In this document: positions 1-64,000 of the stretch, piece after piece
How positions within the stretch are numbered: position 1 is the stretch's first letter
Layout of the letters: each line of letters starts with the position of its first letter
NCBI GenBank assembly: GCA_944322565.1
Contig: CALUPG010000009.1
Span: forward strand, 54,336-118,335
DNA: 64,000 bases
Direction of reading: 5' to 3'
Origin: an uncultured Bacteroidales bacterium
GTDB taxonomy: Bacteria; Bacteroidota; Bacteroidia; Bacteroidales; UBA932
The notes under the pieces: generated by a model
Told to the model about the DNA's origin: nothing
Seen by the model: the letters and a program-made list of their open reading frames with translations, nothing else
Databases searched by the model: none
Position numbers and translations under genes: made by a program

Positions 1-2
1 TA

Positions 3-647
3 ATTCCGGCTTCCGTACTGCAAATGCTTCCGCATTTCTCGACTTTTGTCGTGGAGGAAACGAGGACAGCAAGACGATATCTGTCAAAGGCAGGACTTAA
101 AGGGAAAATCCAGGATCTGCGGTTCTTTGAACTCAATGAACACACCGGGCATGAACAGATTGAAAGCTACCTGGAGCTGTTCAATGAGGGCAATGACGTG
201 GCCCTTATATCAGAAGCCGGACTTCCGGCAGTGGCAGACCCCGGCGCACAGCTTGTCGCCCTTGCCCACAGACATGGCATCAAGGTTATTCCGTCAGTCG
301 GACCTTCTTCACTCATGCTTGCCCTCATGGCGTCGGGACTCAACGGACAGTCATTCGCATTCTGCGGATATCTTCCGGCAAAAAGCGATGAAAGGAGAAG
401 CAGGCTCAAAGCAATAGAGAAACTGTCAGCTGCGGCGGACCAGTCGCAGATATTCATTGAGACCCCGTACAGAAACGAGCAGATGCTCTCTGACATACTT
501 TCCGTGTGCCGGAGCGAGACAAGGCTCTGCATTGCCGCAGATATAACACTGCCGGATGAATTCATCCGCACCAGGACAATATCGGAATGGAAAAAAGAAA
601 AGACTGCGATAGGCAAACGGCCATGCGTCTTCATTATCCATGGCTGA
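3..647 (+). CDS. Tetrapyrrole-methylase family SAM-dependent methyltransferase (RsmI-like), 5' end outside window
   Basis: The reading frame is open to the left edge, and the residues before the first Met (IPASVLQ) match the N-terminal part of this family, so the gene begins before the window. The family transfers methyl groups from S-adenosylmethionine; RsmI modifies 16S rRNA in the cytoplasm. Visible motifs are ISEAGLPAVADPG, with the acidic and Gly-rich SAM pocket, then VGPSSLMLALMASGLNGQ and IETPYRN, all in the usual order. Bacteroidota carry a short divergent paralogue of RsmI of this type, so the exact rRNA target is an inference. It is followed by folB and mtaB on the same strand, 39 bp away, which suggests a short operon of RNA-modification and cofactor genes. 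Confidence 0.85.
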   Translation: MPASVLQMLPHFSTFVVEETRTARRYLSKAGLKGKIQDLRFFELNEHTGHEQIESYLELFNEGNDVALISEAGLPAVADPGAQLVALAHRHGIKVIPSVGPSSLMLALMASGLNGQSFAFCGYLPAKSDERRSRLKAIEKLSAAADQSQIFIETPYRNEQMLSDILSVCRSETRLCIAADITLPDEFIRTRTISEWKKEKTAIGKRPCVFIIHG

Positions 648-686
648 CAAGGAGCAAATCCACCCAAATGACTATCTATCGGGAAA

Positions 687-1121
687 ATGAATTTAGACAA
701 GCATAACGCAAACATCGGCAGGGGAATACAGCCAGGCATCCTTGAACTTGAAGGGATGGAATTCCATGTCTGTCACGGATGCCTTCCGCATGAGAAGACA
801 GTCGGAAATCTATTCACCGTGGATTTCAGGGCAGAACTTGACATGTCGGCAGCGACAAAGAGCGACGACCTTCAGGATGCACTTGACTATGGCCTCGTGT
901 ACGATGTCATAAGAAAAGAAATGGAGATTCATTCCTCCCTGCTTGAGCATCTGGCAGGGAGGATTGTCGGCGCCATTGCCGATGCTTTCCCACAATTGGG
1001 GAACTTTTCAATACGGGTATCAAAGAGGAGGCCCCCGGTCAACGGAGTAGCGGCCTGGTCAAGAGTGACGCTCTTCTATTCTATAAAAGCAGGAATGACA
1101 CTCTTCTATAAAAATAAATGA
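687..1121 (+). CDS. folB: Dihydroneopterin aldolase
   Basis: FolB splits 7,8-dihydroneopterin to 6-hydroxymethyl-dihydropterin and glycolaldehyde in folate synthesis. The 144-residue protein shows the family pattern: a first strand ELEGMEFHVCHGCLPHE with the conserved Glu of the pterin pocket (about residue 36), DYGLVYDVI in the middle, LLEHLAGRI, and the late SKRRPPVNG segment with the catalytic Lys. The N-terminal 18 residues are longer than typical, and an internal start cannot be excluded. Its stop codon overlaps the mtaB start in an ATGA arrangement, so the two are translationally coupled. Confidence 0.92.
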   Translation: MNLDKHNANIGRGIQPGILELEGMEFHVCHGCLPHEKTVGNLFTVDFRAELDMSAATKSDDLQDALDYGLVYDVIRKEMEIHSSLLEHLAGRIVGAIADAFPQLGNFSIRVSKRRPPVNGVAAWSRVTLFYSIKAGMTLFYKNK

Positions 1122-2386
1122 CGATGAAGAAAAAGATGGCATTCGTTACCCTCGGCTGCAAACTGAACTATGCCGAGACTTCCACTTACGAGCGGGGACT
1201 GAGCCGGGAAGGCATCGAAGTCGTCCCGTGGGATGAAAAAGCCGACATATATCTGGTGAATACTTGCACGGTGACCGAGCATTCCGACAAAAAATGCCGT
1301 AACATCATACGGAAGCTGCACAGAATATCGCCAGAAGCCTCCATATTCGTCACCGGCTGCTATGCCCAGCTCAAGAAAGAGGAGATTCTCCGGATAGAAG
1401 GCGTGAGGGCAGTATTCGGAGCCGACGAAAAGCCTATGGTCGTGCCGTCGATATCCGCATTCCTCAAGCCGGCAGGCGACAAGAATGCCGACAAATGCCG
1501 CAGGACGGATTTCCTTCCGGCATACTCGTCCGGCGAGAGGACAAGGTCATTCCTGAAAGTCCAGGACGGATGTGACTATTTCTGCTCATACTGCACGGTA
1601 CCGTATGCCAGAGGCCGCAGCCGCAACATCCCGATCAGTGACCTTGTCCGGCAGGCAGAAGAAATTGCCTCCGCAGGAATCAGGGAAATCGTGCTGACCG
1701 GAGTGAACACCGGGGACTTCGGGAAATCCACGGGAGAAAATTTCCTTGACCTGCTCAAGGCCCTGAACGAAGTCAGAGGCATCGAAAGGTACAGGATATC
1801 TTCCATAGAACCGAACCTTCTGAAGGATGAAATTGTGGACTGGATTGCAAGCGGAACGAAATTTCTTCCTCATTTTCACATCCCGCTCCAGTCAGGCTCC
1901 GACACAATCCTCAAAGCGATGGGAAGAAGATACGACACGGCATTCTTTGCCCGCAAGATTGATTATATCAGGCACGCGATGGAACATCCCGGAAGTCCGA
2001 AAGTATTCTTCGGGATAGATGTCATCACGGGATTTCCCGGAGAGACCGACGCCCTTTTCAAGGAAACATATCATTTTCTGAAAGACACGGCAAGACCCGC
2101 ATTCATCCACATTTTCCCATATTCCCGGAGAGCCGGGACACCTGCAGCCGCCCGCATGGACCAGGTAAAGGATTCAGTCAAGACTGACAGAGTGAAAATA
2201 CTGGAGGAGCTGTGTACGGAACTCCATGCGGAATTCATGGAAGCCAACAGAGGAGTCCGCGAAAATGTCCTGTTCGAAAGCACTGACAAAAACGGAATAA
2301 TGTCCGGATATACCGGCAACTATATCCGCATCGAACGGCCATACGACCCGGAACTGGTCGGCAAGACAGTCCCGGTGACACTCTGA
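1118..2386 (+). CDS. mtaB: tRNA t6A37 methylthiotransferase MtaB
   Basis: MtaB is a radical-SAM enzyme that adds a methylthio group to t6A at position 37 of tRNAs. The 422 residues hold the N-terminal MTTase domain with three cluster Cys (C14 in GCKLNYAE, C50 in NTCTVTE, C81 in GCYAQ), the radical-SAM motif CDYFCSYC (C152, C156, C159), and a short C-terminal TRAM-like segment. NTCTVTEHSDKKCR and the lack of a RimO-type extension favour MtaB over MiaB or RimO. The start overlaps the folB stop by 4 bp; a second ATG lies two codons later at 1124 and may be used instead. Confidence 0.93.
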   Translation: MTMKKKMAFVTLGCKLNYAETSTYERGLSREGIEVVPWDEKADIYLVNTCTVTEHSDKKCRNIIRKLHRISPEASIFVTGCYAQLKKEEILRIEGVRAVFGADEKPMVVPSISAFLKPAGDKNADKCRRTDFLPAYSSGERTRSFLKVQDGCDYFCSYCTVPYARGRSRNIPISDLVRQAEEIASAGIREIVLTGVNTGDFGKSTGENFLDLLKALNEVRGIERYRISSIEPNLLKDEIVDWIASGTKFLPHFHIPLQSGSDTILKAMGRRYDTAFFARKIDYIRHAMEHPGSPKVFFGIDVITGFPGETDALFKETYHFLKDTARPAFIHIFPYSRRAGTPAAARMDQVKDSVKTDRVKILEELCTELHAEFMEANRGVRENVLFESTDKNGIMSGYTGNYIRIERPYDPELVGKTVPVTL

Positions 2387-2444
2387 GCCACGGCGCAGAT
2401 TACAGGAAAGGAACATATACCATCATAAGGATTCAGACTAAAGT

Positions 2445-3362
2445 ATGGAGACAAGACTGACATTTTTAGGAACGGGCACATCACAGGGGGTCCCGATGAT
2501 AGGTTGCGGATGTGAAGTGTGCACCTCATGTGATCCTCGGGACAAGAGGCTCAGATCATCAGCTTTCGTACAATACAGGGGCCTTGACATTCTGGTAGAC
2601 GCCGGACCTGACTTCCGGCAGCAGATGCTCAGGGCAGGGATAAGCCATCTGGACGCTATCCTGCTGACACACAATCACAAGGACCACACGGGGGGACTGG
2701 ATGATGTGCGTGCGTTCAACTATATCGAGAGGTCTCCGATAAAAATCTGCTGCGAAAAATATGTCGAGGACTCCCTGCGCATGGAATACTCATACGCTTT
2801 CGCTGAAAAAAGGTACCCCGGAGTCCCGGAATGGCAGATTACCCGCATTGACGACAGCCCGTTCCGTGTTTCTGAGAATATACCGGAATTCATGCTGGTA
2901 TGGAAAGACGGGAAAGGCTACGAGAAAGTCCGGGTCACGCCTGAATTCTGGGCTTCCGAACGGATGAGAAGAAAGAATCCGGACTGCAGCACAGCGGCCG
3001 GACTGCCTGACATCAATCCCGAAGGCTCTGAAATCATTCCGATAAGAGGGAGACACTACATGCTTCCGGTCCTCGGCTACCGATTCGGCAAAATCGCATA
3101 TCTGACGGACATGAACTTCATACCGGAGGAAGAATTTGACAAGCTCCATGGACTTGAGCATTTCATCATCAACTGCGTCCGCAGGGGACGCCACTTGTCC
3201 CACTTTTCACTTGAAGAGGCCGTCGAAATATCCCGGAGAGTAGGTGCCCCGCACACATGGCTGACCCATCTCTCACATCAGCTTCCGCGCCATTCCGACC
3301 TGTGCGCAGAACTGCCCGAGGAAATCCGGCCCGCGTATGACGGGCTTGTGATTGAAGCCTGA
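2445..3362 (+). CDS. MBL-fold metallohydrolase, PhnP-like
   Basis: This 305-residue protein belongs to the metallo-beta-lactamase superfamily of binuclear metal hydrolases. It begins with LTFLGTGTSQGVPMIGC and the pair CGCEVC, which in PhnP-like proteins supplies a structural zinc site. The catalytic motif THNHKDHTGGLDDVRAFN (HxHxDH) is intact, as are a later Asp (YLTDMNF) and His (WLTHLSHQ). PhnP acts on cyclic phosphodiesters, but no other phosphonate gene is nearby, so the substrate is unknown. The gene ends 1 bp before the recQ stop on the opposite strand. Confidence 0.85.
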   Translation: METRLTFLGTGTSQGVPMIGCGCEVCTSCDPRDKRLRSSAFVQYRGLDILVDAGPDFRQQMLRAGISHLDAILLTHNHKDHTGGLDDVRAFNYIERSPIKICCEKYVEDSLRMEYSYAFAEKRYPGVPEWQITRIDDSPFRVSENIPEFMLVWKDGKGYEKVRVTPEFWASERMRRKNPDCSTAAGLPDINPEGSEIIPIRGRHYMLPVLGYRFGKIAYLTDMNFIPEEEFDKLHGLEHFIINCVRRGRHLSHFSLEEAVEISRRVGAPHTWLTHLSHQLPRHSDLCAELPEEIRPAYDGLVIEA

Positions 3363-3363
3363 T

Positions 3364-5352
3364 TCAGACAATATACGGAGGGACAGCGCCTTGATCTATC
3401 AGGTCGCGCAATTCATCCAGGTATCCCTTGTCGGGCGAAGAGACGGGATTTCCGAAACGGGCATTTATGTCATTGAGAGTATATGAGCCGCCCTTCTCTT
3501 CCAGAATATATGACGACATCTCCTCCCTGAGCAATCTCCCGGACGGTTTCCGGTCTCCTGTCGCAGCAAGACTGCCGCCTCCGTCATGACAAATGTCCCG
3601 GCGTTTCCTGCGGCAGACATCACAGGTCCCGCAGTCCTCTGATTCTGTCTGGCCGAAATATGAAAGGAGAAACCGGCTGCGGCATGTGTCAGACTCCTCC
3701 ACATAACTGACCATTGTCTCCATTCTTTCAATATATGCGGACTTCAGGCGGTCATGCCTTTCGGGAGTCAGCCTGACATTCTTTGGCATCAGCCTGTTTT
3801 CATTGAGATATATGACTGTCGTATGGTCTCCGGGGATATATTTTATCAAGTGTTCCAGCGACATTCTGTACAGCAGCTGCCTGAGCTCCGGGACGGCCAT
3901 TCCGGCCTTGTCGGCGACATATTGCTCATCAATCGGCACCGGGAACGAAAACAGCCCTGTATAACGGCGCATAAGGATTTCAGCCGCCGTCCCCATTTTC
4001 TTCTCAGACATCGGCGTGCCGTAAAGGGAGCCGCGAGGGACAATAAACATCACTTTCGTCTGGACATCAACATCTTCCATGACTGTCCAGTGTCCTTCTC
4101 TCTCTATATACTTTATGGCATACCATGCCGAGGAACGGTTCAGGCCGAAGCGGATACAGAACTCATGGAGATCAAACTTCAGCTGCATTCCCTTGCCGAC
4201 ATCATATGGAATCCCATACATTATATGCACTTTATGATATATGTCCTCAACATATTCGATGGACGGGAATGACACCGAGGCCGTCTGGCGGAGCCGGCGG
4301 ACATCGCCGCTGTTCCACAGCAGGACAGCATACGACCTCTTCCCGTCCCTGCCGGCCCTGCCCGCCTCCTGGAAATATGCCTCGGGCGAATCCGGCATGT
4401 CAAAGTGCACCACAAATCTCACGTCCGGCTTGTCTATGCCCATGCCGAATGCATTGGTGCAGACCATCACTCTGATGGTTCCTGACTTCCACTGCTCCTG
4501 TCTTTCCGTCCGGGAATGAGCGCCGAGACCGGCATGATAAAAGGAAGCAGAGACGCCGTTTGAGACCAGAAACGCAGCAATTTCCTCACATTTCCTGCGG
4601 TTGCGCATATAAACGATTCCCGTTCCCGGAACAGCGCCGCATATATTCAGAAGCTGCCCGAACTTGTCCTCGGTATGCCTTACGACATAGGAGAGGTTCG
4701 GCCTTTCAAAGCCGCTTTTCAGGAGCAGTTTTTCCCGGAAACAAAGTTTCTCCATTATGTCTTCTGCAACCTGCGGTGTTGCTGTGGCGGTAAGGGCAAT
4801 CACCGGAGCTTCCGGCAGGATTTTCCGGAGTTCCCCGATTTTCAGATAGTCCGGACGGAAGTCATAGCCCCACTGGGAGATACAGTGTGCCTCGTCAACC
4901 ACTATATAGCTGACATCCATATCCTTGACATAACTCCGGAAAAGTTCTGTCCCCAGGCGTTCCGGAGACAGGTACAGAAACTTGAAATCTCCGTAGAGGG
5001 CATTGTTCAGCGCGAGTTCGATTTCCCTCCTGGTCATTCCGAGATATACCGCGAGTGCCTTGATGCCCCTGTCGGAAAGATTCTGCACCTGGTCTTTCAT
5101 CAGGGCTATCAGGGGCGTTACAACAAGGGCAATTCCCGGCTTCATCAGAGCCGGCACCTGAAAGCATACGGACTTTCCCCCTCCTGTCGGAAGAATGGCG
5201 AGCACATCCCGTCCGTCCAATGCCGCGCCGACTATCTCCGCCTGCATCGGCCGGAATGAAGGATAGCCCCAATATTCGCGGAGGACATCAGCCGGAGCAA
5301 TATCCCCGGCGACATCGGTCTGTGTCATCTGACTGTCAGCACATTCACTCAT
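3364..5352 (-). CDS. recQ: ATP-dependent DNA helicase RecQ
   Basis: RecQ unwinds DNA 3' to 5' in recombination and repair. The protein shows LPTGGGKS (Walker A), VVDEAHCISQWGYDFRPDY (DEAH box and aromatic-rich loop), TATATPQ, the second RecA domain with AFGMGIDKPDVRFVVH and AGRAGRDG, and the zinc-binding Cys set CRSRFLL...CGTCDVCRR. A winged-helix region follows; the HRDC end is short or absent. The frame extends upstream to a GTG at 5430, but the ATG at 5352 gives the usual spacing of about 20 residues before LREYWGYPSFRPMQ; an ATG at 5328 is also possible. The promoter at 5462-5493 would serve any of these starts. Confidence 0.92.
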   Translation of the reverse strand: MSECADSQMTQTDVAGDIAPADVLREYWGYPSFRPMQAEIVGAALDGRDVLAILPTGGGKSVCFQVPALMKPGIALVVTPLIALMKDQVQNLSDRGIKALAVYLGMTRREIELALNNALYGDFKFLYLSPERLGTELFRSYVKDMDVSYIVVDEAHCISQWGYDFRPDYLKIGELRKILPEAPVIALTATATPQVAEDIMEKLCFREKLLLKSGFERPNLSYVVRHTEDKFGQLLNICGAVPGTGIVYMRNRRKCEEIAAFLVSNGVSASFYHAGLGAHSRTERQEQWKSGTIRVMVCTNAFGMGIDKPDVRFVVHFDMPDSPEAYFQEAGRAGRDGKRSYAVLLWNSGDVRRLRQTASVSFPSIEYVEDIYHKVHIMYGIPYDVGKGMQLKFDLHEFCIRFGLNRSSAWYAIKYIEREGHWTVMEDVDVQTKVMFIVPRGSLYGTPMSEKKMGTAAEILMRRYTGLFSFPVPIDEQYVADKAGMAVPELRQLLYRMSLEHLIKYIPGDHTTVIYLNENRLMPKNVRLTPERHDRLKSAYIERMETMVSYVEESDTCRSRFLLSYFGQTESEDCGTCDVCRRKRRDICHDGGGSLAATGDRKPSGRLLREEMSSYILEEKGGSYTLNDINARFGNPVSSPDKGYLDELRDLIDQGAVPPYIV

Positions 5353-5461
5353 CTCATTTTCATTTGTCTCCGGCCGTCCGGCATTGGCACATTTTGTGCA
5401 GTAGATATTTCCTTGGGCAGGCGGATGCACATATCATCCTGCCGCAATCTCCGGCGGTGAA

Positions 5462-5493
5462 CAAATGTAAAATTATATTTGAACGATTGCAAA
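5462..5493 (-). promoter_or_regulatory. Promoter for recQ (Bacteroidota type)
   Basis: On the minus strand TTTG (5493-5490), then 20 bp, then TACATTTG (5469-5462) match the Bacteroidota consensus TTTG-N19-21-TAnnTTTG. The start of transcription should lie near 5456. The -33 box falls inside the spacer of the pckA promoter. Confidence 0.65.
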
Positions 5494-5508
5494 AATACTT
5501 TAATTTTG
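5478..5508 (+). promoter_or_regulatory. Promoter for pckA (Bacteroidota type)
   Basis: TTTG (5478-5481), exactly 19 bp, TAATTTTG (5501-5508) is a full match to the Bacteroidota housekeeping promoter. It leaves a leader of about 85 nt before the pckA ATG. It interleaves with the divergent recQ promoter. Confidence 0.75.
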
Positions 5509-5600
5509 CATCGCATTCCGGAAGGGACCGGAGAACCGGCCGGAAATTCTGAAAATGCTTCAGGCCATGAAATTATAAACCTTAATATAATTTTGGAATT

Positions 5601-7208
5601 ATGAGTAAAATCGATTTGACCAAGTACGGCATCACAGATGTCAAGGAAATTCTCCACAACCCGTCTTACGAGGTGCTCTTCCAGGAAGAGACAAAAGAAA
5701 GCCTCCAGGGTTACGAGAAAGGCCAGGTTACTGAACTCGGCGCTGTCAATGTAATGACAGGCATCTACACAGGACGTTCTCCTAAAGACAAATTCTTTGT
5801 TTACAACGAAGCCAGCAAGGACACCGTATGGTGGACTTCAGACGCATACAAGAATGACAACAAGCCTTGCTCAGAGGAAGCCTGGGCAGACCTCAAGGCA
5901 AAGGCCGTGAAGCAGCTTTCAGGCAAGAGACTTTTCGTGATGGATACTTTCTGCGGAGCAAACCCTGCTACCCGCCTCAAAGTCCGCTTCATCATGGAAG
6001 TTGCATGGCAGGCTCATTTCGTGAAGAACATGTTCATCCGTCCTACAGAGGAAGAACTTGCAAACTACGGAGAGCCTGATTTCGTTTCATTCAACGCTGC
6101 AAAGGCAAAGGTTGAGAACTACAAGGAGCTCGGCCTCAACTCCGAGACTGCAACTGTCTTCAACCTCAAGACCAACGAGCAGGTTATCCTCAACACATGG
6201 TACGGCGGTGAGATGAAGAAGGGTATCTTCTCCATCATGAACTACCTCAACCCGCTCCGCGGAATCGCCTCAATGCACTGCTCAGCAAACACTGACAAGG
6301 AAGGAAAGAGCACAGCTATCTTCTTCGGACTTTCAGGAACAGGAAAGACTACCCTTTCTACAGACCCTAAGAGACTCCTCATCGGTGATGACGAGCACGG
6401 CTGGGATGATGAAGGCGTATTCAACTACGAAGGCGGATGCTACGCTAAGGTCATCAACCTCGACAAGGAGAGCGAGCCAGATATCTACAACGCAATCAAG
6501 AGAGACGCACTTCTCGAGAACGTTACTGTAGATGCAAACGGCAAGATCGACTTCGCTGACAAGAGCGTTACAGAGAACACCCGCGTATCTTACCCTATCT
6601 ACCACATCAACAACATCGTTAAACCGGTATCAAAGGGTCCTCACGCAAAGCAGGTGATCTTCCTTTCAGCCGATGCATTCGGTGTTCTTCCTCCGGTTTC
6701 CATCCTTACTCCTGAGCAGACCCAGTACTACTTCCTTTCAGGATTTACTGCAAAGCTTGCAGGTACAGAGCGCGGTATCACTGAGCCTACTCCTACCTTC
6801 TCTGCCTGCTTCGGTGCAGCATTCCTTTCTCTCCACCCTACAAAATACGGTGAGGAACTCGTAAAGAGAATGAAAGCTGCAGGTGCAAAGGCATACCTTG
6901 TAAACACAGGCTGGAACGGAACAGGCAAGCGTATCTCTATCCGTGATACCCGCGGAATCATCGACGCTATCCTTGACGGTTCTATCGAGAAGGCTCCTAC
7001 AAAGACCATCCCTTACTTCAACTTTGAAGTTCCTACCGCTCTTCCTGGTGTTGATCCTGCAATCCTCGACCCTCGCGACACTTACGCTGACGCAAGCGCA
7101 TGGGATACAAAGGCAAAAGACCTTGCAGGCCGCTTCATCAAGAACTTCGAGAAATTCACCGGCAACGAGCTCGGCAAGTCTCTCGTAGCTGCTGGCCCAA
7201 AGCTCTGA
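5601..7208 (+). CDS. pckA: Phosphoenolpyruvate carboxykinase (ATP)
   Basis: PckA interconverts oxaloacetate plus ATP with phosphoenolpyruvate, CO2 and ADP; in gut Bacteroidales it usually works in the CO2-fixing direction toward succinate. The 535-residue protein has the usual length and motifs: [24 protein letters not shown], the P-loop [11 protein letters not shown], and the metal and nucleotide segment [24 protein letters not shown]. Codon use is clearly biased (CTC, CCT, AAG, TTC, GAC repeatedly) compared with flanking genes, which fits high expression. It has its own promoter and a strong terminator, so it is probably monocistronic. Confidence 0.97.
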
Positions 7209-7254
7209 TTCCGACTATCTGCCGGCAGGATTCCTGTCAGCATTACATAAAAAA

Positions 7255-7286
7255 GGAGACCCGGAATTGATCCGGGTCTTTTTTGT
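7255..7286 (+). terminator. Rho-independent terminator of pckA
   Basis: GACCCGGA and TCCGGGTC form a perfect 8-bp stem around ATTGA, followed by TTTTTTG. It lies about 50 bp after the pckA stop. Confidence 0.88.
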
Positions 7287-7507
7287 TTCCGTCGGCATGT
7301 CCGCAGGGCATTTCGGTATAGCCGTGCCCGATGGAGCCTGACCATGTCGACAAGACTCCTCCGGTGTTCGCAGTATCTCCCGTGACGGAAAAAGCGGAAG
7401 GCTCTCCGCGGCCACAGTCAATACCGGCCTTACGGTTTCAGGGACTGAATACCGCTGACAGAATCAATTAAAACCGGAACAAACGAATGTTTTACATTAA
7501 AAATCAT

Positions 7508-7515
7508 TATTTTTG
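7508..7515 (+). promoter_or_regulatory. Probable -7 element for the M16 protease gene
   Basis: TATTTTTG matches TAnnTTTG 72 bp before the chosen ATG at 7587. No good TTTG is present at -33, so the call is tentative. The rest of the 7287-7586 gap becomes AT-rich toward the gene and shows no other gene. Confidence 0.4.
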
Positions 7516-7586
7516 TAAAATATGGTTTTTCATCTGAAGCAGATGAACGATATTATATGACATTCATGTTAATCATCAAAACAATA

Positions 7587-10487
7587 ATGAAAAAATTTCT
7601 TAAGCTTGCCGCGGCATTCGCAGCAATTGCCGTGACATCCTGCTCGCAGTACAAGTACGACACTGTGGCAGGCGACCCGCTGGGAACGAAAATCTACACT
7701 CTGGACAACGGGCTGAAGGTGTACATGAGCGTCAACAAGGAGACGCCGCGTATACAGACCTACATCGCAGTGAAGGTCGGAGGCAAGAATGACCCTTCCG
7801 AGACGACCGGCCTTGCACACTATTTCGAACACCTGATGTTCAAGGGAACGCCGAACTACGGCACATCGGACTATGCGGCAGAAAAGCCGATGCTCGATGA
7901 GATAGAAAGGCTTTTTGAAGTGTACAGACAGACTGAAGACGAGGCAGAAAGGGCAGCAATCTATCATCAGATTGACTCCATCAGCTATGAAGCTTCAAAG
8001 ATTGCCATTCCGAACGAATACGACAAGCTCATGTCAATCATAGGAGCAAAGGGGACAAATGCCTTCACTTCACAGGACATGACGGTATATGTGGAGGACA
8101 TACCTTCAAACGAAATCGAAAACTGGGCAAGAATTGAGGCGGACAGGTTCAAGAACCCGGTAATCAGGGGCTTCCATACTGAATTGGAAACTATCTACGA
8201 GGAGAAGAACATGTCTCTCACGCAGGACAGCAGAAAAGTATCCGAAGCCATGGACGCCGCCCTCTTCCCTCACCATCCGTACGGTACACAGACCGTCCTC
8301 GGCACACAGGACCATCTGAAGAACCCTTCCATCACAAATGTGAAGAACTACCACAAGACATACTATGTACCGAACAACATGGCCATCTGCCTCTCAGGAG
8401 ACTTTGACCCCGATGAGATGGTTGCTGTGATTGAGAAATATTTCGGCGACATGCAGCCGAATCCGGAGCTGCCGCAGCTGCAGTTTGAGAAAGAGCAGCC
8501 CATCTCCTCTCCTGTGGTAAAGAAAGTCTACGGACTTGAAGCCGAGAACATCACCTTAGGATGGAGGCTTCCTGAGGCTACTGACAAGTCAAATGATGTG
8601 GCAAACATCGTAAGTTCCATTCTCTACAACGGACAGGCAGGCCTCATTGACCTTGACCTCGTCCAGCAGCAGAAGGTGCTTTCAGCATACGCATACAACG
8701 GTGCCCAGCCGGACTACGGCTCATTCATCGTGTCCGCAAGGCCCAAGGCCGGGCAGACTCTCGACCAGGTGCGCGACCTGCTGCTTGCAGAAGTGGCCAA
8801 GCTCCGCAGCGGAGACTTTGATGAAAGCCTCATCGAGGCCACAGTCAACAACTACAAGATGTACATGATGCGCAACTATGAAGACAATTCCAACAGGGCG
8901 ATGCTCTATGTGATGTCATTCATCAACGGTTCAGACTGGGCAGACGAAGTGCAGATGCTTGACCGTATGGCACAGATTACCAAGCAGGATGTGGTTGACT
9001 GGGCCAACACTTACCTCGGGGCTGAAAACTATGCTGCCGTTTACAAGCTTCAGGGAGAAGACAAGACCGTGCAGAAGATAGCCGCACCGAAGATTACACC
9101 GATTGTCACAAACAGGGACAAGCAGAGCGACTTCCTCACAGAAGTCCAGAACACTCCGGTAAAGCCTGTTGAACCTGTCTTTGTGGATTATTCCAGAGAC
9201 ATGTCAAAGTTTGAGGCTCGTCCTGGCGTAGAGGTCCTCTACAAGCACAATGAGATGAACGACCTCTTCACCCTGATTTATGTCTTTGACATGGGTACGG
9301 AGACAGATCCGGCCCTCAATCTTGCGGCAGACTATATCTCGTACCTCGGTACGGAAGAAATGTCTGCGGAAGAAATCGGCTCAAGGATGTATGACATTGC
9401 CTGCTCATTCGGGATATATGCCGGAGCCAACCAGACAACAGTCCAGATCTCCGGTCTGAGCGAGAACATGGGAGAAGCAATGGACATCGTGGAAAGCTTG
9501 ATCAGCGGGGCACAGGCGGACGAGGCGGTTCTCACCAATCTCAAGGCAGACCTGTTCAGAAGCAGGGCGAACGCCAAGCTCAGCCAGGGAAGCTGCTTCG
9601 GAGCATTGCAGAGATACATGGTATATGGCCCTGAATTCATAAAGAAGACGGTTCTCGACAATGATGCGGTTGAAGCCCTCACATCAGATGAACTGCTGTC
9701 CAAGATAAGCGGACTGACGGGAAAGGAACACGAAGTGCTGTACTACGGACCTCAGGACAAGAAGGAATTCCTTGCAACCCTTGACGGTCATCACAAGACA
9801 GCAGAGGACCTGCAGCCTCTTGAAAAGAAATACACAAGGGGGCTTGAAGTGGACGAAAGCAATGTCGTACTGGCACAATACGATGCAAAGCAGCTCTATT
9901 TCATGCAGTACTCCGACCGAGGAGAAAAGCTTGACATCACCGATGAGCCGGGAATAACTCTCTACAATGAATATTTCGGAGGAGGCATGAACACAATAGT
10001 GTTCCAGGAGATGAGGGAGGCAAGAGGCCTTGCCTATACGGCAGTGGCACAGCTTGTGTCTCCGTATTTCCTTGACGGAGACTACTATTACTTTGCATTC
10101 ATAGCCACCCAGAACGACAAGATGCAGAAGGCCATCGAGGCATTTGATGACATCATCAACAACATGCCGGAATCACAGGCTGCCTTCGACATCGCCAAGG
10201 AAGCCCTGATTACAAGAATCCGCACACAGCGTACAGTCCGTGACCAGGTGCTCTGGAACTATATCAGCGACCGGGAACTCGGTCTCACCGAACCTCTTGA
10301 CAAGCAGATTTTCGAAAAGGTACAGGACATGACCCTTGAAGATGTCAAGGCCATCCAGGAAAAGTGGGTAAAAGACCGCAGCTACACCTACGGCATCCTC
10401 GGCGACATCAAGGACCTTGACTCCGGATATCTCAAGACACTCGGCCCTGTAAAGACGGTTTCACTTGAGGAGATTTTCGGATACTGA
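7587..10487 (+). CDS. M16 family zinc metalloprotease, lipoprotein
   Basis: The start was moved from an upstream ATG at 7557 to 7587, because the protein then begins with a clean lipoprotein signal (MKKFLKLAAAFAAIAVTSCS, Cys at the lipobox). The family cleaves peptides inside a clam-shaped chamber. The first M16 domain has the inverted zinc motif HYFEHLMFKGT (HxxEH) with the downstream Glu in ELETIYEEKNM. A second, catalytically inactive M16 domain follows and the C-terminal half repeats the fold, giving about 966 residues, typical of the two-homologous-half form. It probably faces the periplasm on the inner or outer membrane. It has its own leader and terminator. Confidence 0.9.
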   Translation: MKKFLKLAAAFAAIAVTSCSQYKYDTVAGDPLGTKIYTLDNGLKVYMSVNKETPRIQTYIAVKVGGKNDPSETTGLAHYFEHLMFKGTPNYGTSDYAAEKPMLDEIERLFEVYRQTEDEAERAAIYHQIDSISYEASKIAIPNEYDKLMSIIGAKGTNAFTSQDMTVYVEDIPSNEIENWARIEADRFKNPVIRGFHTELETIYEEKNMSLTQDSRKVSEAMDAALFPHHPYGTQTVLGTQDHLKNPSITNVKNYHKTYYVPNNMAICLSGDFDPDEMVAVIEKYFGDMQPNPELPQLQFEKEQPISSPVVKKVYGLEAENITLGWRLPEATDKSNDVANIVSSILYNGQAGLIDLDLVQQQKVLSAYAYNGAQPDYGSFIVSARPKAGQTLDQVRDLLLAEVAKLRSGDFDESLIEATVNNYKMYMMRNYEDNSNRAMLYVMSFINGSDWADEVQMLDRMAQITKQDVVDWANTYLGAENYAAVYKLQGEDKTVQKIAAPKITPIVTNRDKQSDFLTEVQNTPVKPVEPVFVDYSRDMSKFEARPGVEVLYKHNEMNDLFTLIYVFDMGTETDPALNLAADYISYLGTEEMSAEEIGSRMYDIACSFGIYAGANQTTVQISGLSENMGEAMDIVESLISGAQADEAVLTNLKADLFRSRANAKLSQGSCFGALQRYMVYGPEFIKKTVLDNDAVEALTSDELLSKISGLTGKEHEVLYYGPQDKKEFLATLDGHHKTAEDLQPLEKKYTRGLEVDESNVVLAQYDAKQLYFMQYSDRGEKLDITDEPGITLYNEYFGGGMNTIVFQEMREARGLAYTAVAQLVSPYFLDGDYYYFAFIATQNDKMQKAIEAFDDIINNMPESQAAFDIAKEALITRIRTQRTVRDQVLWNYISDRELGLTEPLDKQIFEKVQDMTLEDVKAIQEKWVKDRSYTYGILGDIKDLDSGYLKTLGPVKTVSLEEIFGY

Positions 10488-10529
10488 TGAAACTGCGGAA
10501 GAATCACAATTGATTATCCCCCGATGAAA

Positions 10530-10568
10530 AGAGGCCGGCTCAGGACTGACATGAGCCGGTTTCTTTTT
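10530..10568 (+). terminator. Rho-independent terminator after the M16 gene
   Basis: CCGGCTCA and TGAGCCGG form an 8-bp stem around a nine-base loop, followed by TTTCTTTTTA. It lies about 45 bp after the stop and may also serve the converging yycJ gene. Confidence 0.8.
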
Positions 10569-10623
10569 ATTTGTCCCCCAATGAATACATTACCGAAATT
10601 TGAACAATATTGAAAGGGCGGTT

Positions 10624-11418
10624 TTACAGCACGAACAGAGGAGAAGGCGTACGGCGCGGGAGACAGCGCAGGGAGACTGTGCCTTTCTCTACGCCAAGCT
10701 TTTCCAGAGCTGCCGACGAGCAGCGGAACGCAAGATCAGGAGTATTGTTGTTCTCGCTGAGATGACACAGAAAGATGTTGCGGAGACCGGGATGCCAGAA
10801 GCGCCTGATTGCAGACGCGCATTCGTCATTGCTCAGATGTCCGTATCCCTGCACGATGCGCATCTTCAGTTCATATGTATAGGAGCCTCCCATAAGCATG
10901 TCCACATCGTAGTTGGACTCGACGACCACCGTATCGGCTGAAGAAGCCAATTCAACCGCCTCATCAGTCATCCTGCCGAGGTCAGTCATAATGACGAATC
11001 TGTGGCCCTGGCAGTCAATGGCATAACCGACGGTCTGGGTGGCATCATGAGGGACGACAAAATAACGGACCGAGGCAAAGCCGAGGCCGTTCCACACCCC
11101 GCGTTCCAGCACACGGGAGCAGCCGCCGAACCAGGGGGCAGTGAAGGTATGGCGCATGAGAGCCGCCTTGAGTTCATCCGTAGTATATACGGGCTTGTGA
11201 AGCCGCTTGCAGAAAGAGCCCAGATGCCTTATATGGTCAAGATGGTCATGGGTGACAAGCACTGCGGAAAACGAGTCCGCAGACATGGAATTCTCCGCAA
11301 GAGTCTTCTTGAGTGTCCTCAGACTGACTCCTGCATCTATCAGAAGTCCGTCTTCCCCAGTGCCAAGGTAATAGCAGTTGCCGCAGCTCCCGCTTGACAG
11401 ACTCATGAATCTCAGCAT
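10624..11418 (-). CDS. MBL-fold hydrolase, YycJ/WalJ family
   Basis: This 264-residue protein starts MLRFMSLSSGSCGNCYYL, the family signature, and carries LVTHDHLDHI (HxHxDH) and a late FLCHLSENNN with the last His. YycJ-type enzymes are exonuclease-like phosphodiesterases linked in Firmicutes to wall and replication control; in Bacteroidota their role is not settled. The start overlaps the end of the HAD gene by 7 bp, so both are likely expressed from one transcript that also includes the TPR gene upstream. Confidence 0.85.
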   Translation of the reverse strand: MLRFMSLSSGSCGNCYYLGTGEDGLLIDAGVSLRTLKKTLAENSMSADSFSAVLVTHDHLDHIRHLGSFCKRLHKPVYTTDELKAALMRHTFTAPWFGGCSRVLERGVWNGLGFASVRYFVVPHDATQTVGYAIDCQGHRFVIMTDLGRMTDEAVELASSADTVVVESNYDVDMLMGGSYTYELKMRIVQGYGHLSNDECASAIRRFWHPGLRNIFLCHLSENNNTPDLAFRCSSAALEKLGVEKGTVSLRCLPRRTPSPLFVL

Positions 11419-12110
11419 TTTCCGTTCCCCTCCAGTCTTGCATTTACAGCCGCACGCAGATCAGTTCCCGGCACATACTGCACGGCATGGATTCCGAGAG
11501 ATGACGCCGCAGAAACATTGGACACGGAATCATCTATGAAAAGCATTTCATCCGGAGAAAGTCCGATATCGTCAATGACGGCCCTGTATATCTGCAAAGA
11601 CGGCTTCAGCATCTTCATCATATATGAGAGATACTGCTTCCTGAAGACTTTTTCCATCGGCAGCCCGGCCTCTTCGAAAATCTGACGGCATCTGACCATT
11701 GATATGCCGTTGTTGTTGCTGAGCAGATACAGGTCATATTTTCCGGACAATTCCCTCAGGAAATCTATTTTATACTGTTCAATTCCCGTAAGCAGTGCCC
11801 ACATCGCATGATCTACATCATCAGAAGCCACTGCCGGTCCGCACATCGGTTCCGGGCCGGCAGGCAGCTCAGACCCGGCGGCCGGCACAGGATGCACCGC
11901 AGAGACAGCCCCTTCGATTATCTTCCGGCGGAATTCATCCTCCGACAGCTTGCCTTCCTCAAGGTCTGAATAGAACCCTTTCTGATGCCAGGCATCCAGA
12001 AGTTCATCAATTTTTCTGTAACCGACATCCTCGACAAACGCCTTCTTGCACCTTTCAAGGTCAAGGTCTATGAGGACACCGCCCAAATCGAATATTATTG
12101 CTTTTATCAT
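11412..12110 (-). CDS. HAD-superfamily hydrolase, YihX-like
   Basis: The 232-residue protein opens with IIFDLGGVLIDLD, the HAD nucleophile motif with Gly in place of the usual second Asp, as in YihX-type sugar phosphatases. Later motifs are LLSNNN (motif II), a Lys in MLKPSLQIY (motif III) and FIDDSVSNV (motif IV). An unusual Pro/Ala/Gly-rich stretch of about 30 residues (PVPAAGSELPAGPEP region) is inserted in the cap domain. The substrate is unknown; a phosphorylated sugar is likely from the family. Confidence 0.82.
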   Translation of the reverse strand: MIKAIIFDLGGVLIDLDLERCKKAFVEDVGYRKIDELLDAWHQKGFYSDLEEGKLSEDEFRRKIIEGAVSAVHPVPAAGSELPAGPEPMCGPAVASDDVDHAMWALLTGIEQYKIDFLRELSGKYDLYLLSNNNGISMVRCRQIFEEAGLPMEKVFRKQYLSYMMKMLKPSLQIYRAVIDDIGLSPDEMLFIDDSVSNVSAASSLGIHAVQYVPGTDLRAAVNARLEGNGKC

Positions 12111-12156
12111 GATTGTCTTGTTTTGATTCCATCAAAAGATTGTTTCATCCGAATCT

Positions 12157-14217
12157 CTACTCTTTCTCCTCGCAATACCGCTTGATGACATTGTATGCAT
12201 CCGAGACGCCGAGCTCCCCTGCCCGGGAAAGGTCAATGCAGCCTTTTTCCCTGTCCTTGAGATAGATGAGCACCAGACCCCGGTTGAAATAGGCATCTCC
12301 CATATATGGATACAGCTCTATGGCGCGCGTATAATTTTCAATGGACTGCACATGCTCGGCTGCAAGGCAATACAGATTGCCGAGGTTGAAATAGATGTAC
12401 GGGATGTCAGGCACCGTTTCCGCAGCTGCCCTCATGTCGGCTATGGCCTCGGAATAGTCATACTGCCTGCTGACTCTGTCCCGGACTCTTGCGCGCGTGG
12501 TGCCGGCATCGTCCATCGTAAGCACCTGCACATTACTTTCAATCGATGATATGAAATCTATCATCTCCGCCCTCAGTACTCCCCTGTTCATACGGTAGAA
12601 TGCGTTATAATACCCGGAAACATCCTGTATGAGTCCGGCTTCTCCGTCAGAGGAAAGGCCGCCTCCGCCGCCAGCTGGCTCAGTCTTGTCTATCGCCATG
12701 GTATAATAATTCAGTGATGAATTGTACTGCCTGTTCTCGTACTCATAGAGGGCCCTGAGAAAATCATTCAGGGCGGAGCCGGAAGCATCGCCGTAGATTT
12801 TCTGCTCATAGAGTGACTTAGCCGAAGGAGTCCACAGCGTGTCATTGCTTGTGATGGCAATGCCGACAGGAGAATCATCTTCAAACCTGTCAAGAAGAGG
12901 ATGCTCAAATCTGCGCTGCAGGGCATATTCCGTCCTGTCCTTCAGCGGGGCAAGGACAAACTTGTACAAAGGCCGCAGCCTGATGTCGATGTCCCTGTGC
13001 TGAAGAAGTTCGTCGTTGAAATCTTTCTGTGCAAACTCTGCGTCAAGGGCAAGAAGAGAACTGTATTTCTTCGTCGTATCAGCAAATGACGCCGCATTCT
13101 CCGATGTCGCGGCCCTGTATTCTGCCACCTTTTTCTGAGCCGTATCGTAATCCTCCTTCGAGGACTTGTAGTCGCCGAGCATATTCTTGACATAAGAGCG
13201 GTTCATATATGCCTTTGCAAAGTCGGGATAAAGCTCTATGGCCCTGTCGTAGTCCTCTAGGGCATCCTGCCAGCGTCCCATCTCAATGAAAATCGAAGCC
13301 CGGTTGAAGTACGCAAGGACATTGTCAGGATTGATGTTCAGCACCCTGTCCATATCCGAGAGCGCCGCCTCATAGTCCCCGACCTGAGCCCTTATCAGAC
13401 CCCTGTTGTACAGTGTGAGGGCATTGCCGGGCTCGTCCCTGAGTACCCTGTTGAGATCGGCCATGGCACCGATATAATCTTTCTTCTCGTAAAGCATGAT
13501 TGCCCTGTTGAAATAGGCATACGTACTCATGCTGTCAAGCTCTATTGCCTTATCCATGTCGGCTATTGCCCTGTCATAATCATTCTCTGAGGCATAGAGA
13601 CGGCCCCGCCTGATATAACCCTCCGGATCAAAGCGGTCAAGTTTTATGGCCTTGTTATAGTCCTCAAGGGCCTTCAGGGTATCTTTCAGGAAGAGCCGGC
13701 TCGCCCCACGGTTGAGATAAGCCGACGGATCCTTCGGTTCCTTTCTTATATACCGGTCAAAATCCGATACTGCCTTGTCGAACTGCTGCGACAGAAAATA
13801 TGTCACCCCGCGTGTAAAATACAGTCCGACATAGCCCGGACGCAATTCGATTGCACGCTGAAGGTCGTCAAGCGCCTCGTCGTATTTGCCCACACGGCTG
13901 TAAGTGATGGCACGGTAATGATAGCCTGAAGTGAATACCGGATTGAGTCTTACAGAATTGTCAAAATCCTGCTGGGCGCCGCGCAGATCCCCGAGATTAT
14001 ATTTGGCAATACCCCGGAAGAAGTAAGTCCAATAGTCTGTGGTGTCAAGCCGCGCCAGGACATTGAAATTCTCTATTGCTAGAGAATATTTGCCGTCGGC
14101 AAGGGCCTGGCGGCCTCTGAAGGAAAACACATCCTTGTCATACTGGCCCATGGCCATGAATTCCCCGAGGGAAAACACGGCAAGCAGAAGCATGATGAGT
14201 TTAAGGACAGGACGCAT
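12157..14217 (-). CDS. Secreted TPR-repeat protein
   Basis: After an N-terminal signal peptide or anchor (MRPVLKLIMLLLAVFSLGEF) the 686-residue protein is almost entirely tetratricopeptide repeats, seen as recurring units such as AYFNRA...G..EAALSDMDRVL. About ten repeats fill residues 35-360, a middle non-repeat region follows, and two or three more repeats lie near the C terminus. Such proteins are scaffolds for protein complexes, here probably periplasmic or at the outer membrane. No enzyme domain is seen. The HAD and yycJ genes follow 46 bp downstream. Confidence 0.85.
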   Translation of the reverse strand: MRPVLKLIMLLLAVFSLGEFMAMGQYDKDVFSFRGRQALADGKYSLAIENFNVLARLDTTDYWTYFFRGIAKYNLGDLRGAQQDFDNSVRLNPVFTSGYHYRAITYSRVGKYDEALDDLQRAIELRPGYVGLYFTRGVTYFLSQQFDKAVSDFDRYIRKEPKDPSAYLNRGASRLFLKDTLKALEDYNKAIKLDRFDPEGYIRRGRLYASENDYDRAIADMDKAIELDSMSTYAYFNRAIMLYEKKDYIGAMADLNRVLRDEPGNALTLYNRGLIRAQVGDYEAALSDMDRVLNINPDNVLAYFNRASIFIEMGRWQDALEDYDRAIELYPDFAKAYMNRSYVKNMLGDYKSSKEDYDTAQKKVAEYRAATSENAASFADTTKKYSSLLALDAEFAQKDFNDELLQHRDIDIRLRPLYKFVLAPLKDRTEYALQRRFEHPLLDRFEDDSPVGIAITSNDTLWTPSAKSLYEQKIYGDASGSALNDFLRALYEYENRQYNSSLNYYTMAIDKTEPAGGGGGLSSDGEAGLIQDVSGYYNAFYRMNRGVLRAEMIDFISSIESNVQVLTMDDAGTTRARVRDRVSRQYDYSEAIADMRAAAETVPDIPYIYFNLGNLYCLAAEHVQSIENYTRAIELYPYMGDAYFNRGLVLIYLKDREKGCIDLSRAGELGVSDAYNVIKRYCEEKE

Positions 14218-14233
14218 CCGGGAGATAAAAAAT

Positions 14234-14264
14234 TTTCTGTTGCTGCTTAATTTTTCTAATTTTG
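14234..14264 (+). promoter_or_regulatory. Promoter for the M28 peptidase gene
   Basis: TTTC (14234-14237), 19 bp, TAATTTTG (14257-14264) fits the Bacteroidota consensus with one change at -33. A minus-strand TATATTTG at 14316-14309 may be the divergent promoter of the TPR gene. Confidence 0.5.
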
Positions 14265-14354
14265 GCCGTCAATTCCGGCATAAATTCCGGCCGTCAAAAG
14301 CCAAATTGCAAATATAATCATTTATCATGCCTGAAATGACAAAAATTTTCCGAA

Positions 14355-15410
14355 ATGACAAAATACTGCAAAAAAGACATGATACAGCCCGCCCGGAAAA
14401 CATTATCCGGACTTTGCATCGCTGCAGCAGTCCTGTTGTTCCTATGCGGACCTGCCATTCAATGCCCGGGACAAAGCGCATGGACAACCAACGACAACGC
14501 CGCCCACAATGTCGTCTGGGAGGATAAGCTCTACAGGGAAATCTGTTTTCTTTCCGACTCTCTCTGCGGCGGCAGAGCCACCGGGTCGGCCGGAGGGAAT
14601 GAAGCGGCATTCTACATAATCAGAAGATTCCGGCAGGAAGGACTGATGGCTTTTGAAGACAATTACGCAAAGCATGTATTTGCAGGCGGAGGACTGGTCG
14701 GACACAATGTCATAGGGATGCTCCCCGGCTCAAGAAAGCACCCGGCAGAACCATACATCATTGTAGGGGCACACTATGACCATCTCGGCATACTGAACGG
14801 AAAAATGTACCCCGGAGCTGACAGCAATGCTTCCGGCGTGGCGGCAATGCTTGCGCTTGCAGACATGTTCTCCGCAATGAAAATGCTCGGGAAAACATAC
14901 GGCAGCAACATAATATTCGTGGCATTCGATGCCAACGGGATGAATCTTTCCGGCTCATACGCATTATGGAGAATGATTGAGAACGGGGAGCTCTCCGACC
15001 CGCTGACCGGAGCGGCAGTCACCCCCGACAGAATCAGACTGATGGTCAATCTTGACCAGATCGGAAGCAGCCTGTCTCCCCTTTCATCAGGGCGCGGAGA
15101 CTATATGATAATGCTCGGGAACGACAGCCTGCCCAAGGAGGACAGGCGGCTGATAGAAATGTGCAATTCATTCTATGACACAAGCCTGGAGTTGTCACAC
15201 ACTTATTATGGAAGCGAGGACTTCACGAGAATATTTTCATCACTGTCGGACCAGAGGGTATTCATGGAGCACGGGATACCGTCCGTGCTCTTCACTTCCG
15301 GCATCACAATGAACAACAACAAGACTGCGGACATTCCTGAAACCCTTGACATGAAGGTGATGCGCCTGCGCGTCATACTTATTTTCCACTGGCTCGAGAA
15401 GATGCTGTAA
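14355..15410 (+). CDS. M28 family zinc aminopeptidase
   Basis: The family removes N-terminal residues with two zinc ions. After a signal segment (LCIAAAVLLFLCGPAI) the protein shows GAHYDHLG (first zinc His and Asp), PGADSNASGVAAML (bridging Asp and nearby residues) and VAFDANGMNLSGS, where the usual catalytic Glu pair EExGLxGS is altered to ANGMNLSGS. A later NLDQIGS supplies another metal Asp. The loss of the acidic pair could make it inactive or change its substrate. The ATG at 14379 is an alternative start. The last 32 bp overlap the converging glycosyltransferase gene. Confidence 0.8.
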   Translation: MTKYCKKDMIQPARKTLSGLCIAAAVLLFLCGPAIQCPGQSAWTTNDNAAHNVVWEDKLYREICFLSDSLCGGRATGSAGGNEAAFYIIRRFRQEGLMAFEDNYAKHVFAGGGLVGHNVIGMLPGSRKHPAEPYIIVGAHYDHLGILNGKMYPGADSNASGVAAMLALADMFSAMKMLGKTYGSNIIFVAFDANGMNLSGSYALWRMIENGELSDPLTGAAVTPDRIRLMVNLDQIGSSLSPLSSGRGDYMIMLGNDSLPKEDRRLIEMCNSFYDTSLELSHTYYGSEDFTRIFSSLSDQRVFMEHGIPSVLFTSGITMNNNKTADIPETLDMKVMRLRVILIFHWLEKML

Positions 15411-16383
15411 CGACACGGCGGCAATAAAAAGGCCACAAATACCTTATCTGCCACAGTTTTTTCTTGTGAGTCGGCCTTGTCAGGCTGCGCCGCGCGAGAT
15501 TTTTCAGGATACGCTGTCTCACTTGCATAACCTCCGGATAATCTCCGCCGTCCGGCCCGCATGATTTCGCAATCATATTTTCAAATGCCCACAATAAAGA
15601 GGATGCAATGCCGGAGACAAGAATTTTTGACTGAGAGGCATCAAATGAATGCGAGGCATTCACAAACTCCAGCCTTTCCAAGTCTGCCAGCGCATGATGA
15701 TAATATTTGACAAAATCCATCGTATGGGAGATGCTGCCCGACCTCTGGACATAATGGTATAGGGACTCGGGAATCCACACGCATCCTGACGACGCACCGG
15801 CAACCAGACGCCAGGTAGTTGCCCTGTCCTCAAAATACCTGTCCTCGGGAAACAGTGTACCGTCTTTGCCGAACAGACTTTTTCTGTAAAGCCCGGTACA
15901 GGCAGAACTGCACACTTCTTCTTTCAACAGTCTGAATGTCATCTCCGCAGATGACATGAAAACAGCCTTGTCTGAGGATGCATAGGGCTCTTCCGTCTTC
16001 CCGTCCGGATAAATCCGGTCAAAATTGCATACGGCGACATCGGCATTATACCTGAGGATGCCCCCGCCATACATTTTTTCCAGCATATCAGGTTCAATGA
16101 AATCATCACTGTCAAGAAAAGCCACAAAAGGAGAAGAAGACTCCATTATGGCGCAATTTCTGGCATGCGACAATCCGGCCTTGTCCAGATGAAGAGCTTT
16201 TGCTCTTTCATCCGAAGCGGCCAGTTCATCACATAACAGGCTGGAACCGTCCGAAGACAGATTTTCCGCCAGAATTATTTCAATGTCACGCAGAGTCTGT
16301 GATGCAGCAGACTCGAAAGTACGCCTGAGGGTATCGGCGGAATTATGTACTGGAATTATTACTGAAACAACCGGCATTGGCAA
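15379..16383 (-). CDS. Family 2 glycosyltransferase
   Basis: The 334-residue protein begins VSVIIPVHNSADTLRRTFES, the GT-A nucleotide-sugar binding fold, with the metal-binding DxD as FLDSDDFIEPDML near residue 95 and LSHARNCAI before it. The C-terminal third is basic and helical and may sit on the membrane. The acceptor is unknown; genes next to it encode a second glycosyltransferase and an exporter, so a surface polysaccharide or lipid-linked glycan is likely. It runs opposite to both neighbours and overlaps the M28 gene at its 3' end. Confidence 0.88.
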   Translation of the reverse strand: MPMPVVSVIIPVHNSADTLRRTFESAASQTLRDIEIILAENLSSDGSSLLCDELAASDERAKALHLDKAGLSHARNCAIMESSSPFVAFLDSDDFIEPDMLEKMYGGGILRYNADVAVCNFDRIYPDGKTEEPYASSDKAVFMSSAEMTFRLLKEEVCSSACTGLYRKSLFGKDGTLFPEDRYFEDRATTWRLVAGASSGCVWIPESLYHYVQRSGSISHTMDFVKYYHHALADLERLEFVNASHSFDASQSKILVSGIASSLLWAFENMIAKSCGPDGGDYPEVMQVRQRILKNLARRSLTRPTHKKKLWQIRYLWPFYCRRVVTASSRASGK

Positions 16384-16401
16384 TATTTTGCGCTAAATTA
16401 C

Positions 16402-16409
16402 TAATTTTG
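16402..16409 (+). promoter_or_regulatory. -7 element for the DUF5672-GT2 gene
   Basis: TAATTTTG fits TAnnTTTG exactly, 63 bp before the ATG at 16472. A TTGG about 22 bp upstream could be a weak -33 box. Confidence 0.45.
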
Positions 16410-16471
16410 CATGATAAAAAAATTTTACGGAATATCATCGAATATCATCCGACACCGCAAGAACACAGAAA

Positions 16472-18313
16472 ATGACTGACGCAGCCGTAGTAATCCCGAT
16501 ATACAAGAACAGTCTCTCCGAAAACGAAGAAATTTCATTGGAAAGATGCTTCCGCATACTCGGAAGGCATATGATAATATTTGCCGCTCCGGAAGGACTG
16601 GACATCAGCGGCATCACCAGCAGATGGACAAGTCTCTATCCTCAAGCCAGGACAGGGACTGAGCGGTTCGGCATAAAATATTTCGACGGCATCAGGGCAT
16701 ACAACAGGCTGGTACTCTCGGAGGATTTCTACAGAAGATTCGAGGAGTACCGGTACATCCTCATATACCAGACAGACGCGTTCGTGTTCAGGGACGAACT
16801 TGACCACTGGTGCGGCAAGGGCTACGACTACATAGGGGCACCGTGGCTTCCTCTCAACAGGAAATATGAAAATCCTCTCAGGAAGATGTGGCTGAAGACA
16901 TACCGCCATCTTTACCGGGGAAAGAATGCGGCTCACCACAAATTTCATCTGTATGAAGTCGGGAACGGAGGCTTCTCTCTCCGGAAAGTCAATAAATTCA
17001 TAGACATAACGCACAAATACAGAGAACAGATTGACAGGCAGCTTGCCGATGATGCGGAATTCTACCCTGAAGATCTTTGGCTGCTTCTGGAGCTGAAAGG
17101 GAAAGACAGGCTCCGCAAGCCCTCATACCGGGAAGCCGCGCAGTTTGCAGCCGAATGCCGGCCTGAATGGGCCATGAGAATCAACCATGGCAGACTTCCG
17201 TTCGGATGCCATGCATGGTACCACAGGCTGTACGCTGATTTCTGGGAAAAAATTATCCTGACAAAAGCATGGACAGAATCGGCACCAGACAGTCCGGTCA
17301 GAATGCGTCCGGAAACCGGGGAAAAGGACACAGGCGGAGGCAGGCCGGCTGTATCAGTCATTATTCCGGCATATAATGCTGAGACCTGCATCAGAAGATG
17401 CCTTGAGAGCGTTCTGGCGCAGACATACGGAGAGATGGAAGTCATAATCATCAACGACGGCAGCACAGACGGCACGGACAGCATTGTCAGAGAATATGCG
17501 GACAAAGACACAAGAATAAGGTACTTCGTCCAGGAAAATTCAGGGACGGCCGCCACAAGAGAACGCGGCATATACACGGCTACGGGGAAATATATCCAGT
17601 TTCTGGATGCCGACGACACATTCCGTGACAGAGACACGATATGCAGGCTGGTCATGGCCGCCGAAGAAAACGATGCTGACATGGTCCTGTCCCCGTTCAT
17701 CAGACGGGATGAAGCCAATCCGGACAAGGACAGGCTCTCCGAGATTCCGGACAAAGAGAAAATGTCAGGAACAGACTGTCTGAAGTACATGCTTGAAGGC
17801 AAGGCATACTGGGCCGTATGGACAAAATTCCACCGGAGGAGTCTCTATGCCCCTCACATGTCTTTCCCTGCGATAACACTCGGTGAAGATGTAATCATCA
17901 GCACACAGACGGCGATGCGGGCAAAGAATATAATCGCGGTCCGGTACCCTTCCGTAGACTATTACATCTGCCCCTCGTCTGTGACAATGCAGATTGACGA
18001 CAGGAAATACGGAGACTTCAGGATATACCTGCAGTGGCTATATACTTTCATTGAGAGCAACAATCTGCGGGAAATCCTTGGGGAAAAGACTCTTGCCCAC
18101 TTCCATCTCATCAACACCATGATGAGGATGCACTGGAAAAGACTGGACGGCTTCGGACAGGACATGGAAAAAGTCGTTCGGGACATCGGCCGGTTTCCGG
18201 AGCTGTGCCGGAACCTGTCAAGACGGGAAAGGCGAATCATGATGACCTGGAAACACTCTTCAGCTGCAGGCCGGCTGCTTATGAGACATTATATGAAACG
18301 GCGCAAAATATAG
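16472..18313 (+). CDS. Fused DUF5672 glycosyltransferase-like and family 2 glycosyltransferase
   Basis: Two domains are joined in 613 residues. Residues 1-270 match DUF5672, recognised from AVVIPIYK, LIYQTDAFVF, YDYIGAPW and the EVGNGGFSLRKV and EDLW segments; that family is treated as a glycosyltransferase-like fold. A linker rich in Pro, Glu and Gly leads to a GT2 domain from about residue 292 (AVSVIIPAYNAETCIRRCLES), with NDGSTDGT and the DxD FLDADDTF. The C-terminal part is basic. Both domains probably act in turn on one glycan. The exporter gene follows 41 bp later. Confidence 0.87.
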   Translation: MTDAAVVIPIYKNSLSENEEISLERCFRILGRHMIIFAAPEGLDISGITSRWTSLYPQARTGTERFGIKYFDGIRAYNRLVLSEDFYRRFEEYRYILIYQTDAFVFRDELDHWCGKGYDYIGAPWLPLNRKYENPLRKMWLKTYRHLYRGKNAAHHKFHLYEVGNGGFSLRKVNKFIDITHKYREQIDRQLADDAEFYPEDLWLLLELKGKDRLRKPSYREAAQFAAECRPEWAMRINHGRLPFGCHAWYHRLYADFWEKIILTKAWTESAPDSPVRMRPETGEKDTGGGRPAVSVIIPAYNAETCIRRCLESVLAQTYGEMEVIIINDGSTDGTDSIVREYADKDTRIRYFVQENSGTAATRERGIYTATGKYIQFLDADDTFRDRDTICRLVMAAEENDADMVLSPFIRRDEANPDKDRLSEIPDKEKMSGTDCLKYMLEGKAYWAVWTKFHRRSLYAPHMSFPAITLGEDVIISTQTAMRAKNIIAVRYPSVDYYICPSSVTMQIDDRKYGDFRIYLQWLYTFIESNNLREILGEKTLAHFHLINTMMRMHWKRLDGFGQDMEKVVRDIGRFPELCRNLSRRERRIMMTWKHSSAAGRLLMRHYMKRRKI

Positions 18314-18322
18314 AAAAACAAT

Positions 18323-18330
18323 TATATTTG
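18323..18330 (+). promoter_or_regulatory. -7 element before the ABC exporter gene
   Basis: TATATTTG matches the -7 consensus 25 bp before the ATG at 18355. A -33 box is not clear, and the gene may also be read from the upstream glycosyltransferase. Confidence 0.4.
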
Positions 18331-18354
18331 CAGTTTGTTTGACTTTCGCATGAG

Positions 18355-20187
18355 ATGAAAGAATTTTTGCAGATGATGAGGCGCTTTGTGGCGCCATATA
18401 AGAAATATCTTGTCGGAGCCGTGATTCTGAACATGCTTTCGGCGGTCTTCAACATATTTTCATTCACATTGATCATACCTATTCTCCAGATTTTGTTCAA
18501 GATAAATGACAAGGTCTATGAATTCATCCCGTGGGATGCCGCCGTGGACATAAAGGAGAAAGCCACAAACAATATGTACTTCTATGTGACCCAGCTCATT
18601 GACCAGTACGGAGGGTCAGTGACGCTGCTGGTTCTCGGACTTTTCCTCGGGGTAATGACTGCCCTCAAGACATCATGCTATTTCGGCTCTTCGGCGGTCA
18701 TGGTGCCTCTCCGCACAGGAGTAGTCCGGGACATAAGAATCACAGTCTACAACAAGATGATGCGTCTTCCACTGGGATTCTTCTCCCAGGAAAGGAAAGG
18801 GGACATAATAGCAAGGATGAGCGGGGATGTCGGGGAAATCGAGTATTCCATCACAAGTTCGCTTGACATGCTCATAAAAAATCCGATATTGATTCTCTTC
18901 TATTTCGGGACTCTGGTATTCACAAGCTGGCAGCTCACTCTCTTTACCCTGCTTGTCGTGCCCGGGATGGCATGGGGGATGAGCGCCATCGGAAAGAAAC
19001 TCAAGCGGCAGTCCCTTGAGGCCCAGTCAAAATGGAGCGACACCATGTCCCAGCTCGAGGAGACTCTCGGAGGGCTGAGAATCATCAAGGCCTTCATAGC
19101 AGAAGACAGGATGGTCGGAAGATTCACAAAGGTCAGCAACGAGCTCCGCAACGCATCCGGCAAAGTGGCCACAAGACAGGCACTCGCCCATCCGGTCAGC
19201 GAATTTCTCGGCACAATAATGATAATGATAGTGCTCTGGTTCGGAGGCACGCTGATTCTCAGCGACAAGGCCCCTATTGATGCGCCTACATTCATATTCT
19301 ATATGGTGATTCTATACAGCGTGCTCAATCCGCTGAAAGAATTCGCCCGCGCAGGCTACAACATTCCTAAAGGGCTTGCGTCAATGGAGAGAGTGGACAA
19401 GATTCTGAAAGCCGAGAATAACATAAAGGAAAGGCCTGATCCGATTGCGCTGGACGGGTTCGAAGACAAGATTGAGTTCAGGGACGTATGCTTCAGATAT
19501 GAAGGCGGGAAAGAGGTTCTCCGGCACATCAGCATGACTGTCCCGAAAGGAAAGACGGTTGCCCTCGTAGGACAGTCCGGTTCAGGAAAATCCACTCTCG
19601 TGGACCTGATTCCTCGATATCATGATGTCACATCCGGGGAAATCCTGATTGACGGAAAGAACATAAAGGATGTCCGCATAAGGGATCTCCGCAGCCTGAT
19701 CGGGAATGTCAATCAGGAGGCCATTCTGTTCAACGACACCATTTTCAACAATATTTCCTTCGGAGTAGAGGGAGCTACCATGGAGCAGGTCATTGCCGCC
19801 GCAAAAATTGCCAATGCCCATGATTTCATCATGGAAAAGGAAAACGGCTACGACACCAACATCGGAGACCGGGGAGGAAAGCTGTCCGGAGGACAGAGGC
19901 AGAGAATAAGCATAGCCCGGGCCATCCTCAAAAACCCTCCGATACTGATTCTTGACGAGGCTACATCTGCCCTTGACACGGAATCCGAAAGAATCGTGCA
20001 GGAAGCCCTTGACAGGCTCATGACCTCAAGGACAACAATCGCCATTGCGCACAGACTGTCCACAATCAAGAATGCAGATGAAATATGTGTAATGCATGAG
20101 GGGGAAATTGTGGAGAGGGGAACACACGAAGAACTTCTTGCACTTGACGGATATTACAAGAAACTCAACGACATGCAGACTCTGTAG
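18355..20187 (+). CDS. ABC exporter, MsbA-type fused permease and ATPase
   Basis: The 610 residues form one half-transporter: six membrane segments in residues 15-320, then an ATPase domain with GQSGSGKST (Walker A), LSGGQRQR (signature), LILDEATSALD (Walker B) and AHRLSTI (H-loop). Such homodimers flip lipids such as lipid A core or lipid-linked oligosaccharides across the inner membrane. The upstream glycosyltransferase suggests a glycolipid cargo, but MsbA proper cannot be told from other exporters by sequence alone. The VanZ gene begins at the next base after the stop. Confidence 0.9.
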   Translation: MKEFLQMMRRFVAPYKKYLVGAVILNMLSAVFNIFSFTLIIPILQILFKINDKVYEFIPWDAAVDIKEKATNNMYFYVTQLIDQYGGSVTLLVLGLFLGVMTALKTSCYFGSSAVMVPLRTGVVRDIRITVYNKMMRLPLGFFSQERKGDIIARMSGDVGEIEYSITSSLDMLIKNPILILFYFGTLVFTSWQLTLFTLLVVPGMAWGMSAIGKKLKRQSLEAQSKWSDTMSQLEETLGGLRIIKAFIAEDRMVGRFTKVSNELRNASGKVATRQALAHPVSEFLGTIMIMIVLWFGGTLILSDKAPIDAPTFIFYMVILYSVLNPLKEFARAGYNIPKGLASMERVDKILKAENNIKERPDPIALDGFEDKIEFRDVCFRYEGGKEVLRHISMTVPKGKTVALVGQSGSGKSTLVDLIPRYHDVTSGEILIDGKNIKDVRIRDLRSLIGNVNQEAILFNDTIFNNISFGVEGATMEQVIAAAKIANAHDFIMEKENGYDTNIGDRGGKLSGGQRQRISIARAILKNPPILILDEATSALDTESERIVQEALDRLMTSRTTIAIAHRLSTIKNADEICVMHEGEIVERGTHEELLALDGYYKKLNDMQTL

Positions 20188-20619
20188 ATGTCTGCCGGGG
20201 ACAAATCAAAGACATCGCTGATGAAACTGAAATTCACATGGCTTTCACGGGGACTCATGCTGCTGTATGCGATGACCGTATGTCTGCTGTGCTTCACTCA
20301 TTTTGACGGAAGCATCAACATGAATGAAGAATGGTTCGGCATAGGCAAGGACAAGATTGCACACTTCCTGATGTTCCTGCCTTTCCCGATACTGATGTAT
20401 ATGGCATTCCATACGCACCATGGCAATCCATGGAGACTGATAATATTCATGACCGTCACAATTCTCATCGGGGCCGGCTCCGGCGCCGGGATAGAACTTC
20501 TGCAGATGACAACAAAATACAGAAGCTGTGACATTCTTGACTTCAGGGCTGACTGCATCGGTCTGCTTGCAGGCAGTTTTCTTGTCATGATATATGCCGC
20601 AGTTTCAAGAAAATGGTAG
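20188..20619 (+). CDS. VanZ-family membrane protein
   Basis: The 143-residue protein has four predicted membrane segments and the VanZ pattern: FTHFDGSINM, then GKDKIAHFLMFLPFPILMY, GAGSGAGIELLQ and the late DILDFRADCIGLLAG. VanZ-like proteins are found near envelope genes and give teicoplanin tolerance in the named case, with no known biochemical role. The ATG directly follows the exporter stop, so it is surely co-transcribed. The amidase-like gene begins 4 bp after its stop. Confidence 0.85.
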   Translation: MSAGDKSKTSLMKLKFTWLSRGLMLLYAMTVCLLCFTHFDGSINMNEEWFGIGKDKIAHFLMFLPFPILMYMAFHTHHGNPWRLIIFMTVTILIGAGSGAGIELLQMTTKYRSCDILDFRADCIGLLAGSFLVMIYAAVSRKW

Positions 20620-20623
20620 AATC

Positions 20624-23600
20624 ATGAGAAAATGCATTTCCGGTGTGCTTGCAGCAGCCTTGATTATCATTGTTTTCCCTACATTTTCATGGAAATCCGA
20701 TGCGGCAATAAGGAAAAGCCGTATAGTATCGGACTTTGAGCCGGTATGCGATACCCTTGACTCACTGATTACCGCAAGGACAACCGTCGACGGAGAACTT
20801 GGACTCAAGGCAGTCATGAAGAGAGGCAATGTTCTTGACTTCTATTTTACCGTCAGCCTGAGTGACTGGCCATGGTCCGCCGGAGATGCAAAATGGTTCA
20901 CGAAAGAACTGAAAAAGCATTTTCCTGACAAATACAGAGCATTCAATATAGGAAATATTTTCAGCAACGGCATCAGGCTTGACAGACTTGTCACTCCGGA
21001 CCTGAGCTTCAACGGTTCACCAGCCGACTCTCCGCACAGGATTGACGGACACAGGGGAACAAGCGCTCCGATAGTGGAGAATCTGCAGAAGCCTCGGTTC
21101 AGCAACGGACTGGACAACAGGCACATCGCCTTATGGCAAAGTCACGGGAGATATTTTGAACAGTCCATGGACCGGTGGGAATGGCAGCGTCCGTGCCTGT
21201 TTCAGACAGCAGAGGACATCTTCACCCAAAGCTTTGTGCTCCCCTATCTTGTTCCTATGCTTGAAAATGCCGGGGCATGCACATTTCTTCCCCGCGAACG
21301 CGACGTACAGACCAATGAAATCATAGTTGACAATGACCCGTCTTTCGAAAGGATTCCCGGCACGGCATCAAGAGGGACAGGGCAATATTCCGAAACAGGA
21401 GACTGGGCAGATGCCGGGACGGGGTTCTGCGACTCCCTCATGACATACACAGGACTTGACAATCCGTTCAGCATGGGCTCGGCCAGAATGGCGGCAATCG
21501 ACAGAAAGAAAGGCGGCGGCTCTCCGGAAGCCAGATGGACCCCGGACATCCCTGAAAAAGGAGAATACGCCGTATATGTCTCATATAAATCATTGCCGGA
21601 AAGCACAGACAAGGCGGAATATGCTGTCAGGCATCTCGGCGGCATCAGCAGATTTGTCGTGAACCAGAAAATAGGGGGAGGGACCTGGATATATCTGGGC
21701 ACATTCATGTTTGACAAAGGCTCGGACGGATATGTATGCCTGAAGGCAGCCGGAGAGAAAAATGCTTCTGCAGCGAGAAGAACAGGAGGGGTCATCACCG
21801 CCGATGCCGTCCGGTTCGGCGGCGGAATGGGAAATATAGCCAGAAAAGTATTTGAAGACTCCACTGCCGTAGCAGAAGTATCCGGACTGCCCAGATTCGT
21901 TGAAGGCGCAAGATACTGGATGCAGTGGTCAGGCGTCGACACCACCGTATACAGCCAGAATGAGCAGAAAAATGACTATATGGACGACTTCATGTCAAGG
22001 GGTGCATGGGTAGGCTGGCTCAGCGGAGGCTCTCCGGCAAATCCGGAGGGAGAAGGACTGGGCATACCGATAGACCTGTCGTTCGGATTCCATTCAGACG
22101 CAGGAGTCACACCGAATGATTCCACGATAGGCACTTTGTCCATATATACCCTCAGATGTGACGGAAGCCGCAGATTGCCTGACGGAGAAGACAGGATGAC
22201 CTGCAGGGAATACGCAGACATAGTCCAAAGCCAGATTGTCAGGGACCTCAGAGCCCAGTATGACCCGATATGGAACAGAAGAAGCCTGTGGGACAGATCA
22301 TACAGCGAATCAAGGACACCGCCTGTGCCGGCCATGCTGCTTGAGATGATGTCACACCAGAACTTCTCGGACATGAGGTACGGACTGGACCCTGCATTCA
22401 GGTTCACCGTCAGCAGAGCCGTGTACAAGGGCATTCTGAAATACCTGAGCAACAGATACGGATGCAACTATGCAGTACAGCCCCTTCCCGTCAATTCGTT
22501 TGCAGTACGGTTCGCCGGGCCAGGGCAGAAAAGCGACACCAGGAAGACAGACCTCGCACAGGCCTCCACGCTGATTGAGCTCAGCTGGAAAGCCACGGCA
22601 GACACACTTGAACCCACAGCCGTCCCCCAAGGTTATATCCTGTATACAAGGGTTGACTCCGGGGCATTTGACAACGGACGTGTTCTAAAGGAATTCAAGA
22701 AAGAAAATGGAAAAATCCGTTTCACCACAAGGATAGAACCAGGACATATCTACAGCTACAGGCTCACTGCCTGGAACTCCGGAGGAGAGAGTTTCCCTTC
22801 CGAAACCCTCAGCATCGGGATTCCGGAGGACGACAGCACAAACAGCGCCTCCGGGGGGGACGGCACTACGGGCAAGAATGCTGCGGCATCCGGACCGGTG
22901 CTGGTAATCAACAATTTCAGCCGGGTATCAGCCCCTGTATCCTTTGACACTCCGCAGTATGCCGGATTCGACAACCGCATAGACAGTGGCGTCCCGTACA
23001 TCCGGGACATATCTTTCATGGGAGAAATGTACCAGTTCCGCAGAGACATGCCATGGACTGACGATGACAATCCCGGATTCGGGGCATCATCAGGAGACTA
23101 TGCCGGCAAAGTAATCGCCGGAAACACTTTTGACTATCCGTACATACACGGCAAAGCCATAATGAAGGCTGGAAGGCCTTTCTGCTCGGCCGGAGCGGAT
23201 GCCTTCGTATCCGACTCCACGCTTTCTGCAGGAATCAGGGACATTGACCTGATATGCGGAAAACAGGTCACAGTGAAGACCGGCTGCGGCACAATGCCTG
23301 ACAGATACAGGGTCTTCACTCCGGAAATGCAGCTTGCTCTCACAAGACATGCGGCTGACAGCGGCAACATACTCATATCCGGCTCCAAGATAGCCACCGA
23401 CATCTGGGACAGAGTCTATGAGGTGTCATGCGACAGCACTTTCCGGGCAGAAAGCATCAGATTTGCCGAAAATATCCTCGGATACAGGTGGATAACAGGC
23501 TTTGCCGGGAAAACAGGCGAAGTGAAATGGTCCGGAATCCCTGGCGAGAAAGGAAGACCGGCAGGCACAAGCCATACATCTGCAGACTCGGACAACTTCG

Positions 23601-23875
23601 GCTTCAACACAGACTACAGCAGCAGGATATACAGAGTGGAGGCACCTGACGGGATAGCACCCGTACATACGGAAAGCACCGGGCAGGACGCTGAAGCAGA
23701 CTCTGCGGATTCGGGGACCTTCCTCAAATACAAAGACAGCAATATTTCAGCAGGAACATGGCTTGATACCGGCAACAGAAAAGTAATAGCCATAGGATTC
23801 CCGCTTGAGACTATACTTCAGGAAGAAGCAATGGAGAGAATCATAGGGGAAGCGCTGGATTTCTTTGAGAAATAA
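20624..23875 (+). CDS. Secreted amidase_3-like protein split by a golvesin-type domain, with Fn3
   Basis: The start at 20624 is preferred over one 30 bp upstream (in the VanZ gene) because it gives a signal peptide (MRKCISGVLAAALIIIVFP). The catalytic fold resembles N-acetylmuramoyl-L-alanine amidase: zinc His174 in WQSHGRYFE, a Glu in TAEDIFTQ, His490 in GFHSDAG and Glu574 in LLEMMSH. Between them, residues about 225-455 form an inserted beta-sandwich of the golvesin/xanthan-lyase type (EKGEYAVYVSYK). An Fn3 domain (about 630-720) and an unassigned C-terminal domain follow. It likely acts on peptidoglycan or a glycan outside the inner membrane. The family is known from Bacteroidota; the activity is inferred. 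Confidence 0.75.
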   Translation: MRKCISGVLAAALIIIVFPTFSWKSDAAIRKSRIVSDFEPVCDTLDSLITARTTVDGELGLKAVMKRGNVLDFYFTVSLSDWPWSAGDAKWFTKELKKHFPDKYRAFNIGNIFSNGIRLDRLVTPDLSFNGSPADSPHRIDGHRGTSAPIVENLQKPRFSNGLDNRHIALWQSHGRYFEQSMDRWEWQRPCLFQTAEDIFTQSFVLPYLVPMLENAGACTFLPRERDVQTNEIIVDNDPSFERIPGTASRGTGQYSETGDWADAGTGFCDSLMTYTGLDNPFSMGSARMAAIDRKKGGGSPEARWTPDIPEKGEYAVYVSYKSLPESTDKAEYAVRHLGGISRFVVNQKIGGGTWIYLGTFMFDKGSDGYVCLKAAGEKNASAARRTGGVITADAVRFGGGMGNIARKVFEDSTAVAEVSGLPRFVEGARYWMQWSGVDTTVYSQNEQKNDYMDDFMSRGAWVGWLSGGSPANPEGEGLGIPIDLSFGFHSDAGVTPNDSTIGTLSIYTLRCDGSRRLPDGEDRMTCREYADIVQSQIVRDLRAQYDPIWNRRSLWDRSYSESRTPPVPAMLLEMMSHQNFSDMRYGLDPAFRFTVSRAVYKGILKYLSNRYGCNYAVQPLPVNSFAVRFAGPGQKSDTRKTDLAQASTLIELSWKATADTLEPTAVPQGYILYTRVDSGAFDNGRVLKEFKKENGKIRFTTRIEPGHIYSYRLTAWNSGGESFPSETLSIGIPEDDSTNSASGGDGTTGKNAAASGPVLVINNFSRVSAPVSFDTPQYAGFDNRIDSGVPYIRDISFMGEMYQFRRDMPWTDDDNPGFGASSGDYAGKVIAGNTFDYPYIHGKAIMKAGRPFCSAGADAFVSDSTLSAGIRDIDLICGKQVTVKTGCGTMPDRYRVFTPEMQLALTRHAADSGNILISGSKIATDIWDRVYEVSCDSTFRAESIRFAENILGYRWITGFAGKTGEVKWSGIPGEKGRPAGTSHTSADSDNFGFNTDYSSRIYRVEAPDGIAPVHTESTGQDAEADSADSGTFLKYKDSNISAGTWLDTGNRKVIAIGFPLETILQEEAMERIIGEALDFFEK

Positions 23876-23887
23876 ACACATAATGAG

Positions 23888-25261
23888 ATGACACAACGAC
23901 AAGCCGAAATAATAGGTCTTATCCAAAGAGAAGTCAAGCCGGCCCTCGGCTGCACGGAGCCGATTGCAGTTGCCCTTGCCGTTGCCAGAGCAGCAGAAAT
24001 CATCGGAGAAAAATGCAGCGAATGCAGACACCCGGACTGGCGTCTCAAGGCGGATTTCAGCATATCAGCGGAAGTCAGCGGGAACATCCTCAAGAACGGG
24101 ATGGGTGTAGGCATCCCCGGGACCGGAATGATCGGGCTGTACATTGCCTCAGCTTTGGGTGCAGCCTGCGGGGAATCGGAATACGGGCTTGAAGTCCTGC
24201 ATGACCTTTGTCCGGAAGCCATTGCCAGAGCCAAAGAACTTGTCGATGGCAAGAAGGTGAACATAACCTTGGCCGATACCTGCCACAAGCTGTATGTGAA
24301 AGCTACGGTGACTGTCTCCAACCCCGATACATCTGACATTTCCGCATCAGGAGCACCAGGAGAGCGGCACAGCGCGACAGCAGTCATCGAGGACGACCAC
24401 GACCACATTGTGGAGACATGGTTTGACGGCAGGATGCTGCAGTCCTCACGCAGAAAGACAGATGCTCCGGACGAAATCCCGGCAGAAGGAATTACCGGGA
24501 AAGACATCCCGATACAGGAAATATACGACTTTGCGACCCATGCCGCATTCGATGACATAAAGTTCATCCTTGAGTCTCGCACCCTCAACCTTGCCCTTGC
24601 CGAGGAAGGCATGCACGGAGACTACGGGCTCAAGGTCGGAAAGACCATCGGGAACAGCCGGTATGACGAGGTCTTCGGGAAAGACTTCATGAGCTACGCC
24701 ATGTCCCTCACCGCCGCAGCATCAGATGCCAGGATGGCAGGCTGCACTCTCCCTGCAATGAGCAACTCCGGCAGCGGCAACCAGGGAATCACAGTCACCA
24801 TGCCTGTAATCGCCTACGCCATCAGATACGGCACCGACGACGAGACCCTCGCCAGAGCCCTGATTCTGAGCCACCTCGTGGCAATCCACATCAAGGGCTA
24901 TCTCGGCAAGCTCTCCGCTCTCTGCGGCTGCGTGATAGCCTCGACGGGCTCAGCCTGCGGCATCACATGGCTCCGCGGAGGCAGCTACGCCCAGATATGC
25001 GCAGCCATCAAGAACATGATAGGCAACATCACCGGAATGGTATGTGACGGGGCCAAGGTCGGCTGCGCCCTGAAAGTGGCCTCCGGAGTCTCCGGAGCCA
25101 TCCAGTCGGCAGTCCTTGCCATGGAAGGCACCTGCATCTCGGAGCACGACGGCATCATTGAGAAAGACATCGAGAAGACCATCATGAACCTGGGACAGAT
25201 AGGCTCCGTCGGCATGCAGAATACAGACAACATGATTCTGGATATCATGGTCTGCAAATAA
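23888..25261 (+). CDS. cyuA: L-cysteine desulfidase / UPF0597 family protein
   Basis: The 457-residue protein belongs to the iron-sulfur cysteine desulfidase and serine dehydratase alpha-like family. The N-terminal GCTEPIAVALAVA holds the first cluster Cys, and later Cys are in MAGCTLPAMSNSGSGNQG, CGCVIASTGSACG and VCDGAKVGCALK. The reaction is cysteine to pyruvate, ammonia and sulfide. The E. coli member is CyuA (YhaM). It starts 12 bp after the amidase-like gene and is followed by a palindrome that can act as terminator. Confidence 0.8.
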   Translation: MTQRQAEIIGLIQREVKPALGCTEPIAVALAVARAAEIIGEKCSECRHPDWRLKADFSISAEVSGNILKNGMGVGIPGTGMIGLYIASALGAACGESEYGLEVLHDLCPEAIARAKELVDGKKVNITLADTCHKLYVKATVTVSNPDTSDISASGAPGERHSATAVIEDDHDHIVETWFDGRMLQSSRRKTDAPDEIPAEGITGKDIPIQEIYDFATHAAFDDIKFILESRTLNLALAEEGMHGDYGLKVGKTIGNSRYDEVFGKDFMSYAMSLTAAASDARMAGCTLPAMSNSGSGNQGITVTMPVIAYAIRYGTDDETLARALILSHLVAIHIKGYLGKLSALCGCVIASTGSACGITWLRGGSYAQICAAIKNMIGNITGMVCDGAKVGCALKVASGVSGAIQSAVLAMEGTCISEHDGIIEKDIEKTIMNLGQIGSVGMQNTDNMILDIMVCK

Positions 25262-25280
25262 AACAGACCTGCCATTCTGA

Positions 25281-25440
25281 AGCGCGCCCGGTGGACAGCA
25301 TTTTGGTGCTCCACCGGGCGCGCTTTTACAAGGTTTTCGCGCCCGACGGCATTTTGAAAATGCCATCGGCCATACTTTTGCGGGAAAATCACGGCCGGTG
25401 GACGCCATTTTACATATCCACCGGCCGTGACATGAACAGG
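25281..25440. repeat. Cluster of palindromic intergenic repeats (three units)
   Basis: Three similar units sit in tandem. Unit one (25281-25326) has arms GCGCGCCCGGTGGA and TCCACCGGGCGCGC around CAGCATTTTGGTGC and is followed by TTTTA. Unit two (about 25337-25371) has GCGCCCGACGGCATTTT and GAAAATGCCATCGGCC. Unit three (25391-25430) has CACGGCCGGTGGA and TCCACCGGCCGTG around CGCCATTTTACATA. Related copies occur at 32781-32830 and 51904-51960. The first unit may double as the cyuA terminator. Confidence 0.8.
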
Positions 25441-25519
25441 CTTTTAGTCCTTTGTTGCCGTTCCGCTGGCCACAGTTGATTACATCCATACCCTGGAATC
25501 TGTTAAATGATTATGCCGG

Positions 25520-25558
25520 ACAAAAAAGAGACCGGCATAAAACCGATCTCTTTTCTAT
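25520..25558 (-). terminator. Terminator of the PUL operon
   Basis: On the minus strand AAAGAGATCGG and CCGGTCTCTTT form an 11-bp stem with one mismatch around TTTTATG, followed by TTTG. It lies 40 bp after the DUF1735 gene. Confidence 0.75.
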
Positions 25559-25597
25559 ATTACAAGTTTTTGCTTGTATTTCCAGTATAAGGCTGCG

Positions 25598-26791
25598 TCA
25601 ATATGACCACTTGGTGTCCATCATCGTAGGAGATGATAATATGCCGTATGCATCATAACCATTGCCGGTGGCATCGCGGACAACATTTCTGTAAGTATAA
25701 TCCTCATTTGCAGCGTCTCTTATGTTGATTACTTCATTGCACTGTTCGTATTCATTCATCCTCCAGTACGCAAGAAGTCCGTCGCTCTTCGGGTCAACAT
25801 AATACATGTTGTTGGCAATCTCGCTCTGGCTCAACGCTCTTGTCCACACTCTCGCTTCGGCCAGATATCCGTTGAGGGTTCTTCCGAAACTATATGATGC
25901 ACCAAGCTGGAATCCGCAGGAACCGACCTCTGTAAGATTCATGGTCTCCCCGCCATTAGCCATACCTGTGATATATTGTCCGTTGATGTAGATGTCCCAT
26001 GATGAAGTCGTCCATACAGCGGCAATATGATACCATTTGCCGGCTTCGCATGGAGCAGTTGTGGCAGCAGGCTGATAGCTTCCGTGGCAGATCTGTACGC
26101 AGTTCCTGTCTACCTTGACGTCGCCGAAACGGACACCGCAGGTACCTTCAATGCCCATAATGGAACTGATGTACGGATCGCTGTTGCAGAAATCATTAAC
26201 ATATACCATGGCTTCGAGCGTCACTTCCCTGAGGGCAGAAAGAGTCTGATCATCCTTGAATCCAGGCACTATATATCGGTTACTGCCAATTTGTATTGCC
26301 TTGCTGACTACTGGTGTCTTGATGACGAGGAAAAGAGTCTTTGAGGGCTCAAGCGGCGTCATTGATGAGGTGGACTCGATCGTGACCGGGATACAGTACT
26401 GGGTACCTGTCTGATAGCCATCAAGCGAAGTAATCAAGACCTCGATATCGTCTGAAACACTGTATCCGGCCTCAATGGTAGCCGTCGTTGCAGACAGCTG
26501 ATATGTCCCTTCCGGTGCCATCACATAGCTCTTGCCGTATTTCTGGTTATACGCTTCAATGACATTCGGAGTGACGGCAAGAGTCACGTCAACATTTTCC
26601 GTGGCCTTGACGGAAGATGAGACGGAGAATGTAGCCGAGGCCGGCGGTTCGTCCACACTCAGGGTCAGTTCAAGCTCTTCCTGAGCTTGAGTTATGTAAA
26701 CTGCATCATACGGTTCTGTCGGATTGACACAGGAAGCCAGTCCTGCAGCCAGAGCCACGGATGCTGTCAAAAGTTTTATATTGCTTTTCAT
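25598..26791 (-). CDS. DUF1735 and LamG domain surface lipoprotein
   Basis: The start at 26791 gives a lipoprotein signal (LLTASVALAAGLASC), better than a start 30 bp upstream that overlaps the GH18 stop. Residues about 30-165 form a DUF1735 domain (VYITQAQEELELTLSVDE, VLITSLDGYQTGTQYCIPVTI). A LamG/concanavalin-like domain follows (residues 180-360), with AGKWYHIAAVWTTSSWDIYINGQ and GYLAEARVWTRALSQSEI. The protein probably sits on the cell surface and binds the glycan target. It is the last gene of the PUL. Confidence 0.88.
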   Translation of the reverse strand: MKSNIKLLTASVALAAGLASCVNPTEPYDAVYITQAQEELELTLSVDEPPASATFSVSSSVKATENVDVTLAVTPNVIEAYNQKYGKSYVMAPEGTYQLSATTATIEAGYSVSDDIEVLITSLDGYQTGTQYCIPVTIESTSSMTPLEPSKTLFLVIKTPVVSKAIQIGSNRYIVPGFKDDQTLSALREVTLEAMVYVNDFCNSDPYISSIMGIEGTCGVRFGDVKVDRNCVQICHGSYQPAATTAPCEAGKWYHIAAVWTTSSWDIYINGQYITGMANGGETMNLTEVGSCGFQLGASYSFGRTLNGYLAEARVWTRALSQSEIANNMYYVDPKSDGLLAYWRMNEYEQCNEVINIRDAANEDYTYRNVVRDATGNGYDAYGILSSPTMMDTKWSY

Positions 26792-26817
26792 TTTCGCTAA
26801 ATTTAATGAGTTCGCTG

Positions 26818-27858
26818 TCAATTATTGTCTTCAGGTGACTCCTCCTGCTGAATGCCTCCTGCAGGATTCACATCCTGGATGGCCTCACGCATGTATTTGT
26901 ACGGCTTGTCAGCATGGCCGTACTCATACTCCATGTGATATGCACCGAAGCCCGCACAGGTACCCTGAGTAGGATTGAACCGGGCCATACCGAGGAGAGA
27001 ATTGACTGTCTCGCCTTCTCTGGTAGTATGGTTGACCCCGCCGTTTTTCCAGTATGACTCGAAATTCTCCGCGAAGATATACTGCTCCGGAAGCCATCCA
27101 TTGTTATAGGCATTGTTGAACCTGTTCTGAAGGTCAGTATATGTAGTCGATGCATACGCCTGGACGATTCCGTAGTCAAAATATTCGGCCATTTCGCCTC
27201 TCACTGCATACGGGACACCGTCTATGATGAGGAGCTTGCCAGTGCCGGACTTAGGTCCGAGATATTTTCCGAGCTCACGGATAAGGACATTGAAGGGTTC
27301 AGGACAAGGATTGCCGACAAGCGGCCCGCTTGCTCCATATCCAGGCTCATAGTCTATGTCCATGCCGTCATAGTTGTATTTGTTGATGGAATCGCGCCCC
27401 CATGCTGCGGCAAAGACTGCAATTTCCTCTTCAGTCGGCTTCTCGCCTGCGCGGAACTCTTCAGGGATATTGTCAAGGAAGGTGGTGAAAGTCACCTTGG
27501 TGCCCTTTACTTTCTGCACATACTCCTTGTCTGCCATCTGCTCCGGAGTCAGGGAATGCCACTGGCTCCAGATAGATATTATGTCCATGGAGTCAGGGGC
27601 GCTGACAAGGCGGGACTGATAGGAAGCCCCGGTGGCTGTCCATGAGCCGTACCAGCCGAATGCCAGCTTGTGGTCAGTCTGCTTGTACTCACGGAGAGCC
27701 TGCCAGTAGGCATCGTCCTTTACGATAGGGCTCTGCTCGTCCGCATGCTGGACGATGACCCTTTCAGGCTTCACCCAGTCGGAACATCCGGCGAACATGG
27801 CGGCTGCCATGACCCCGGCCAATGTATATTTCAAAAATCCTTTCATATCTGTTTTCAT
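26818..27858 (-). CDS. GH18 endo-beta-N-acetylglucosaminidase-like lipoprotein
   Basis: GH18 enzymes of this type cleave the chitobiose core of N-glycans through substrate-assisted catalysis. The lipoprotein signal ends in MFAGCS. The catalytic DxxDxDxE motif is present as YDGMDIDYEPGYG, with the acid Glu, and the protein has AFGWYGSWT and QAYASTTYTD on the barrel. The 346-residue length and the DUF1735 and SusCD neighbours match known N-glycan PULs of Bacteroides. The precise glycan type, high-mannose or complex, cannot be read from the sequence. A start at 27846 is also possible. Confidence 0.87.
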   Translation of the reverse strand: MKTDMKGFLKYTLAGVMAAAMFAGCSDWVKPERVIVQHADEQSPIVKDDAYWQALREYKQTDHKLAFGWYGSWTATGASYQSRLVSAPDSMDIISIWSQWHSLTPEQMADKEYVQKVKGTKVTFTTFLDNIPEEFRAGEKPTEEEIAVFAAAWGRDSINKYNYDGMDIDYEPGYGASGPLVGNPCPEPFNVLIRELGKYLGPKSGTGKLLIIDGVPYAVRGEMAEYFDYGIVQAYASTTYTDLQNRFNNAYNNGWLPEQYIFAENFESYWKNGGVNHTTREGETVNSLLGMARFNPTQGTCAGFGAYHMEYEYGHADKPYKYMREAIQDVNPAGGIQQEESPEDNN

Positions 27859-27867
27859 TTAATGAGA

Positions 27868-29457
27868 TTATTTGCAGTCCCACCATAGTCTGATGGCTCC
27901 GGTATCATCGCCGCCGAGAAAAGTGTCAGTAGCCTGTTGTACCTGTGCATGATTGTTGGAATACTCTGACCTCGGGAAAGTCATTCTGCGTACCTGGGTA
28001 TTGGTATTTATGACTCCGTTGCTCCTGTTGTCCACGATAGGGATGATTCTCGGATAGCCTGTCCTGCGGAATTCCGACCAAGCCTCCTGTCCGTTCGGAT
28101 AGAGGGCAATCCATTTCTGTGTGATGATTCTCTCGAGGTTCTGTTCCTCTGAAGCGCTGTCCCCCCATGTAGGAGTGATGGATACGCTCATATTGTATGA
28201 ATTTGAAGCAGAGCCGAGAGAGCAGTCGACAAAATTTGCCGGAGTCTTCGTATTGTCCGTATAATATTCGGCAGCAGCTCCTGCACTAAGTCCGCGTTCC
28301 TCGAATGAGAGCTCTATTCCCTTGTGATAGAAATCCTTGGCACTTCCGCCCATGTTCCATCCAATCAGAGCGCCTTCGGCCTTCAGGAATGCCACTTCAG
28401 AGGCAAGCATCCATATTACAGGATCATCGGCATTGATATTCGGGCAAGAAAGGACCGTATAGTCCGGGTCATTGTCTGCCTCCATATTGGCGATGCCGCA
28501 GCGGATGCCGTGATAGCCGCCTCCATCAATCGTGGCCTCAGAAAAATATTTCGGAAGACGAGGATCGGCATAGCCGTTGAGATAACTGTCCATGGTTGCG
28601 CCCATCCTGAAGTCCACATAGTCATGCCATGACACATACGAAGGATTCTTTACCGAAATGGACCCGGTTGACTTGAGCCATGCACCGTCAGAGGAAGTCT
28701 CCATGACTCCTGCCGCAACAGCCTCCTCGGCCCAAGCCTTGGCCTTAGTAGGAAGGATGTGGCGAAGGCGGATAGCAATGCGCAGCTTCTCCGAATTGGC
28801 AAGCTTGTACCATTTGGAATAGTCTCCGGCGAATATTGCATCGACTTTCGCAAGCTGAGGTGAGGTAAGGGTATTGTAGTTGGACAGGATATCAAGCGCA
28901 GCGTCAAGGTCTTCCATCAGGTCCATGTAGACCTGCTCCTGAGAGTCGTATGGATTGACATCCTCGCCGAAATGGGAGGCCGGGATAGGCCCGTAGATAT
29001 CGGTAGTCTGCTGGAGACAGAAGACCTTGATGACCTCTGCCACGGCAAAGATATCCTCGTCGACCTGCTCATTTTCATAAGCAATCCTCAGGTTCAGCCA
29101 TGCAGGCATGACATTGGTGAATGCCATCTCAAACGGAACATTGTTGTAGTCCATCGCATCAAGGGCATATGTAAGGGTATAGTTGCCGCCGCCGAACTGC
29201 TGGCACGGGGCGAAATATCCGGCATATCCGTTGCCGATGAGGTCGCATGCCCTCTGGTATGCATTTGCTCCGACATCGCTGCAAGGGATGACTGCATCCA
29301 TCTGCATTGTGGTGATATAGGACTTCGCATCCACTTCCTGCACGGCATCCGGATTGGTGTTGAAATTTTCAAATGACTTGGTGCAGGCCAGGGCCAGGAC
29401 GGCAGTCGCCGCAATGGCTCCGGCTCTTGTTATCTTGTTCATATTCATCTTGCTCAT
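27868..29457 (-). CDS. SusD/RagB-like nutrient-binding outer-membrane lipoprotein
   Basis: The N-terminal signal ends in ALACTKSFENFNTNPD, a typical SusD lipobox followed by the family's NxNP turn. The 529 residues contain the TPR-like helices of the SusD fold, including YGPIPASHF and DPVIWMLASEVAFLKAEGALIGW. It forms the lid of the SusC pore and takes up glycan fragments at the outer membrane. It lies between the SusC and GH18 genes with gaps of 3 and 9 bp, so they form one operon. Confidence 0.93.
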   Translation of the reverse strand: MSKMNMNKITRAGAIAATAVLALACTKSFENFNTNPDAVQEVDAKSYITTMQMDAVIPCSDVGANAYQRACDLIGNGYAGYFAPCQQFGGGNYTLTYALDAMDYNNVPFEMAFTNVMPAWLNLRIAYENEQVDEDIFAVAEVIKVFCLQQTTDIYGPIPASHFGEDVNPYDSQEQVYMDLMEDLDAALDILSNYNTLTSPQLAKVDAIFAGDYSKWYKLANSEKLRIAIRLRHILPTKAKAWAEEAVAAGVMETSSDGAWLKSTGSISVKNPSYVSWHDYVDFRMGATMDSYLNGYADPRLPKYFSEATIDGGGYHGIRCGIANMEADNDPDYTVLSCPNINADDPVIWMLASEVAFLKAEGALIGWNMGGSAKDFYHKGIELSFEERGLSAGAAAEYYTDNTKTPANFVDCSLGSASNSYNMSVSITPTWGDSASEEQNLERIITQKWIALYPNGQEAWSEFRRTGYPRIIPIVDNRSNGVINTNTQVRRMTFPRSEYSNNHAQVQQATDTFLGGDDTGAIRLWWDCK

Positions 29458-29460
29458 GTT

Positions 29461-32400
29461 TTAGAATTGAAGCTTAACGCTGAATCCGAGATTTCTCGTG
29501 CTCGGCTGCATGAAATAGTCAAGTCCCTGATAATATGTGCCGGTGGAGGCAGTGAGTTCAGGGTCGAACGGAGCCTTGCAGTAGATCATCCACAGGTTGC
29601 GGCCGACAAGCGACACGGAAAGCCCGAGCTTGTCCTTGAACCACGAACGAGGGAAGTCATATCCGATGCTGAGCTCGCGCAGGCGCACATTGGTCATGCT
29701 GTACACATAGTGAGAGAGCATGGACATGCCGTTTCCGCTGTTGGAGTAGAAAGTCTTCGCATCAGGGATGAACTGGTCCTCGGAAATCCATACCCCGCCT
29801 TCGTCACGGGCATCGGCAGAAGCCTGGGAGGCTCCGAAGCGGTCAAGCAATGCCTGTGTGGCAGACACACCCTGGCCTCCGATGCGGGCATCGATGAGGA
29901 TGCCGAGGTTGATGCCTTTCCACGAGAACTGGTTGTTCCAGCCGATTCTCGCCTTGGCTTCGGTGTTACCGCCGTATATCCATGTGTTGGCGTCGACAGT
30001 CACGGTATTGGAGTTCGGGTCCACATAGATGCGTCCCTGGTCATCGGTCTTGAGGCCATTAACATAGAAGTCGCCGATGGAGCCGCCCGGAGCTATCTTC
30101 ATGCGGTATCCGCCGTAGTCCATGTTGACCTCATCCACAGTCACGAGATTGCCGGACACATCCCTTGTGCCTTCAGGAACGAGTTCCACAATCTTGTTCC
30201 TGTTCATGGAGAATGTGAAGGATGTGGACCAGAAGAAATTCCTCCATGTGTTCTTGAATCCGAGGGATGCCTCGATACCCCAGTTGTTTACCTTACCGGC
30301 ATTGATGTATGCCTGCTTGTAGCCTGTGCTTGGCGGTGCATCATACTGGAAGAGCTGGTTGTAGGTATTGGTATTGTAGTATGTGGCGTCCAGCCATATC
30401 ATGTCGTCGAGGAACTTGACATTGAGTCCGGCCTCGACTGACTTCGTGCGCTCAGGAGTAAGGTTGACTGCCGGAGCATATGTGTCTGACGAAATGAGAC
30501 CGCCCTTGTTCACCGGAGTATTGACGCTTGTGATATAGCGCTGCGGAGCATTGCCGACCTCAGCGTATGACGCACGCACCTTCAGGAATGAGATTCCGGC
30601 CTTGGACAAGTCTGTCATTGAAGAAATGACGGCAGAAAGTCCGACTGAAGGATACGGGATATTGAGATGCTGAGTGAATGCAAGCTGTGAGGCCCATTCA
30701 TTGCGGAATGTCGCATCAAGATAGAGCATTCCCTTGTAGCCGAGCTGCAGGGTAGCATAGATGGCCTGGTTCTGGTCATGGTACCTGTCAGTGTAGGCGA
30801 ATGTCTGGGAGTGGGTCATATCGATATTGTTCACTGAGAACATGTTCGGGATGTTGGCGAGATGGCCCTCGAATCCTGTTCCCTTGTGCACATCGTCCGT
30901 GATGCTGGCTCCGAGGTTGAAGAGAACGGAAAGACTGTTGTCGAAGAATGACTTGTCGAATGTCAGGAGCACGTCACCGTAGAAATTGTTGTGGGTGATG
31001 GTATTGTCCTGATAGTTTCCATATTCGGAGGCAAACAGGGTGTTCGACGATGCATATATCTTCCTGGTATAGTTCATCACCGTGTTGTCAAGACGGGCCC
31101 TTCCCATCACGCTCAGCCAGTCGGTGATCTGCCACTTGAGAGTACCGTTGAGGGTATATCTGTGGGCTGTGTTCTCAAAGAGATTGCGGTTGGTCTCCCA
31201 GTAAGGGTTCTGCGCTCCGTCAAGGAAGTTCAGATCCCAGAACTGGGCCATGATGCCCTGGGCAGGATCCCATCTCTCATATATCTGATACTTGGTGATG
31301 TCCGCGCCGCGCGGGAAAAGATAAATCGGGACAAGAGGGTTGTGGTACTGCCCCTGTACGGTAGGATTGCGCTTGTACTGCTTCATGTAGCTTGCGCTCA
31401 GATCGAGGGTAAGCTTGTCCTTGACCAGTTCGGTGGTATTGCGCATCGACACATTGTATCTGTTGTATACATTGTTCGGGATGATTCCCCTTGAATTGGT
31501 CGATGCGAGGGAAATGTATGTCTGGTTGCGCTCTGTGCCGCCTGAAACAGACAGGGCGTTGGTAGTATTGAAGCCTGTCTGGAAGAAGTCCCTCGGGTCA
31601 TAGTCCGAAGGGGTGGCAAGCCTGGCACCCCAGCTCATGCTCGGTGCAGTGGCGTCAGTGCCGTAGGTATTCTGGAACTGAGGCAGGACGAAAGGACTTG
31701 AGAAAGTCGTGTTGTTGGAATAGTTGACTCTCACTTTCCCCTCGGAGCCTTTCTTCGTGGTGATGAGGATGACTCCGTTCGCGCCCTGAGAACCATAGAG
31801 GGCAGCCGCAGTAGCGCCTGTCATGACTGTCATCGACTCGAAGTCTTCAGGGTTGAGGTTGGAGATACCCTCGAAGTCACCTCCGTCTGGAGTCTCCTGT
31901 ATACCGGACACCTGGGTTGCACGGAGGTTCGGCATCGGGATACCGTCCACTACATAGAGGGCGTTGTTGTTGCCGCTGATGGACTTGACGCCTCGCATGA
32001 TGACGCGGGTGGAACCGCCTGCTCCCGAGGAGCTCTGCGAAATCTGGAGACCGGCCACCTTTCCGGAGAGGGAGTTGACGAAGTTGGCGTCCTTCACGGT
32101 GTTGACAATGTCGCTGGATACTTCCTGCACATTGTAGCTCAATGCCTTCTCTTCCCTTTCGATACCGAGGGCCGTCACGACTACGCCCTCAAGGAGAGTG
32201 CTCTCCTCACTCAGGACGACATTGACCACAGCCCGGCCGTTCAGAGGCAGAGTCTGTGTCTCATAGCCGAGGATGCTCACCTGAAGCTGAGTGTCAGCTG
32301 CCGGAGCATCTATTGTAAGCGAATATTTTCCGTCGAGGTCAGAAACTACCCCGATGTTGGTGCCTGCCACCATGACTGCGGCTCCCGGCACCGGAAGACC

Positions 32401-32598
32401 TGACTGGTCCGTAATTGTTCCCGTGACTGTCACAGGGCCGTTCACAGCCTGCTGCCCCGTCACCAGTTCTGTCCGGGTCTCTGCCCGGTCCAAAGCATTG
32501 CCGACATCAGAAGTACGGGCATTGGCTGCAGCCCCCCCCAGTGACATCAGCACGATTCCTGCAATTGCAGAAAATCTTGTGATAATCGGATTTATCAT
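29461..32598 (-). CDS. SusC/RagA TonB-linked outer-membrane transporter
   Basis: The 1045-residue protein has a signal peptide, a carboxypeptidase-like N-terminal domain (GTITDQSGLPVPGAAVMV...DGKYSL), a TonB box segment before a plug domain with SGKVAGLQISQSS, RVIMRGVKSISGNNNALYVVDGIPM and the NPEDFESMTVMTGATAAALYGSQGANGVILITTKKG signature, and a 22-stranded barrel ending in Phe (LGFSVKLQF). It imports oligosaccharides into the periplasm with TonB energy. No HTCS, ECF sigma factor or SusR regulator is adjacent in this window. Confidence 0.95.
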   Translation of the reverse strand: MINPIITRFSAIAGIVLMSLGGAAANARTSDVGNALDRAETRTELVTGQQAVNGPVTVTGTITDQSGLPVPGAAVMVAGTNIGVVSDLDGKYSLTIDAPAADTQLQVSILGYETQTLPLNGRAVVNVVLSEESTLLEGVVVTALGIEREEKALSYNVQEVSSDIVNTVKDANFVNSLSGKVAGLQISQSSSGAGGSTRVIMRGVKSISGNNNALYVVDGIPMPNLRATQVSGIQETPDGGDFEGISNLNPEDFESMTVMTGATAAALYGSQGANGVILITTKKGSEGKVRVNYSNNTTFSSPFVLPQFQNTYGTDATAPSMSWGARLATPSDYDPRDFFQTGFNTTNALSVSGGTERNQTYISLASTNSRGIIPNNVYNRYNVSMRNTTELVKDKLTLDLSASYMKQYKRNPTVQGQYHNPLVPIYLFPRGADITKYQIYERWDPAQGIMAQFWDLNFLDGAQNPYWETNRNLFENTAHRYTLNGTLKWQITDWLSVMGRARLDNTVMNYTRKIYASSNTLFASEYGNYQDNTITHNNFYGDVLLTFDKSFFDNSLSVLFNLGASITDDVHKGTGFEGHLANIPNMFSVNNIDMTHSQTFAYTDRYHDQNQAIYATLQLGYKGMLYLDATFRNEWASQLAFTQHLNIPYPSVGLSAVISSMTDLSKAGISFLKVRASYAEVGNAPQRYITSVNTPVNKGGLISSDTYAPAVNLTPERTKSVEAGLNVKFLDDMIWLDATYYNTNTYNQLFQYDAPPSTGYKQAYINAGKVNNWGIEASLGFKNTWRNFFWSTSFTFSMNRNKIVELVPEGTRDVSGNLVTVDEVNMDYGGYRMKIAPGGSIGDFYVNGLKTDDQGRIYVDPNSNTVTVDANTWIYGGNTEAKARIGWNNQFSWKGINLGILIDARIGGQGVSATQALLDRFGASQASADARDEGGVWISEDQFIPDAKTFYSNSGNGMSMLSHYVYSMTNVRLRELSIGYDFPRSWFKDKLGLSVSLVGRNLWMIYCKAPFDPELTASTGTYYQGLDYFMQPSTRNLGFSVKLQF

Positions 32599-32780
32599 AT
32601 TTTTATCGGTTATTGTTAATTGTTATTCCATCTCACCGGGCAGAGTCCTGTCGGAATCCTCCGGAAATATAATGTGGCTTCTTATACCATAGGCATACCT
32701 GTTTACGAAAAATGCTCACGAAGATAGCAAAAATTTCCCTACTTTCAATACCTGAATCATGATATGGCCGGATTTCAGAG

Positions 32781-32830
32781 CCGCGCCGACGGAAAGCATT
32801 TTCATCTCCACAGGCCGCGATGTGAACATA
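32781..32830. repeat. Single copy of the palindromic intergenic repeat
   Basis: The right half TCCACAGGCCGCGATGTGAA parallels unit three at 25415-25438 with only a few changes, and the centre CATTTT is shared. The left half is eroded. Nothing else is seen in the 32599-32905 gap except an AT-rich stretch upstream of SusC. Confidence 0.7.
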
Positions 32831-32905
32831 GTTCCGATAAAATGACTATTTTCGCTCCGACATTACCAAAAGGACATTTTATTGGACAAAATCACATACG
32901 GACAA

Positions 32906-33433
32906 ATGGAAAATCCGAAAATAAGAATCTGCACGGACTTCGACATTGAGGAAAGGGTGCAGGCCGCCCGAGACAACTTCAGGAAGTACGGATACAATTG
33001 CTGCCAGGCAGTGCTGCTGGCGTATGCCGATGTCATCGGGCTTGACCCCCGGACAGCGGCTGTGCTCACTTCCGGATTCGGAGGAGGAATGGGGCGGCTC
33101 AGGGAAGTGTGCGGCTCGGTGAGCGCGATGTTCATGATTGCAGGCTTCATCTCGCCTGCGGCAGACCCTTCGGTGAAGACAGACAGGACGGCCAATTATG
33201 CCCTTGTTCAGGAAGTCGCAGGGGAATTCAGGGAAAAGAACGGCTCGATAGTATGCAAGGAACTCCTGGGGAAACCGGCGACACTGGGACAGGAATCGCC
33301 CGAGCCTTCGGACAGGACCCCGGAATATTACAGGAAACGTCCGTGCGAGGATCTTATAGCCTGCTCTGCAAGAATCATAGGAAAAAGGCTGAAAGCCGTC
33401 GGTCATGAAGCTTGCCGGTCGCGTTCCCTCTGA
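32906..33433 (+). CDS. C_GCAxxG_C_C family (putative redox) protein
   Basis: The reading frame extends to a TTG at 32882, but the ATG at 32906 is preferred. The protein shows YNCCQAVLLAYAD, FGGGMGRLREVCGSVSAM and later single Cys at CKELLG and CEDLIACSARI, the spacing of the family with Cys-rich core; here CGSVSAM replaces the more usual CGAxxG. The family is thought to have a membrane-linked or metal-binding redox role, but no activity is established. The last 31 bp overlap the converging mltG gene. Confidence 0.8.
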   Translation: MENPKIRICTDFDIEERVQAARDNFRKYGYNCCQAVLLAYADVIGLDPRTAAVLTSGFGGGMGRLREVCGSVSAMFMIAGFISPAADPSVKTDRTANYALVQEVAGEFREKNGSIVCKELLGKPATLGQESPEPSDRTPEYYRKRPCEDLIACSARIIGKRLKAVGHEACRSRSL

Positions 33434-34479
33434 CGGGCGGTAAGAGCCCTCTGGAACTCCCGGGCATTCTTCAGATGCTCCCCGTATGTGACAGCAAAAC
33501 GATGTGTGCCGTCAAAGGCAGGACTGGCGCAGAAATAGATATAGCCGTGGGTGTCCGGATTGAGGACGGCATCTATGCAGGCCTTGGGCGGGACATTGAT
33601 AGGGGCAGGAGGAAGACCGGCATACTTGTATGTATTATATGGAGAGTCTATCCTGAGATGCTTCTTGAATATTCTGTCAAGCGTATAGTCATAACAGAAA
33701 GCTATGGTCGGGTCAGCCTGCAGTTTCATGCCCTTGTGGAGACGGTTGAGATATACCCCGGCAATCACCGGATACTCCGATTTCTGAAGTGTCTCCCCGC
33801 TGACGATTGAGGCCATGACGGATGCCTCCATCCGGGACAGCCCCTGCCTGCGGGCCTTGTCCACACGCTCTTGAGTCCAGAATGCGTCATATTCCTTCTT
33901 GAAACGGTCAAAAATGTCCCTGACTGATGCAGTCCAGTACATTTCATAAGTGTCAGGAAGGAAAAGGGCGAAGACATTCTCAGGAGTGAAACCGTATTGT
34001 TCCAGAAAGGCCGCATCATCCAGAGCATCCGCCACCTGCGCAGAATCCACCATCATCTGCCGGCCAATGACTGCGGCAAGCTTCCCTTTGCTGCGGATTG
34101 TGCCGGCCAGAGTAAGATTCTGCGGAGTCTGCCAGCCGTTGCATATCATCCTTATGGCATATACGGCCGTATATGAAGGTTCAATGACATAGCGGCCCGG
34201 CCTGGCTCTTTCAGACAGATTCTCTTTGGCGGCGCTGCGCATCACGCTGCCTTTCCGCAGGGCGCCGGCGCCTCTGCACAATGAATCCGTGATAGCCTCA
34301 GATGTCATGTCCGGACAGACATAGAGAACATATCTTTCGGAGAAATTCTCCATCCTGTTGTCCGCCATATATCTGCAGACAAAAAAAACTGCCGCCGCAA
34401 GTACTGCAACCATGGCGGCATTCAGCAAAAACCGGCTGCCTCTCCGATTCCCATGGTTTTCTCCGTCTTTTCTTTTCAT
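33403..34479 (-). CDS. mltG: Endolytic murein transglycosylase MltG
   Basis: MltG cuts nascent peptidoglycan and probably sets glycan strand length. The 358-residue protein has one N-terminal membrane anchor (FLLNAAMVAVLAAAVFFVCRYM) and a periplasmic YceG domain with FLPDTYEMYWTAS, ASIVSGETLQKSEYP, GVYLNRLHKGMKLQADPT and YNTYKYAGLPPAPINVP. The catalytic Glu is kept in the SGET segment, though the first Glu of the usual SIVEKET is Ser. The LysM glucosaminidase gene ends 11 bp upstream, so the two wall enzymes share an operon. Confidence 0.92.
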   Translation of the reverse strand: MKRKDGENHGNRRGSRFLLNAAMVAVLAAAVFFVCRYMADNRMENFSERYVLYVCPDMTSEAITDSLCRGAGALRKGSVMRSAAKENLSERARPGRYVIEPSYTAVYAIRMICNGWQTPQNLTLAGTIRSKGKLAAVIGRQMMVDSAQVADALDDAAFLEQYGFTPENVFALFLPDTYEMYWTASVRDIFDRFKKEYDAFWTQERVDKARRQGLSRMEASVMASIVSGETLQKSEYPVIAGVYLNRLHKGMKLQADPTIAFCYDYTLDRIFKKHLRIDSPYNTYKYAGLPPAPINVPPKACIDAVLNPDTHGYIYFCASPAFDGTHRFAVTYGEHLKNAREFQRALTARQRERDRQAS

Positions 34480-34490
34480 CTGTTTATTGT

Positions 34491-35522
34491 TTACCTTTTT
34501 CTCAGTTTGACCACATCTCCCTCCCGAAGTTCAGTGCCGGGGGCAAATGAGTTCATCTTCACCAGACTCTTCATCTGAACTCCATATCTCTGGGCTATGT
34601 CCCTGAGGGACTCGTCTCCGTCGACAATATGCATTTGAATATTCTTTGCCGCCTGCTTTTTCTTTTTCTGCAGGTAGACAACCGTTCCCGGGAGCAGGTC
34701 GCTCTCTACGGTCAGGTCATTGAACCTGAGGATTTCTTTCCTGAACAGTCCATTGGCCTTAGCTATATCGGAATAAGTCTCCCCTGGCACGGAATATACG
34801 AAAGGGACTCCGTTCTGTGAATACAGCTGGCGAGAAAGCGAGAAATTGAATTTCTTCCCTTCACTTCTGTCCAGAGGCAGAGCCTGCTCCAGTTCAGACG
34901 GAGATTCAGGCAATGCGGCAGGAACATCGGTCTTCTCCTTTGTCCTTGTCTTTCTGGACTTTTTGCCATTCCCCTCAGAACCAGCCCCGTAGCTTGAAGG
35001 CATGGTATCAAATCTGTCAAGCCCGTAGTCCTCTATCAGCTTTATCAGTTTGCGGGGATATGCGGGATCGGTTGCATATCCGGCCCTCTTGAGTCCGTAA
35101 GCCCAGCCTCGGTAATCCGTTATGTCCAGGTCAAAAAGAGACTTGTATCTGTCCCTGTATCTCAGAAAATCAGAATGATCCCGGAACGACTCCCACGCCG
35201 AGGCATATACGCGGAAGCATTCGCCTCTACGGTCATCGTCATAATACATTTTCCGCCCTGTCCAGTCATGGCACTTGATTCCGAAATGATTGTTTCCCTT
35301 GACAGCAAGCTCCGACCTGCCGTTGGAGGATTCAAGCATCCCCTGCGCAAGGGTAATGCTGGCAGGGACACCGCTGCGGTACATTTCTGCCACAGCAGTC
35401 CTTGAGTATGTATCAATATATGTCTGCTGCGGGGATTTCTCCGCCTTTGACACTATGCTCCCGGCAAAAAGCAGCAGCGCAATGAGCCAGGTGCGGAACA
35501 TTGTACGGATTCTGAAGTCCAT
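34491..35522 (-). CDS. Secreted glucosaminidase with two LysM domains
   Basis: A signal peptide (LIALLLFAGSIVSKA) is followed by a FlgJ/LytG-type glucosaminidase domain (residues 35-160) with ITLAQGMLESSNGRS carrying the catalytic Glu, GNNHFGIKCH, and YATDPAYPRKLI. Two LysM-like wall-binding segments follow near residues 240-285 (VYSVPGETYSDIAKANGL) and 297-343 (MHIVDGDESLRDIAQRYG). It probably trims peptidoglycan in the periplasm. It heads a two-gene operon with mltG; the promoter lies at 35594-35624. Confidence 0.9.
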   Translation of the reverse strand: MDFRIRTMFRTWLIALLLFAGSIVSKAEKSPQQTYIDTYSRTAVAEMYRSGVPASITLAQGMLESSNGRSELAVKGNNHFGIKCHDWTGRKMYYDDDRRGECFRVYASAWESFRDHSDFLRYRDRYKSLFDLDITDYRGWAYGLKRAGYATDPAYPRKLIKLIEDYGLDRFDTMPSSYGAGSEGNGKKSRKTRTKEKTDVPAALPESPSELEQALPLDRSEGKKFNFSLSRQLYSQNGVPFVYSVPGETYSDIAKANGLFRKEILRFNDLTVESDLLPGTVVYLQKKKKQAAKNIQMHIVDGDESLRDIAQRYGVQMKSLVKMNSFAPGTELREGDVVKLRKR

Positions 35523-35593
35523 TCCTGAAAAATTAAATTATGCCATCCGGACATAATGTCCGAAACTTGCTCTGACAATACATCCGAATCATG

Positions 35594-35624
35594 CAAATTT
35601 ATACAAAATGACGATGAAATCAAA
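35594..35624 (-). promoter_or_regulatory. Promoter of the glucosaminidase-mltG operon
   Basis: On the minus strand TTTG (35624-35621), 19 bp, TAAATTTG (35601-35594) is an exact match. The -33 box falls at the very end of the rnz coding region, so the promoter overlaps the upstream gene. Confidence 0.7.
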
Positions 35625-36612
35625 TGCAGGACTTTCTGAGAGGAACTTCTATGACATCACCTTCATTCGCAAGGACAGTATCCGGAAATATCTCCTGCGC
35701 CTCCTTCAGGAAGACTGAAACATCCGGGTAGCGGGACGAATAATGGCCTATCAGAAGCCTGCCCACCCCGGCATCTCTGGCACACTCGGCCGCCTGCCTT
35801 GCTGTGGAATGATATGTCTTGGCCGCCATGTCAGAAAGTTCCTCCGGGAATGTCGCCTCATGATACAGCAGAGTCACTCCTCCGACCCATTCGTGCAGGC
35901 GGGGAAACGGCGCTGTATCACTGCAGTAGGCATAGCTCCTCGGAATGTATGGACGATATGCCGCTTCCCGACAGTTTATCACGAGTGGTTCCGGCCCCCC
36001 GGAGAATCGCATGAACCCGTTCTCCGGTCCGGGCCCCGCATCAATTCCTGCAGGACGGACCACATCTTCACCTCTCTTGAGGGATGCTATTTCCGCTATC
36101 GTCAGACCGTATTTTTCTATCACATCCTTACGGACATTGAGCATCGGCTCCTTTTCCTTCAGGATGAAGCCGTAGGCCTCGACCCTGTGATTGAGAGGAA
36201 ATGCAAGCAGCTCGGCATTGCGGGATTCCCATACAGTCTCAGGAGCATCAGCCGAAAGCACATGATGCTCGGCCTCGAATCTCATTCCTTCCCCGAAAGC
36301 CGTCTTCCAGAATTTCAGCACCTTGCCGAAATCCTTCGGAGCAAAAATGTCAAGGTGCGAGGTCCTGCCCATGAGAGCCATCGTGGACAGAAGGCCGAAG
36401 ATGCCGAAGACATGGTCCCCGTGAAGATGAGACAGACAGACGGTACCGATGTTGAGACAGGAGAGTCTCATCCTGCGCATCTGCATCTGCGCACCCTCGC
36501 CGCAGTCAAACAAAAACAAGCGCCCCCGCACATCGAGCACTTGGGCGCTTGGATATCTTTTCATAGTGGGCAGGGCCGAAGCCGTGCCCAATATGTTGAG
36601 TGTAAAGTTCAT
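35620..36612 (-). CDS. rnz: Ribonuclease Z
   Basis: RNase Z removes the 3' trailer of tRNA precursors. The 330-residue protein has the MBL motif SHLHGDHVFG with two zinc sites, NHRVEAYGF in the exosite region, a YCSDTAPF segment with the bridging Asp, and YHSTARQAA with a final His. The length and motif order fit the short form RnaseZ-S. It is 12 bp from rpsA and probably shares its transcript. Confidence 0.93.
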   Translation of the reverse strand: MNFTLNILGTASALPTMKRYPSAQVLDVRGRLFLFDCGEGAQMQMRRMRLSCLNIGTVCLSHLHGDHVFGIFGLLSTMALMGRTSHLDIFAPKDFGKVLKFWKTAFGEGMRFEAEHHVLSADAPETVWESRNAELLAFPLNHRVEAYGFILKEKEPMLNVRKDVIEKYGLTIAEIASLKRGEDVVRPAGIDAGPGPENGFMRFSGGPEPLVINCREAAYRPYIPRSYAYCSDTAPFPRLHEWVGGVTLLYHEATFPEELSDMAAKTYHSTARQAAECARDAGVGRLLIGHYSSRYPDVSVFLKEAQEIFPDTVLANEGDVIEVPLRKSCI

Positions 36613-36624
36613 AGGCAGAGAAGA

Positions 36625-38499
36625 TTACTCGCCTTTCTCAAGCTTGTCCTTGAGGGCGGCAAGCTCAGTGATGTCACCGAGAGTCGTCTTCTCGATATTG
36701 GAGTTGATCTTCTTTACTGCCTTCTTGGTATTGTCAGATTCAGAAGCCGGTCTTTCAGTCTTCTTCTCCTCAACTGCAGCATAAGTCTTCACATGAGAAA
36801 GAGTGATTCTCTTTGTGCTGCGCTTGAGTTCAGTGACCTTGAACGGAAGCACATCGCCCGCAACCGGCATTGTGCCGTCTTCTTTGACAAGCTCCTTGCT
36901 GCTGCAGAATGCCTCTACATCGTTGTCAAGGGTTACAGTGGCGCCCTTGTCTGAAATTGAGGCAATCTTGCCCTCATGCACAGTGCCGACAGAGAATTTG
37001 CTCTCGACCTCATCCCATGGGTTAGGGAGAAGCTGCTTGTGGCCGAGGCTGAGCTTGTGGTTCTCCTCGTCGAAGTCAAGGATGACAACATCAATCTTGT
37101 CTCCCGGCTGAACGAACTCTGACGGATGCTTGATCTTGGTCCATGAGATGTCGCTGATGTGCACAAGGCCTTCGATGCCTTCCTCAAGTTCTGCGAATAC
37201 ACCGAAGTTGGTGATGTTGCGCACAACGGCAGTATGCTTGGAGCCTACAGGATATTTCTCGCGGATGTTCTCCCATGGATTAGGCACAAGCTGCTTGAGT
37301 CCGAGGGACATCTTCTTCTCTTCCCTGTCGAGTGTAAGAATCTGAGCCTCCACTTCGTCTCCCACCTTCAGGAAATCCTGTGCGATACGGAGCCTTGGAG
37401 ACCATGACATCTCAGAAACATGGATGAGACCTTCTACGCCCGGCTCAATCTCCACAAATGCGCCATAGTCAGCGATGAGGACAACTTTGCCTTTCACCTT
37501 GTCCCCGACCTTGAGGTTCGGGTCAAGGGCATCCCACGGATGTACTGTAAGCTGCTTGAGTCCGAGGGCGATTCTCTTCTTGGCCTCGTCGAAGTCAAGG
37601 ATAACAACCCTGATCTTCTGGTCAAGCTGCACGACCTCCTCCGGATGATTGATGCGTCCCCATGAAAGGTCTGTGATGTGGATGAGTCCGTCCACACCGC
37701 CGAGGTCCACGAATACGCCATAAGGAGTGATGTTCTTGACTGTACCCTCGAGTACCTGTCCTTTCTCGAGCTTGCTGATGATTTCGCTCTTCTGCTGCTC
37801 GAGCTCTGCCTCGATGAGAGCTTTGTGAGAAACGACAACATTCCTGAACTCCTGGTTGATCTTGACAATCTTGAAGTCCATTGTGGTGTCGACATACTGG
37901 TCGTAGTCCCTGATAGGCTTGATGTCAATCTGTGAGCCCGGAAGGAAGGCCTCGATGCCGAAGATGTCGACAATCATGCCGCCCTTTGTGCGGGTCTTGA
38001 CATAACCTTTGACGATTTCATTGTTGTTGTATGCCTGGTTGACCATATCCCAGGAGCGGAGAGCACGTGCCTTCTTGTGAGAGAGGACGAGCTGCCCCTT
38101 CTTGTCTTCGGCGGTCTCCACATAGACTTCCACCTTGTCTCCGACCTTCAGGTCAGGATTGTAGCGGAATTCAGGAGCCATGATGACACCTTCGCTCTTG
38201 TAGCCGATGTTCACGATGACTTCCCTCTTGCTGATAGCTGTGACTACACCCTCAACAACTTCGTTCTCGACTACTTTCGAGAGGGTCTTGTCATACTCTT
38301 CTGCGACAGCCTTCTTGTCTTCCTTGCCGTAGATGTCGCCGTCGTTTTCAAATGAATCCCAGTCGAACTTGTCCGGATCTACCGAAGCGTTCAGCACCGG
38401 GCTGCTGGTCTTTTCTGCTGCGGGAGCCTCTGCTGCTGCAGTCTCTGCTGCCTGAGCCACCGGAGTCTCCTCCGCAACAACTGTCTTGTTTTCTTCCAT
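36625..38499 (-). CDS. rpsA: 30S ribosomal protein S1
   Basis: The 624-residue protein holds six S1 RNA-binding domains, seen as repeats of the type KGKVVLIADYGAFVEI...GLIHVSEMSW, from about residue 80 to 560. The last is degenerate (KIASISDKGATVTLDN). The N terminus is Ala- and Glu-rich low complexity, and a Lys- and Ser-rich tail follows. S1 binds mRNA for initiation; in Bacteroidota it compensates for weak Shine-Dalgarno sites. It has its own promoter 90 bp upstream. Confidence 0.96.
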   Translation of the reverse strand: MEENKTVVAEETPVAQAAETAAAEAPAAEKTSSPVLNASVDPDKFDWDSFENDGDIYGKEDKKAVAEEYDKTLSKVVENEVVEGVVTAISKREVIVNIGYKSEGVIMAPEFRYNPDLKVGDKVEVYVETAEDKKGQLVLSHKKARALRSWDMVNQAYNNNEIVKGYVKTRTKGGMIVDIFGIEAFLPGSQIDIKPIRDYDQYVDTTMDFKIVKINQEFRNVVVSHKALIEAELEQQKSEIISKLEKGQVLEGTVKNITPYGVFVDLGGVDGLIHITDLSWGRINHPEEVVQLDQKIRVVILDFDEAKKRIALGLKQLTVHPWDALDPNLKVGDKVKGKVVLIADYGAFVEIEPGVEGLIHVSEMSWSPRLRIAQDFLKVGDEVEAQILTLDREEKKMSLGLKQLVPNPWENIREKYPVGSKHTAVVRNITNFGVFAELEEGIEGLVHISDISWTKIKHPSEFVQPGDKIDVVILDFDEENHKLSLGHKQLLPNPWDEVESKFSVGTVHEGKIASISDKGATVTLDNDVEAFCSSKELVKEDGTMPVAGDVLPFKVTELKRSTKRITLSHVKTYAAVEEKKTERPASESDNTKKAVKKINSNIEKTTLGDITELAALKDKLEKGE

Positions 38500-38590
38500 A
38501 ATAATGTAAATTAAAACAAATTAGTGGGTTTGACTTTATTTCCATGCCCGCCGGGACAGACAAAAAATGCGCACCCGGTCAAAAGGCGCG

Positions 38591-38621
38591 CAAATATATG
38601 CATAAATTCCGTATTGTCAAA
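38591..38621 (-). promoter_or_regulatory. Promoter of rpsA
   Basis: On the minus strand TTTG (38621-38618), 19 bp, TATATTTG (38598-38591) matches the consensus exactly. It gives a leader of about 85 nt before the rpsA ATG. Confidence 0.75.
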
Positions 38622-38668
38622 CTTTTCTGTGTCTTTATATCACACTTTCACCTCATATTCATATATCT

Positions 38669-39616
38669 TCAGAGCATTCTCCTCTTCTTGAATATCAGCA
38701 GAATCATGCCGAACGACAGGAGCATCAGCCCCAATATTATCGCCCAGTCCCATTTTGTGCCGGTCATCGGAAGCACCACATTCATGCCATAGAAACTCGC
38801 TATCAGAGTAGGCGGCATCAACAGAAGGGAAACGAGAGTGAATACTTTCATTATTTTGTTCTGGTCCAGATTGATAAGACCTATCACGGTATTCTGCAGA
38901 TACTCCAGCCTCTCGAATCCGAAATTGGTATGGTTGATGAGTGAGGATATGTCCTTCAGCATCACATTCAGCTTTGACTGGAGCTCATGAGGGTATTTGC
39001 TGCTCTTGAGCAGGCTCGATATGACACGCTGCTTGTCGACTATGTTCTCACGCACCAGCATCGTGTTCTCCTGCAGCTGGTTGATGTCAAGGAGGAACTC
39101 CTCGTTGATGTCCTCGCCGAGGCTGACCTTTCTGTTGTATTGTTCTATCTCCTTGGACATGAGCTCAATCATGTCGGCATCAAGGTCAATCCTCTGCTCA
39201 AGTATGCTCACGAATACCCGGAATCCCGACGGGTACATCTTCGGGAAAGCGAGCATCCTGCGCTGAAGGTCGGTGAAACTCCTGAGCGGACATTCCCGGA
39301 GGGTAGTCAGTACATTTCCGGTGATGATGAACGAGACCGCCTCCATTGAATATTCCTCCGGCCCCGGAATAAGGAAGTTGGTATTGGCGAAAATGGCGTT
39401 CTCCGTCTCTGAAAACCTTGAAGAACTCTCGATTTCTTCGGCTGTCGCGCGGCTCTGGATTGTAGTCCCGACAAAAGCCTCCGCCGCCCGCTTTTCATCC
39501 CCCGAAGGCGCGAAAAGGTCTATCCAGACCACATCCTGCATCTTCAGGCTTCCGAACATGTCCTCCGACTGCGACATCAGCATCTGACCGTTTGACTTGT
39601 AGAAGATTTCAATCAT
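38669..39616 (-). CDS. corA: Magnesium and cobalt transporter CorA
   Basis: The start is set at 39616 because the upstream Met at 39721 would lie above the promoter at 39679-39709. The 315-residue protein has a cytoplasmic N-terminal domain, a long helix (KQRVISSLLKSSKYPHELQSKL), and two C-terminal membrane segments separated by the YGMNV motif (GMN) of the periplasmic loop. CorA takes up Mg2+ as a pentamer. The minus-strand order places it upstream of rpsA, but rpsA has its own promoter in the gap. Confidence 0.93.
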   Translation of the reverse strand: MIEIFYKSNGQMLMSQSEDMFGSLKMQDVVWIDLFAPSGDEKRAAEAFVGTTIQSRATAEEIESSSRFSETENAIFANTNFLIPGPEEYSMEAVSFIITGNVLTTLRECPLRSFTDLQRRMLAFPKMYPSGFRVFVSILEQRIDLDADMIELMSKEIEQYNRKVSLGEDINEEFLLDINQLQENTMLVRENIVDKQRVISSLLKSSKYPHELQSKLNVMLKDISSLINHTNFGFERLEYLQNTVIGLINLDQNKIMKVFTLVSLLLMPPTLIASFYGMNVVLPMTGTKWDWAIILGLMLLSFGMILLIFKKRRML

Positions 39617-39678
39617 AACGACTTCAGTTTTGTTCCGGCACGCAGTCGGAAAAGTTTGACATAATGGATACAGGCTGG

Positions 39679-39709
39679 CAAAAGTATGGATTTCTGATGA
39701 AATTTCAAA
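39679..39709 (-). promoter_or_regulatory. Promoter of corA
   Basis: On the minus strand TTTG (39709-39706), 19 bp, TACTTTTG (39686-39679). It leaves a leader of about 60 nt and supports the start at 39616. Confidence 0.7.
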
Positions 39710-39749
39710 TTTTATGTTCACCAGACTTCAGCCGGACATCACCCTGGAA

Positions 39750-40298
39750 TCATATCAGGAGCCTGATGCCTATGGCTATGAGCACGAGGCCTCCGGCGAC
39801 CCTTGCCGGTGTCCCGAATCTGCAGCCGACAAGGCTGCCGCAGACGACTCCGAATACTGCCGCAAGGACAGTCATGGCAAAGACGGAGACCGTGAGAGAA
39901 ATCGCAGGAGAGAATTCCATCCCCGCCATGGCCAGCGACACTCCCACGGCAAACGCATCCACGCTCGTGGCAAACGCAGCCAGAAGCAGATGCTTCATTC
40001 CGTTGAGACAGACATTCTCTTCGGACTTCCTGACTGCAGACCATATCATCGAACCGCCTATATAAAGAAGTATCACAAACCCGATTATATGCGCAGCCTG
40101 ATGGACGAACGAAGCCACGGAAGCGCCTAAAAGCCAGCCGGCAAAAATCAGTCCGGCCTGCATGATACCGAAAGCCAGCGCGACTTTCAGCACTTTCGGA
40201 GGGGACATCCTCCCCAGTGACACGCTTCCGCTCATGGACACGACAAGAGTATCCACGCTCAACGAAAGCGACAGAAACAAGATTTCAATTAAGTTCAT
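39750..40298 (-). CDS. mntP: Manganese efflux pump MntP
   Basis: The 182-residue protein has six membrane segments and two repeated halves with the motifs LSVDTLVVS and SVDAFAVGVSLA, each with a metal-binding Asp. MntP exports Mn2+. No yybP-ykoY riboswitch is recognised in the short gap before it. It follows recR by 66 bp on the same strand. Confidence 0.93.
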   Translation of the reverse strand: MNLIEILFLSLSLSVDTLVVSMSGSVSLGRMSPPKVLKVALAFGIMQAGLIFAGWLLGASVASFVHQAAHIIGFVILLYIGGSMIWSAVRKSEENVCLNGMKHLLLAAFATSVDAFAVGVSLAMAGMEFSPAISLTVSVFAMTVLAAVFGVVCGSLVGCRFGTPARVAGGLVLIAIGIRLLI

Positions 40299-40363
40299 CG
40301 CAATATCCTTTTGCCTGTTGAAAATTTCCCGGCAAGGTTCTTCCCGTCCCTTGTCCGGACACT

Positions 40364-41026
40364 TCAGGGACGGAAAATCTGTCTGTTGACAATCGACCTT
40401 CCCAGCGTAAGTTCGTCCGCATATTCAAGGTCGTCCCCGAAGCCAAGCCCTCTGGCAAGCGACGACACCTTCACTCCATATTTTTCAATCTGCCTGTAAA
40501 TATAGAATGCCGTGGTCTCACCCTCCACATCTCCGCTCAATGCAAGTATCACCTCCATTCCGCCCTCCGGAAGCGGGGCTGTTTCTGCCGGACTGCCAGA
40601 ACTGCAGCCGCACCCGGCAGCCACCCTGTCCACAAGTTCCTTGATTGTCAGGTCCGAAGGCCCGACGCCGTTAATCGGCGATATGATGCCTCCAAGCACA
40701 TGATACAGCCCATGGTACTGTCCGGTATTCTCAATGCTCATCACATCCCTCACACTCTCCACTACACATACGGTATTCCTGTCCCGGGAAAGATCCGAGC
40801 AGATGGAACACACATCATCGTCAGAAATCATCCTGCATACGCGGCAATATCTGACATCATCCCTGAGGCGGTTGATTGCTGAAGTAAAGTGGTGCACATT
40901 CTCCTGCGGCTGGCGCAGAAGATGCAGGGCAAGCCTCAGCGCACTTCTCTTACCGACCCCGGGAAGCATATTTATCGCATCCACCGCGTCTGACAGAAGT
41001 TTCGAAGGATAATTCTCCTTATACAT
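40364..41026 (-). CDS. recR: Recombination mediator RecR
   Basis: RecR works with RecO and RecF to load RecA on gaps. The start is set at 41026 ([11 protein letters not shown]); a Met at 41056 lies inside the upstream gene. Visible are the helix-hairpin-helix [17 protein letters not shown], the four-Cys zinc finger [16 protein letters not shown], and a Toprim domain ([30 protein letters not shown]). Its start overlaps the kinase gene by 8 bp. Confidence 0.95.
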
Positions 41027-41897
41027 CACCAATCCCTTTAATTGATTGTTTCCCATTATGGTACAGCAGAAGTCCGTCCATCGGAGCAGGTGCGAACCTG
41101 ACGAACCTTAGCCCGTATTCCTCTCCGATACTTCCGAGAATGTCCCGGCAGGCGTACCCGAACGAACCAGTCACGGACACCCGGTCCTCCCCATTGCCGT
41201 ATCTGAGCAGAGACCTTTCGATAAAATTCCGGAAATTTCCGCAAATCATCTCAAGAATATACGGATTGTGCTTCCATTTCATGATATACGGGGCAAAGGC
41301 AGCCATGTCTGCGGCAGGGTGCGCACCCTTGTAAACAAAGTTCACAATCCTGTTATAGTCAAGACCGTATGTTGCCCTGAAATCATCCGAGACTTCTTCC
41401 GGAAGCAACTCCTTGATATAGTCCGAGAGAAACATCCTCCCCAGAGATGCAGCACTGCCCTCATCCCCGAGGACAAAGCCTCCCGGACGGATATTCTTCA
41501 CAATTTTATTACCGTCATACAGACAGCTGTTTGAACCTGTCCCGAGGATTGCCACAAGCCCGGGCTGCTTTCCGCACAAACCGCGGGCAGCCGCAAGAAG
41601 ATCCGAATGGAAGTGGCAGGACGCCGCCGGGAAAGCCTCCCGGACGGCATCTGTTCCGCCGGGGAGAGCATCAGTTATGCCAGCCCCATAAAAAAAAAGG
41701 TCACTGACATCCCCTGAAGCATTGAATCCGGCATCTGACACAAAAGAAACGGCATCAAGCATAGCCCGAGAGACCGAAAAAGTATCCGCTGAGGCCATAT
41801 TCAGGCCGGCTATTCTGAAACGGGAACGCACTCCGCCCTTCGCATCCAGAAGACAGCAGTCAGTCTTCGTTGCCCCGCTTTCCATTATGAGAACCAT
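41019..41897 (-). CDS. BadF/BadG-type ATPase, N-acetylglucosamine kinase-like
   Basis: The protein starts with the ASKHA phosphate-1 motif [13 protein letters not shown] and has [14 protein letters not shown] (phosphate-2 region) and [19 protein letters not shown]. The family includes GlcNAc kinases and archaeal activases; Bacteroidota copies are usually annotated as N-acetylglucosamine kinase. Length 292 is normal. It begins a transcript with recR from the promoter at 41941-41971. Confidence 0.8.
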
Positions 41898-41940
41898 ACC
41901 TTTGCCATTTTGCTCCGACCTGCACCGGAATGAAAGAGGG

Positions 41941-41971
41941 CAAATTTAATCAAATTCGGATATTCTGCAAA
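41941..41971 (-). promoter_or_regulatory. Promoter of the kinase-recR operon
   Basis: On the minus strand TTTG (41971-41968), 19 bp, TAAATTTG (41948-41941), an exact match. It is divergent from the FKBP promoter 13 bp away. Confidence 0.72.
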
Positions 41972-41983
41972 CACGATTTTCAC

Positions 41984-41991
41984 TATATTTG
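41984..41991 (+). promoter_or_regulatory. -7 element of the FKBP gene
   Basis: TATATTTG fits the -7 consensus 22 bp before the ATG at 42013, with only a weak -33 box. Confidence 0.5.
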
Positions 41992-42012
41992 CCGACTGAA
42001 AATATAACTAAT

Positions 42013-42618
42013 ATGGACAAGAACAGTTATGCATTGGGCATGAGCATCGCCCACAACATGATTTCATCTGGAGTGAAGGAAGTGGCTTTCGAAGATTTTG
42101 TATCTGGCCTCAAAGCCGTACTAACGGGAACAAAGCCGGAAATCTCTTTCGACGAGGCTGCCGGCCTTCTGGACAAATATTTCGCAGACATTGAAAAGAA
42201 GCAGCGTTCTGAAGCAGCCGCAATGGGAGCCGCAATGAAAAAGGAAGGGGAGGAATTCCTCGCCGCAAATGCAGAAAAAGAAGGAGTAAAAGTCCTTCCG
42301 AGCGGCCTGCAGTATAAAGTTCTCACTGAAGGTTCGGGGAAAAAGCCAGGTCCTGAGGACAAGGTAAAATGCCATTACTGCGGCACCTTCCCGGACGGCA
42401 CAAAGTTCGACAGCTCATACGACAGGGGCGAGCCGGCAGTATTCGGTGTCAACCAAGTGATTGCCGGATGGACAGAAGCTCTTCAGCTCATGTCCGAGGG
42501 TTCGAAATGGGAACTCTACATCCCGTACAATCTCGGATACGGAGAGCACGGGGCACCGGGGGCCATTCCTCCTTACAGCGCCCTCGTCTTCACCGTAGAG
42601 CTGATTTCCGTGCTCTGA
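42013..42618 (+). CDS. FKBP-type peptidyl-prolyl cis-trans isomerase
   Basis: The ATG at 42013 is chosen over an upstream TTG in the promoter. The 201-residue protein has an N-terminal dimerisation region of the FkpA/Mip type (DKNSYALGMSIAHNMISSG, a helix with charged residues), then an FKBP domain with VKCHYCGTFPDGTKFDSSYDRGEPAVFGVNQVIAGWTEALQ and YGEHGAPGAIPPYSALVFTVEL. No signal peptide is visible, so it is likely cytoplasmic. The Nudix gene ends at the next base on the other strand. Confidence 0.92.
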   Translation: MDKNSYALGMSIAHNMISSGVKEVAFEDFVSGLKAVLTGTKPEISFDEAAGLLDKYFADIEKKQRSEAAAMGAAMKKEGEEFLAANAEKEGVKVLPSGLQYKVLTEGSGKKPGPEDKVKCHYCGTFPDGTKFDSSYDRGEPAVFGVNQVIAGWTEALQLMSEGSKWELYIPYNLGYGEHGAPGAIPPYSALVFTVELISVL

Positions 42619-43269
42619 TCACAGCAGGTGATTTTCCGCAAAATATTTCCATAGTGGGGCAGCCATCAGTGACTGCCTTATTTTGTCCCCTGTCAGCAGC
42701 ATGCGTACCTGCTCAAGGGACATGAGGCAGACCCTGAGGTCTTCCGTGCTGTCAAGGTGCTGACCGGAAAGCTTTTTCACCCCGACAGCCAGGAAGCAAT
42801 GCGTCAGATTGCTCGTGGTGCTGCAGTTGCCTGATACGGCCATGAGTTTTTTCCATTCTCCCCCGCCGTATCCGGTCTCTTCCCCGAGTTCCCTTCTTGC
42901 CGCCTGCTCAGGAGTCTCTCCCTTTTCCATCACCCCCGCAGGAATTTCGTAGCAAGTCTTGCCCAATCCCTGGCGGAACTGCCGCTCCATCACAAAGTCC
43001 CCGTCTTCCGTAATTGCGATTACATTCACCCAGTCAGGATATTCCAGCACATAAAATTCAGGGTTGATTCTGCCGTCAGGCAGCCTCACCTTGTCGTGCC
43101 TTACGGTCAGCCAGGGCCGTCTGAAAAGATATTCGCTGCTGAGGGTCTCCCACCTGCCGTCATCGCCGACAGCCTTGTCCATATCCAGTCCCCTGCCTGC
43201 GGCGACTGCCGGATTTTCTTTCATTTCTTCAGATTTCATGTCTTTTCCAATAATTGCATTTATCCCCAT
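42619..43269 (-). CDS. Nudix hydrolase, ADP-ribose pyrophosphatase-like
   Basis: The Nudix box GVMEKGETPEQAARRELGEETGY fits the 23-residue consensus with all acidic metal ligands. FVMERQFRQGLGKTCYEIPAG is typical of NudF-type ADP-ribose hydrolases. The N-terminal 40 residues are poorly conserved and several Met (43239, 43224, 43182) could be the true start; the first overlaps the AddA-like stop by 10 bp. Confidence 0.87.
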   Translation of the reverse strand: MGINAIIGKDMKSEEMKENPAVAAGRGLDMDKAVGDDGRWETLSSEYLFRRPWLTVRHDKVRLPDGRINPEFYVLEYPDWVNVIAITEDGDFVMERQFRQGLGKTCYEIPAGVMEKGETPEQAARRELGEETGYGGGEWKKLMAVSGNCSTTSNLTHCFLAVGVKKLSGQHLDSTEDLRVCLMSLEQVRMLLTGDKIRQSLMAAPLWKYFAENHLL

Positions 43270-46200
43270 ACCACTTCATCATCCGGCACATACCAGACGG
43301 CAGTCTTGACCGACTTGTACCCCATGCGCCGGAAGATATCCGCATACCCGGCAACCTGCCGCATGTATCTCCGGTCAGAAGCAGGTTCCCGGTGTGCAAA
43401 TTTATAGTCTATTATCATAATGCCGCCGTCTTTCTGCAGAATCACCCTGTCCGGCCGGCTGATGCTGCCGTCAGTGTCCACAAGGGTCACTTCCCTGAGA
43501 ACAGAAGCATAACTGCGGCCGTCATCAAACCATCCGTTCTTTGCGGCGGAAGAAATCCTTGCCGAAAGCATTCCGTATGCCTTCTTTCCCTCTTCCGGAC
43601 TGAGTTCTCCGGAAATCACGGATTCATCCACAGCCCTTCTGAGGTCAGAAGGCACCTCAACACGGGACAGTATATCGTGAAGTACGATTCCCCTGAGCCT
43701 GTCCGAAGCTCCGGTGCCGACAAGTCCGTCTTTGGAAAAGAAATCCAGCGAGTCCGTCCTGAATTTCAGACGGTCACTTCCCTGCATATTCAGCGGCCAT
43801 GACGGATATGCAGACGGCACACTTCTGACAGCCGGCTTTTCATTCCCGGCTCCGGACGCTCCATTCTCCGCAACCGGCCGCCCTGCTTCGGTCCGGACAG
43901 CCTCCGTATCTGAGCGGACAGCCTCCGTATCTGACAGGGGAAAGGACTCCTGCACTCCGGCTGATGCCGTCCGCAAATCCGTGGAATATATGATTGTCCC
44001 ATCTTCCTCCTCCGAGAAATACAGCGGCGGACACCTGTCCGGCATCCCGTCTCCGAAACCATCCGGAACATCTGTGGCCTCTTGCCCTGACCGGCGCACG
44101 GCAAAGCAGTACAATATCTGTGAAAAATCCGAAAACGGACCGGCATATCCTGCTCCAGCACCGTCACGGATACTTCCTGACGGCAACTTTGCTATCAGAA
44201 ACATTCCTTTGACGGCCCTTGTCAGAGCGACATATATTGCATTAATATTGTCGACATACTGCATCTTCAGCTCAGTGCGGTAGTCGTCTGCAAATAGTGT
44301 CATGTCACTTTTCGATGAAAGTCTGACATCATAAAGGCCGTCCGATGCGGACTCAAGCGGAGTACCGGAAAACTCCGGACGGCACCAGCGGTTCCCGGCC
44401 TTGAAAAGATTGACAGTTTCAACATACGGAAAAATCACATACTTGAAATCCAGGCCCTTGGACTTATGAATAGTCATCACCCTCAATGAATCTCCCGATG
44501 ACGGCGACGATATGGCAGGGTCAGCTTCCGACCACGACTTGAGGAATTCGTGCAGAGAATTCCCGTTGATGGAGACATAATCCTGAAGTGCATCCATGAA
44601 TGACTGGACATACAGCACCTCGCTGTCAAAGAGCTGCGGGTCAGCCTGCCGCAGTCCCCGAAGCAGAGCCTCGCACATATCCGTCAGTGAATGGCAGTTT
44701 TCCGGGACTGAAATGTCAAGCGTACCTGCAAGATACCCGTTGACCCTGTCTGAAGGATTGTCGGCAAGGGACAGCAGGGAGCACAGTCTCCGTACTGTCA
44801 CCGATGACTTCACCTTCAGAGAGTCATCAGTCAGCACCGGTATATCATTGTCAATCAGATATGTCGCTATCACTCCTCCGGAGACATTATTTCGGACAAG
44901 AACCGTAATGTCCCCGAACGGAATGCCCCTTTCCCTGAGCATCCGGACAGTTTCAAGAACCTTCCCCGGCTCCTCTTCACGCGGACAGAACATAAGACTG
45001 ACCTCCCCGGCCTCCGTCCTGTGAGACGGTATTTTCTGGCATACATCCGAATATATCTCCGAAACGGAGCGCCCGTCATGGCGGCCGTACTGCGCATCAA
45101 GAATACCTGCGGCATAAGGGAAAAAACTGTTGTTGAAATTGACGATATTTCTGCAGCTTCTGTAATTTGTGTCCAGATTTTTCTCTTTTGCCTCCGGAAA
45201 TTCATTCCGGACTTCAGAGTCAAGAAGATTCCAGTCCGACCCTCTCCAACGATATATGCTCTGCTTCACATCCCCGACAAGAAGATTGTCAAAGCCCTGC
45301 GCCTCGCTGTTCTGGAGCAAAGGGCGGAAATTGTCCCACTGTATCCTGGAAGTATCCTGAAATTCGTCCAGAAGAAAATTCTCATACTTTGTGCCTGTTT
45401 TCTCGTATATGAACGGGGCGTCAGAACCATCTATGATGTCCTTCAGAATAGTATTGGAATCATCTATGCTCAGTACATTCTTTTCTTTCATCAGCGCGTT
45501 GAACTCCCGGTACAGGTCAGCCGTGACGCCCAGCCCATAAAGCTGTCCGTCAAGAATCAATGCCGTACGGTAGATTCTGAACTTCTCCCCGAACAGCGAG
45601 CAGAAATCCTCAAGCGGGGCCTCAAGAAGCGGATAGACAGCGGGCAGGAGCTTCCCGGCCCTTGCTTTCGCAAACCACTGTTCATGATCAGATGCCCGGG
45701 ACATGAATGAAGCTGTCGGAGCCTCGATGCAATCGCCCCGTCCGGGCTCCGCATAGCCGTACAAAGGCTTCAGGAAGCCGTTTTTGAAGTCTTCGGGTCT
45801 GACGCCTGCATCTGCAAGGAGCCTGAGAATTTCTTCGGCCGATGATTTCACCGCATCGGCAAACTCACGGATTGTCCTCCGGCAGGATTTCTTTATTTCG
45901 GCAAGTCTTTCCCTTGAATAGATTTTTTCTTCATCTACGCCGAATTTTTCAACAAGTGACCTGTGCTCATCTGACTTAAGCCTTGAGGCAATGTGCACCA
46001 GACTTGATTCAAGATTGTATTTCCCGTCTTGCTCTATCTGCTCCATCACACTGTCGGTCAGCCATTTCAGCCGAAGTGTATCATTTTCGTCCAAAGAGTC
46101 AAGTACCCTGTCCACACTTTCAGACACGAGAGAATCCTTGTCCAGTTCCACCTGATATGAAGCGAACTGGCCTATTTCCCTTGAAAACGCCCTGAGAGTC

Positions 46201-46610
46201 TGCTGAAAGAATCGGTCTATGGTACTTACCGAGAATGCACTGTAGTCATGAAGAATGCTGCACAGCATGTCCGTGGCGCACTCTGACAGAGATTCCAGTG
46301 TTATAGGCATCCCTTTTCTTCCCGGAAGTTCCGCAATAAAATCTTCCGGGTCTATTTCAGCAATTTCCGAAGACGGGAACATTGAAGGCATAAAATATTT
46401 GAGATATCCCGACCGTTCCGGAGCTGTGGAAAGGATGAAGAGCTCCTTCATGATTCTGCTCTTCATCTCATCCGTAGCCTTGTTGGTAAAAGTCACGGCA
46501 AGGATATGCTTGTAGGCATAGCGGTCCTGCTTCTTGAATAGCAGTGTGATATATTTTCTGGCAAGGTTGAATGTTTTGCCGGAGCCGGCTGAGGCTTTCA
46601 TCAATTCCAT
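43260..46610 (-). CDS. addA: AddA-like UvrD-family helicase-nuclease
   Basis: With AddB it processes double-strand breaks for recombination. The start at 46610 puts MELMKASAGSGKTF (Walker A) at the N terminus as in relatives; the frame also extends to a GTG at 46739. Other motifs are VTFTNKATDEMKSRI, LLDEFQDTSRIQW, LLVGDVKQSIYRWRGSD, MTIHKSKGLDFKYV, VALTRAVKGMFL and the C-terminal nuclease core IIDYKFAHREP. A 21-bp tandem duplication at 43894-43935 adds a second DTEAVRS to a low-complexity linker before the nuclease. A hairpin lies just before the start codon. Confidence 0.88.
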   Translation of the reverse strand: MELMKASAGSGKTFNLARKYITLLFKKQDRYAYKHILAVTFTNKATDEMKSRIMKELFILSTAPERSGYLKYFMPSMFPSSEIAEIDPEDFIAELPGRKGMPITLESLSECATDMLCSILHDYSAFSVSTIDRFFQQTLRAFSREIGQFASYQVELDKDSLVSESVDRVLDSLDENDTLRLKWLTDSVMEQIEQDGKYNLESSLVHIASRLKSDEHRSLVEKFGVDEEKIYSRERLAEIKKSCRRTIREFADAVKSSAEEILRLLADAGVRPEDFKNGFLKPLYGYAEPGRGDCIEAPTASFMSRASDHEQWFAKARAGKLLPAVYPLLEAPLEDFCSLFGEKFRIYRTALILDGQLYGLGVTADLYREFNALMKEKNVLSIDDSNTILKDIIDGSDAPFIYEKTGTKYENFLLDEFQDTSRIQWDNFRPLLQNSEAQGFDNLLVGDVKQSIYRWRGSDWNLLDSEVRNEFPEAKEKNLDTNYRSCRNIVNFNNSFFPYAAGILDAQYGRHDGRSVSEIYSDVCQKIPSHRTEAGEVSLMFCPREEEPGKVLETVRMLRERGIPFGDITVLVRNNVSGGVIATYLIDNDIPVLTDDSLKVKSSVTVRRLCSLLSLADNPSDRVNGYLAGTLDISVPENCHSLTDMCEALLRGLRQADPQLFDSEVLYVQSFMDALQDYVSINGNSLHEFLKSWSEADPAISSPSSGDSLRVMTIHKSKGLDFKYVIFPYVETVNLFKAGNRWCRPEFSGTPLESASDGLYDVRLSSKSDMTLFADDYRTELKMQYVDNINAIYVALTRAVKGMFLIAKLPSGSIRDGAGAGYAGPFSDFSQILYCFAVRRSGQEATDVPDGFGDGMPDRCPPLYFSEEEDGTIIYSTDLRTASAGVQESFPLSDTEAVRSDTEAVRTEAGRPVAENGASGAGNEKPAVRSVPSAYPSWPLNMQGSDRLKFRTDSLDFFSKDGLVGTGASDRLRGIVLHDILSRVEVPSDLRRAVDESVISGELSPEEGKKAYGMLSARISSAAKNGWFDDGRSYASVLREVTLVDTDGSISRPDRVILQKDGGIMIIDYKFAHREPASDRRYMRQVAGYADIFRRMGYKSVKTAVWYVPDDEVVWG

Positions 46611-46611
46611 A

Positions 46612-46656
46612 TCTGATACTCTCCTGTTTAAAATTTTTTCAGAGGTGAGTATCAGA
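46612..46656 (-). promoter_or_regulatory. Hairpin just upstream of the addA start codon
   Basis: On the minus strand TCTGATACTC and GAGTATCAGA are perfect 10-bp arms around 25 bases, ending one base before the ATG. An AGGAG sits at the edge of the loop. It may control translation of addA within the addBA transcript. Confidence 0.5.
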
Positions 46657-46753
46657 CATGAAATTCTGAATACTCCCTCCGCTGCACGGTTTTCGGCGTG
46701 GGACTGCCCCTCCGCCGCCTCCCGCCGGAGGCCCGTCACGATTATGCTCCTTC

Positions 46754-49747
46754 TTATCGGCCGCAGATGGCTTTGAAATCACAATATTGGCAAACCGACA
46801 AGTCTTCAGTGCGGCTGAACGGCTTGCTTATGTCAGAAATCTCATCAAGCAGGACGGCCAGATGTTCCGACATGGCATTATAGAAAGACCTCCCCACTTC
46901 CGCCTGGGCCGGAGGACCGATGAAAAGCTGGGCTGTCGAATAGACCGAGTCTATCACCCTGCGCCCATGGGACAGGCCGTTCTTTTCCAGCAGAAGATCA
47001 TATATGAATAGCTGAAGCGCTATCTTCGGCTTGTCGGCAAACGGGCCGTCCCCGAAAAGCTTGTCCACAGCCTTCGTTCCGTCGGCTTCCGTTATCTGCA
47101 TATCTTCCTGATGGACTTTTCCGGTCTTGTAGTCCACGACACGGACTTCGTCAGGGGCAAAACTGTCCATACGGTCAATATAGCCCTTGAAACGGAATCC
47201 ACCGAACTCGCACTCGAGTCTTTTTTCAAGGCCAAGGATTTCAAATTCTCCTGAACCTCTTGCCTCCAGCTGTTCCTTGTCCCGCTCTATGGTCTTGAGC
47301 ACATATTTCACTATCACATCACCGATGACAAGATTTCTTCCGGCCACTTCCGGGCTGTGGAGCTCTTCAAGCATCAGCTCCCAGACCATGGATTTTATTT
47401 CAGACACACTTTCAGCAAGAGACTCCAGATAATCCAGGCCGACAGCCGTTCTCCCGGAATACAGGCGCTGCATAACCCCGTGATAGACCTTTCCTATCAT
47501 GGCGGCATCCATGGATTCGGACACTTCCGTTTCCGCAGAAAGCCCGAGCACGGACTGATAGTAGAATCTGGCAGGACACATGAGATAGTTCTGCAGGGCA
47601 GTCGCAGAAAGGGCCCCATCCTTTATGTGCCGTACATCATCAGCGGTCTTTTCTATCTCCATGGCAACGGAGCCCGCCTTAACCGGAGAAGAGGCAATAT
47701 ATCTTTCCACAGGCAGACGGAAGTGATATTCCAGCTGACGGATATACCGGCTCTCTTCGCCGGACTTCATGCCCTCGGCCCGGGAATCATACAGCATCCA
47801 CACATTCTCCGCCCGCGAAATCATCCTGTAGAAATAATATGCCCACACGGCATCCTGGAACTCGTAGGAAGGAAGTCCGAAGCCGCGTCTGAGTTCCGGA
47901 GGTATGAATGATGAGCTGACATTTCTTCTCGGGAAAATGCCTTCGTTGGCGGAAAGTATGACAAGATTCCTGAAATCCAGGGCCCTGGTCTCAAGCGGCC
48001 CCATTATCTGAAGCCCCTTCAGAGGCTCTCCGTTGAAAGGGACGGACACACCGGCAAGCAACTGCTCCAGAATCCGCATGTAGGTCATAGGCTTGACCTG
48101 AAGAGAGATTGTCCTGAGTCTGGAGACATTCTTCCAATACTCCTTGGCAAATGTCACCTCAACCGCCATGTCAACATCTTCCGCAAGAGCAGAAGCCACG
48201 AAAGCAGCCACTTTGAGCTGATGCCCGGCAAGCGCATCAACCTGCGCTCCGTCCGGCAGCCTGAGATCATGCAGCACGGGAGCAAACAGCAGATCGAGAA
48301 GCGGAGTCCCGGACAAATCTTTCCTCGGAATGTATGTACGCACTTCCGATTTGATTTTCCTGACTGCCTCCCGGTCATCCGCCGTCATTACTTTTCTGAA
48401 AATGGCATCTGAAAAAAGTGTCCATACAGGCTTATAATAGAACAATTCATCGTTCTGCCCCGAGGATGAGCGGGACGGACGGATGTACATCTGGACAGCT
48501 GTCACAGCATTCATGAATGTATGGAACGCACTGCCGGCCATAGGATATCCCATGGTGACATTTATGTCCCTGATGTCAGGAGGTATAGTATTCAACAGCG
48601 GCATAAGGAGCGTCTCGTCGGGAAGAACCACTGCACAGTCATCTGGAGTCACACCCTCTTCAGACATTGCAGAAGAAAGTATCTGCGGAATCTGCTTTAC
48701 CTGTCCTACGGAAGAAGGCACACTCATTATCCTGATATGCGGAATGCCAAGGCCGCCTTCATCCCATTCGTATTTCTGAGGAAATTCCCGCACATTCTCT
48801 TCCATGAACAGGGACGACCTGTTGCGCCTGTCCCTGATCATTTTTCCTGAATAATCCCAGCAGAATTCAGCCATTCCGCGGTCCCGCATCCGGCGCAAGA
48901 GAGTCTTTTCGCATTCATTGAGGGCATTCAGCCCAACAAAGACATATTTTTCACTCCTGGGGAAAACAGTCCGCAGCCTTTCGGCAAAATCTTCTGCGCC
49001 GTTCCCGGAAATCAGTTCTGCAATATCCCTGTACACCATCCCCTCATATGCCTCATTTTTCTCCTTCAGGCGACTGCGGAAAGATGTATATAAAGGATAC
49101 AATATGTTCCATATCATCAGGAAACGCTCCTTTACATTAGGATTGTCCGAGTCCAGGCGCACCGTAAGCCTGCCGCTTCTGTCATTGAAATGGCTCACGA
49201 ATCCCTCAATTGCCTGCCGCTGCCTCCCGCTGAGATACGAGAATGTGTCCTGCATCGCCTTGTAGTCAGATACATTCGTGAAAATCTGCTTCGGGTCCAC
49301 GAGATATTTGTCCACATCATTGAAATCCCCGAGAATCACATCTCCCCAGAATATGAATTCGTCCAATGGTTCAGCCTTTCCGTTCAATGTCTTGTAGCAT
49401 TCGTACAGCTCAAGAAGCAGTATCACCCTGTCAGTAACGGGGACATCATATACTTTATAAAAGAAATCGTTGACTGTCAGCATCTCCGGAGCGATGATCG
49501 GCACAGGCGCTTCCTGTCCCGGACCAAGGGCGGGGTCTGAACCGGAACACGGGCCAGAATCCGGGTCTGAACCGGAAGCGCCGCACATTCCCCTTTCAGC
49601 CGCCGAGGAAAATGCCTCGGACAAGGCCGCGGCCAGATGCTTGCGGAAAAACACAAGCGACCTGCGGTTCGGAAATATAAAACACTTTCCGGATACATTC
49701 CCTTCAGCAAGAAATTTTTCTGCCGCTTGTCTTAAAAAAGGTTTCAT
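46754..49747 (-). CDS. addB: AddB-like PD-(D/E)XK nuclease
   Basis: The 997-residue protein has a degenerate N-terminal helicase fold (FIFPNRRSLVFFRKHL) and a C-terminal nuclease with VVDYKTGKVHQ. The Cys set that holds the iron-sulfur cluster of AddB is present: MCPARFYYQ early in the nuclease domain and CQYCDFKAICGR at the end. An insertion near residues 50-75 is rich in Gly, Ser, Asp and Pro (GSDPDSGPCSGSDPALGPG), with a near-exact DNA repeat. The addA gene follows downstream on the same strand. Confidence 0.88.
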   Translation of the reverse strand: MKPFLRQAAEKFLAEGNVSGKCFIFPNRRSLVFFRKHLAAALSEAFSSAAERGMCGASGSDPDSGPCSGSDPALGPGQEAPVPIIAPEMLTVNDFFYKVYDVPVTDRVILLLELYECYKTLNGKAEPLDEFIFWGDVILGDFNDVDKYLVDPKQIFTNVSDYKAMQDTFSYLSGRQRQAIEGFVSHFNDRSGRLTVRLDSDNPNVKERFLMIWNILYPLYTSFRSRLKEKNEAYEGMVYRDIAELISGNGAEDFAERLRTVFPRSEKYVFVGLNALNECEKTLLRRMRDRGMAEFCWDYSGKMIRDRRNRSSLFMEENVREFPQKYEWDEGGLGIPHIRIMSVPSSVGQVKQIPQILSSAMSEEGVTPDDCAVVLPDETLLMPLLNTIPPDIRDINVTMGYPMAGSAFHTFMNAVTAVQMYIRPSRSSSGQNDELFYYKPVWTLFSDAIFRKVMTADDREAVRKIKSEVRTYIPRKDLSGTPLLDLLFAPVLHDLRLPDGAQVDALAGHQLKVAAFVASALAEDVDMAVEVTFAKEYWKNVSRLRTISLQVKPMTYMRILEQLLAGVSVPFNGEPLKGLQIMGPLETRALDFRNLVILSANEGIFPRRNVSSSFIPPELRRGFGLPSYEFQDAVWAYYFYRMISRAENVWMLYDSRAEGMKSGEESRYIRQLEYHFRLPVERYIASSPVKAGSVAMEIEKTADDVRHIKDGALSATALQNYLMCPARFYYQSVLGLSAETEVSESMDAAMIGKVYHGVMQRLYSGRTAVGLDYLESLAESVSEIKSMVWELMLEELHSPEVAGRNLVIGDVIVKYVLKTIERDKEQLEARGSGEFEILGLEKRLECEFGGFRFKGYIDRMDSFAPDEVRVVDYKTGKVHQEDMQITEADGTKAVDKLFGDGPFADKPKIALQLFIYDLLLEKNGLSHGRRVIDSVYSTAQLFIGPPAQAEVGRSFYNAMSEHLAVLLDEISDISKPFSRTEDLSVCQYCDFKAICGR

Positions 49748-49797
49748 AAATTTGTCCTGTCAAATAAATTGTCAAAAAGCACAATCTTTATTGCCGG

Positions 49798-49805
49798 CAA
49801 AATTA
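49798..49805 (-). promoter_or_regulatory. Possible -7 element of addB
   Basis: TAATTTTG on the minus strand 50 bp before the addB start. A CAAA at 49820-49823 is at an unusual 14-bp spacing, so only the -7 match is offered. Confidence 0.35.
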
Positions 49806-49855
49806 CTGCATGATTGTGCCAAACCGCCGCACAACTCTTTTTTTTCAGAAAAAAC

Positions 49856-51715
49856 TCAGAACGGGAAAAGAAGCGGAAGTACAATGACCATGACAATACC
49901 CATGATTATCTGCAGAGGAAGGCCGACTTTAATATAATCCATAAAAGAATATTGTCCTGCCGGCATCACAAGGGCATTGGGAGGAGTCGAAAACGGGGAT
50001 GCAAAGCACATGCTCGCTCCAACCGTGACGGCAAACAGGAACGGCACAGGACTTACCCCGAGCTGCATGGCACTCTGCAACGCTATCGGAGCCATAAGGA
50101 CAGCTGTCACCGTATTGCTTATGAACATCGTCATCAGAGAAGCCGTGAAATAAATTCCGGCAAGCAGTGCCACAGGGCCGAAATCGCCGAGACCGCTGAC
50201 GAGAGCTCCCGACAGATATGCAGACACCCCTGTCTTTTCAAGAGCAAGAGACATCGGAAGCATTGCGGCAAAGAGCACAATTGTCTCCCACTTGATGGTC
50301 TTGTAGGCTGCCTCCACATTCCTGAAGCATCCGGTCAGTACCATCAGCATAGCGGCGATCATCACTGCTGTCACCGGGGCGACAGGTATAAAGTCAAAAA
50401 CCATCATCGACACCATGAGAATCAGAATCACGGCAGCCACAGGAGCCTTGTAGTCAAGGGTGACCTTCGCAGCCTCTTCAAGAGGCTGGCCGAGTACCAC
50501 CCACTCGGTATCTTCATGGCTCAGCCTGGCTATGTCCGCCCAGGCCCCCTGGACAAGCAGCACATCGGCATTGTGCATCTTTACATCACCGAGCTCGTGC
50601 AGGATATATTCGTTCTTGCGCCTGATGCCGAGCACATTCACATTGAACTTGTCCCTGAAGCCTGCCTCCTTCACGGTGCTGTTTATCATATTGGACGACG
50701 GCATGAGCACTATTTCGGCTATGCCGATGTCATAGAAAGCCAAAGTCTGCCCCGAGACTGAAGACTGCTCTGTCGTATGGCCGTCAATCATCTCCATCCC
50801 GTATTCCCGGGCAAATCTGTCAACATCGTCAACATTTCCCGACACATACAGCACATCACCTTCCTTTATCATGGTATCAGCTGAAGCAAGTGTCTGAGTC
50901 ACAGTCTTAAGAAATCTGTGCTGAGAAGTCTCCCCACGCCGGACCTCAAGGATATTCAGTCCGTATTGCCTCCTGAGGTCAAGCTCCATGACGGTCTTCC
51001 CGTCCGCCAGTCCACCGGCCTTTGCCCGCAGACGGAACAGATTGTCCGACAGCCCGTACTCCTTCACCAGCTGGTTCAGTGTCTTCCCTGCCTGCGCACT
51101 GGCCTTTTTCTTGCCTTTCTTGGACAGAAAAATCCCGGACAGCGGCATAAGCACCAGAATCCCCACTGCCAGACATATCAGACCGACCGGAAGAAAAGAA
51201 AAGAACGAAAGAGGCTCATATCCGGCTCCTGTCAAAGTATCCTGAATGATAAGGTTCGGCGGAGTACCGATCAGCGTCATCATTCCGCCCATGCTGCTTG
51301 CAAAGGCAAGAGGCATCAGCAGCCGTCCCGGACTTGTCCCCGCATTATATGCAAGACTTACCACAATCGGCAGCATGAGAGCCACAGTCCCGGTATTGCT
51401 CACAAAAGCCCCGATGAACCCTGTCACCAGCATCACCAGCAGGAAAAGCCTGGTCTCGCTGCTGCCCGCCAGCTTCAGAATCTTCGAACTGATCATCTTG
51501 GCAAGCCCCGTCTGGAAAATCGCGCCTCCCACAACGAACAGGCCTATCATCATTATAACCACCTGATTGGAAAATCCGGACAATGCCTCCTCAGGTGTCA
51601 ATATCTGAAAAATGAGAAGGGCAAGCAGCGAACACAGAGCCACGATGTCCGACCTGAATTTCCCGGACACGAAGAAAGCCGCCGCCGACACAAGGATAAC
51701 AATGGTAATCCACAT
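49856..51715 (-). CDS. SLC13/DASS family permease with two RCK_C domains
   Basis: The 619-residue protein has about ten membrane segments in two blocks around two TrkA-C (RCK_C) domains near residues 215-370 (GLNILEVRRGETSQ; FNVLGIRRKNEY). Family motifs are NTGTVALMLP, FASSMGGMMTLIGTPPNLII and the second-half ISNTVTAVLMAPIAL and FASPFSTPPNALVMPAG, with the SNT-type sodium and substrate sites. It is an ion-coupled transporter of anions such as sulfate or dicarboxylates; the substrate is not clear. Confidence 0.88.
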   Translation of the reverse strand: MWITIVILVSAAAFFVSGKFRSDIVALCSLLALLIFQILTPEEALSGFSNQVVIMMIGLFVVGGAIFQTGLAKMISSKILKLAGSSETRLFLLVMLVTGFIGAFVSNTGTVALMLPIVVSLAYNAGTSPGRLLMPLAFASSMGGMMTLIGTPPNLIIQDTLTGAGYEPLSFFSFLPVGLICLAVGILVLMPLSGIFLSKKGKKKASAQAGKTLNQLVKEYGLSDNLFRLRAKAGGLADGKTVMELDLRRQYGLNILEVRRGETSQHRFLKTVTQTLASADTMIKEGDVLYVSGNVDDVDRFAREYGMEMIDGHTTEQSSVSGQTLAFYDIGIAEIVLMPSSNMINSTVKEAGFRDKFNVNVLGIRRKNEYILHELGDVKMHNADVLLVQGAWADIARLSHEDTEWVVLGQPLEEAAKVTLDYKAPVAAVILILMVSMMVFDFIPVAPVTAVMIAAMLMVLTGCFRNVEAAYKTIKWETIVLFAAMLPMSLALEKTGVSAYLSGALVSGLGDFGPVALLAGIYFTASLMTMFISNTVTAVLMAPIALQSAMQLGVSPVPFLFAVTVGASMCFASPFSTPPNALVMPAGQYSFMDYIKVGLPLQIIMGIVMVIVLPLLFPF

Positions 51716-51860
51716 ATTACATAAATATTATATCTGATTATATATCTGTCTATTCCGATTATGATTGCCTGAATAGCCGACAATAATTGCCCGACACAAT
51801 CATATGAGTACTATCCGCACAATCCATGGGACCGGACAGAAAAATGACAACCGGAACATA

Positions 51861-51868
51861 CAAATTTA
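51861..51868 (-). promoter_or_regulatory. Possible -7 element of the permease gene
   Basis: TAAATTTG on the minus strand. The -33 region has only ATTG at a 21-bp spacing, and the leader would be long, about 140 nt. Confidence 0.35.
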
Positions 51869-51903
51869 TCAAAAAATCCCATATCAATACAATTTTGCAC
51901 TGC

Positions 51904-51960
51904 AGCGCGCCCGATTGAGTACATTTTTTGACTCCACCGGGCGTGATTTTCAAAACAGCT
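51904..51960. repeat. Single copy of the palindromic intergenic repeat
   Basis: AGCGCGCCCG on the left, CATTTTTTGACTCCACCGGG on the right, matching unit one at 25281-25326 in both arms. Its position is just left of the initiator tRNA promoter. Confidence 0.7.
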
Positions 51961-52013
51961 TCTCAGCCGCAGGAATGATTTACGCAGAAAAACGCAGCAA
52001 AAAGAGAAAAAAT

Positions 52014-52044
52014 TTTGCAGATATAAAAATTATCCTTACATTTG
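52014..52044 (+). promoter_or_regulatory. Promoter of the initiator tRNA gene
   Basis: TTTG (52014-52017), 19 bp, TACATTTG (52037-52044) is an exact match, placing transcription start about 6 bp before the tRNA. Confidence 0.75.
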
Positions 52045-52055
52045 CAGTCCAATAT

Positions 52056-52128
52056 CGCGGGGTAGAGCAGTTGGTAGCTCGTCGGGCTCATAACCCGGAG
52101 GCCGGAGGTTCGAGTCCTTCCCCCGCTA
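52056..52128 (+). tRNA. tRNA-Met (CAT), initiator type
   Basis: The 73-nt sequence folds as a cloverleaf with anticodon CAT in a CTCATAA loop. It has initiator traits: C1 facing U72 without pairing, and three GC pairs (GGG/CCC) closing the anticodon stem. The T arm is GGAGG TTCGAGT CCTTC. CCA is not encoded. The 3' half is the likely attachment site of the adjacent element. Confidence 0.95.
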
Positions 52129-52132
52129 CAAA

Positions 52133-52172
52133 AATGCCGCAACTTCTTTCAAATCAAAGAGTTGCGGCATTA
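52133..52172 (+). terminator. Hairpin after the tRNA gene
   Basis: AATGCCGCAACT and AGTTGCGGCATT form a 12-bp stem around TCTTTCAAATCAAAG, with further bases that can extend it. There is no T-run of full length, so it may end tRNA transcription or belong to the attachment region. Confidence 0.6.
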
Positions 52173-52261
52173 ATCATAAAAAGAGTGCGCCAGATTTGCG
52201 CCAAAAATTTTTCCGAACCTTGGAGGTCACCACGGCTGCTGCCGGATGCCCTTCAAAAAAA

Positions 52262-53437
52262 ATGTCTGTTCAAAAAAAGGTATCTCTCCGGGCGATTACA
52301 GGGTATACCCCTGCAAGGCTCATCACCGGCAAGCGCTGGTATGTCGAGTTCTATGCCTATGACCCGGAACTCCAGTCCCTGCACCGCAAGCGCGTCGCGA
52401 TTCCCCCGATGAAACCATCAATGGCAAGACGGAAGTATGCCGCAGATGTCGCTGCAGAGATCAATGCCAAATTGTCCAAGGGATGGAATCCGTTCCTTGC
52501 CCTGACCAATCCCAACAGTTATGTACTGTTCAGAGATGTATGCGAAAAGTATTTCAGATATCTGTACAAACTCACCGAGGACGGCATCATGAGGATAAAG
52601 ACCTACAATGGTTATACCTCCTTCCTGAATGTGTTCTCCGCCTGGAACGACAGGCAGGAGCGCCCCGTGAACTACATCTACCAGTTGAAAAGCGAGGTCG
52701 TGTCCGACTTCCTTGACCATATATGGATGGATGAGGGCAAGTCTGCCAGGACAAGGGACAACTATCTCGGGTGGTTCCGTTCGTTCGCGGCATGGCTTCT
52801 TGAAAAGAAGTATGTCAATGAAGACTTCACGGCCGGCATGACGACAGTCCAGGGCAAGAGGAAGTGCGAGAAGAACAGGACGGTCATCCCCAAGGATGTC
52901 ATGCTCAGAATCCGTGAATATTGCGAACTGCACAACAGGCATTTCCTCCTTGCCTGCTATATCGAGTACTATTGTTTCATAAGGCCGAAGGAGATGAGTC
53001 ATATCCGCATCCGTGACATCTCAGTGAAGAACGGGACCATTGCCATAAGTGCCGAGGTCTCCAAGAACCGGAGGGCTGCTGTGGTCACGCTGCCGGACTG
53101 CGTAGTGAGGCTGATGCTGGATCTCGGAGTGCTGAATGCCCCCGGCGACTGGTATCTGTTCAGCGACGGCTTTGTCCCCGGCCGGAAATACCATCCGGCG
53201 AAACATTTCGGGGACTTCTGGACCCTCAAGATGAAAAAGGCTCTGGAACTGCCTGCCCAGTACAAGTTCTATTCGCTCAAGGATACCGGCATCACTGACC
53301 TGATCAGAGCCAACACTGACCTTCTCTCCGTCCGGGACCAGGCCAGGCACCATTCCCTGCAGATGACAGACCTGTACACCCCGCTTGAATCCCGAGAGGC
53401 CAACGAGACCATCCGCCATCATGAGTCGTATTTCTAA
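52262..53437 (+). CDS. Tyrosine-type site-specific integrase
   Basis: The ATG at 52262 is chosen over an upstream TTG at 52196. The 391-residue protein has an arm-type and a SAM-like core-binding domain, then a catalytic domain with the first Arg in RPKEMSH, RHHSLQMTDLY with the last His and the Tyr nucleophile. The box II His and Arg (HxxR) are replaced: the segment reads FYSLKDTGIT, so Tyr and Lys stand there. It lies next to tRNA-fMet and converges with the terminase gene. Confidence 0.9.
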   Translation: MSVQKKVSLRAITGYTPARLITGKRWYVEFYAYDPELQSLHRKRVAIPPMKPSMARRKYAADVAAEINAKLSKGWNPFLALTNPNSYVLFRDVCEKYFRYLYKLTEDGIMRIKTYNGYTSFLNVFSAWNDRQERPVNYIYQLKSEVVSDFLDHIWMDEGKSARTRDNYLGWFRSFAAWLLEKKYVNEDFTAGMTTVQGKRKCEKNRTVIPKDVMLRIREYCELHNRHFLLACYIEYYCFIRPKEMSHIRIRDISVKNGTIAISAEVSKNRRAAVVTLPDCVVRLMLDLGVLNAPGDWYLFSDGFVPGRKYHPAKHFGDFWTLKMKKALELPAQYKFYSLKDTGITDLIRANTDLLSVRDQARHHSLQMTDLYTPLESREANETIRHHESYF

Positions 53438-53624
53438 TGAAAACGGTTCAATCATATTTCCGGCGGGCGGGGTCGTGCATTGCACGCCGGGAAACCAGCG
53501 GCGACGGGCTCTTCATCCGCAAAAGTTCTTTCGGGCATAAAAATTTCCATGTCAATATGGTATGACTCACCTGAATGGCCGATTCATAAATGTCAGGAGC
53601 GGTGCAAATTCCGAGTAAATCTTT

Positions 53625-53677
53625 AAAAAATCCGGCAAAAAAACTTGCAGAAAGGCCAAATTTTTGCCGGATTTTTA
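53625..53677. terminator. Bidirectional terminator between integrase and terminase
   Basis: AAATCCGGCAAAAA and TTTTTGCCGGATTT form a 14-bp perfect stem around a loop of about 20 bases, flanked by runs on both sides, so it fits both converging genes. Nothing else is seen in the 53438-53701 gap. Confidence 0.8.
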
Positions 53678-53701
53678 TGTGAAACGGCCTTTCCCCGGGG
53701 A

Positions 53702-55402
53702 TTAAAGTCCGAAATTCGTGATGCCTCCGCCTGCGACATGACCGTTTCTGAGCCCGGGGAAGAACTTCTCATACAGCCCCCATACCAGGTATGTCATTGC
53801 TGATGGTATCTGCGGCGTGAGTCCGGCCTGCAGTTGGATGTCCACCTTCTTTTCAGGGGATTTGTCCAGTTCCACCGGAGACGAGCCCGGAACCTTTTTG
53901 CAGCAATACATTGCACTTACCAGGTTGGGGCATTCGTTGGCATCTATACGGATTTTCGGCACCATACGCTCGTTCTCCGCCAGAAGCCTCTTCCATAGCC
54001 GGTGGTGCTGCCAGTGGAAGATGGTCGCCTGCCCGAGGTTCTTCAGGGTGACAGTCCATCCGTACTTCTCCAGTTCCGCTTTCAATTCCTTGGCATCAGT
54101 ATCATTCACCCTGCGGCTGTTCTTTTTGTTCCCGGCACGGTCATAGTACAGGTCTATCCGCCGGAACCTGGCAGACGAGAAGAAGGCATTGAATGCAGCC
54201 GCCAGATCCGGGATATCCTGCGGAGGATACACGAAGAACTCCTTCAGTATGCGCAGAGTGTTCTCGTCCTTCTTCTCCTGTGCCACTACCATGGACGCGA
54301 ATGAACCGGGGTCGTAGCCAATCAGGATCTTGTCTGACGGGGCGTAATGCTTCAGATATGACGAATCCAGCCTGAAAGTCTGCTTGAGGTCCAGTTTCGA
54401 CACTGTGTCATATTTGTACGAGTCATCGTAGGTGTGCCTGTCTTCATCCCACATTTCAAAGAAGAGATTGTCCATGTTCCTGTCCCCGATGGAACAGATG
54501 GAAGACAGGAACTCGGACATCGACAGCATCTCCTGCTGCGTCTTGAAGTAGTCAAAGCCGAGTACTGCCCTGTTGACGAATGTGCTTACACGGATATAAT
54601 AGGTGGCTTTCTTGCGGAATGCGGCCAGGACCGGCCCGTATCTGTCTATTGCCGACCGGCTCATGGCAACTTTCTCCCCATTGCGGATGTTGATCTGTGC
54701 CTTGTTGATGTACAGGCTCAGTGTGACGATATCCTGTATCAGCTGGTCATCCACCTCTTTCTCATATTCTGTGAACCAGTTGTCCTCTCCAATGGAGACG
54801 CGGCCAATGTCTGACACTCCTGTTATTCCTCCATGGAGATATGACTTGTGGGCGTCTGAACCGCCGCCGAGACGGGAGGTGCGTATGGCCGGTATAATCC
54901 TTGATCGCAGTTTCTCCCCGTCAGAGTGTTTCATCTCCTCGAAGAAGGCGTGAACTATGGACGATCCGGCGATGGAGTCAGGCCTGTCGATGGCTACCGC
55001 CTGCAGCACATGGCCGTTCGCAAAGACGATGGACCGCTCCGGATAGAGAATCGGGTACCGTGGCTGCCGGAAATGCTTCGGGAGGTTCTTTTCCCCGACG
55101 ACATAGTCCATCCCCTCTGTCAGAAGTGGATGTCCGTTCCTGCCGTCGCTCCTGAAGAATTCAAGAACAGCCGGAATGACATTGGTGAAGAGGGCAATGT
55201 ATGACTTGTGGCTGATGATTGATGTCTCCCTCGGCATCTCACCTGCCACTCGTAGGATACGCGGCGCCGTGATCTGTGTGGTCTTGCCGGTTCCTCGCCC
55301 TGCGACGACAATCAGTTTGTTCGGGTCAATGATGGTGGCGAGAGCCTGTGCCGAATTCTGGTACAGTTCCAGGGCGTCAGGAAGTTCTTTGTTAGAGTTC
55401 AT
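53702..55402 (-). CDS. Phage terminase large subunit
   Basis: The start at 55402 gives 566 residues; an upstream frame start at 55501 is less likely. The ATPase has VVAGRGTGKTT (Walker A) and VHAFFEEMKH (Walker B with acidic catalytic residue). The nuclease part has YDPGSFASMVV and YYDRAGNKKNS with the metal-binding Asp residues. It packages DNA into the prohead. It is the last gene on its strand and overlaps the previous gene by 11 bp. Confidence 0.9.
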   Translation of the reverse strand: MNSNKELPDALELYQNSAQALATIIDPNKLIVVAGRGTGKTTQITAPRILRVAGEMPRETSIISHKSYIALFTNVIPAVLEFFRSDGRNGHPLLTEGMDYVVGEKNLPKHFRQPRYPILYPERSIVFANGHVLQAVAIDRPDSIAGSSIVHAFFEEMKHSDGEKLRSRIIPAIRTSRLGGGSDAHKSYLHGGITGVSDIGRVSIGEDNWFTEYEKEVDDQLIQDIVTLSLYINKAQINIRNGEKVAMSRSAIDRYGPVLAAFRKKATYYIRVSTFVNRAVLGFDYFKTQQEMLSMSEFLSSICSIGDRNMDNLFFEMWDEDRHTYDDSYKYDTVSKLDLKQTFRLDSSYLKHYAPSDKILIGYDPGSFASMVVAQEKKDENTLRILKEFFVYPPQDIPDLAAAFNAFFSSARFRRIDLYYDRAGNKKNSRRVNDTDAKELKAELEKYGWTVTLKNLGQATIFHWQHHRLWKRLLAENERMVPKIRIDANECPNLVSAMYCCKKVPGSSPVELDKSPEKKVDIQLQAGLTPQIPSAMTYLVWGLYEKFFPGLRNGHVAGGGITNFGL

Positions 55403-56039
55403 CCTCAGTATCCTCCTGTACTTTCTCGAATTCCACATCCCTGATGCCCGCATCCCTGTAAAGGCGCTGCTTTTCAGCCTCCGTGGTCTCCAATGAGTCA
55501 ATCATCTGCTTGAATTCCTGGTCTTCAGCCCTCCTGGCAATGTCCATCAGCCTCTGGGACTTGAATCCGAGGGATTCCGGCTTGACGGTGGTGGAGATGA
55601 GGAACACAGGCGGAGTCCAGTCATAGTCGAGGGATTCCCTGTTCATGGTGCGGAGTTCGTGGGCCTTTTCCATACACCTGTACGCCACACTCAATTTGTC
55701 CTCCTTGATTGCGAGATTCTTCAGGTCCTCGAACTGGTCCGCAAAGACCATGTCCCATGCCCGGGCGGAGACTGATTCGTCGATATAGAAGAATTCGAGG
55801 GCGTCATAATAGATGCCGCGTGCCTGTGCGTATGTCAGTTCCGGATATTCCAACTGGAGAGCCTTGCAGGCACGGGTGATGTTGGTCCCGTTGTGGTGTA
55901 TGATGCTGACCGCCGAGTTCATCTTCAGGATGTATTCCTGCATCTCGGCGGGGATGGTGCTGCTTTCCCGTGACTTCAGGTATGACTGCACCTGCTCGAC
56001 GGAATAGGATCTGAGGGTTTCAAGTCTGTCAGGTTTCAT
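55392..56039 (-). CDS. Phage packaging-module protein, possible small terminase
   Basis: The 215-residue protein is not matched to a named family with certainty. It is rich in helices and has a possible helix-turn-helix near residues 50-80 (GTNITRACKALQLEYPELTYAQA). Its place before the large terminase, with overlap, suggests a role in DNA recognition or packaging. It could also be the capsid-vertex or head-completion partner. Confidence 0.5.
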   Translation of the reverse strand: MKPDRLETLRSYSVEQVQSYLKSRESSTIPAEMQEYILKMNSAVSIIHHNGTNITRACKALQLEYPELTYAQARGIYYDALEFFYIDESVSARAWDMVFADQFEDLKNLAIKEDKLSVAYRCMEKAHELRTMNRESLDYDWTPPVFLISTTVKPESLGFKSQRLMDIARRAEDQEFKQMIDSLETTEAEKQRLYRDAGIRDVEFEKVQEDTEDEL

Positions 56040-56350
56040 ACATTGAAAAGGGCTTTTTTCAGTTCCTCCGTCTCCGTATCCTTGCGGACCTTCAGTGCGA
56101 GTTCTATGGCATCAGTCTCACCGTAGACTGCAGCGTTATGCAGGGCATCGGTGATGTCAGCAAGCCCGTCTTTCAGGGCTGTCCAGTAGGCGGCATAGAG
56201 AGGATGCAGTTTCTGGTTGATGTCAATGAGAAAATTGCGGCGATCGGAGCCGACAAGTCCGAGTCTCTCCGCGATTTGAGACGGGGTCAGCTGGATCACC
56301 GCAAGATCTTTCACTTTCAGGAGGAATTCTTCCGTGTACTGTCTTCTCAT
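56036..56350 (-). CDS. Small helix-turn-helix phage protein
   Basis: The 104-residue protein has a clear helix-turn-helix (TPSQIAERLGLVGSDRRNFL) and a helical tail with charged residues. Small terminase subunits have this layout, so this is an alternative candidate for that role. It overlaps its neighbours by 4 bp on both sides. Confidence 0.55.
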   Translation of the reverse strand: MRRQYTEEFLLKVKDLAVIQLTPSQIAERLGLVGSDRRNFLIDINQKLHPLYAAYWTALKDGLADITDALHNAAVYGETDAIELALKVRKDTETEELKKALFNV

Positions 56351-57120
56351 GTTCTCAGATTCTTCATTGATTCGGCAAGCCTGTCCTTATAGAGATTGAG
56401 CATGGCCCGGAATTTTTCAAGGAATTCCCGGAATTTCTTCTTCTTGGGCTCATCGTATTTCGGACTTTTAAGATATGATGAGTATCTGGCTATGTTCATC
56501 TCCACATTCTTGCGCTCCTCGAAGTATTTTTCGGGATCTGTCCTCAGAAGTTCATCAATCCGTTCCTTTTCGCTCTTCATGGTGATGAAAGGGTGTCGCC
56601 CGAGGAAGGCTCCCTTGTCATTGAGGCTGCGCAGCTCATCGAAGCAGAGTTCCAGACGGACGGAAAGGTCGACATATTCGGCAATCAGGCTTCTGTCAGT
56701 CTCGTCCTCCATCTGCTGTTCCAGTTCCTTGAGAAGGCTCCAGCACCTGATGCGGTCAGAATAGATGCTGTCGGCCGTCCTGATCACCGGATTGTCGAGA
56801 TTCTTCCATCTGATGGCGGGGTATTCATCAAATTTGTTGCGGGTCTTGCGTTGTTCCGGCGGCCTGCGGGCATCGGACGGACTTTCAGACACCGGTTCCG
56901 CCGCAGTTGCGGTACCAGGAATGCAGGCAGTGACTATGTCTCCAACGGAACAATAGCCGAGGAGCGCATAGACAAGCGTTTCCGCCAGTTGCCGCCTGTC
57001 CAGGATGATTGTCCCGGACAGTTTGCATCTGTGCCTTGAGAGCATCTGCCTGTAGATGTCTATCTTCCCGGGGTCGGCTATCTGCCGTGATATTGTTTTC
57101 CTCTCCTTGAGACTGTACAT
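56347..57120 (-). CDS. Phage protein of unknown function
   Basis: The 257 residues are rich in helical, charged segments (LLKELEQQMEDETDR; ERIDELLRTDPEKYFEERKN), with a Thr/Pro/Arg linker around residue 80. No domain is recognised. Position between the structural genes and the packaging genes suggests a scaffold or connector role; this is a guess. Confidence 0.55.
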   Translation of the reverse strand: MYSLKERKTISRQIADPGKIDIYRQMLSRHRCKLSGTIILDRRQLAETLVYALLGYCSVGDIVTACIPGTATAAEPVSESPSDARRPPEQRKTRNKFDEYPAIRWKNLDNPVIRTADSIYSDRIRCWSLLKELEQQMEDETDRSLIAEYVDLSVRLELCFDELRSLNDKGAFLGRHPFITMKSEKERIDELLRTDPEKYFEERKNVEMNIARYSSYLKSPKYDEPKKKKFREFLEKFRAMLNLYKDRLAESMKNLRT

Positions 57121-57197
57121 GTTGTCCTGTCGTCAAAGGGGCTGCCCGTATTGACAGCCCCACCATAAAATATCTTCAAAAAACTACTATGGTTTCA

Positions 57198-57734
57198 TCA
57201 GATGTCTCCGTCGTCCTCATCGATGTACGGGAGTGTTCCGGAGTACTCCACCGGCTGGAAGAAAGCCTCGTTGGTGAATGTGACATCACATGAGGCGCTG
57301 TCCTTGCCGTTCTTGCGGCTGAATGCCGTCAGCTGCATCGGGGAGTATGGCCTGCCGAGCAGATAGCGTTTCTTGTCGTATATGTCCACATATACGATGA
57401 AGAAATTGTCGCCCTGGTGGTTCTCAAGGAAGTCGTTGATGACCGACCTTGCCCCGCCGAGGGTGCCGACGAATGTGTTGGTGACTGTTGACGTGATGTC
57501 TCCCTTGCTTGACTCGGAAGTGTCCTCAATGGTGTTCCGGACATAACTGAACGCCTTCCATCCTGTGGCGTCCGACTTGAGTGTGAAAGCCCCGCATGAC
57601 CGGTCTGTGATCTGGGGCAACGCGCTGTAGTCCACATCCTCCTCCCTGAGCAGGAAGACCTTGTGGTATATGCGTTTCCCGTGGGTATCCTTGTCGGTTA
57701 CTGCAGGGATGTCTGCAAATGTTGTGATTGCCAT
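57198..57734 (-). CDS. Putative phage structural protein
   Basis: The 178-residue protein (MAITTFADIPAVTDKD) has a beta-rich pattern and lies after the capsid gene, the usual place for head-tail or tail-tube proteins. The VYVDIYDKKRYLLGRPYSPMQLTAFSRKNGKD segment recalls tail tube-type proteins, but the identity is not secure. Confidence 0.45.
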   Translation of the reverse strand: MAITTFADIPAVTDKDTHGKRIYHKVFLLREEDVDYSALPQITDRSCGAFTLKSDATGWKAFSYVRNTIEDTSESSKGDITSTVTNTFVGTLGGARSVINDFLENHQGDNFFIVYVDIYDKKRYLLGRPYSPMQLTAFSRKNGKDSASCDVTFTNEAFFQPVEYSGTLPYIDEDDGDI

Positions 57735-57794
57735 GATATAAGGTATATTAAGGGGCCGTTGCCGGCCCCGGATTAATGACTATACACTCTCTGA

Positions 57795-59675
57795 CTATCC
57801 TCTCTCAACATCGTAGAACTTGCCGTCCTTACAGTAGAGTTTGATGTACTCCCCGGCCTTTGTCGGGCTCCATGCCGCGGTCAGCTGGTCGAACTTGCCG
57901 GACTTGGCGATAGTGGTAGGGTATGCATCATCTCCGATCTCGATGCGATAGATGACATCCTCCTGGGCATTGGTGATGTCCGTGAGGGCTGTAGCCTTGG
58001 TATTGGTTCCGGTCTTGAAGAACATGTCCGTCTTGCCGTCGATGGTGGTGGCATCCGGATCTACTTCCGTCATTGGCCAGTTCATGAAGATGATCTGCTC
58101 GGTGGCGTCTGCAGCCTTGAGTTCGTCAAGTGAACTGAACTTCTTGCCGGAGTAGGTGACTCCCGCGCCCTCCTTCCAGTAGGAACTTACCCATACTTCC
58201 TCCAGATCCTGCTGGAATCGCATCTTGTTGCGCTCTCCAGGCACGAACTCCAGAAGCTGGATGTTGCCAGGGATGGTGGCGAAGATGAGTTTGAGATTCT
58301 TCATGCCAGGAACGAAGACAATAGGGTTGTCATAGTTCGGCACCTTGAACTGCACGCCGCTGAAGTCGGCATTGGTCCCATAGGTGGCGGTGTACCATGC
58401 CTTGAACCAAGGCTTGTGCTTGGCGTTGACATATACGGTGTACTGGCCTGAGTTCCTGACTCTCTCCGAGAGTCTGTCCATGAATGCCTCCAGCACATCT
58501 CCGATGTCGGCCTTGCCGTACTCCGCAAGTTCCTCGTCAAAGAACGGGAGCACCTTGCGGTCGTTGTCAAAGTATGAGAGCAGCCTGTGCACTACTCCTG
58601 TGGATGCGAACATCCCGCTGGCGTTCTCGCCCGCCTTCGGCTCCACGCGGTAGCCGAGCACCTGGCGCTCGATCTGTTCGGCATTGAGCTGTTCGGCGAT
58701 GCAGAGCACGAGCCATTCGATCATGGACCACTTCACCGGGTCTGAGCCTGAAGTGTTCAGGTAGCCGAGGTAACTTTCCTCTATCCAGGTCATGTCCTCG
58801 ATGAGATATTTCATCATCACCTTGTGCACCCTGGCTTTCTCCGGCTGGAGGGTGTATCCGCCCTTGCTCAGATGGCCTTTCTGGTAGGCCTGCGAGAGTT
58901 CCTGGAAGAGGACATTGGTCAGCACATCCCCGTCCTGGATGTTGGAGCGTGTCGGGAAGATGCCGGAGAGAGACGGGAAGGAGTCAATCCTCGCGATGAG
59001 GGCATCCTGCCTGCGGACGAAGTACTGCGTGCCTATCTCCGCATCGTCAAGGAGCGAATAGTCTGCGGTGCCTTTCCTGACGCTCTCAAGCCCGTTGCTT
59101 CTGACAAGGGACGAATAGCGGTCGGCAAGGGATGACGCATACTTGTTGAACTCTCTCTTGAACTCGGCGGATTCCTCGTCGGACGCCTCGTTGTCCCGTC
59201 TGCCTGTGATGGCGATGCGGTTCCATCTCTTGCCGGATGCGAACATAGGATGCTGGACACCGAATGCGAACTCCTTGGTGTGTGCTCCGGAGATGCTGAT
59301 GCGCGGGCCGTTCAGTGTCTTCTGAGGCTCCTCGCCCTGACTCATGCTGCCGAGTCTGCTGATAGTCGCCTTCATCTCGTCGATGGAGGCCTTGATGTTG
59401 CTGATCACTTCCTCGGCGCTGGTCTGAGGAGTGACCTCCTTGCCGAAGATGGAGGCAAGTTCCTTGAAGGCTTCAGCCATGGCCTGTGTCTCGGCTGCTT
59501 CCTTCTGGGCTGCCTGGTATGCTGCGAGGTCTTCCGCGAACTTGGTGCCGGACGCCTCTTCATAAGCCGCAATGAGGGACTTCTGCTCCTCTGCGGTGAG
59601 TTCTTTGGCTGCGAACTTGGATTCAAGACCGAGTTTGGCTACAGCCTGTTTGAGAAATTCAAGAAACCTGTTCAT
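57795..59675 (-). CDS. Major capsid protein with N-terminal scaffold-like region
   Basis: The first 110 residues are helical with a coiled-coil character (ELTAEEQKSLIAAYEEASG, AFKELASIFGKEV), as in HK97-type proteins whose delta domain is removed by the prohead protease encoded just upstream. Residues 130-470 look like a capsid fold, with DGDVLTNVLFQEL and KVMMKYLIEDMTWIEESYLGYL. The last 100 residues form an added beta-rich domain. The 626 residues make it long for a capsid protein. Confidence 0.75.
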   Translation of the reverse strand: MNRFLEFLKQAVAKLGLESKFAAKELTAEEQKSLIAAYEEASGTKFAEDLAAYQAAQKEAAETQAMAEAFKELASIFGKEVTPQTSAEEVISNIKASIDEMKATISRLGSMSQGEEPQKTLNGPRISISGAHTKEFAFGVQHPMFASGKRWNRIAITGRRDNEASDEESAEFKREFNKYASSLADRYSSLVRSNGLESVRKGTADYSLLDDAEIGTQYFVRRQDALIARIDSFPSLSGIFPTRSNIQDGDVLTNVLFQELSQAYQKGHLSKGGYTLQPEKARVHKVMMKYLIEDMTWIEESYLGYLNTSGSDPVKWSMIEWLVLCIAEQLNAEQIERQVLGYRVEPKAGENASGMFASTGVVHRLLSYFDNDRKVLPFFDEELAEYGKADIGDVLEAFMDRLSERVRNSGQYTVYVNAKHKPWFKAWYTATYGTNADFSGVQFKVPNYDNPIVFVPGMKNLKLIFATIPGNIQLLEFVPGERNKMRFQQDLEEVWVSSYWKEGAGVTYSGKKFSSLDELKAADATEQIIFMNWPMTEVDPDATTIDGKTDMFFKTGTNTKATALTDITNAQEDVIYRIEIGDDAYPTTIAKSGKFDQLTAAWSPTKAGEYIKLYCKDGKFYDVERG

Positions 59676-59677
59676 GT

Positions 59678-60535
59678 CTATAAGTTGATGTTAAGGTCGT
59701 TGATGTCTATATCGTGTGTGGTGTCTGCCTTCTGCCTGGCTATCATGTCCGCCAGTGCGTCAAGGCAGTCTTCCAGAGGCAGCCAGCCGTCGATGAGCCC
59801 TTCATCCCGTGCCTCCGTAGCGAAATACATCTTGCCGCGCAGGGCCTCGGAGTCCTCGCTGATGCTCCTGGCGGACTTGACATCCGCGATGAACTGGGCT
59901 GCGATGGGATCAATCAGACTGCTGATGAACTCTTCCGGATGACCCGCAAGGGCATCACGCTCCGGCTTGTTCTTAAGATCCGACAGGGAGGAATAGAGCA
60001 CCACCTTGTTGAACCCGTGCTTCTCCATCCATTCAGAGTCATCGAAGAGTACGCCCATGACACCGATGCAGCCCGTCTCCGAGAACATCGATGTGGCGTA
60101 TATCCTGTCAGCAGCACAGGCGAGCCAGTATGCGGCAGATGCGCACATGGAATCCACTGCGGCAATGCACGGCTTGGAAAGGCCGCGGACCGCCTCGAAT
60201 GCCTCATGGCATCCGAACACCTCTCCTCCTCCGCTGTCCACCCTGATGAGGTGAGCCGCAATGGCAGGGTTGGCATCGGCAGACTTCAGTCCGGCGATGA
60301 ACTCATCCGTCGAGAACCGCCACCATGACTTCCACGCAATGTCACCGCATATCGGATAGAATGCGATGGAGCCCTCCCGGATATCTTCCTGGTCAGGCCA
60401 TACGAGCGGGTTGATGTCCGGCTGCCAGACAGAGGCCCTGTACGCTCTTGACGGGTCAAGACATCCTGAAGATACCGTCATCACTGGGGCATCCGCAACC
60501 GACACTATCCTGCAGTTTCGCTTTTTCTCTGGCAT
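59678..60535 (-). CDS. S49 family prohead protease
   Basis: The 285-residue protein has the SppA/ClpP-type fold with RVDSGGGEVFGCHEAFE and the nucleophile Ser133 in DSMCASAAYWLACAADRIYA, followed by GCIGVMG. Phages use this type to mature the prohead. It is 2 bp before the capsid gene. A -7 element lies 17 bp upstream. Confidence 0.85.
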   Translation of the reverse strand: MPEKKRNCRIVSVADAPVMTVSSGCLDPSRAYRASVWQPDINPLVWPDQEDIREGSIAFYPICGDIAWKSWWRFSTDEFIAGLKSADANPAIAAHLIRVDSGGGEVFGCHEAFEAVRGLSKPCIAAVDSMCASAAYWLACAADRIYATSMFSETGCIGVMGVLFDDSEWMEKHGFNKVVLYSSLSDLKNKPERDALAGHPEEFISSLIDPIAAQFIADVKSARSISEDSEALRGKMYFATEARDEGLIDGWLPLEDCLDALADMIARQKADTTHDIDINDLNINL

Positions 60536-60551
60536 ATACTCACTTTTCAGG

Positions 60552-60559
60552 CAAATATA
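60552..60559 (-). promoter_or_regulatory. -7 element before the prohead protease
   Basis: TATATTTG on the minus strand; transcription would start about 10 bp before the ATG. No -33 box is evident. Confidence 0.35.
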
Positions 60560-60625
60560 TGCCTTGCAGAGATGCGGACACAGGACAGAATGCCGGGCTG
60601 CACAGCCTCAGGAAGCCATCCGGGG

Positions 60626-61003
60626 TCAGATTATGGCCGGTTCGGCAGTGTCGAATGAGCATTCCACGACAAAGGCGTTCTCGTATGGTGTGACTGTGAT
60701 GACCGGGGTCTCGGTCGCTGAACCGATGACGAATATGCTGCCGTCTGTCCGGAACACGCCTATGTATGCCTTTCTTCTCTGGTACTCCATTATCTCCGGC
60801 TCTCTCACGACAGCCCTGAAACTCTGCGACCAGGATGTGCCGTTGTCCCCTGTGTCCGGCTCCTGCGAGAATTCGACGCGCCCGGAGGCTGCGAACTGGC
60901 GCATGCGGTGGGTGAGTTCGACCTTTTCTCCGGTGAGCAGGAGATGCCGGATATCCTCCGGCTCCATGATGCAGAATCTGGCTGCGATTTCTTTCATTTT
61001 CAC
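60626..61003 (-). CDS. Small phage protein of unknown function
   Basis: The 125-residue protein begins MKMKEIAARFCIMEPEDIRHLLLTG and has a beta-rich tail. It sits just before the protease with a 90-bp gap. No family is recognised. Confidence 0.5.
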   Translation of the reverse strand: MKMKEIAARFCIMEPEDIRHLLLTGEKVELTHRMRQFAASGRVEFSQEPDTGDNGTSWSQSFRAVVREPEIMEYQRRKAYIGVFRTDGSIFVIGSATETPVITVTPYENAFVVECSFDTAEPAII

Positions 61004-61062
61004 GAGACTTTACAGATTATATATTTTTATGAAAATCAAAGTTTTATATGAGACAGCAACGA

Positions 61063-61608
61063 TTACAGGTTTTGTCTCTCGACAGGGATGAGACCAGGAC
61101 CGGGACACCGTTTCTTGAAGCGGTACCAGTCCTTGCGGAGCATGTCGTATGTGATGCTGTCCATGGAGATGTTGTAGTCGCTGCAGAACTCATAGACGGC
61201 GTCATGGATGGTAAGGTCGGGGTTGTTGCCGAGCGCCCCGCCCATATAGGCTCGGAATGTCTGCTTGAATCCGCGGGAGATATGGTCGGACACCGCCCTC
61301 TGTCCCTCCTCATTGAGGTAGTTCCGGAAGAGTGTGTTGACCTCCATGTTCCGCCCGGTGTTGACATTGTAACTCCTGGTGCTGCGCGTCCTGTACAGGG
61401 CGATGCGGATGTAGTCCTGCCTCTTGTCAGGCGGCACAGGGCGGTATGTCTCCGGCACGAGGTCGAGATGCAGTTTGATCAGCCCCCAGAGCAGGGAGCC
61501 CCGTTCCGGCTTTATAAGGTCGCTGCCGTCATTGATGCTCAGCACATATTCACGGATGGGTCTGCTGACCTTCACATCCACCGTCATGATGTTGTCCTCT
61601 TTTCCCAT
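61063..61608 (-). CDS. Phage protein of unknown function, possibly regulatory
   Basis: The 181-residue protein is basic and helical, with IREYVLSINDGSDLIKPERGS and SYNVNTGRNMEVNTLFRNYL. A related type occurs near phage and mobile genes in Bacteroidales, by recollection and not verified. A promoter and an inverted repeat lie just upstream; if transcription starts near 61606 the Met at 61587 may be the true start. Confidence 0.5.
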   Translation of the reverse strand: MGKEDNIMTVDVKVSRPIREYVLSINDGSDLIKPERGSLLWGLIKLHLDLVPETYRPVPPDKRQDYIRIALYRTRSTRSYNVNTGRNMEVNTLFRNYLNEEGQRAVSDHISRGFKQTFRAYMGGALGNNPDLTIHDAVYEFCSDYNISMDSITYDMLRKDWYRFKKRCPGPGLIPVERQNL

Positions 61609-61612
61609 GATG

Positions 61613-61649
61613 CAAATATAGTTATTACGATGTCCGGATACGGGACATC
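61613..61649 (-). promoter_or_regulatory. Promoter with overlapping operator-like inverted repeat
   Basis: TATATTTG on the minus strand at 61620-61613. Directly upstream are GATGTCC (61629-61635) and GGACATC (61643-61649), 7 bp apart, lying across the spacer and the -33 zone. A second repeat, GCTAATT and AATTAGC, is at 61659-61687. Confidence 0.55.
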
Positions 61650-61804
61650 TCCGACTATGCTAATTTAGTGAAAATATGTGAATTAGCCAATATTCCAGAT
61701 TGAAAGAGACTCCTGTTTTCAATGGATTTCCGGGCGGAGTCCGGCAGGCTGTCGGCACTCATCTCCCGATGAGAAAAAATGACCCCCCCTTGTCAAAAAC
61801 GCGA

Positions 61805-62222
61805 AAATTTTCGTGCTTTCGTGCGGAAGGGGATTTTAGCGATGTCAAATACTTGATATTATGCGACTTACAACCGTACAAAAATCGTACGATTTGATTT
61901 TGGACGATTTTCGTACGCATCCGTGCGTTTTCGTACGATTTTCGTACGGGGTCAACGCGGTGTATGTCAACGCATTACGGGCAAGCCGTACGAAAGCACG
62001 ATTTTTTTACCATTTTTAATAAGGTCTCCTGTAATAAGAGATAAAAAATATATATAATATATATAAGGCTCTGACACTCTTTGTGTTACCTTATATGGTA
62101 CTGTCTCCGTACAGTTCTTTCTTTTCGGTGAAAAATTGGGGGAAGCGGGGGAAATCGTGCGGAAAAGTGCAGAAATGACCGTACAAAAATCCGTACAAAA
62201 TCGTGCGGAATTTCGTGCGGAC
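61805..62222. repeat. Clustered CGTACG-type repeats around an AT-rich core
   Basis: Sites such as CGTACAAAAATCGTACG (61875-61891), GACGATTTTCGTACG (61903-61917), CGTACGATTTTCGTACG (61932-61948) and CCGTACGAAAGCACG (61986-62000) occur on one side. A second group with CGTGCGG and CCGTACAAAA is at 62155-62220. Between them is an AT-rich run (about 62041-62066). GTCAACGC occurs twice at 61951 and 61966. The gap 61609-62474 has no convincing gene. It could be an origin of replication, partition site or regulator hub. Confidence 0.65.
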
Positions 62223-62393
62223 ACTGATTTCGCCCGATTTTCGGGCAAAAACAGGGCAAAAAATGCCCGGTTTGAGAGGATTTTTGACCTGAATGAGGGA
62301 AACTCCGGCTCTGAATGCGGAGTGCCGGAAAGGGGCTGTTTTGGCACTCTGATTACAGATTGTAAGTATTATGTCCCATAAGACGGCTTGGAA

Positions 62394-62422
62394 CGAAAAA
62401 AAGGGCGACCTGAAGGCCGCCC
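62394..62422 (-). terminator. Terminator of the early small-gene operon
   Basis: On the minus strand GGGCGGCCTTCAGGTCGCCC is followed by a run of T. An almost identical copy is at 63791-63819. Confidence 0.8.
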
Positions 62423-62474
62423 CGTGGCCGTGTCTCCATTCACGGCCGGTACATTAATGAAAGAAATATGGAGA

Positions 62475-62705
62475 TTATATTTCCGAGGCTGCCTGCCTCA
62501 GCCTGTCCGCAAGGTCACACAGGGCACCCTTGAACAGTTCCCGCTCCTCCGGCGTGAAATCGGTTTCCTTTCCGTTGCCGTCAATCCCGTCTAGTTTATG
62601 ATAGAGCCAGCCGGAGGACTTGCCAAAGTAGCGACGGGCCAGTCTTGCTATATTGATGTCAAGTAGCAATTCAATATATTTCTGCTTGATTTCCTTTGAT
62701 TTCAT
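62475..62705 (-). CDS. DUF5053-like small phage protein
   Basis: The 76-residue protein (MKSKEIKQKYIELLLDINIA, then RYFGKSSGWLYHKLDGI) resembles DUF5053 proteins of Bacteroidales mobile elements. A Trp-rich centre may be a helix-turn-helix. It closes the small-gene cluster before the terminator. Confidence 0.7.
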   Translation of the reverse strand: MKSKEIKQKYIELLLDINIARLARRYFGKSSGWLYHKLDGIDGNGKETDFTPEERELFKGALCDLADRLRQAASEI

Positions 62706-62745
62706 GGCATTTATTTTTTATGGAGGCTCTTGCGAGCCTCCCTTA

Positions 62746-62883
62746 TCAATCGTACATCAGTTTGTGAAGATAGAAGTAAATCATCCATTCATACTCCGAT
62801 TCTTTTTCCATTCGCCCTTTTGAGGCTCTGAAATTCCTGACTGCTTCAATCAGGTCTTTCTCAATTTCGTTCAATCTTTTCAT
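62746..62883 (-). CDS. Small protein, 45 residues
   Basis: The frame extends further upstream, but the promoter at 62905-62936 would sit inside it, so the ATG at 62883 is taken. The 45 residues are highly charged (EIEKDLIEAVRNFRASKGRMEKESEYEW). No function is known. Confidence 0.55.
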   Translation of the reverse strand: MKRLNEIEKDLIEAVRNFRASKGRMEKESEYEWMIYFYLHKLMYD

Positions 62884-62904
62884 ATCTCTTTCATTAATGT
62901 GATA

Positions 62905-62936
62905 CAAAGATAATACGAAATATCGGAATATGCAAA
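62905..62936 (-). promoter_or_regulatory. Promoter for the 45-residue and DUF5053-like genes
   Basis: On the minus strand TTTG (62936-62933), 20 bp, TATCTTTG (62912-62905). It gives a leader of about 16 nt before the ATG at 62883. Confidence 0.6.
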
Positions 62937-62947
62937 TTTTCAATAGA

Positions 62948-63217
62948 TTACTTGTGCAAATTATCAGATTTTGGCAGTTGCCGGTACTCCATCTCCAGGT
63001 CAAAGAGCATCTTGTCGGCGATGAGGCGGGCGAGGCCGGACTCCAGGAGACCGAACCCCTCGCTCACCTTGTCTACTGTCTCTATGTTCTCGTCATAGAA
63101 CTGCCCGCCAGACGAGGACTCATCCCAGCTGTTGAACAGTTCGTAGGCCCTGTGCAGGCTGGAGAGCACTTCCGTCAGGCGGGAGTCCGCCTGGGCCGGT
63201 ATCATCTTCTCTTCCAT
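62948..63217 (-). CDS. Small phage protein of unknown function
   Basis: The start at 63217 follows a GGGAGG Shine-Dalgarno-like site, which is rare in this genome, and is preferred over a frame start at 63385. The 89 residues are acidic and helical (YELFNSWDESSSGG). It lies 14 bp after the 107-residue gene, so the two are co-transcribed. Confidence 0.6.
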   Translation of the reverse strand: MEEKMIPAQADSRLTEVLSSLHRAYELFNSWDESSSGGQFYDENIETVDKVSEGFGLLESGLARLIADKMLFDLEMEYRQLPKSDNLHK

Positions 63218-63231
63218 GGCGCACCTCCCGT

Positions 63232-63555
63232 CTATTCGTTGGCCGCCTTGCGGAACCCTGCCGGGCGGATGGCATTCATCTCCCTCTCTGCCACCCTCGA
63301 GGCTATCTGCAGCATCTGACGGTGCTTCAGGTCGGAGAGTTGGCGGTACATCAGGCGGTTCATGGTGATGAGCATCCGGCGGCATTCCTCCAGCGCCTGG
63401 GGATCAACGGGGACTCCCGTCTCGTCGGCGGCGGTGCGGAAGACATCAAATGCGACGGAGAGGCTGAGGGTCTCGTCGATGAGCGCCTTGACGGCGGTCT
63501 TGCATCTCACCAGCCCCTTCAGGCTGGTGGTGGCGGTGTTGTGTTGGTAAGGCAT
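63232..63555 (-). CDS. Phage protein of unknown function with structured leader
   Basis: The 107-residue protein is helical (KALIDETLSLSVAFDVFRTA; RRMLITMNRLMYRQLSDLKHRQMLQIA). The 5' coding bases form the right arm of a 16-bp inverted repeat, so the leader can cover its start codon. No family is recognised. Confidence 0.6.
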   Translation of the reverse strand: MPYQHNTATTSLKGLVRCKTAVKALIDETLSLSVAFDVFRTAADETGVPVDPQALEECRRMLITMNRLMYRQLSDLKHRQMLQIASRVAEREMNAIRPAGFRKAANE

Positions 63556-63737
63556 ATAACAACATATTATGATGAAAGCCCTGCACTTAGGTGGGCCTTA
63601 CCAACACAACATCTCTGCCGTATTTGCTCCGCCGGTTTCCCGGGCGGATTCCACCTTATGCAGGGCAGTCATCTATTTCTTTCGTGAAAATACACCACGG
63701 CAGAAAAGATAGACAAGTGATACAGTATTGGTAAGGC
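63538..63737 (-). ncRNA. Leader with mutually exclusive pairing segments
   Basis: In transcript order: GCCTTACCAA at 63737-63728, a segment with GATGA, GCCCTGCA and AGGTGG at 63673-63651, GTTGTGTTGGTAAGGC at 63610-63595, its complement with CCACCT, TGCAGGGC and TCATC at 63594-63571, then the start codon segment GCCTTACCAACACAAC at 63553-63538. The third can pair with the first or with the start segment; the second with the fourth. It could be a riboregulator or a set of operators. Confidence 0.55.
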
Positions 63738-63742
63738 AATAG

Positions 63743-63773
63743 CAAAGGTAGGAAAAGTTTTGCGATATGCAAA
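63743..63773 (-). promoter_or_regulatory. Promoter of the 63232-63555 gene
   Basis: On the minus strand TTTG (63773-63770), 19 bp, TACCTTTG (63750-63743). Transcription should start near 63737, so the RNA begins with the GCCTTACCAA segment. Confidence 0.65.
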
Positions 63774-63790
63774 TGTTTTGTCGGGGGATA

Positions 63791-63819
63791 CGAAAAAAGG
63801 GCGACCTGAAGGCCGCCCT
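63791..63819 (-). terminator. Terminator after the XRE regulator gene
   Basis: On the minus strand AGGGCGGCCTTCAGGTCGCC is followed by CTTTTTTCG. It matches the terminator at 62394-62422 nearly base for base. Confidence 0.8.
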
Positions 63820-63859
63820 AACGCGTCAAAAGTTCCATGACCGGAATTGCACCGGCTTA

Positions 63860-64000
63860 TCAGAGGGACACCTTGCCGACACCGACGACTTCAAGGTTCA
63901 CCGGAATGTCGAGTGCCCGGAAGATCTTCGACACGGAAGACAGGGTGATGCTCTTGCCGTTCTCAAAGCGGGAAATCTGAGCCTTCTTCACCCCGATCCG
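63860..64000 (-). CDS. XRE-family helix-turn-helix regulator, 3' part only
   Basis: Translation of the minus strand to the window edge gives 46 residues, RIGVKKAQISRFENGKSITL then SSVSKIFRALDIPVNL, the second half of an XRE helix-turn-helix with the recognition helix QISRFENGKS. The 5' end is outside the window. It may be the element's repressor or an antitoxin; the partner is not visible. The stop is followed by a terminator. Confidence 0.75.
   Translation of the reverse strand, partial: RIGVKKAQISRFENGKSITLSSVSKIFRALDIPVNLEVVGVGKVSL

Follow-up and report, generated by a model that had tools for sequence, protein, structure and literature searches.

A putative phage leader RNA of Bacteroidales carries a guide matched to its own 5' end and to an adjoining start codon

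Ahead of a small gene on the minus strand of a 64,000-nucleotide stretch of DNA from an uncultured Bacteroidales bacterium (the window; contig CALUPG010000009.1) lies a leader in which one segment can pair either with the 5' end of the RNA or with the start of the gene. The locus raises the question of what kind of element this is, and whether its guide acts within its own transcript or on others as well. From comparison of related copies, we consider it probable (about 0.7) that the leader is a divergent C4/c4-2-like phage antisense RNA whose guide would block translation of the adjoining gene.

Layout of the leader, its gene and its copies

The whole element copy occupies window positions 63537-63750 on the minus strand (Table 1). 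Its promoter contains a CTTTGC that is invariant in all 22 copies of alignment A5, and TACCTTTG at 63750-63743 is what we take to be a Bacteroidetes-type -7 box. The first-pass annotation had described a 16-bp inverted repeat reaching the G of the ATG, a 10-base copy of one arm at the predicted transcript start and an interleaved pair. The repeat proved to be 17 nt long and perfect (63595-63611 with 63537-63553), its second arm opening at the G of the ATG at 63555-63553. The 10-base copy of the target arm, GCCTTACCAA, does lie at 63737-63728, immediately 3' of the -7 box, and the interleaved pair is the crossing P1 stem (63666-63651 with 63594-63578), of which the repeat search found the outer part (15 nt, 87%). 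The internal loop between the outer and inner parts of P1 resembles the 11-nt GAAA-tetraloop receptor, and the GAAA of the P2 loop is invariant in the copy alignment. The guide lies linear after the pseudoknot strand, without a P3 hairpin, and the T-run directly after P1 is short in the element copies (2-4, median 3). When the minus-strand RNA was folded, as had been suggested, positions 63737-63480 (258 nt) gave -101.1 kcal/mol; shuffles averaged -73.9 (z = -5.5), and none of 200 was as low. The 10-mer TTGGTAAGGC occurs four times in the genome, three times in the window element and once in a truncated duplicate; its backward control occurs seven times, so it is the placement that is unusual and the count alone is ordinary.

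Table 1. Coordinates of the leader and of adjoining genes in the window
Feature	Position	Strand	Basis
XRE/HTH gene, 3' end; context outside the element	63860..64000	-	ORF list
Promoter: TTTG 63773-63770, 19 nt, TACCTTTG 63750-63743	63743..63773	-	sequence; predicted
5' segment GCCTTACCAATA, wobble-weakened target copy at predicted RNA 5' end	63726..63737	-	
Pseudoknot strand CTGCCGT, partner 63621-63615	63697..63703	-	pairing in 22 copies
P1 outer stem, 5' strand GCCCTGCA, partner 63585-63578	63659..63666	-	pairing in 22 copies
P1 inner stem, 5' strand AGGTGG, partner 63594-63589	63651..63656	-	pairing in copies
P2 hairpin CCGCC...GAAA...GGCGG	63629..63647	-	covariation in 22 copies
Pseudoknot strand ACGGCAG	63615..63621	-	pairing in 22 copies
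Guide TGTTGTGTTGGTAAGGC, directly abutting the P1 3' strand	63595..63611	-	17-pair helix with target
P1 3' strands CCACCT and TGCAGGGC, then TTTCATCA	63578..63594	-	sequence, pairing
Target GCCTTACCAACACAACA, G of ATG to codon 6	63537..63553	-	perfect guide complement
Regulated ORF, 107 aa, type B	63232..63555	-	13 homologs; without Pfam match
Second small ORF, 89 aa, start picked by eye in longer frame	62948..63217	-	without Pfam match

The ORFs downstream of the element belong to a few gene types. The type B protein encoded in the window is predicted to form a two-helix hairpin (AlphaFold2 mean pLDDT 83.5, with residues 1-8 at low confidence), and a structure search with this model returned nothing at E 0.001. 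For the type A protein an alpha-beta fold is predicted, with weak HPF/dsRBD-like structure matches, none of them at E 0.001. Homologs of the downstream proteins have conserved bodies and vary at residues 2-6. The 89-aa ORF possibly lies on the same transcript as the 107-aa ORF. Between the XRE gene and the leader sits a terminator-like hairpin (63819-63798; shuffles gave 0.7 such sites). A homolog of this XRE gene in locus L006 matches HTH_3 in Pfam, and the near-identical XRE genes likely belong to a toxin-antitoxin pair. One of them follows a copy of the element (L006 2057-2707) and the other precedes the copy in the window (63860-64000), as if shuffled together. Just downstream in the window a DUF5053 protein is encoded (62475-62705; Pfam 96 bits), and a small ORF that we named HicA-like by eye follows the type A gene of copy G230d (L294, after 1900).

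Searched as DNA against 101 genomes of the genus, the leader matched five, and a single contig can hold as many as four copies; the match in G092 covers the promoter only. The covariance model R1 matched 11 of 400 genomes of the genus, the match in G370 being a c4-2 RNA, and in a family sample it matched 6 of 299 genomes, all in the window's genus, one of 25 genera. One IMG/VR contig (L028) carries the element. Our comparison set consists of 22 intact copies: 21 from 10 genomes (four each in G100 and G230, three each in G000 and G052, two in G050 and one each in G198, G291, G300, G343 and G366) and one from the viral contig. Left out were G092, G370 and two truncated copies (G000:C18:13.4 kb and G291:C23). 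Fourteen copies were found by DNA similarity or patterns, independently of guide:target pairing; the other eight were found with R1, which rewards the guide:target helix, and are therefore less independent evidence. The copies are related, and counts over them are not counts of independent events. A loose contig pattern returned at least 119 stretches, two of which (L077, L095) scored strongly with the element HMM. Viral scans gave one contig with a strict pattern, six with a second and at least 120 with a loose one; the HMM had no match at E 1 in 124 viral loci (L148-L271), and L028 is the only viral contig used. The phage collection, searched at the DNA level, contained no match, and among the matches listed in a literature search of openly licensed papers there was no account of the element.

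Pairing and covariation of the three segments

Each copy has three matched segments, namely the predicted RNA 5' end, a guide of 16-17 nt and a target, and the target opens at the G of an ATG in all 22 copies. The 22 copies hold 21 different guide sets, one being shared by G052a and G230b. Over 16 nt, guide and target form 297 Watson-Crick pairs, 4 G.U pairs and 10 mismatches in the 22 copies, with all 10 mismatches coming from G052a and G230b, where there is a 1-nt length difference. The 5' segment and the guide, compared over 12 nt, form 235 Watson-Crick and 24 G.U pairs with 5 mismatches; the window copy contributes 11 Watson-Crick pairs and one G.U. At positions 3-12, with Watson-Crick and G.U pairs counted, a copy's own segments are 97-98% paired, against about 48% for the segments of other copies. 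In the 14 copies found independently of this pairing, the 17-pair guide:target helix has 97.9% of cells paired and 11 of its 17 pairs changed on both sides, the whole-structure measures were reached by 0 of 500 shuffles, and sliding the helix partner lowered pairing from 95.8% to 31-43%. That the middle segment can pair with either the 5' end or the start region, each excluding the other, and that P1 crosses these pairings, had been put forward from the window alone and is supported by this covariation. A comparison of homologous leaders had also been proposed, looking for leaders that change one arm and keep the other; in the copies the arms change together.

In 22 copies, P1 outer is paired in 100% of cells with 2 of 8 pairs changed on both sides, P2 in 81.8% with 5 of 5, and the pseudoknot in 94.8% with 2 of 7. 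P1 inner is paired in 92.9% of cells in the 14 copies and in 98.1% for five of its six pairs in 22 copies. For P1, P2 and the CTGCCG/CGGCAG pseudoknot together, 11 of 30 pairs changed on both sides in the 22 copies, a value as high as which was given by 0 of 500 shuffles; one of five structure measures in the 22 copies (further pair types) was reached by 35 of 500.

The two helices that share the guide differ in strength and in their deviations. Guide:target is stronger than guide:5' segment in all 22 copies, with means of -22.3 and -18.3 kcal/mol. Across positions 3-12 (220 in all), the 5' segment deviates from perfect complementarity at 29 (C>T 20, A>G 4, others 5), and 24 of these 29 deviations keep the pairing as G.U (p = 6e-10 against all substitutions); measured against transitions only, the excess has p = 0.035, base composition accounting for much of it. 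Deviations that are mostly G.U point to RNA rather than DNA. The guide:target helix is nearly without G.U, a pattern that DNA-level copying between inverted repeats could give as well. Guide:target pairing between units of one genome spans -2.8 to -14.0 kcal/mol, whereas own pairs lie at -19.5 to -24.6; of 460 cross pairs in the full set, 4 match the weakest own pair in strength. Two truncated copies that lack the promoter have 3-4 of 16 guide:target positions mismatched (by eye), as expected if selection on a working transcript keeps the pairing.

The window copy and its relative in G291 (L077/L272) are 96.8% identical over 3.9 kb. Their guides differ at 5 of 14 positions, their targets at 5 of 16 and their 5' segments at 12 of 18, against 3 of 111 and 0 of 41 in the stretches between. 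For this pair, chosen after looking, Fisher's test of guide and target against promoter and intervening stretches gives p = 1e-6, and it is the clearest case of re-keying among 11 pairs compared. Guide and flank diverge alike between the window copy and G100a (guide 2/14, flank 17/111) and are common to both G052a and G230b; between G052a and G100b the target is unchanged (0/16) despite a flank that differs at 18 of 115 positions. So guides have been re-keyed in some lineages and kept in others.

Relation to C4, c4-2 and P4 CI RNAs

By anatomy the element resembles C4 and P4 CI RNAs; by the Rfam criterion it is not a member of c4-2 (RF02944, clan CL00128), the gathering cut-off of 41 bits being reached by none of the 22 copies. 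The window copy has no match to the c4-2 model to E 10 and the viral copy on L028 none to E 1, and in 7 of the 20 other copies the model has a match that coincides with the element (scores up to 38.8 bits; E 1e-4 to 1.9). C4 itself (RF01695), which we take to belong to the same clan, was never listed as best match at the element, where only the best match of the clan is shown. No Rfam riboswitch family matched at the element in the window or in other copies. MicroRNA and viral hairpin families that came up against the window inverted repeat scored far below cut-off and were set aside as chance matches.

The features shared with c4-2 are a P1 with inner and outer parts and an internal loop, a GAAA-type P2, an antisense segment after P2, and the closing of the RNA by P1. 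The P3 hairpin, which presents the guide in c4-2, is absent; in its place the element has an unhairpinned guide of 16-17 nt and a pseudoknot to an extra 5' domain. The complementary segments also differ in emphasis, the best target of the element being the start codon region, whereas in c4-2 the upstream complement is usually longer (11 of 17 loci). The longest T-run near the end of P1 is 3-7 in c4-2 by a looser measure, compared with 2-4 after P1 in the element.

For the c4-2 side of this comparison we used 17 loci. Among 393 genomes of the order searched for c4-2, 15 had matches, 14 of them above the cut-off, and this search contributed 16 loci; the other is L282, the G370 locus, a true c4-2 RNA that scores 75.5 bits to c4-2 and 27.4 to R1. 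For the L282 guide, CTTTGAG, there is one complementary stretch upstream and another immediately ahead of the ATG. A complement of the P3 region of at least 7 nt is found within 80 nt upstream in 12 of the 17 loci (between loci, 17 of 272) and shortly before a downstream start codon in 6 of 17 (between loci, 14 of 272); one of these six, L311, looks like an AT-rich chance match. These counts suggest that the three-part layout extends to many c4-2 loci and its downstream part to fewer. The upstream complement is longer in 11 loci, equal in 4 and shorter in 1, and one locus has neither. Run on the 17 loci, R1 gave a convincing match only for L282; those in L309 and L301 lie on the opposite strand or off the motif and were rejected. 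By eye, the upstream guide complement closely precedes an ATG in several of L296-L303, L307 and L311, as if a short leader ORF began there and its start were masked by the c4-2 antisense RNA as well. L309 appears by eye to hold two c4-2-like elements head to tail within about 430 bases.

An antisense segment complementary to flanking leader segments, as in C4 and P4 CI, is present in every one of the 22 copies, with a 1-nt length difference from the target in two. As described in PMC5320573, phages P1 and P7 obtain their C4 RNA by cleavage of a longer transcript; the b' loop of this RNA overlaps ribosome sites in part, and changing 4 nt in loop and target is enough to set P1 and P7 apart. That RNA and ours are alike as phage leader-derived antisense RNAs, the C4 described there having P1, P2 and P3; the guide of the element is longer and the downstream genes differ. 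The CI RNA of satellite phage P4, as described in PMC4825925, pairs with seqA upstream and seqC downstream and causes premature transcription termination. A single antisense segment with complements upstream and downstream is common to both systems; in P4 the outcome is termination, whereas the downstream complement of the element, as read from its sequence, covers a start codon. The C4-like sRNAs of Acinetobacter baumannii are likewise multicopy, with many copies per genome and a variable specificity loop in 21 sequences; their targets were not established in PMC5320573, whereas each copy of the element carries a matched target.

Proposed mechanism, rival readings and phage setting

The first-pass annotation read the locus as a two- or three-state leader. 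The switch layout stands; in place of a stand-alone leader we see one of many copies of a C4/c4-2-like antisense element, nearly all of which have private guides. On the antisense reading, the 5' segment would pair with the guide first, during transcription, serving as a cap or decoy (or as a second target), until the perfect target displaced it. The guide would then hide the start region in the same transcript and lower translation. If the leader were cut or ended after P1, the guide could act on further transcripts that share the target, among them transcripts of an incoming phage; the short T-run after P1 makes the release of a short RNA by termination less likely. Private guides would keep several units in one cell from silencing each other and could give the phage a changeable specificity, as is reported for the C4 RNAs of P1 and P7 (PMC5320573). 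A more specific proposal, which we advance only tentatively, is that the units work as orthogonal RNA gates: each guide would be capped by its own wobble-weakened 5' end, displaced only by a perfect 16-17-nt target, so that up to four units per genome could operate without cross-talk, with all three segments re-keyed together for a new immunity or regulatory specificity.

To our knowledge, C4 and P4 CI are among the few antisense-RNA systems of phage immunity. In the Bacteroidales variant described here such units, each with its matched guide, are numerous and reach four on a single contig; in one or more pairs of near-identical phages all three segments have changed in step. Two testable questions follow: by what route the three distant RNA segments come to change in concert, and whether phages of the genus fall into immunity groups set by their RNA guides. 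As found in nature, the matched guide sets would already amount to a collection of specific translation switches.

A purely cis-acting reading, which we find somewhat doubtful, takes the leader as a folding switch or timer in which the 5' end holds the guide early and the start region holds it later, giving a pulse of translation with no antisense action in trans. All three segments do lie within one predicted transcript, the early partner is the weaker one in 22 of 22 copies and the T-run after P1 is short, all of which fit such a timer. The differing units within one genome are left unexplained by a cis switch alone, however, as a shared guide would do, and so is the resemblance to c4-2, whose clan is named for antisense RNAs. 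A feature acting in DNA, as operators for the XRE repressor or as inverted repeats for recombination or template switching, is very unlikely. The inverted repeat is perfect, an XRE gene lies upstream, a truncated duplicate is present at an apparent prophage-host boundary and the guide:target match has hardly any G.U; but 21 different sequences in 22 copies make no fixed operator, P1, P2 and the pseudoknot have changed on both sides, and the truncated, promoterless copies carry mismatches between guide and target. The operator idea, raised as an alternative in the annotation, fares poorly for the further reason that the deviations of the 5' copy, 24 of 29 compatible with G.U, are sensible for RNA and not for a DNA operator.

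Still less likely is a ribozyme or an RNA-guided mobile element whose guide finds an insertion or cleavage site. The GAAA hairpin with its receptor-like loop, the multiple copies, a guide matched on both sides and the integrase-like genes seen by eye beside at least two copies would suit it. Against it, the promoter side is conserved in all copies, the ORF side is drawn from a few gene types rather than arbitrary targets, and the ORF lists, inspected by eye, show nothing integrase-like beside other copies. That the N-terminal codons are conserved for the protein, the complement being incidental or due to chance, has a negligible probability: the downstream proteins are conserved, yet it is residues 2-6 that vary while much of the rest is kept, residues 1-8 are predicted at low confidence, and the guide, which lies outside the gene, changes along with the N-terminal codons, which refutes this reading as stated.

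The regions that hold the element are likely prophages, on the basis of integrase and S49 peptidase Pfam matches in the window, the IMG/VR record and an inspection of gene order by eye; none of the genes tested that look like terminase, capsid or tail genes had a Pfam match. Within phage regions the copies are not confined to one place, and some, judged by eye, sit among late genes. Integrase-like genes, again named by eye, adjoin copies G000b (L026 1-970) and G050a (L024 3478-4380). The last 77 bases of the window (63924-64000), at the end of contig C9, are identical to G000:C18:1-77, and the prophage probably continues from C9 into C18, where its far end seems to lie at C18:13540, beside host-like genes. 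Truncated promoterless copies with a type B gene are found at the apparent prophage-host boundary in G000:C18:13417-13540 (L025) and in G291:C23 (L095 7425-7548). At the G291 site an integrase region and a small truncated piece seem to lie less than 700 bases apart, as if the remaining prophage were absent.
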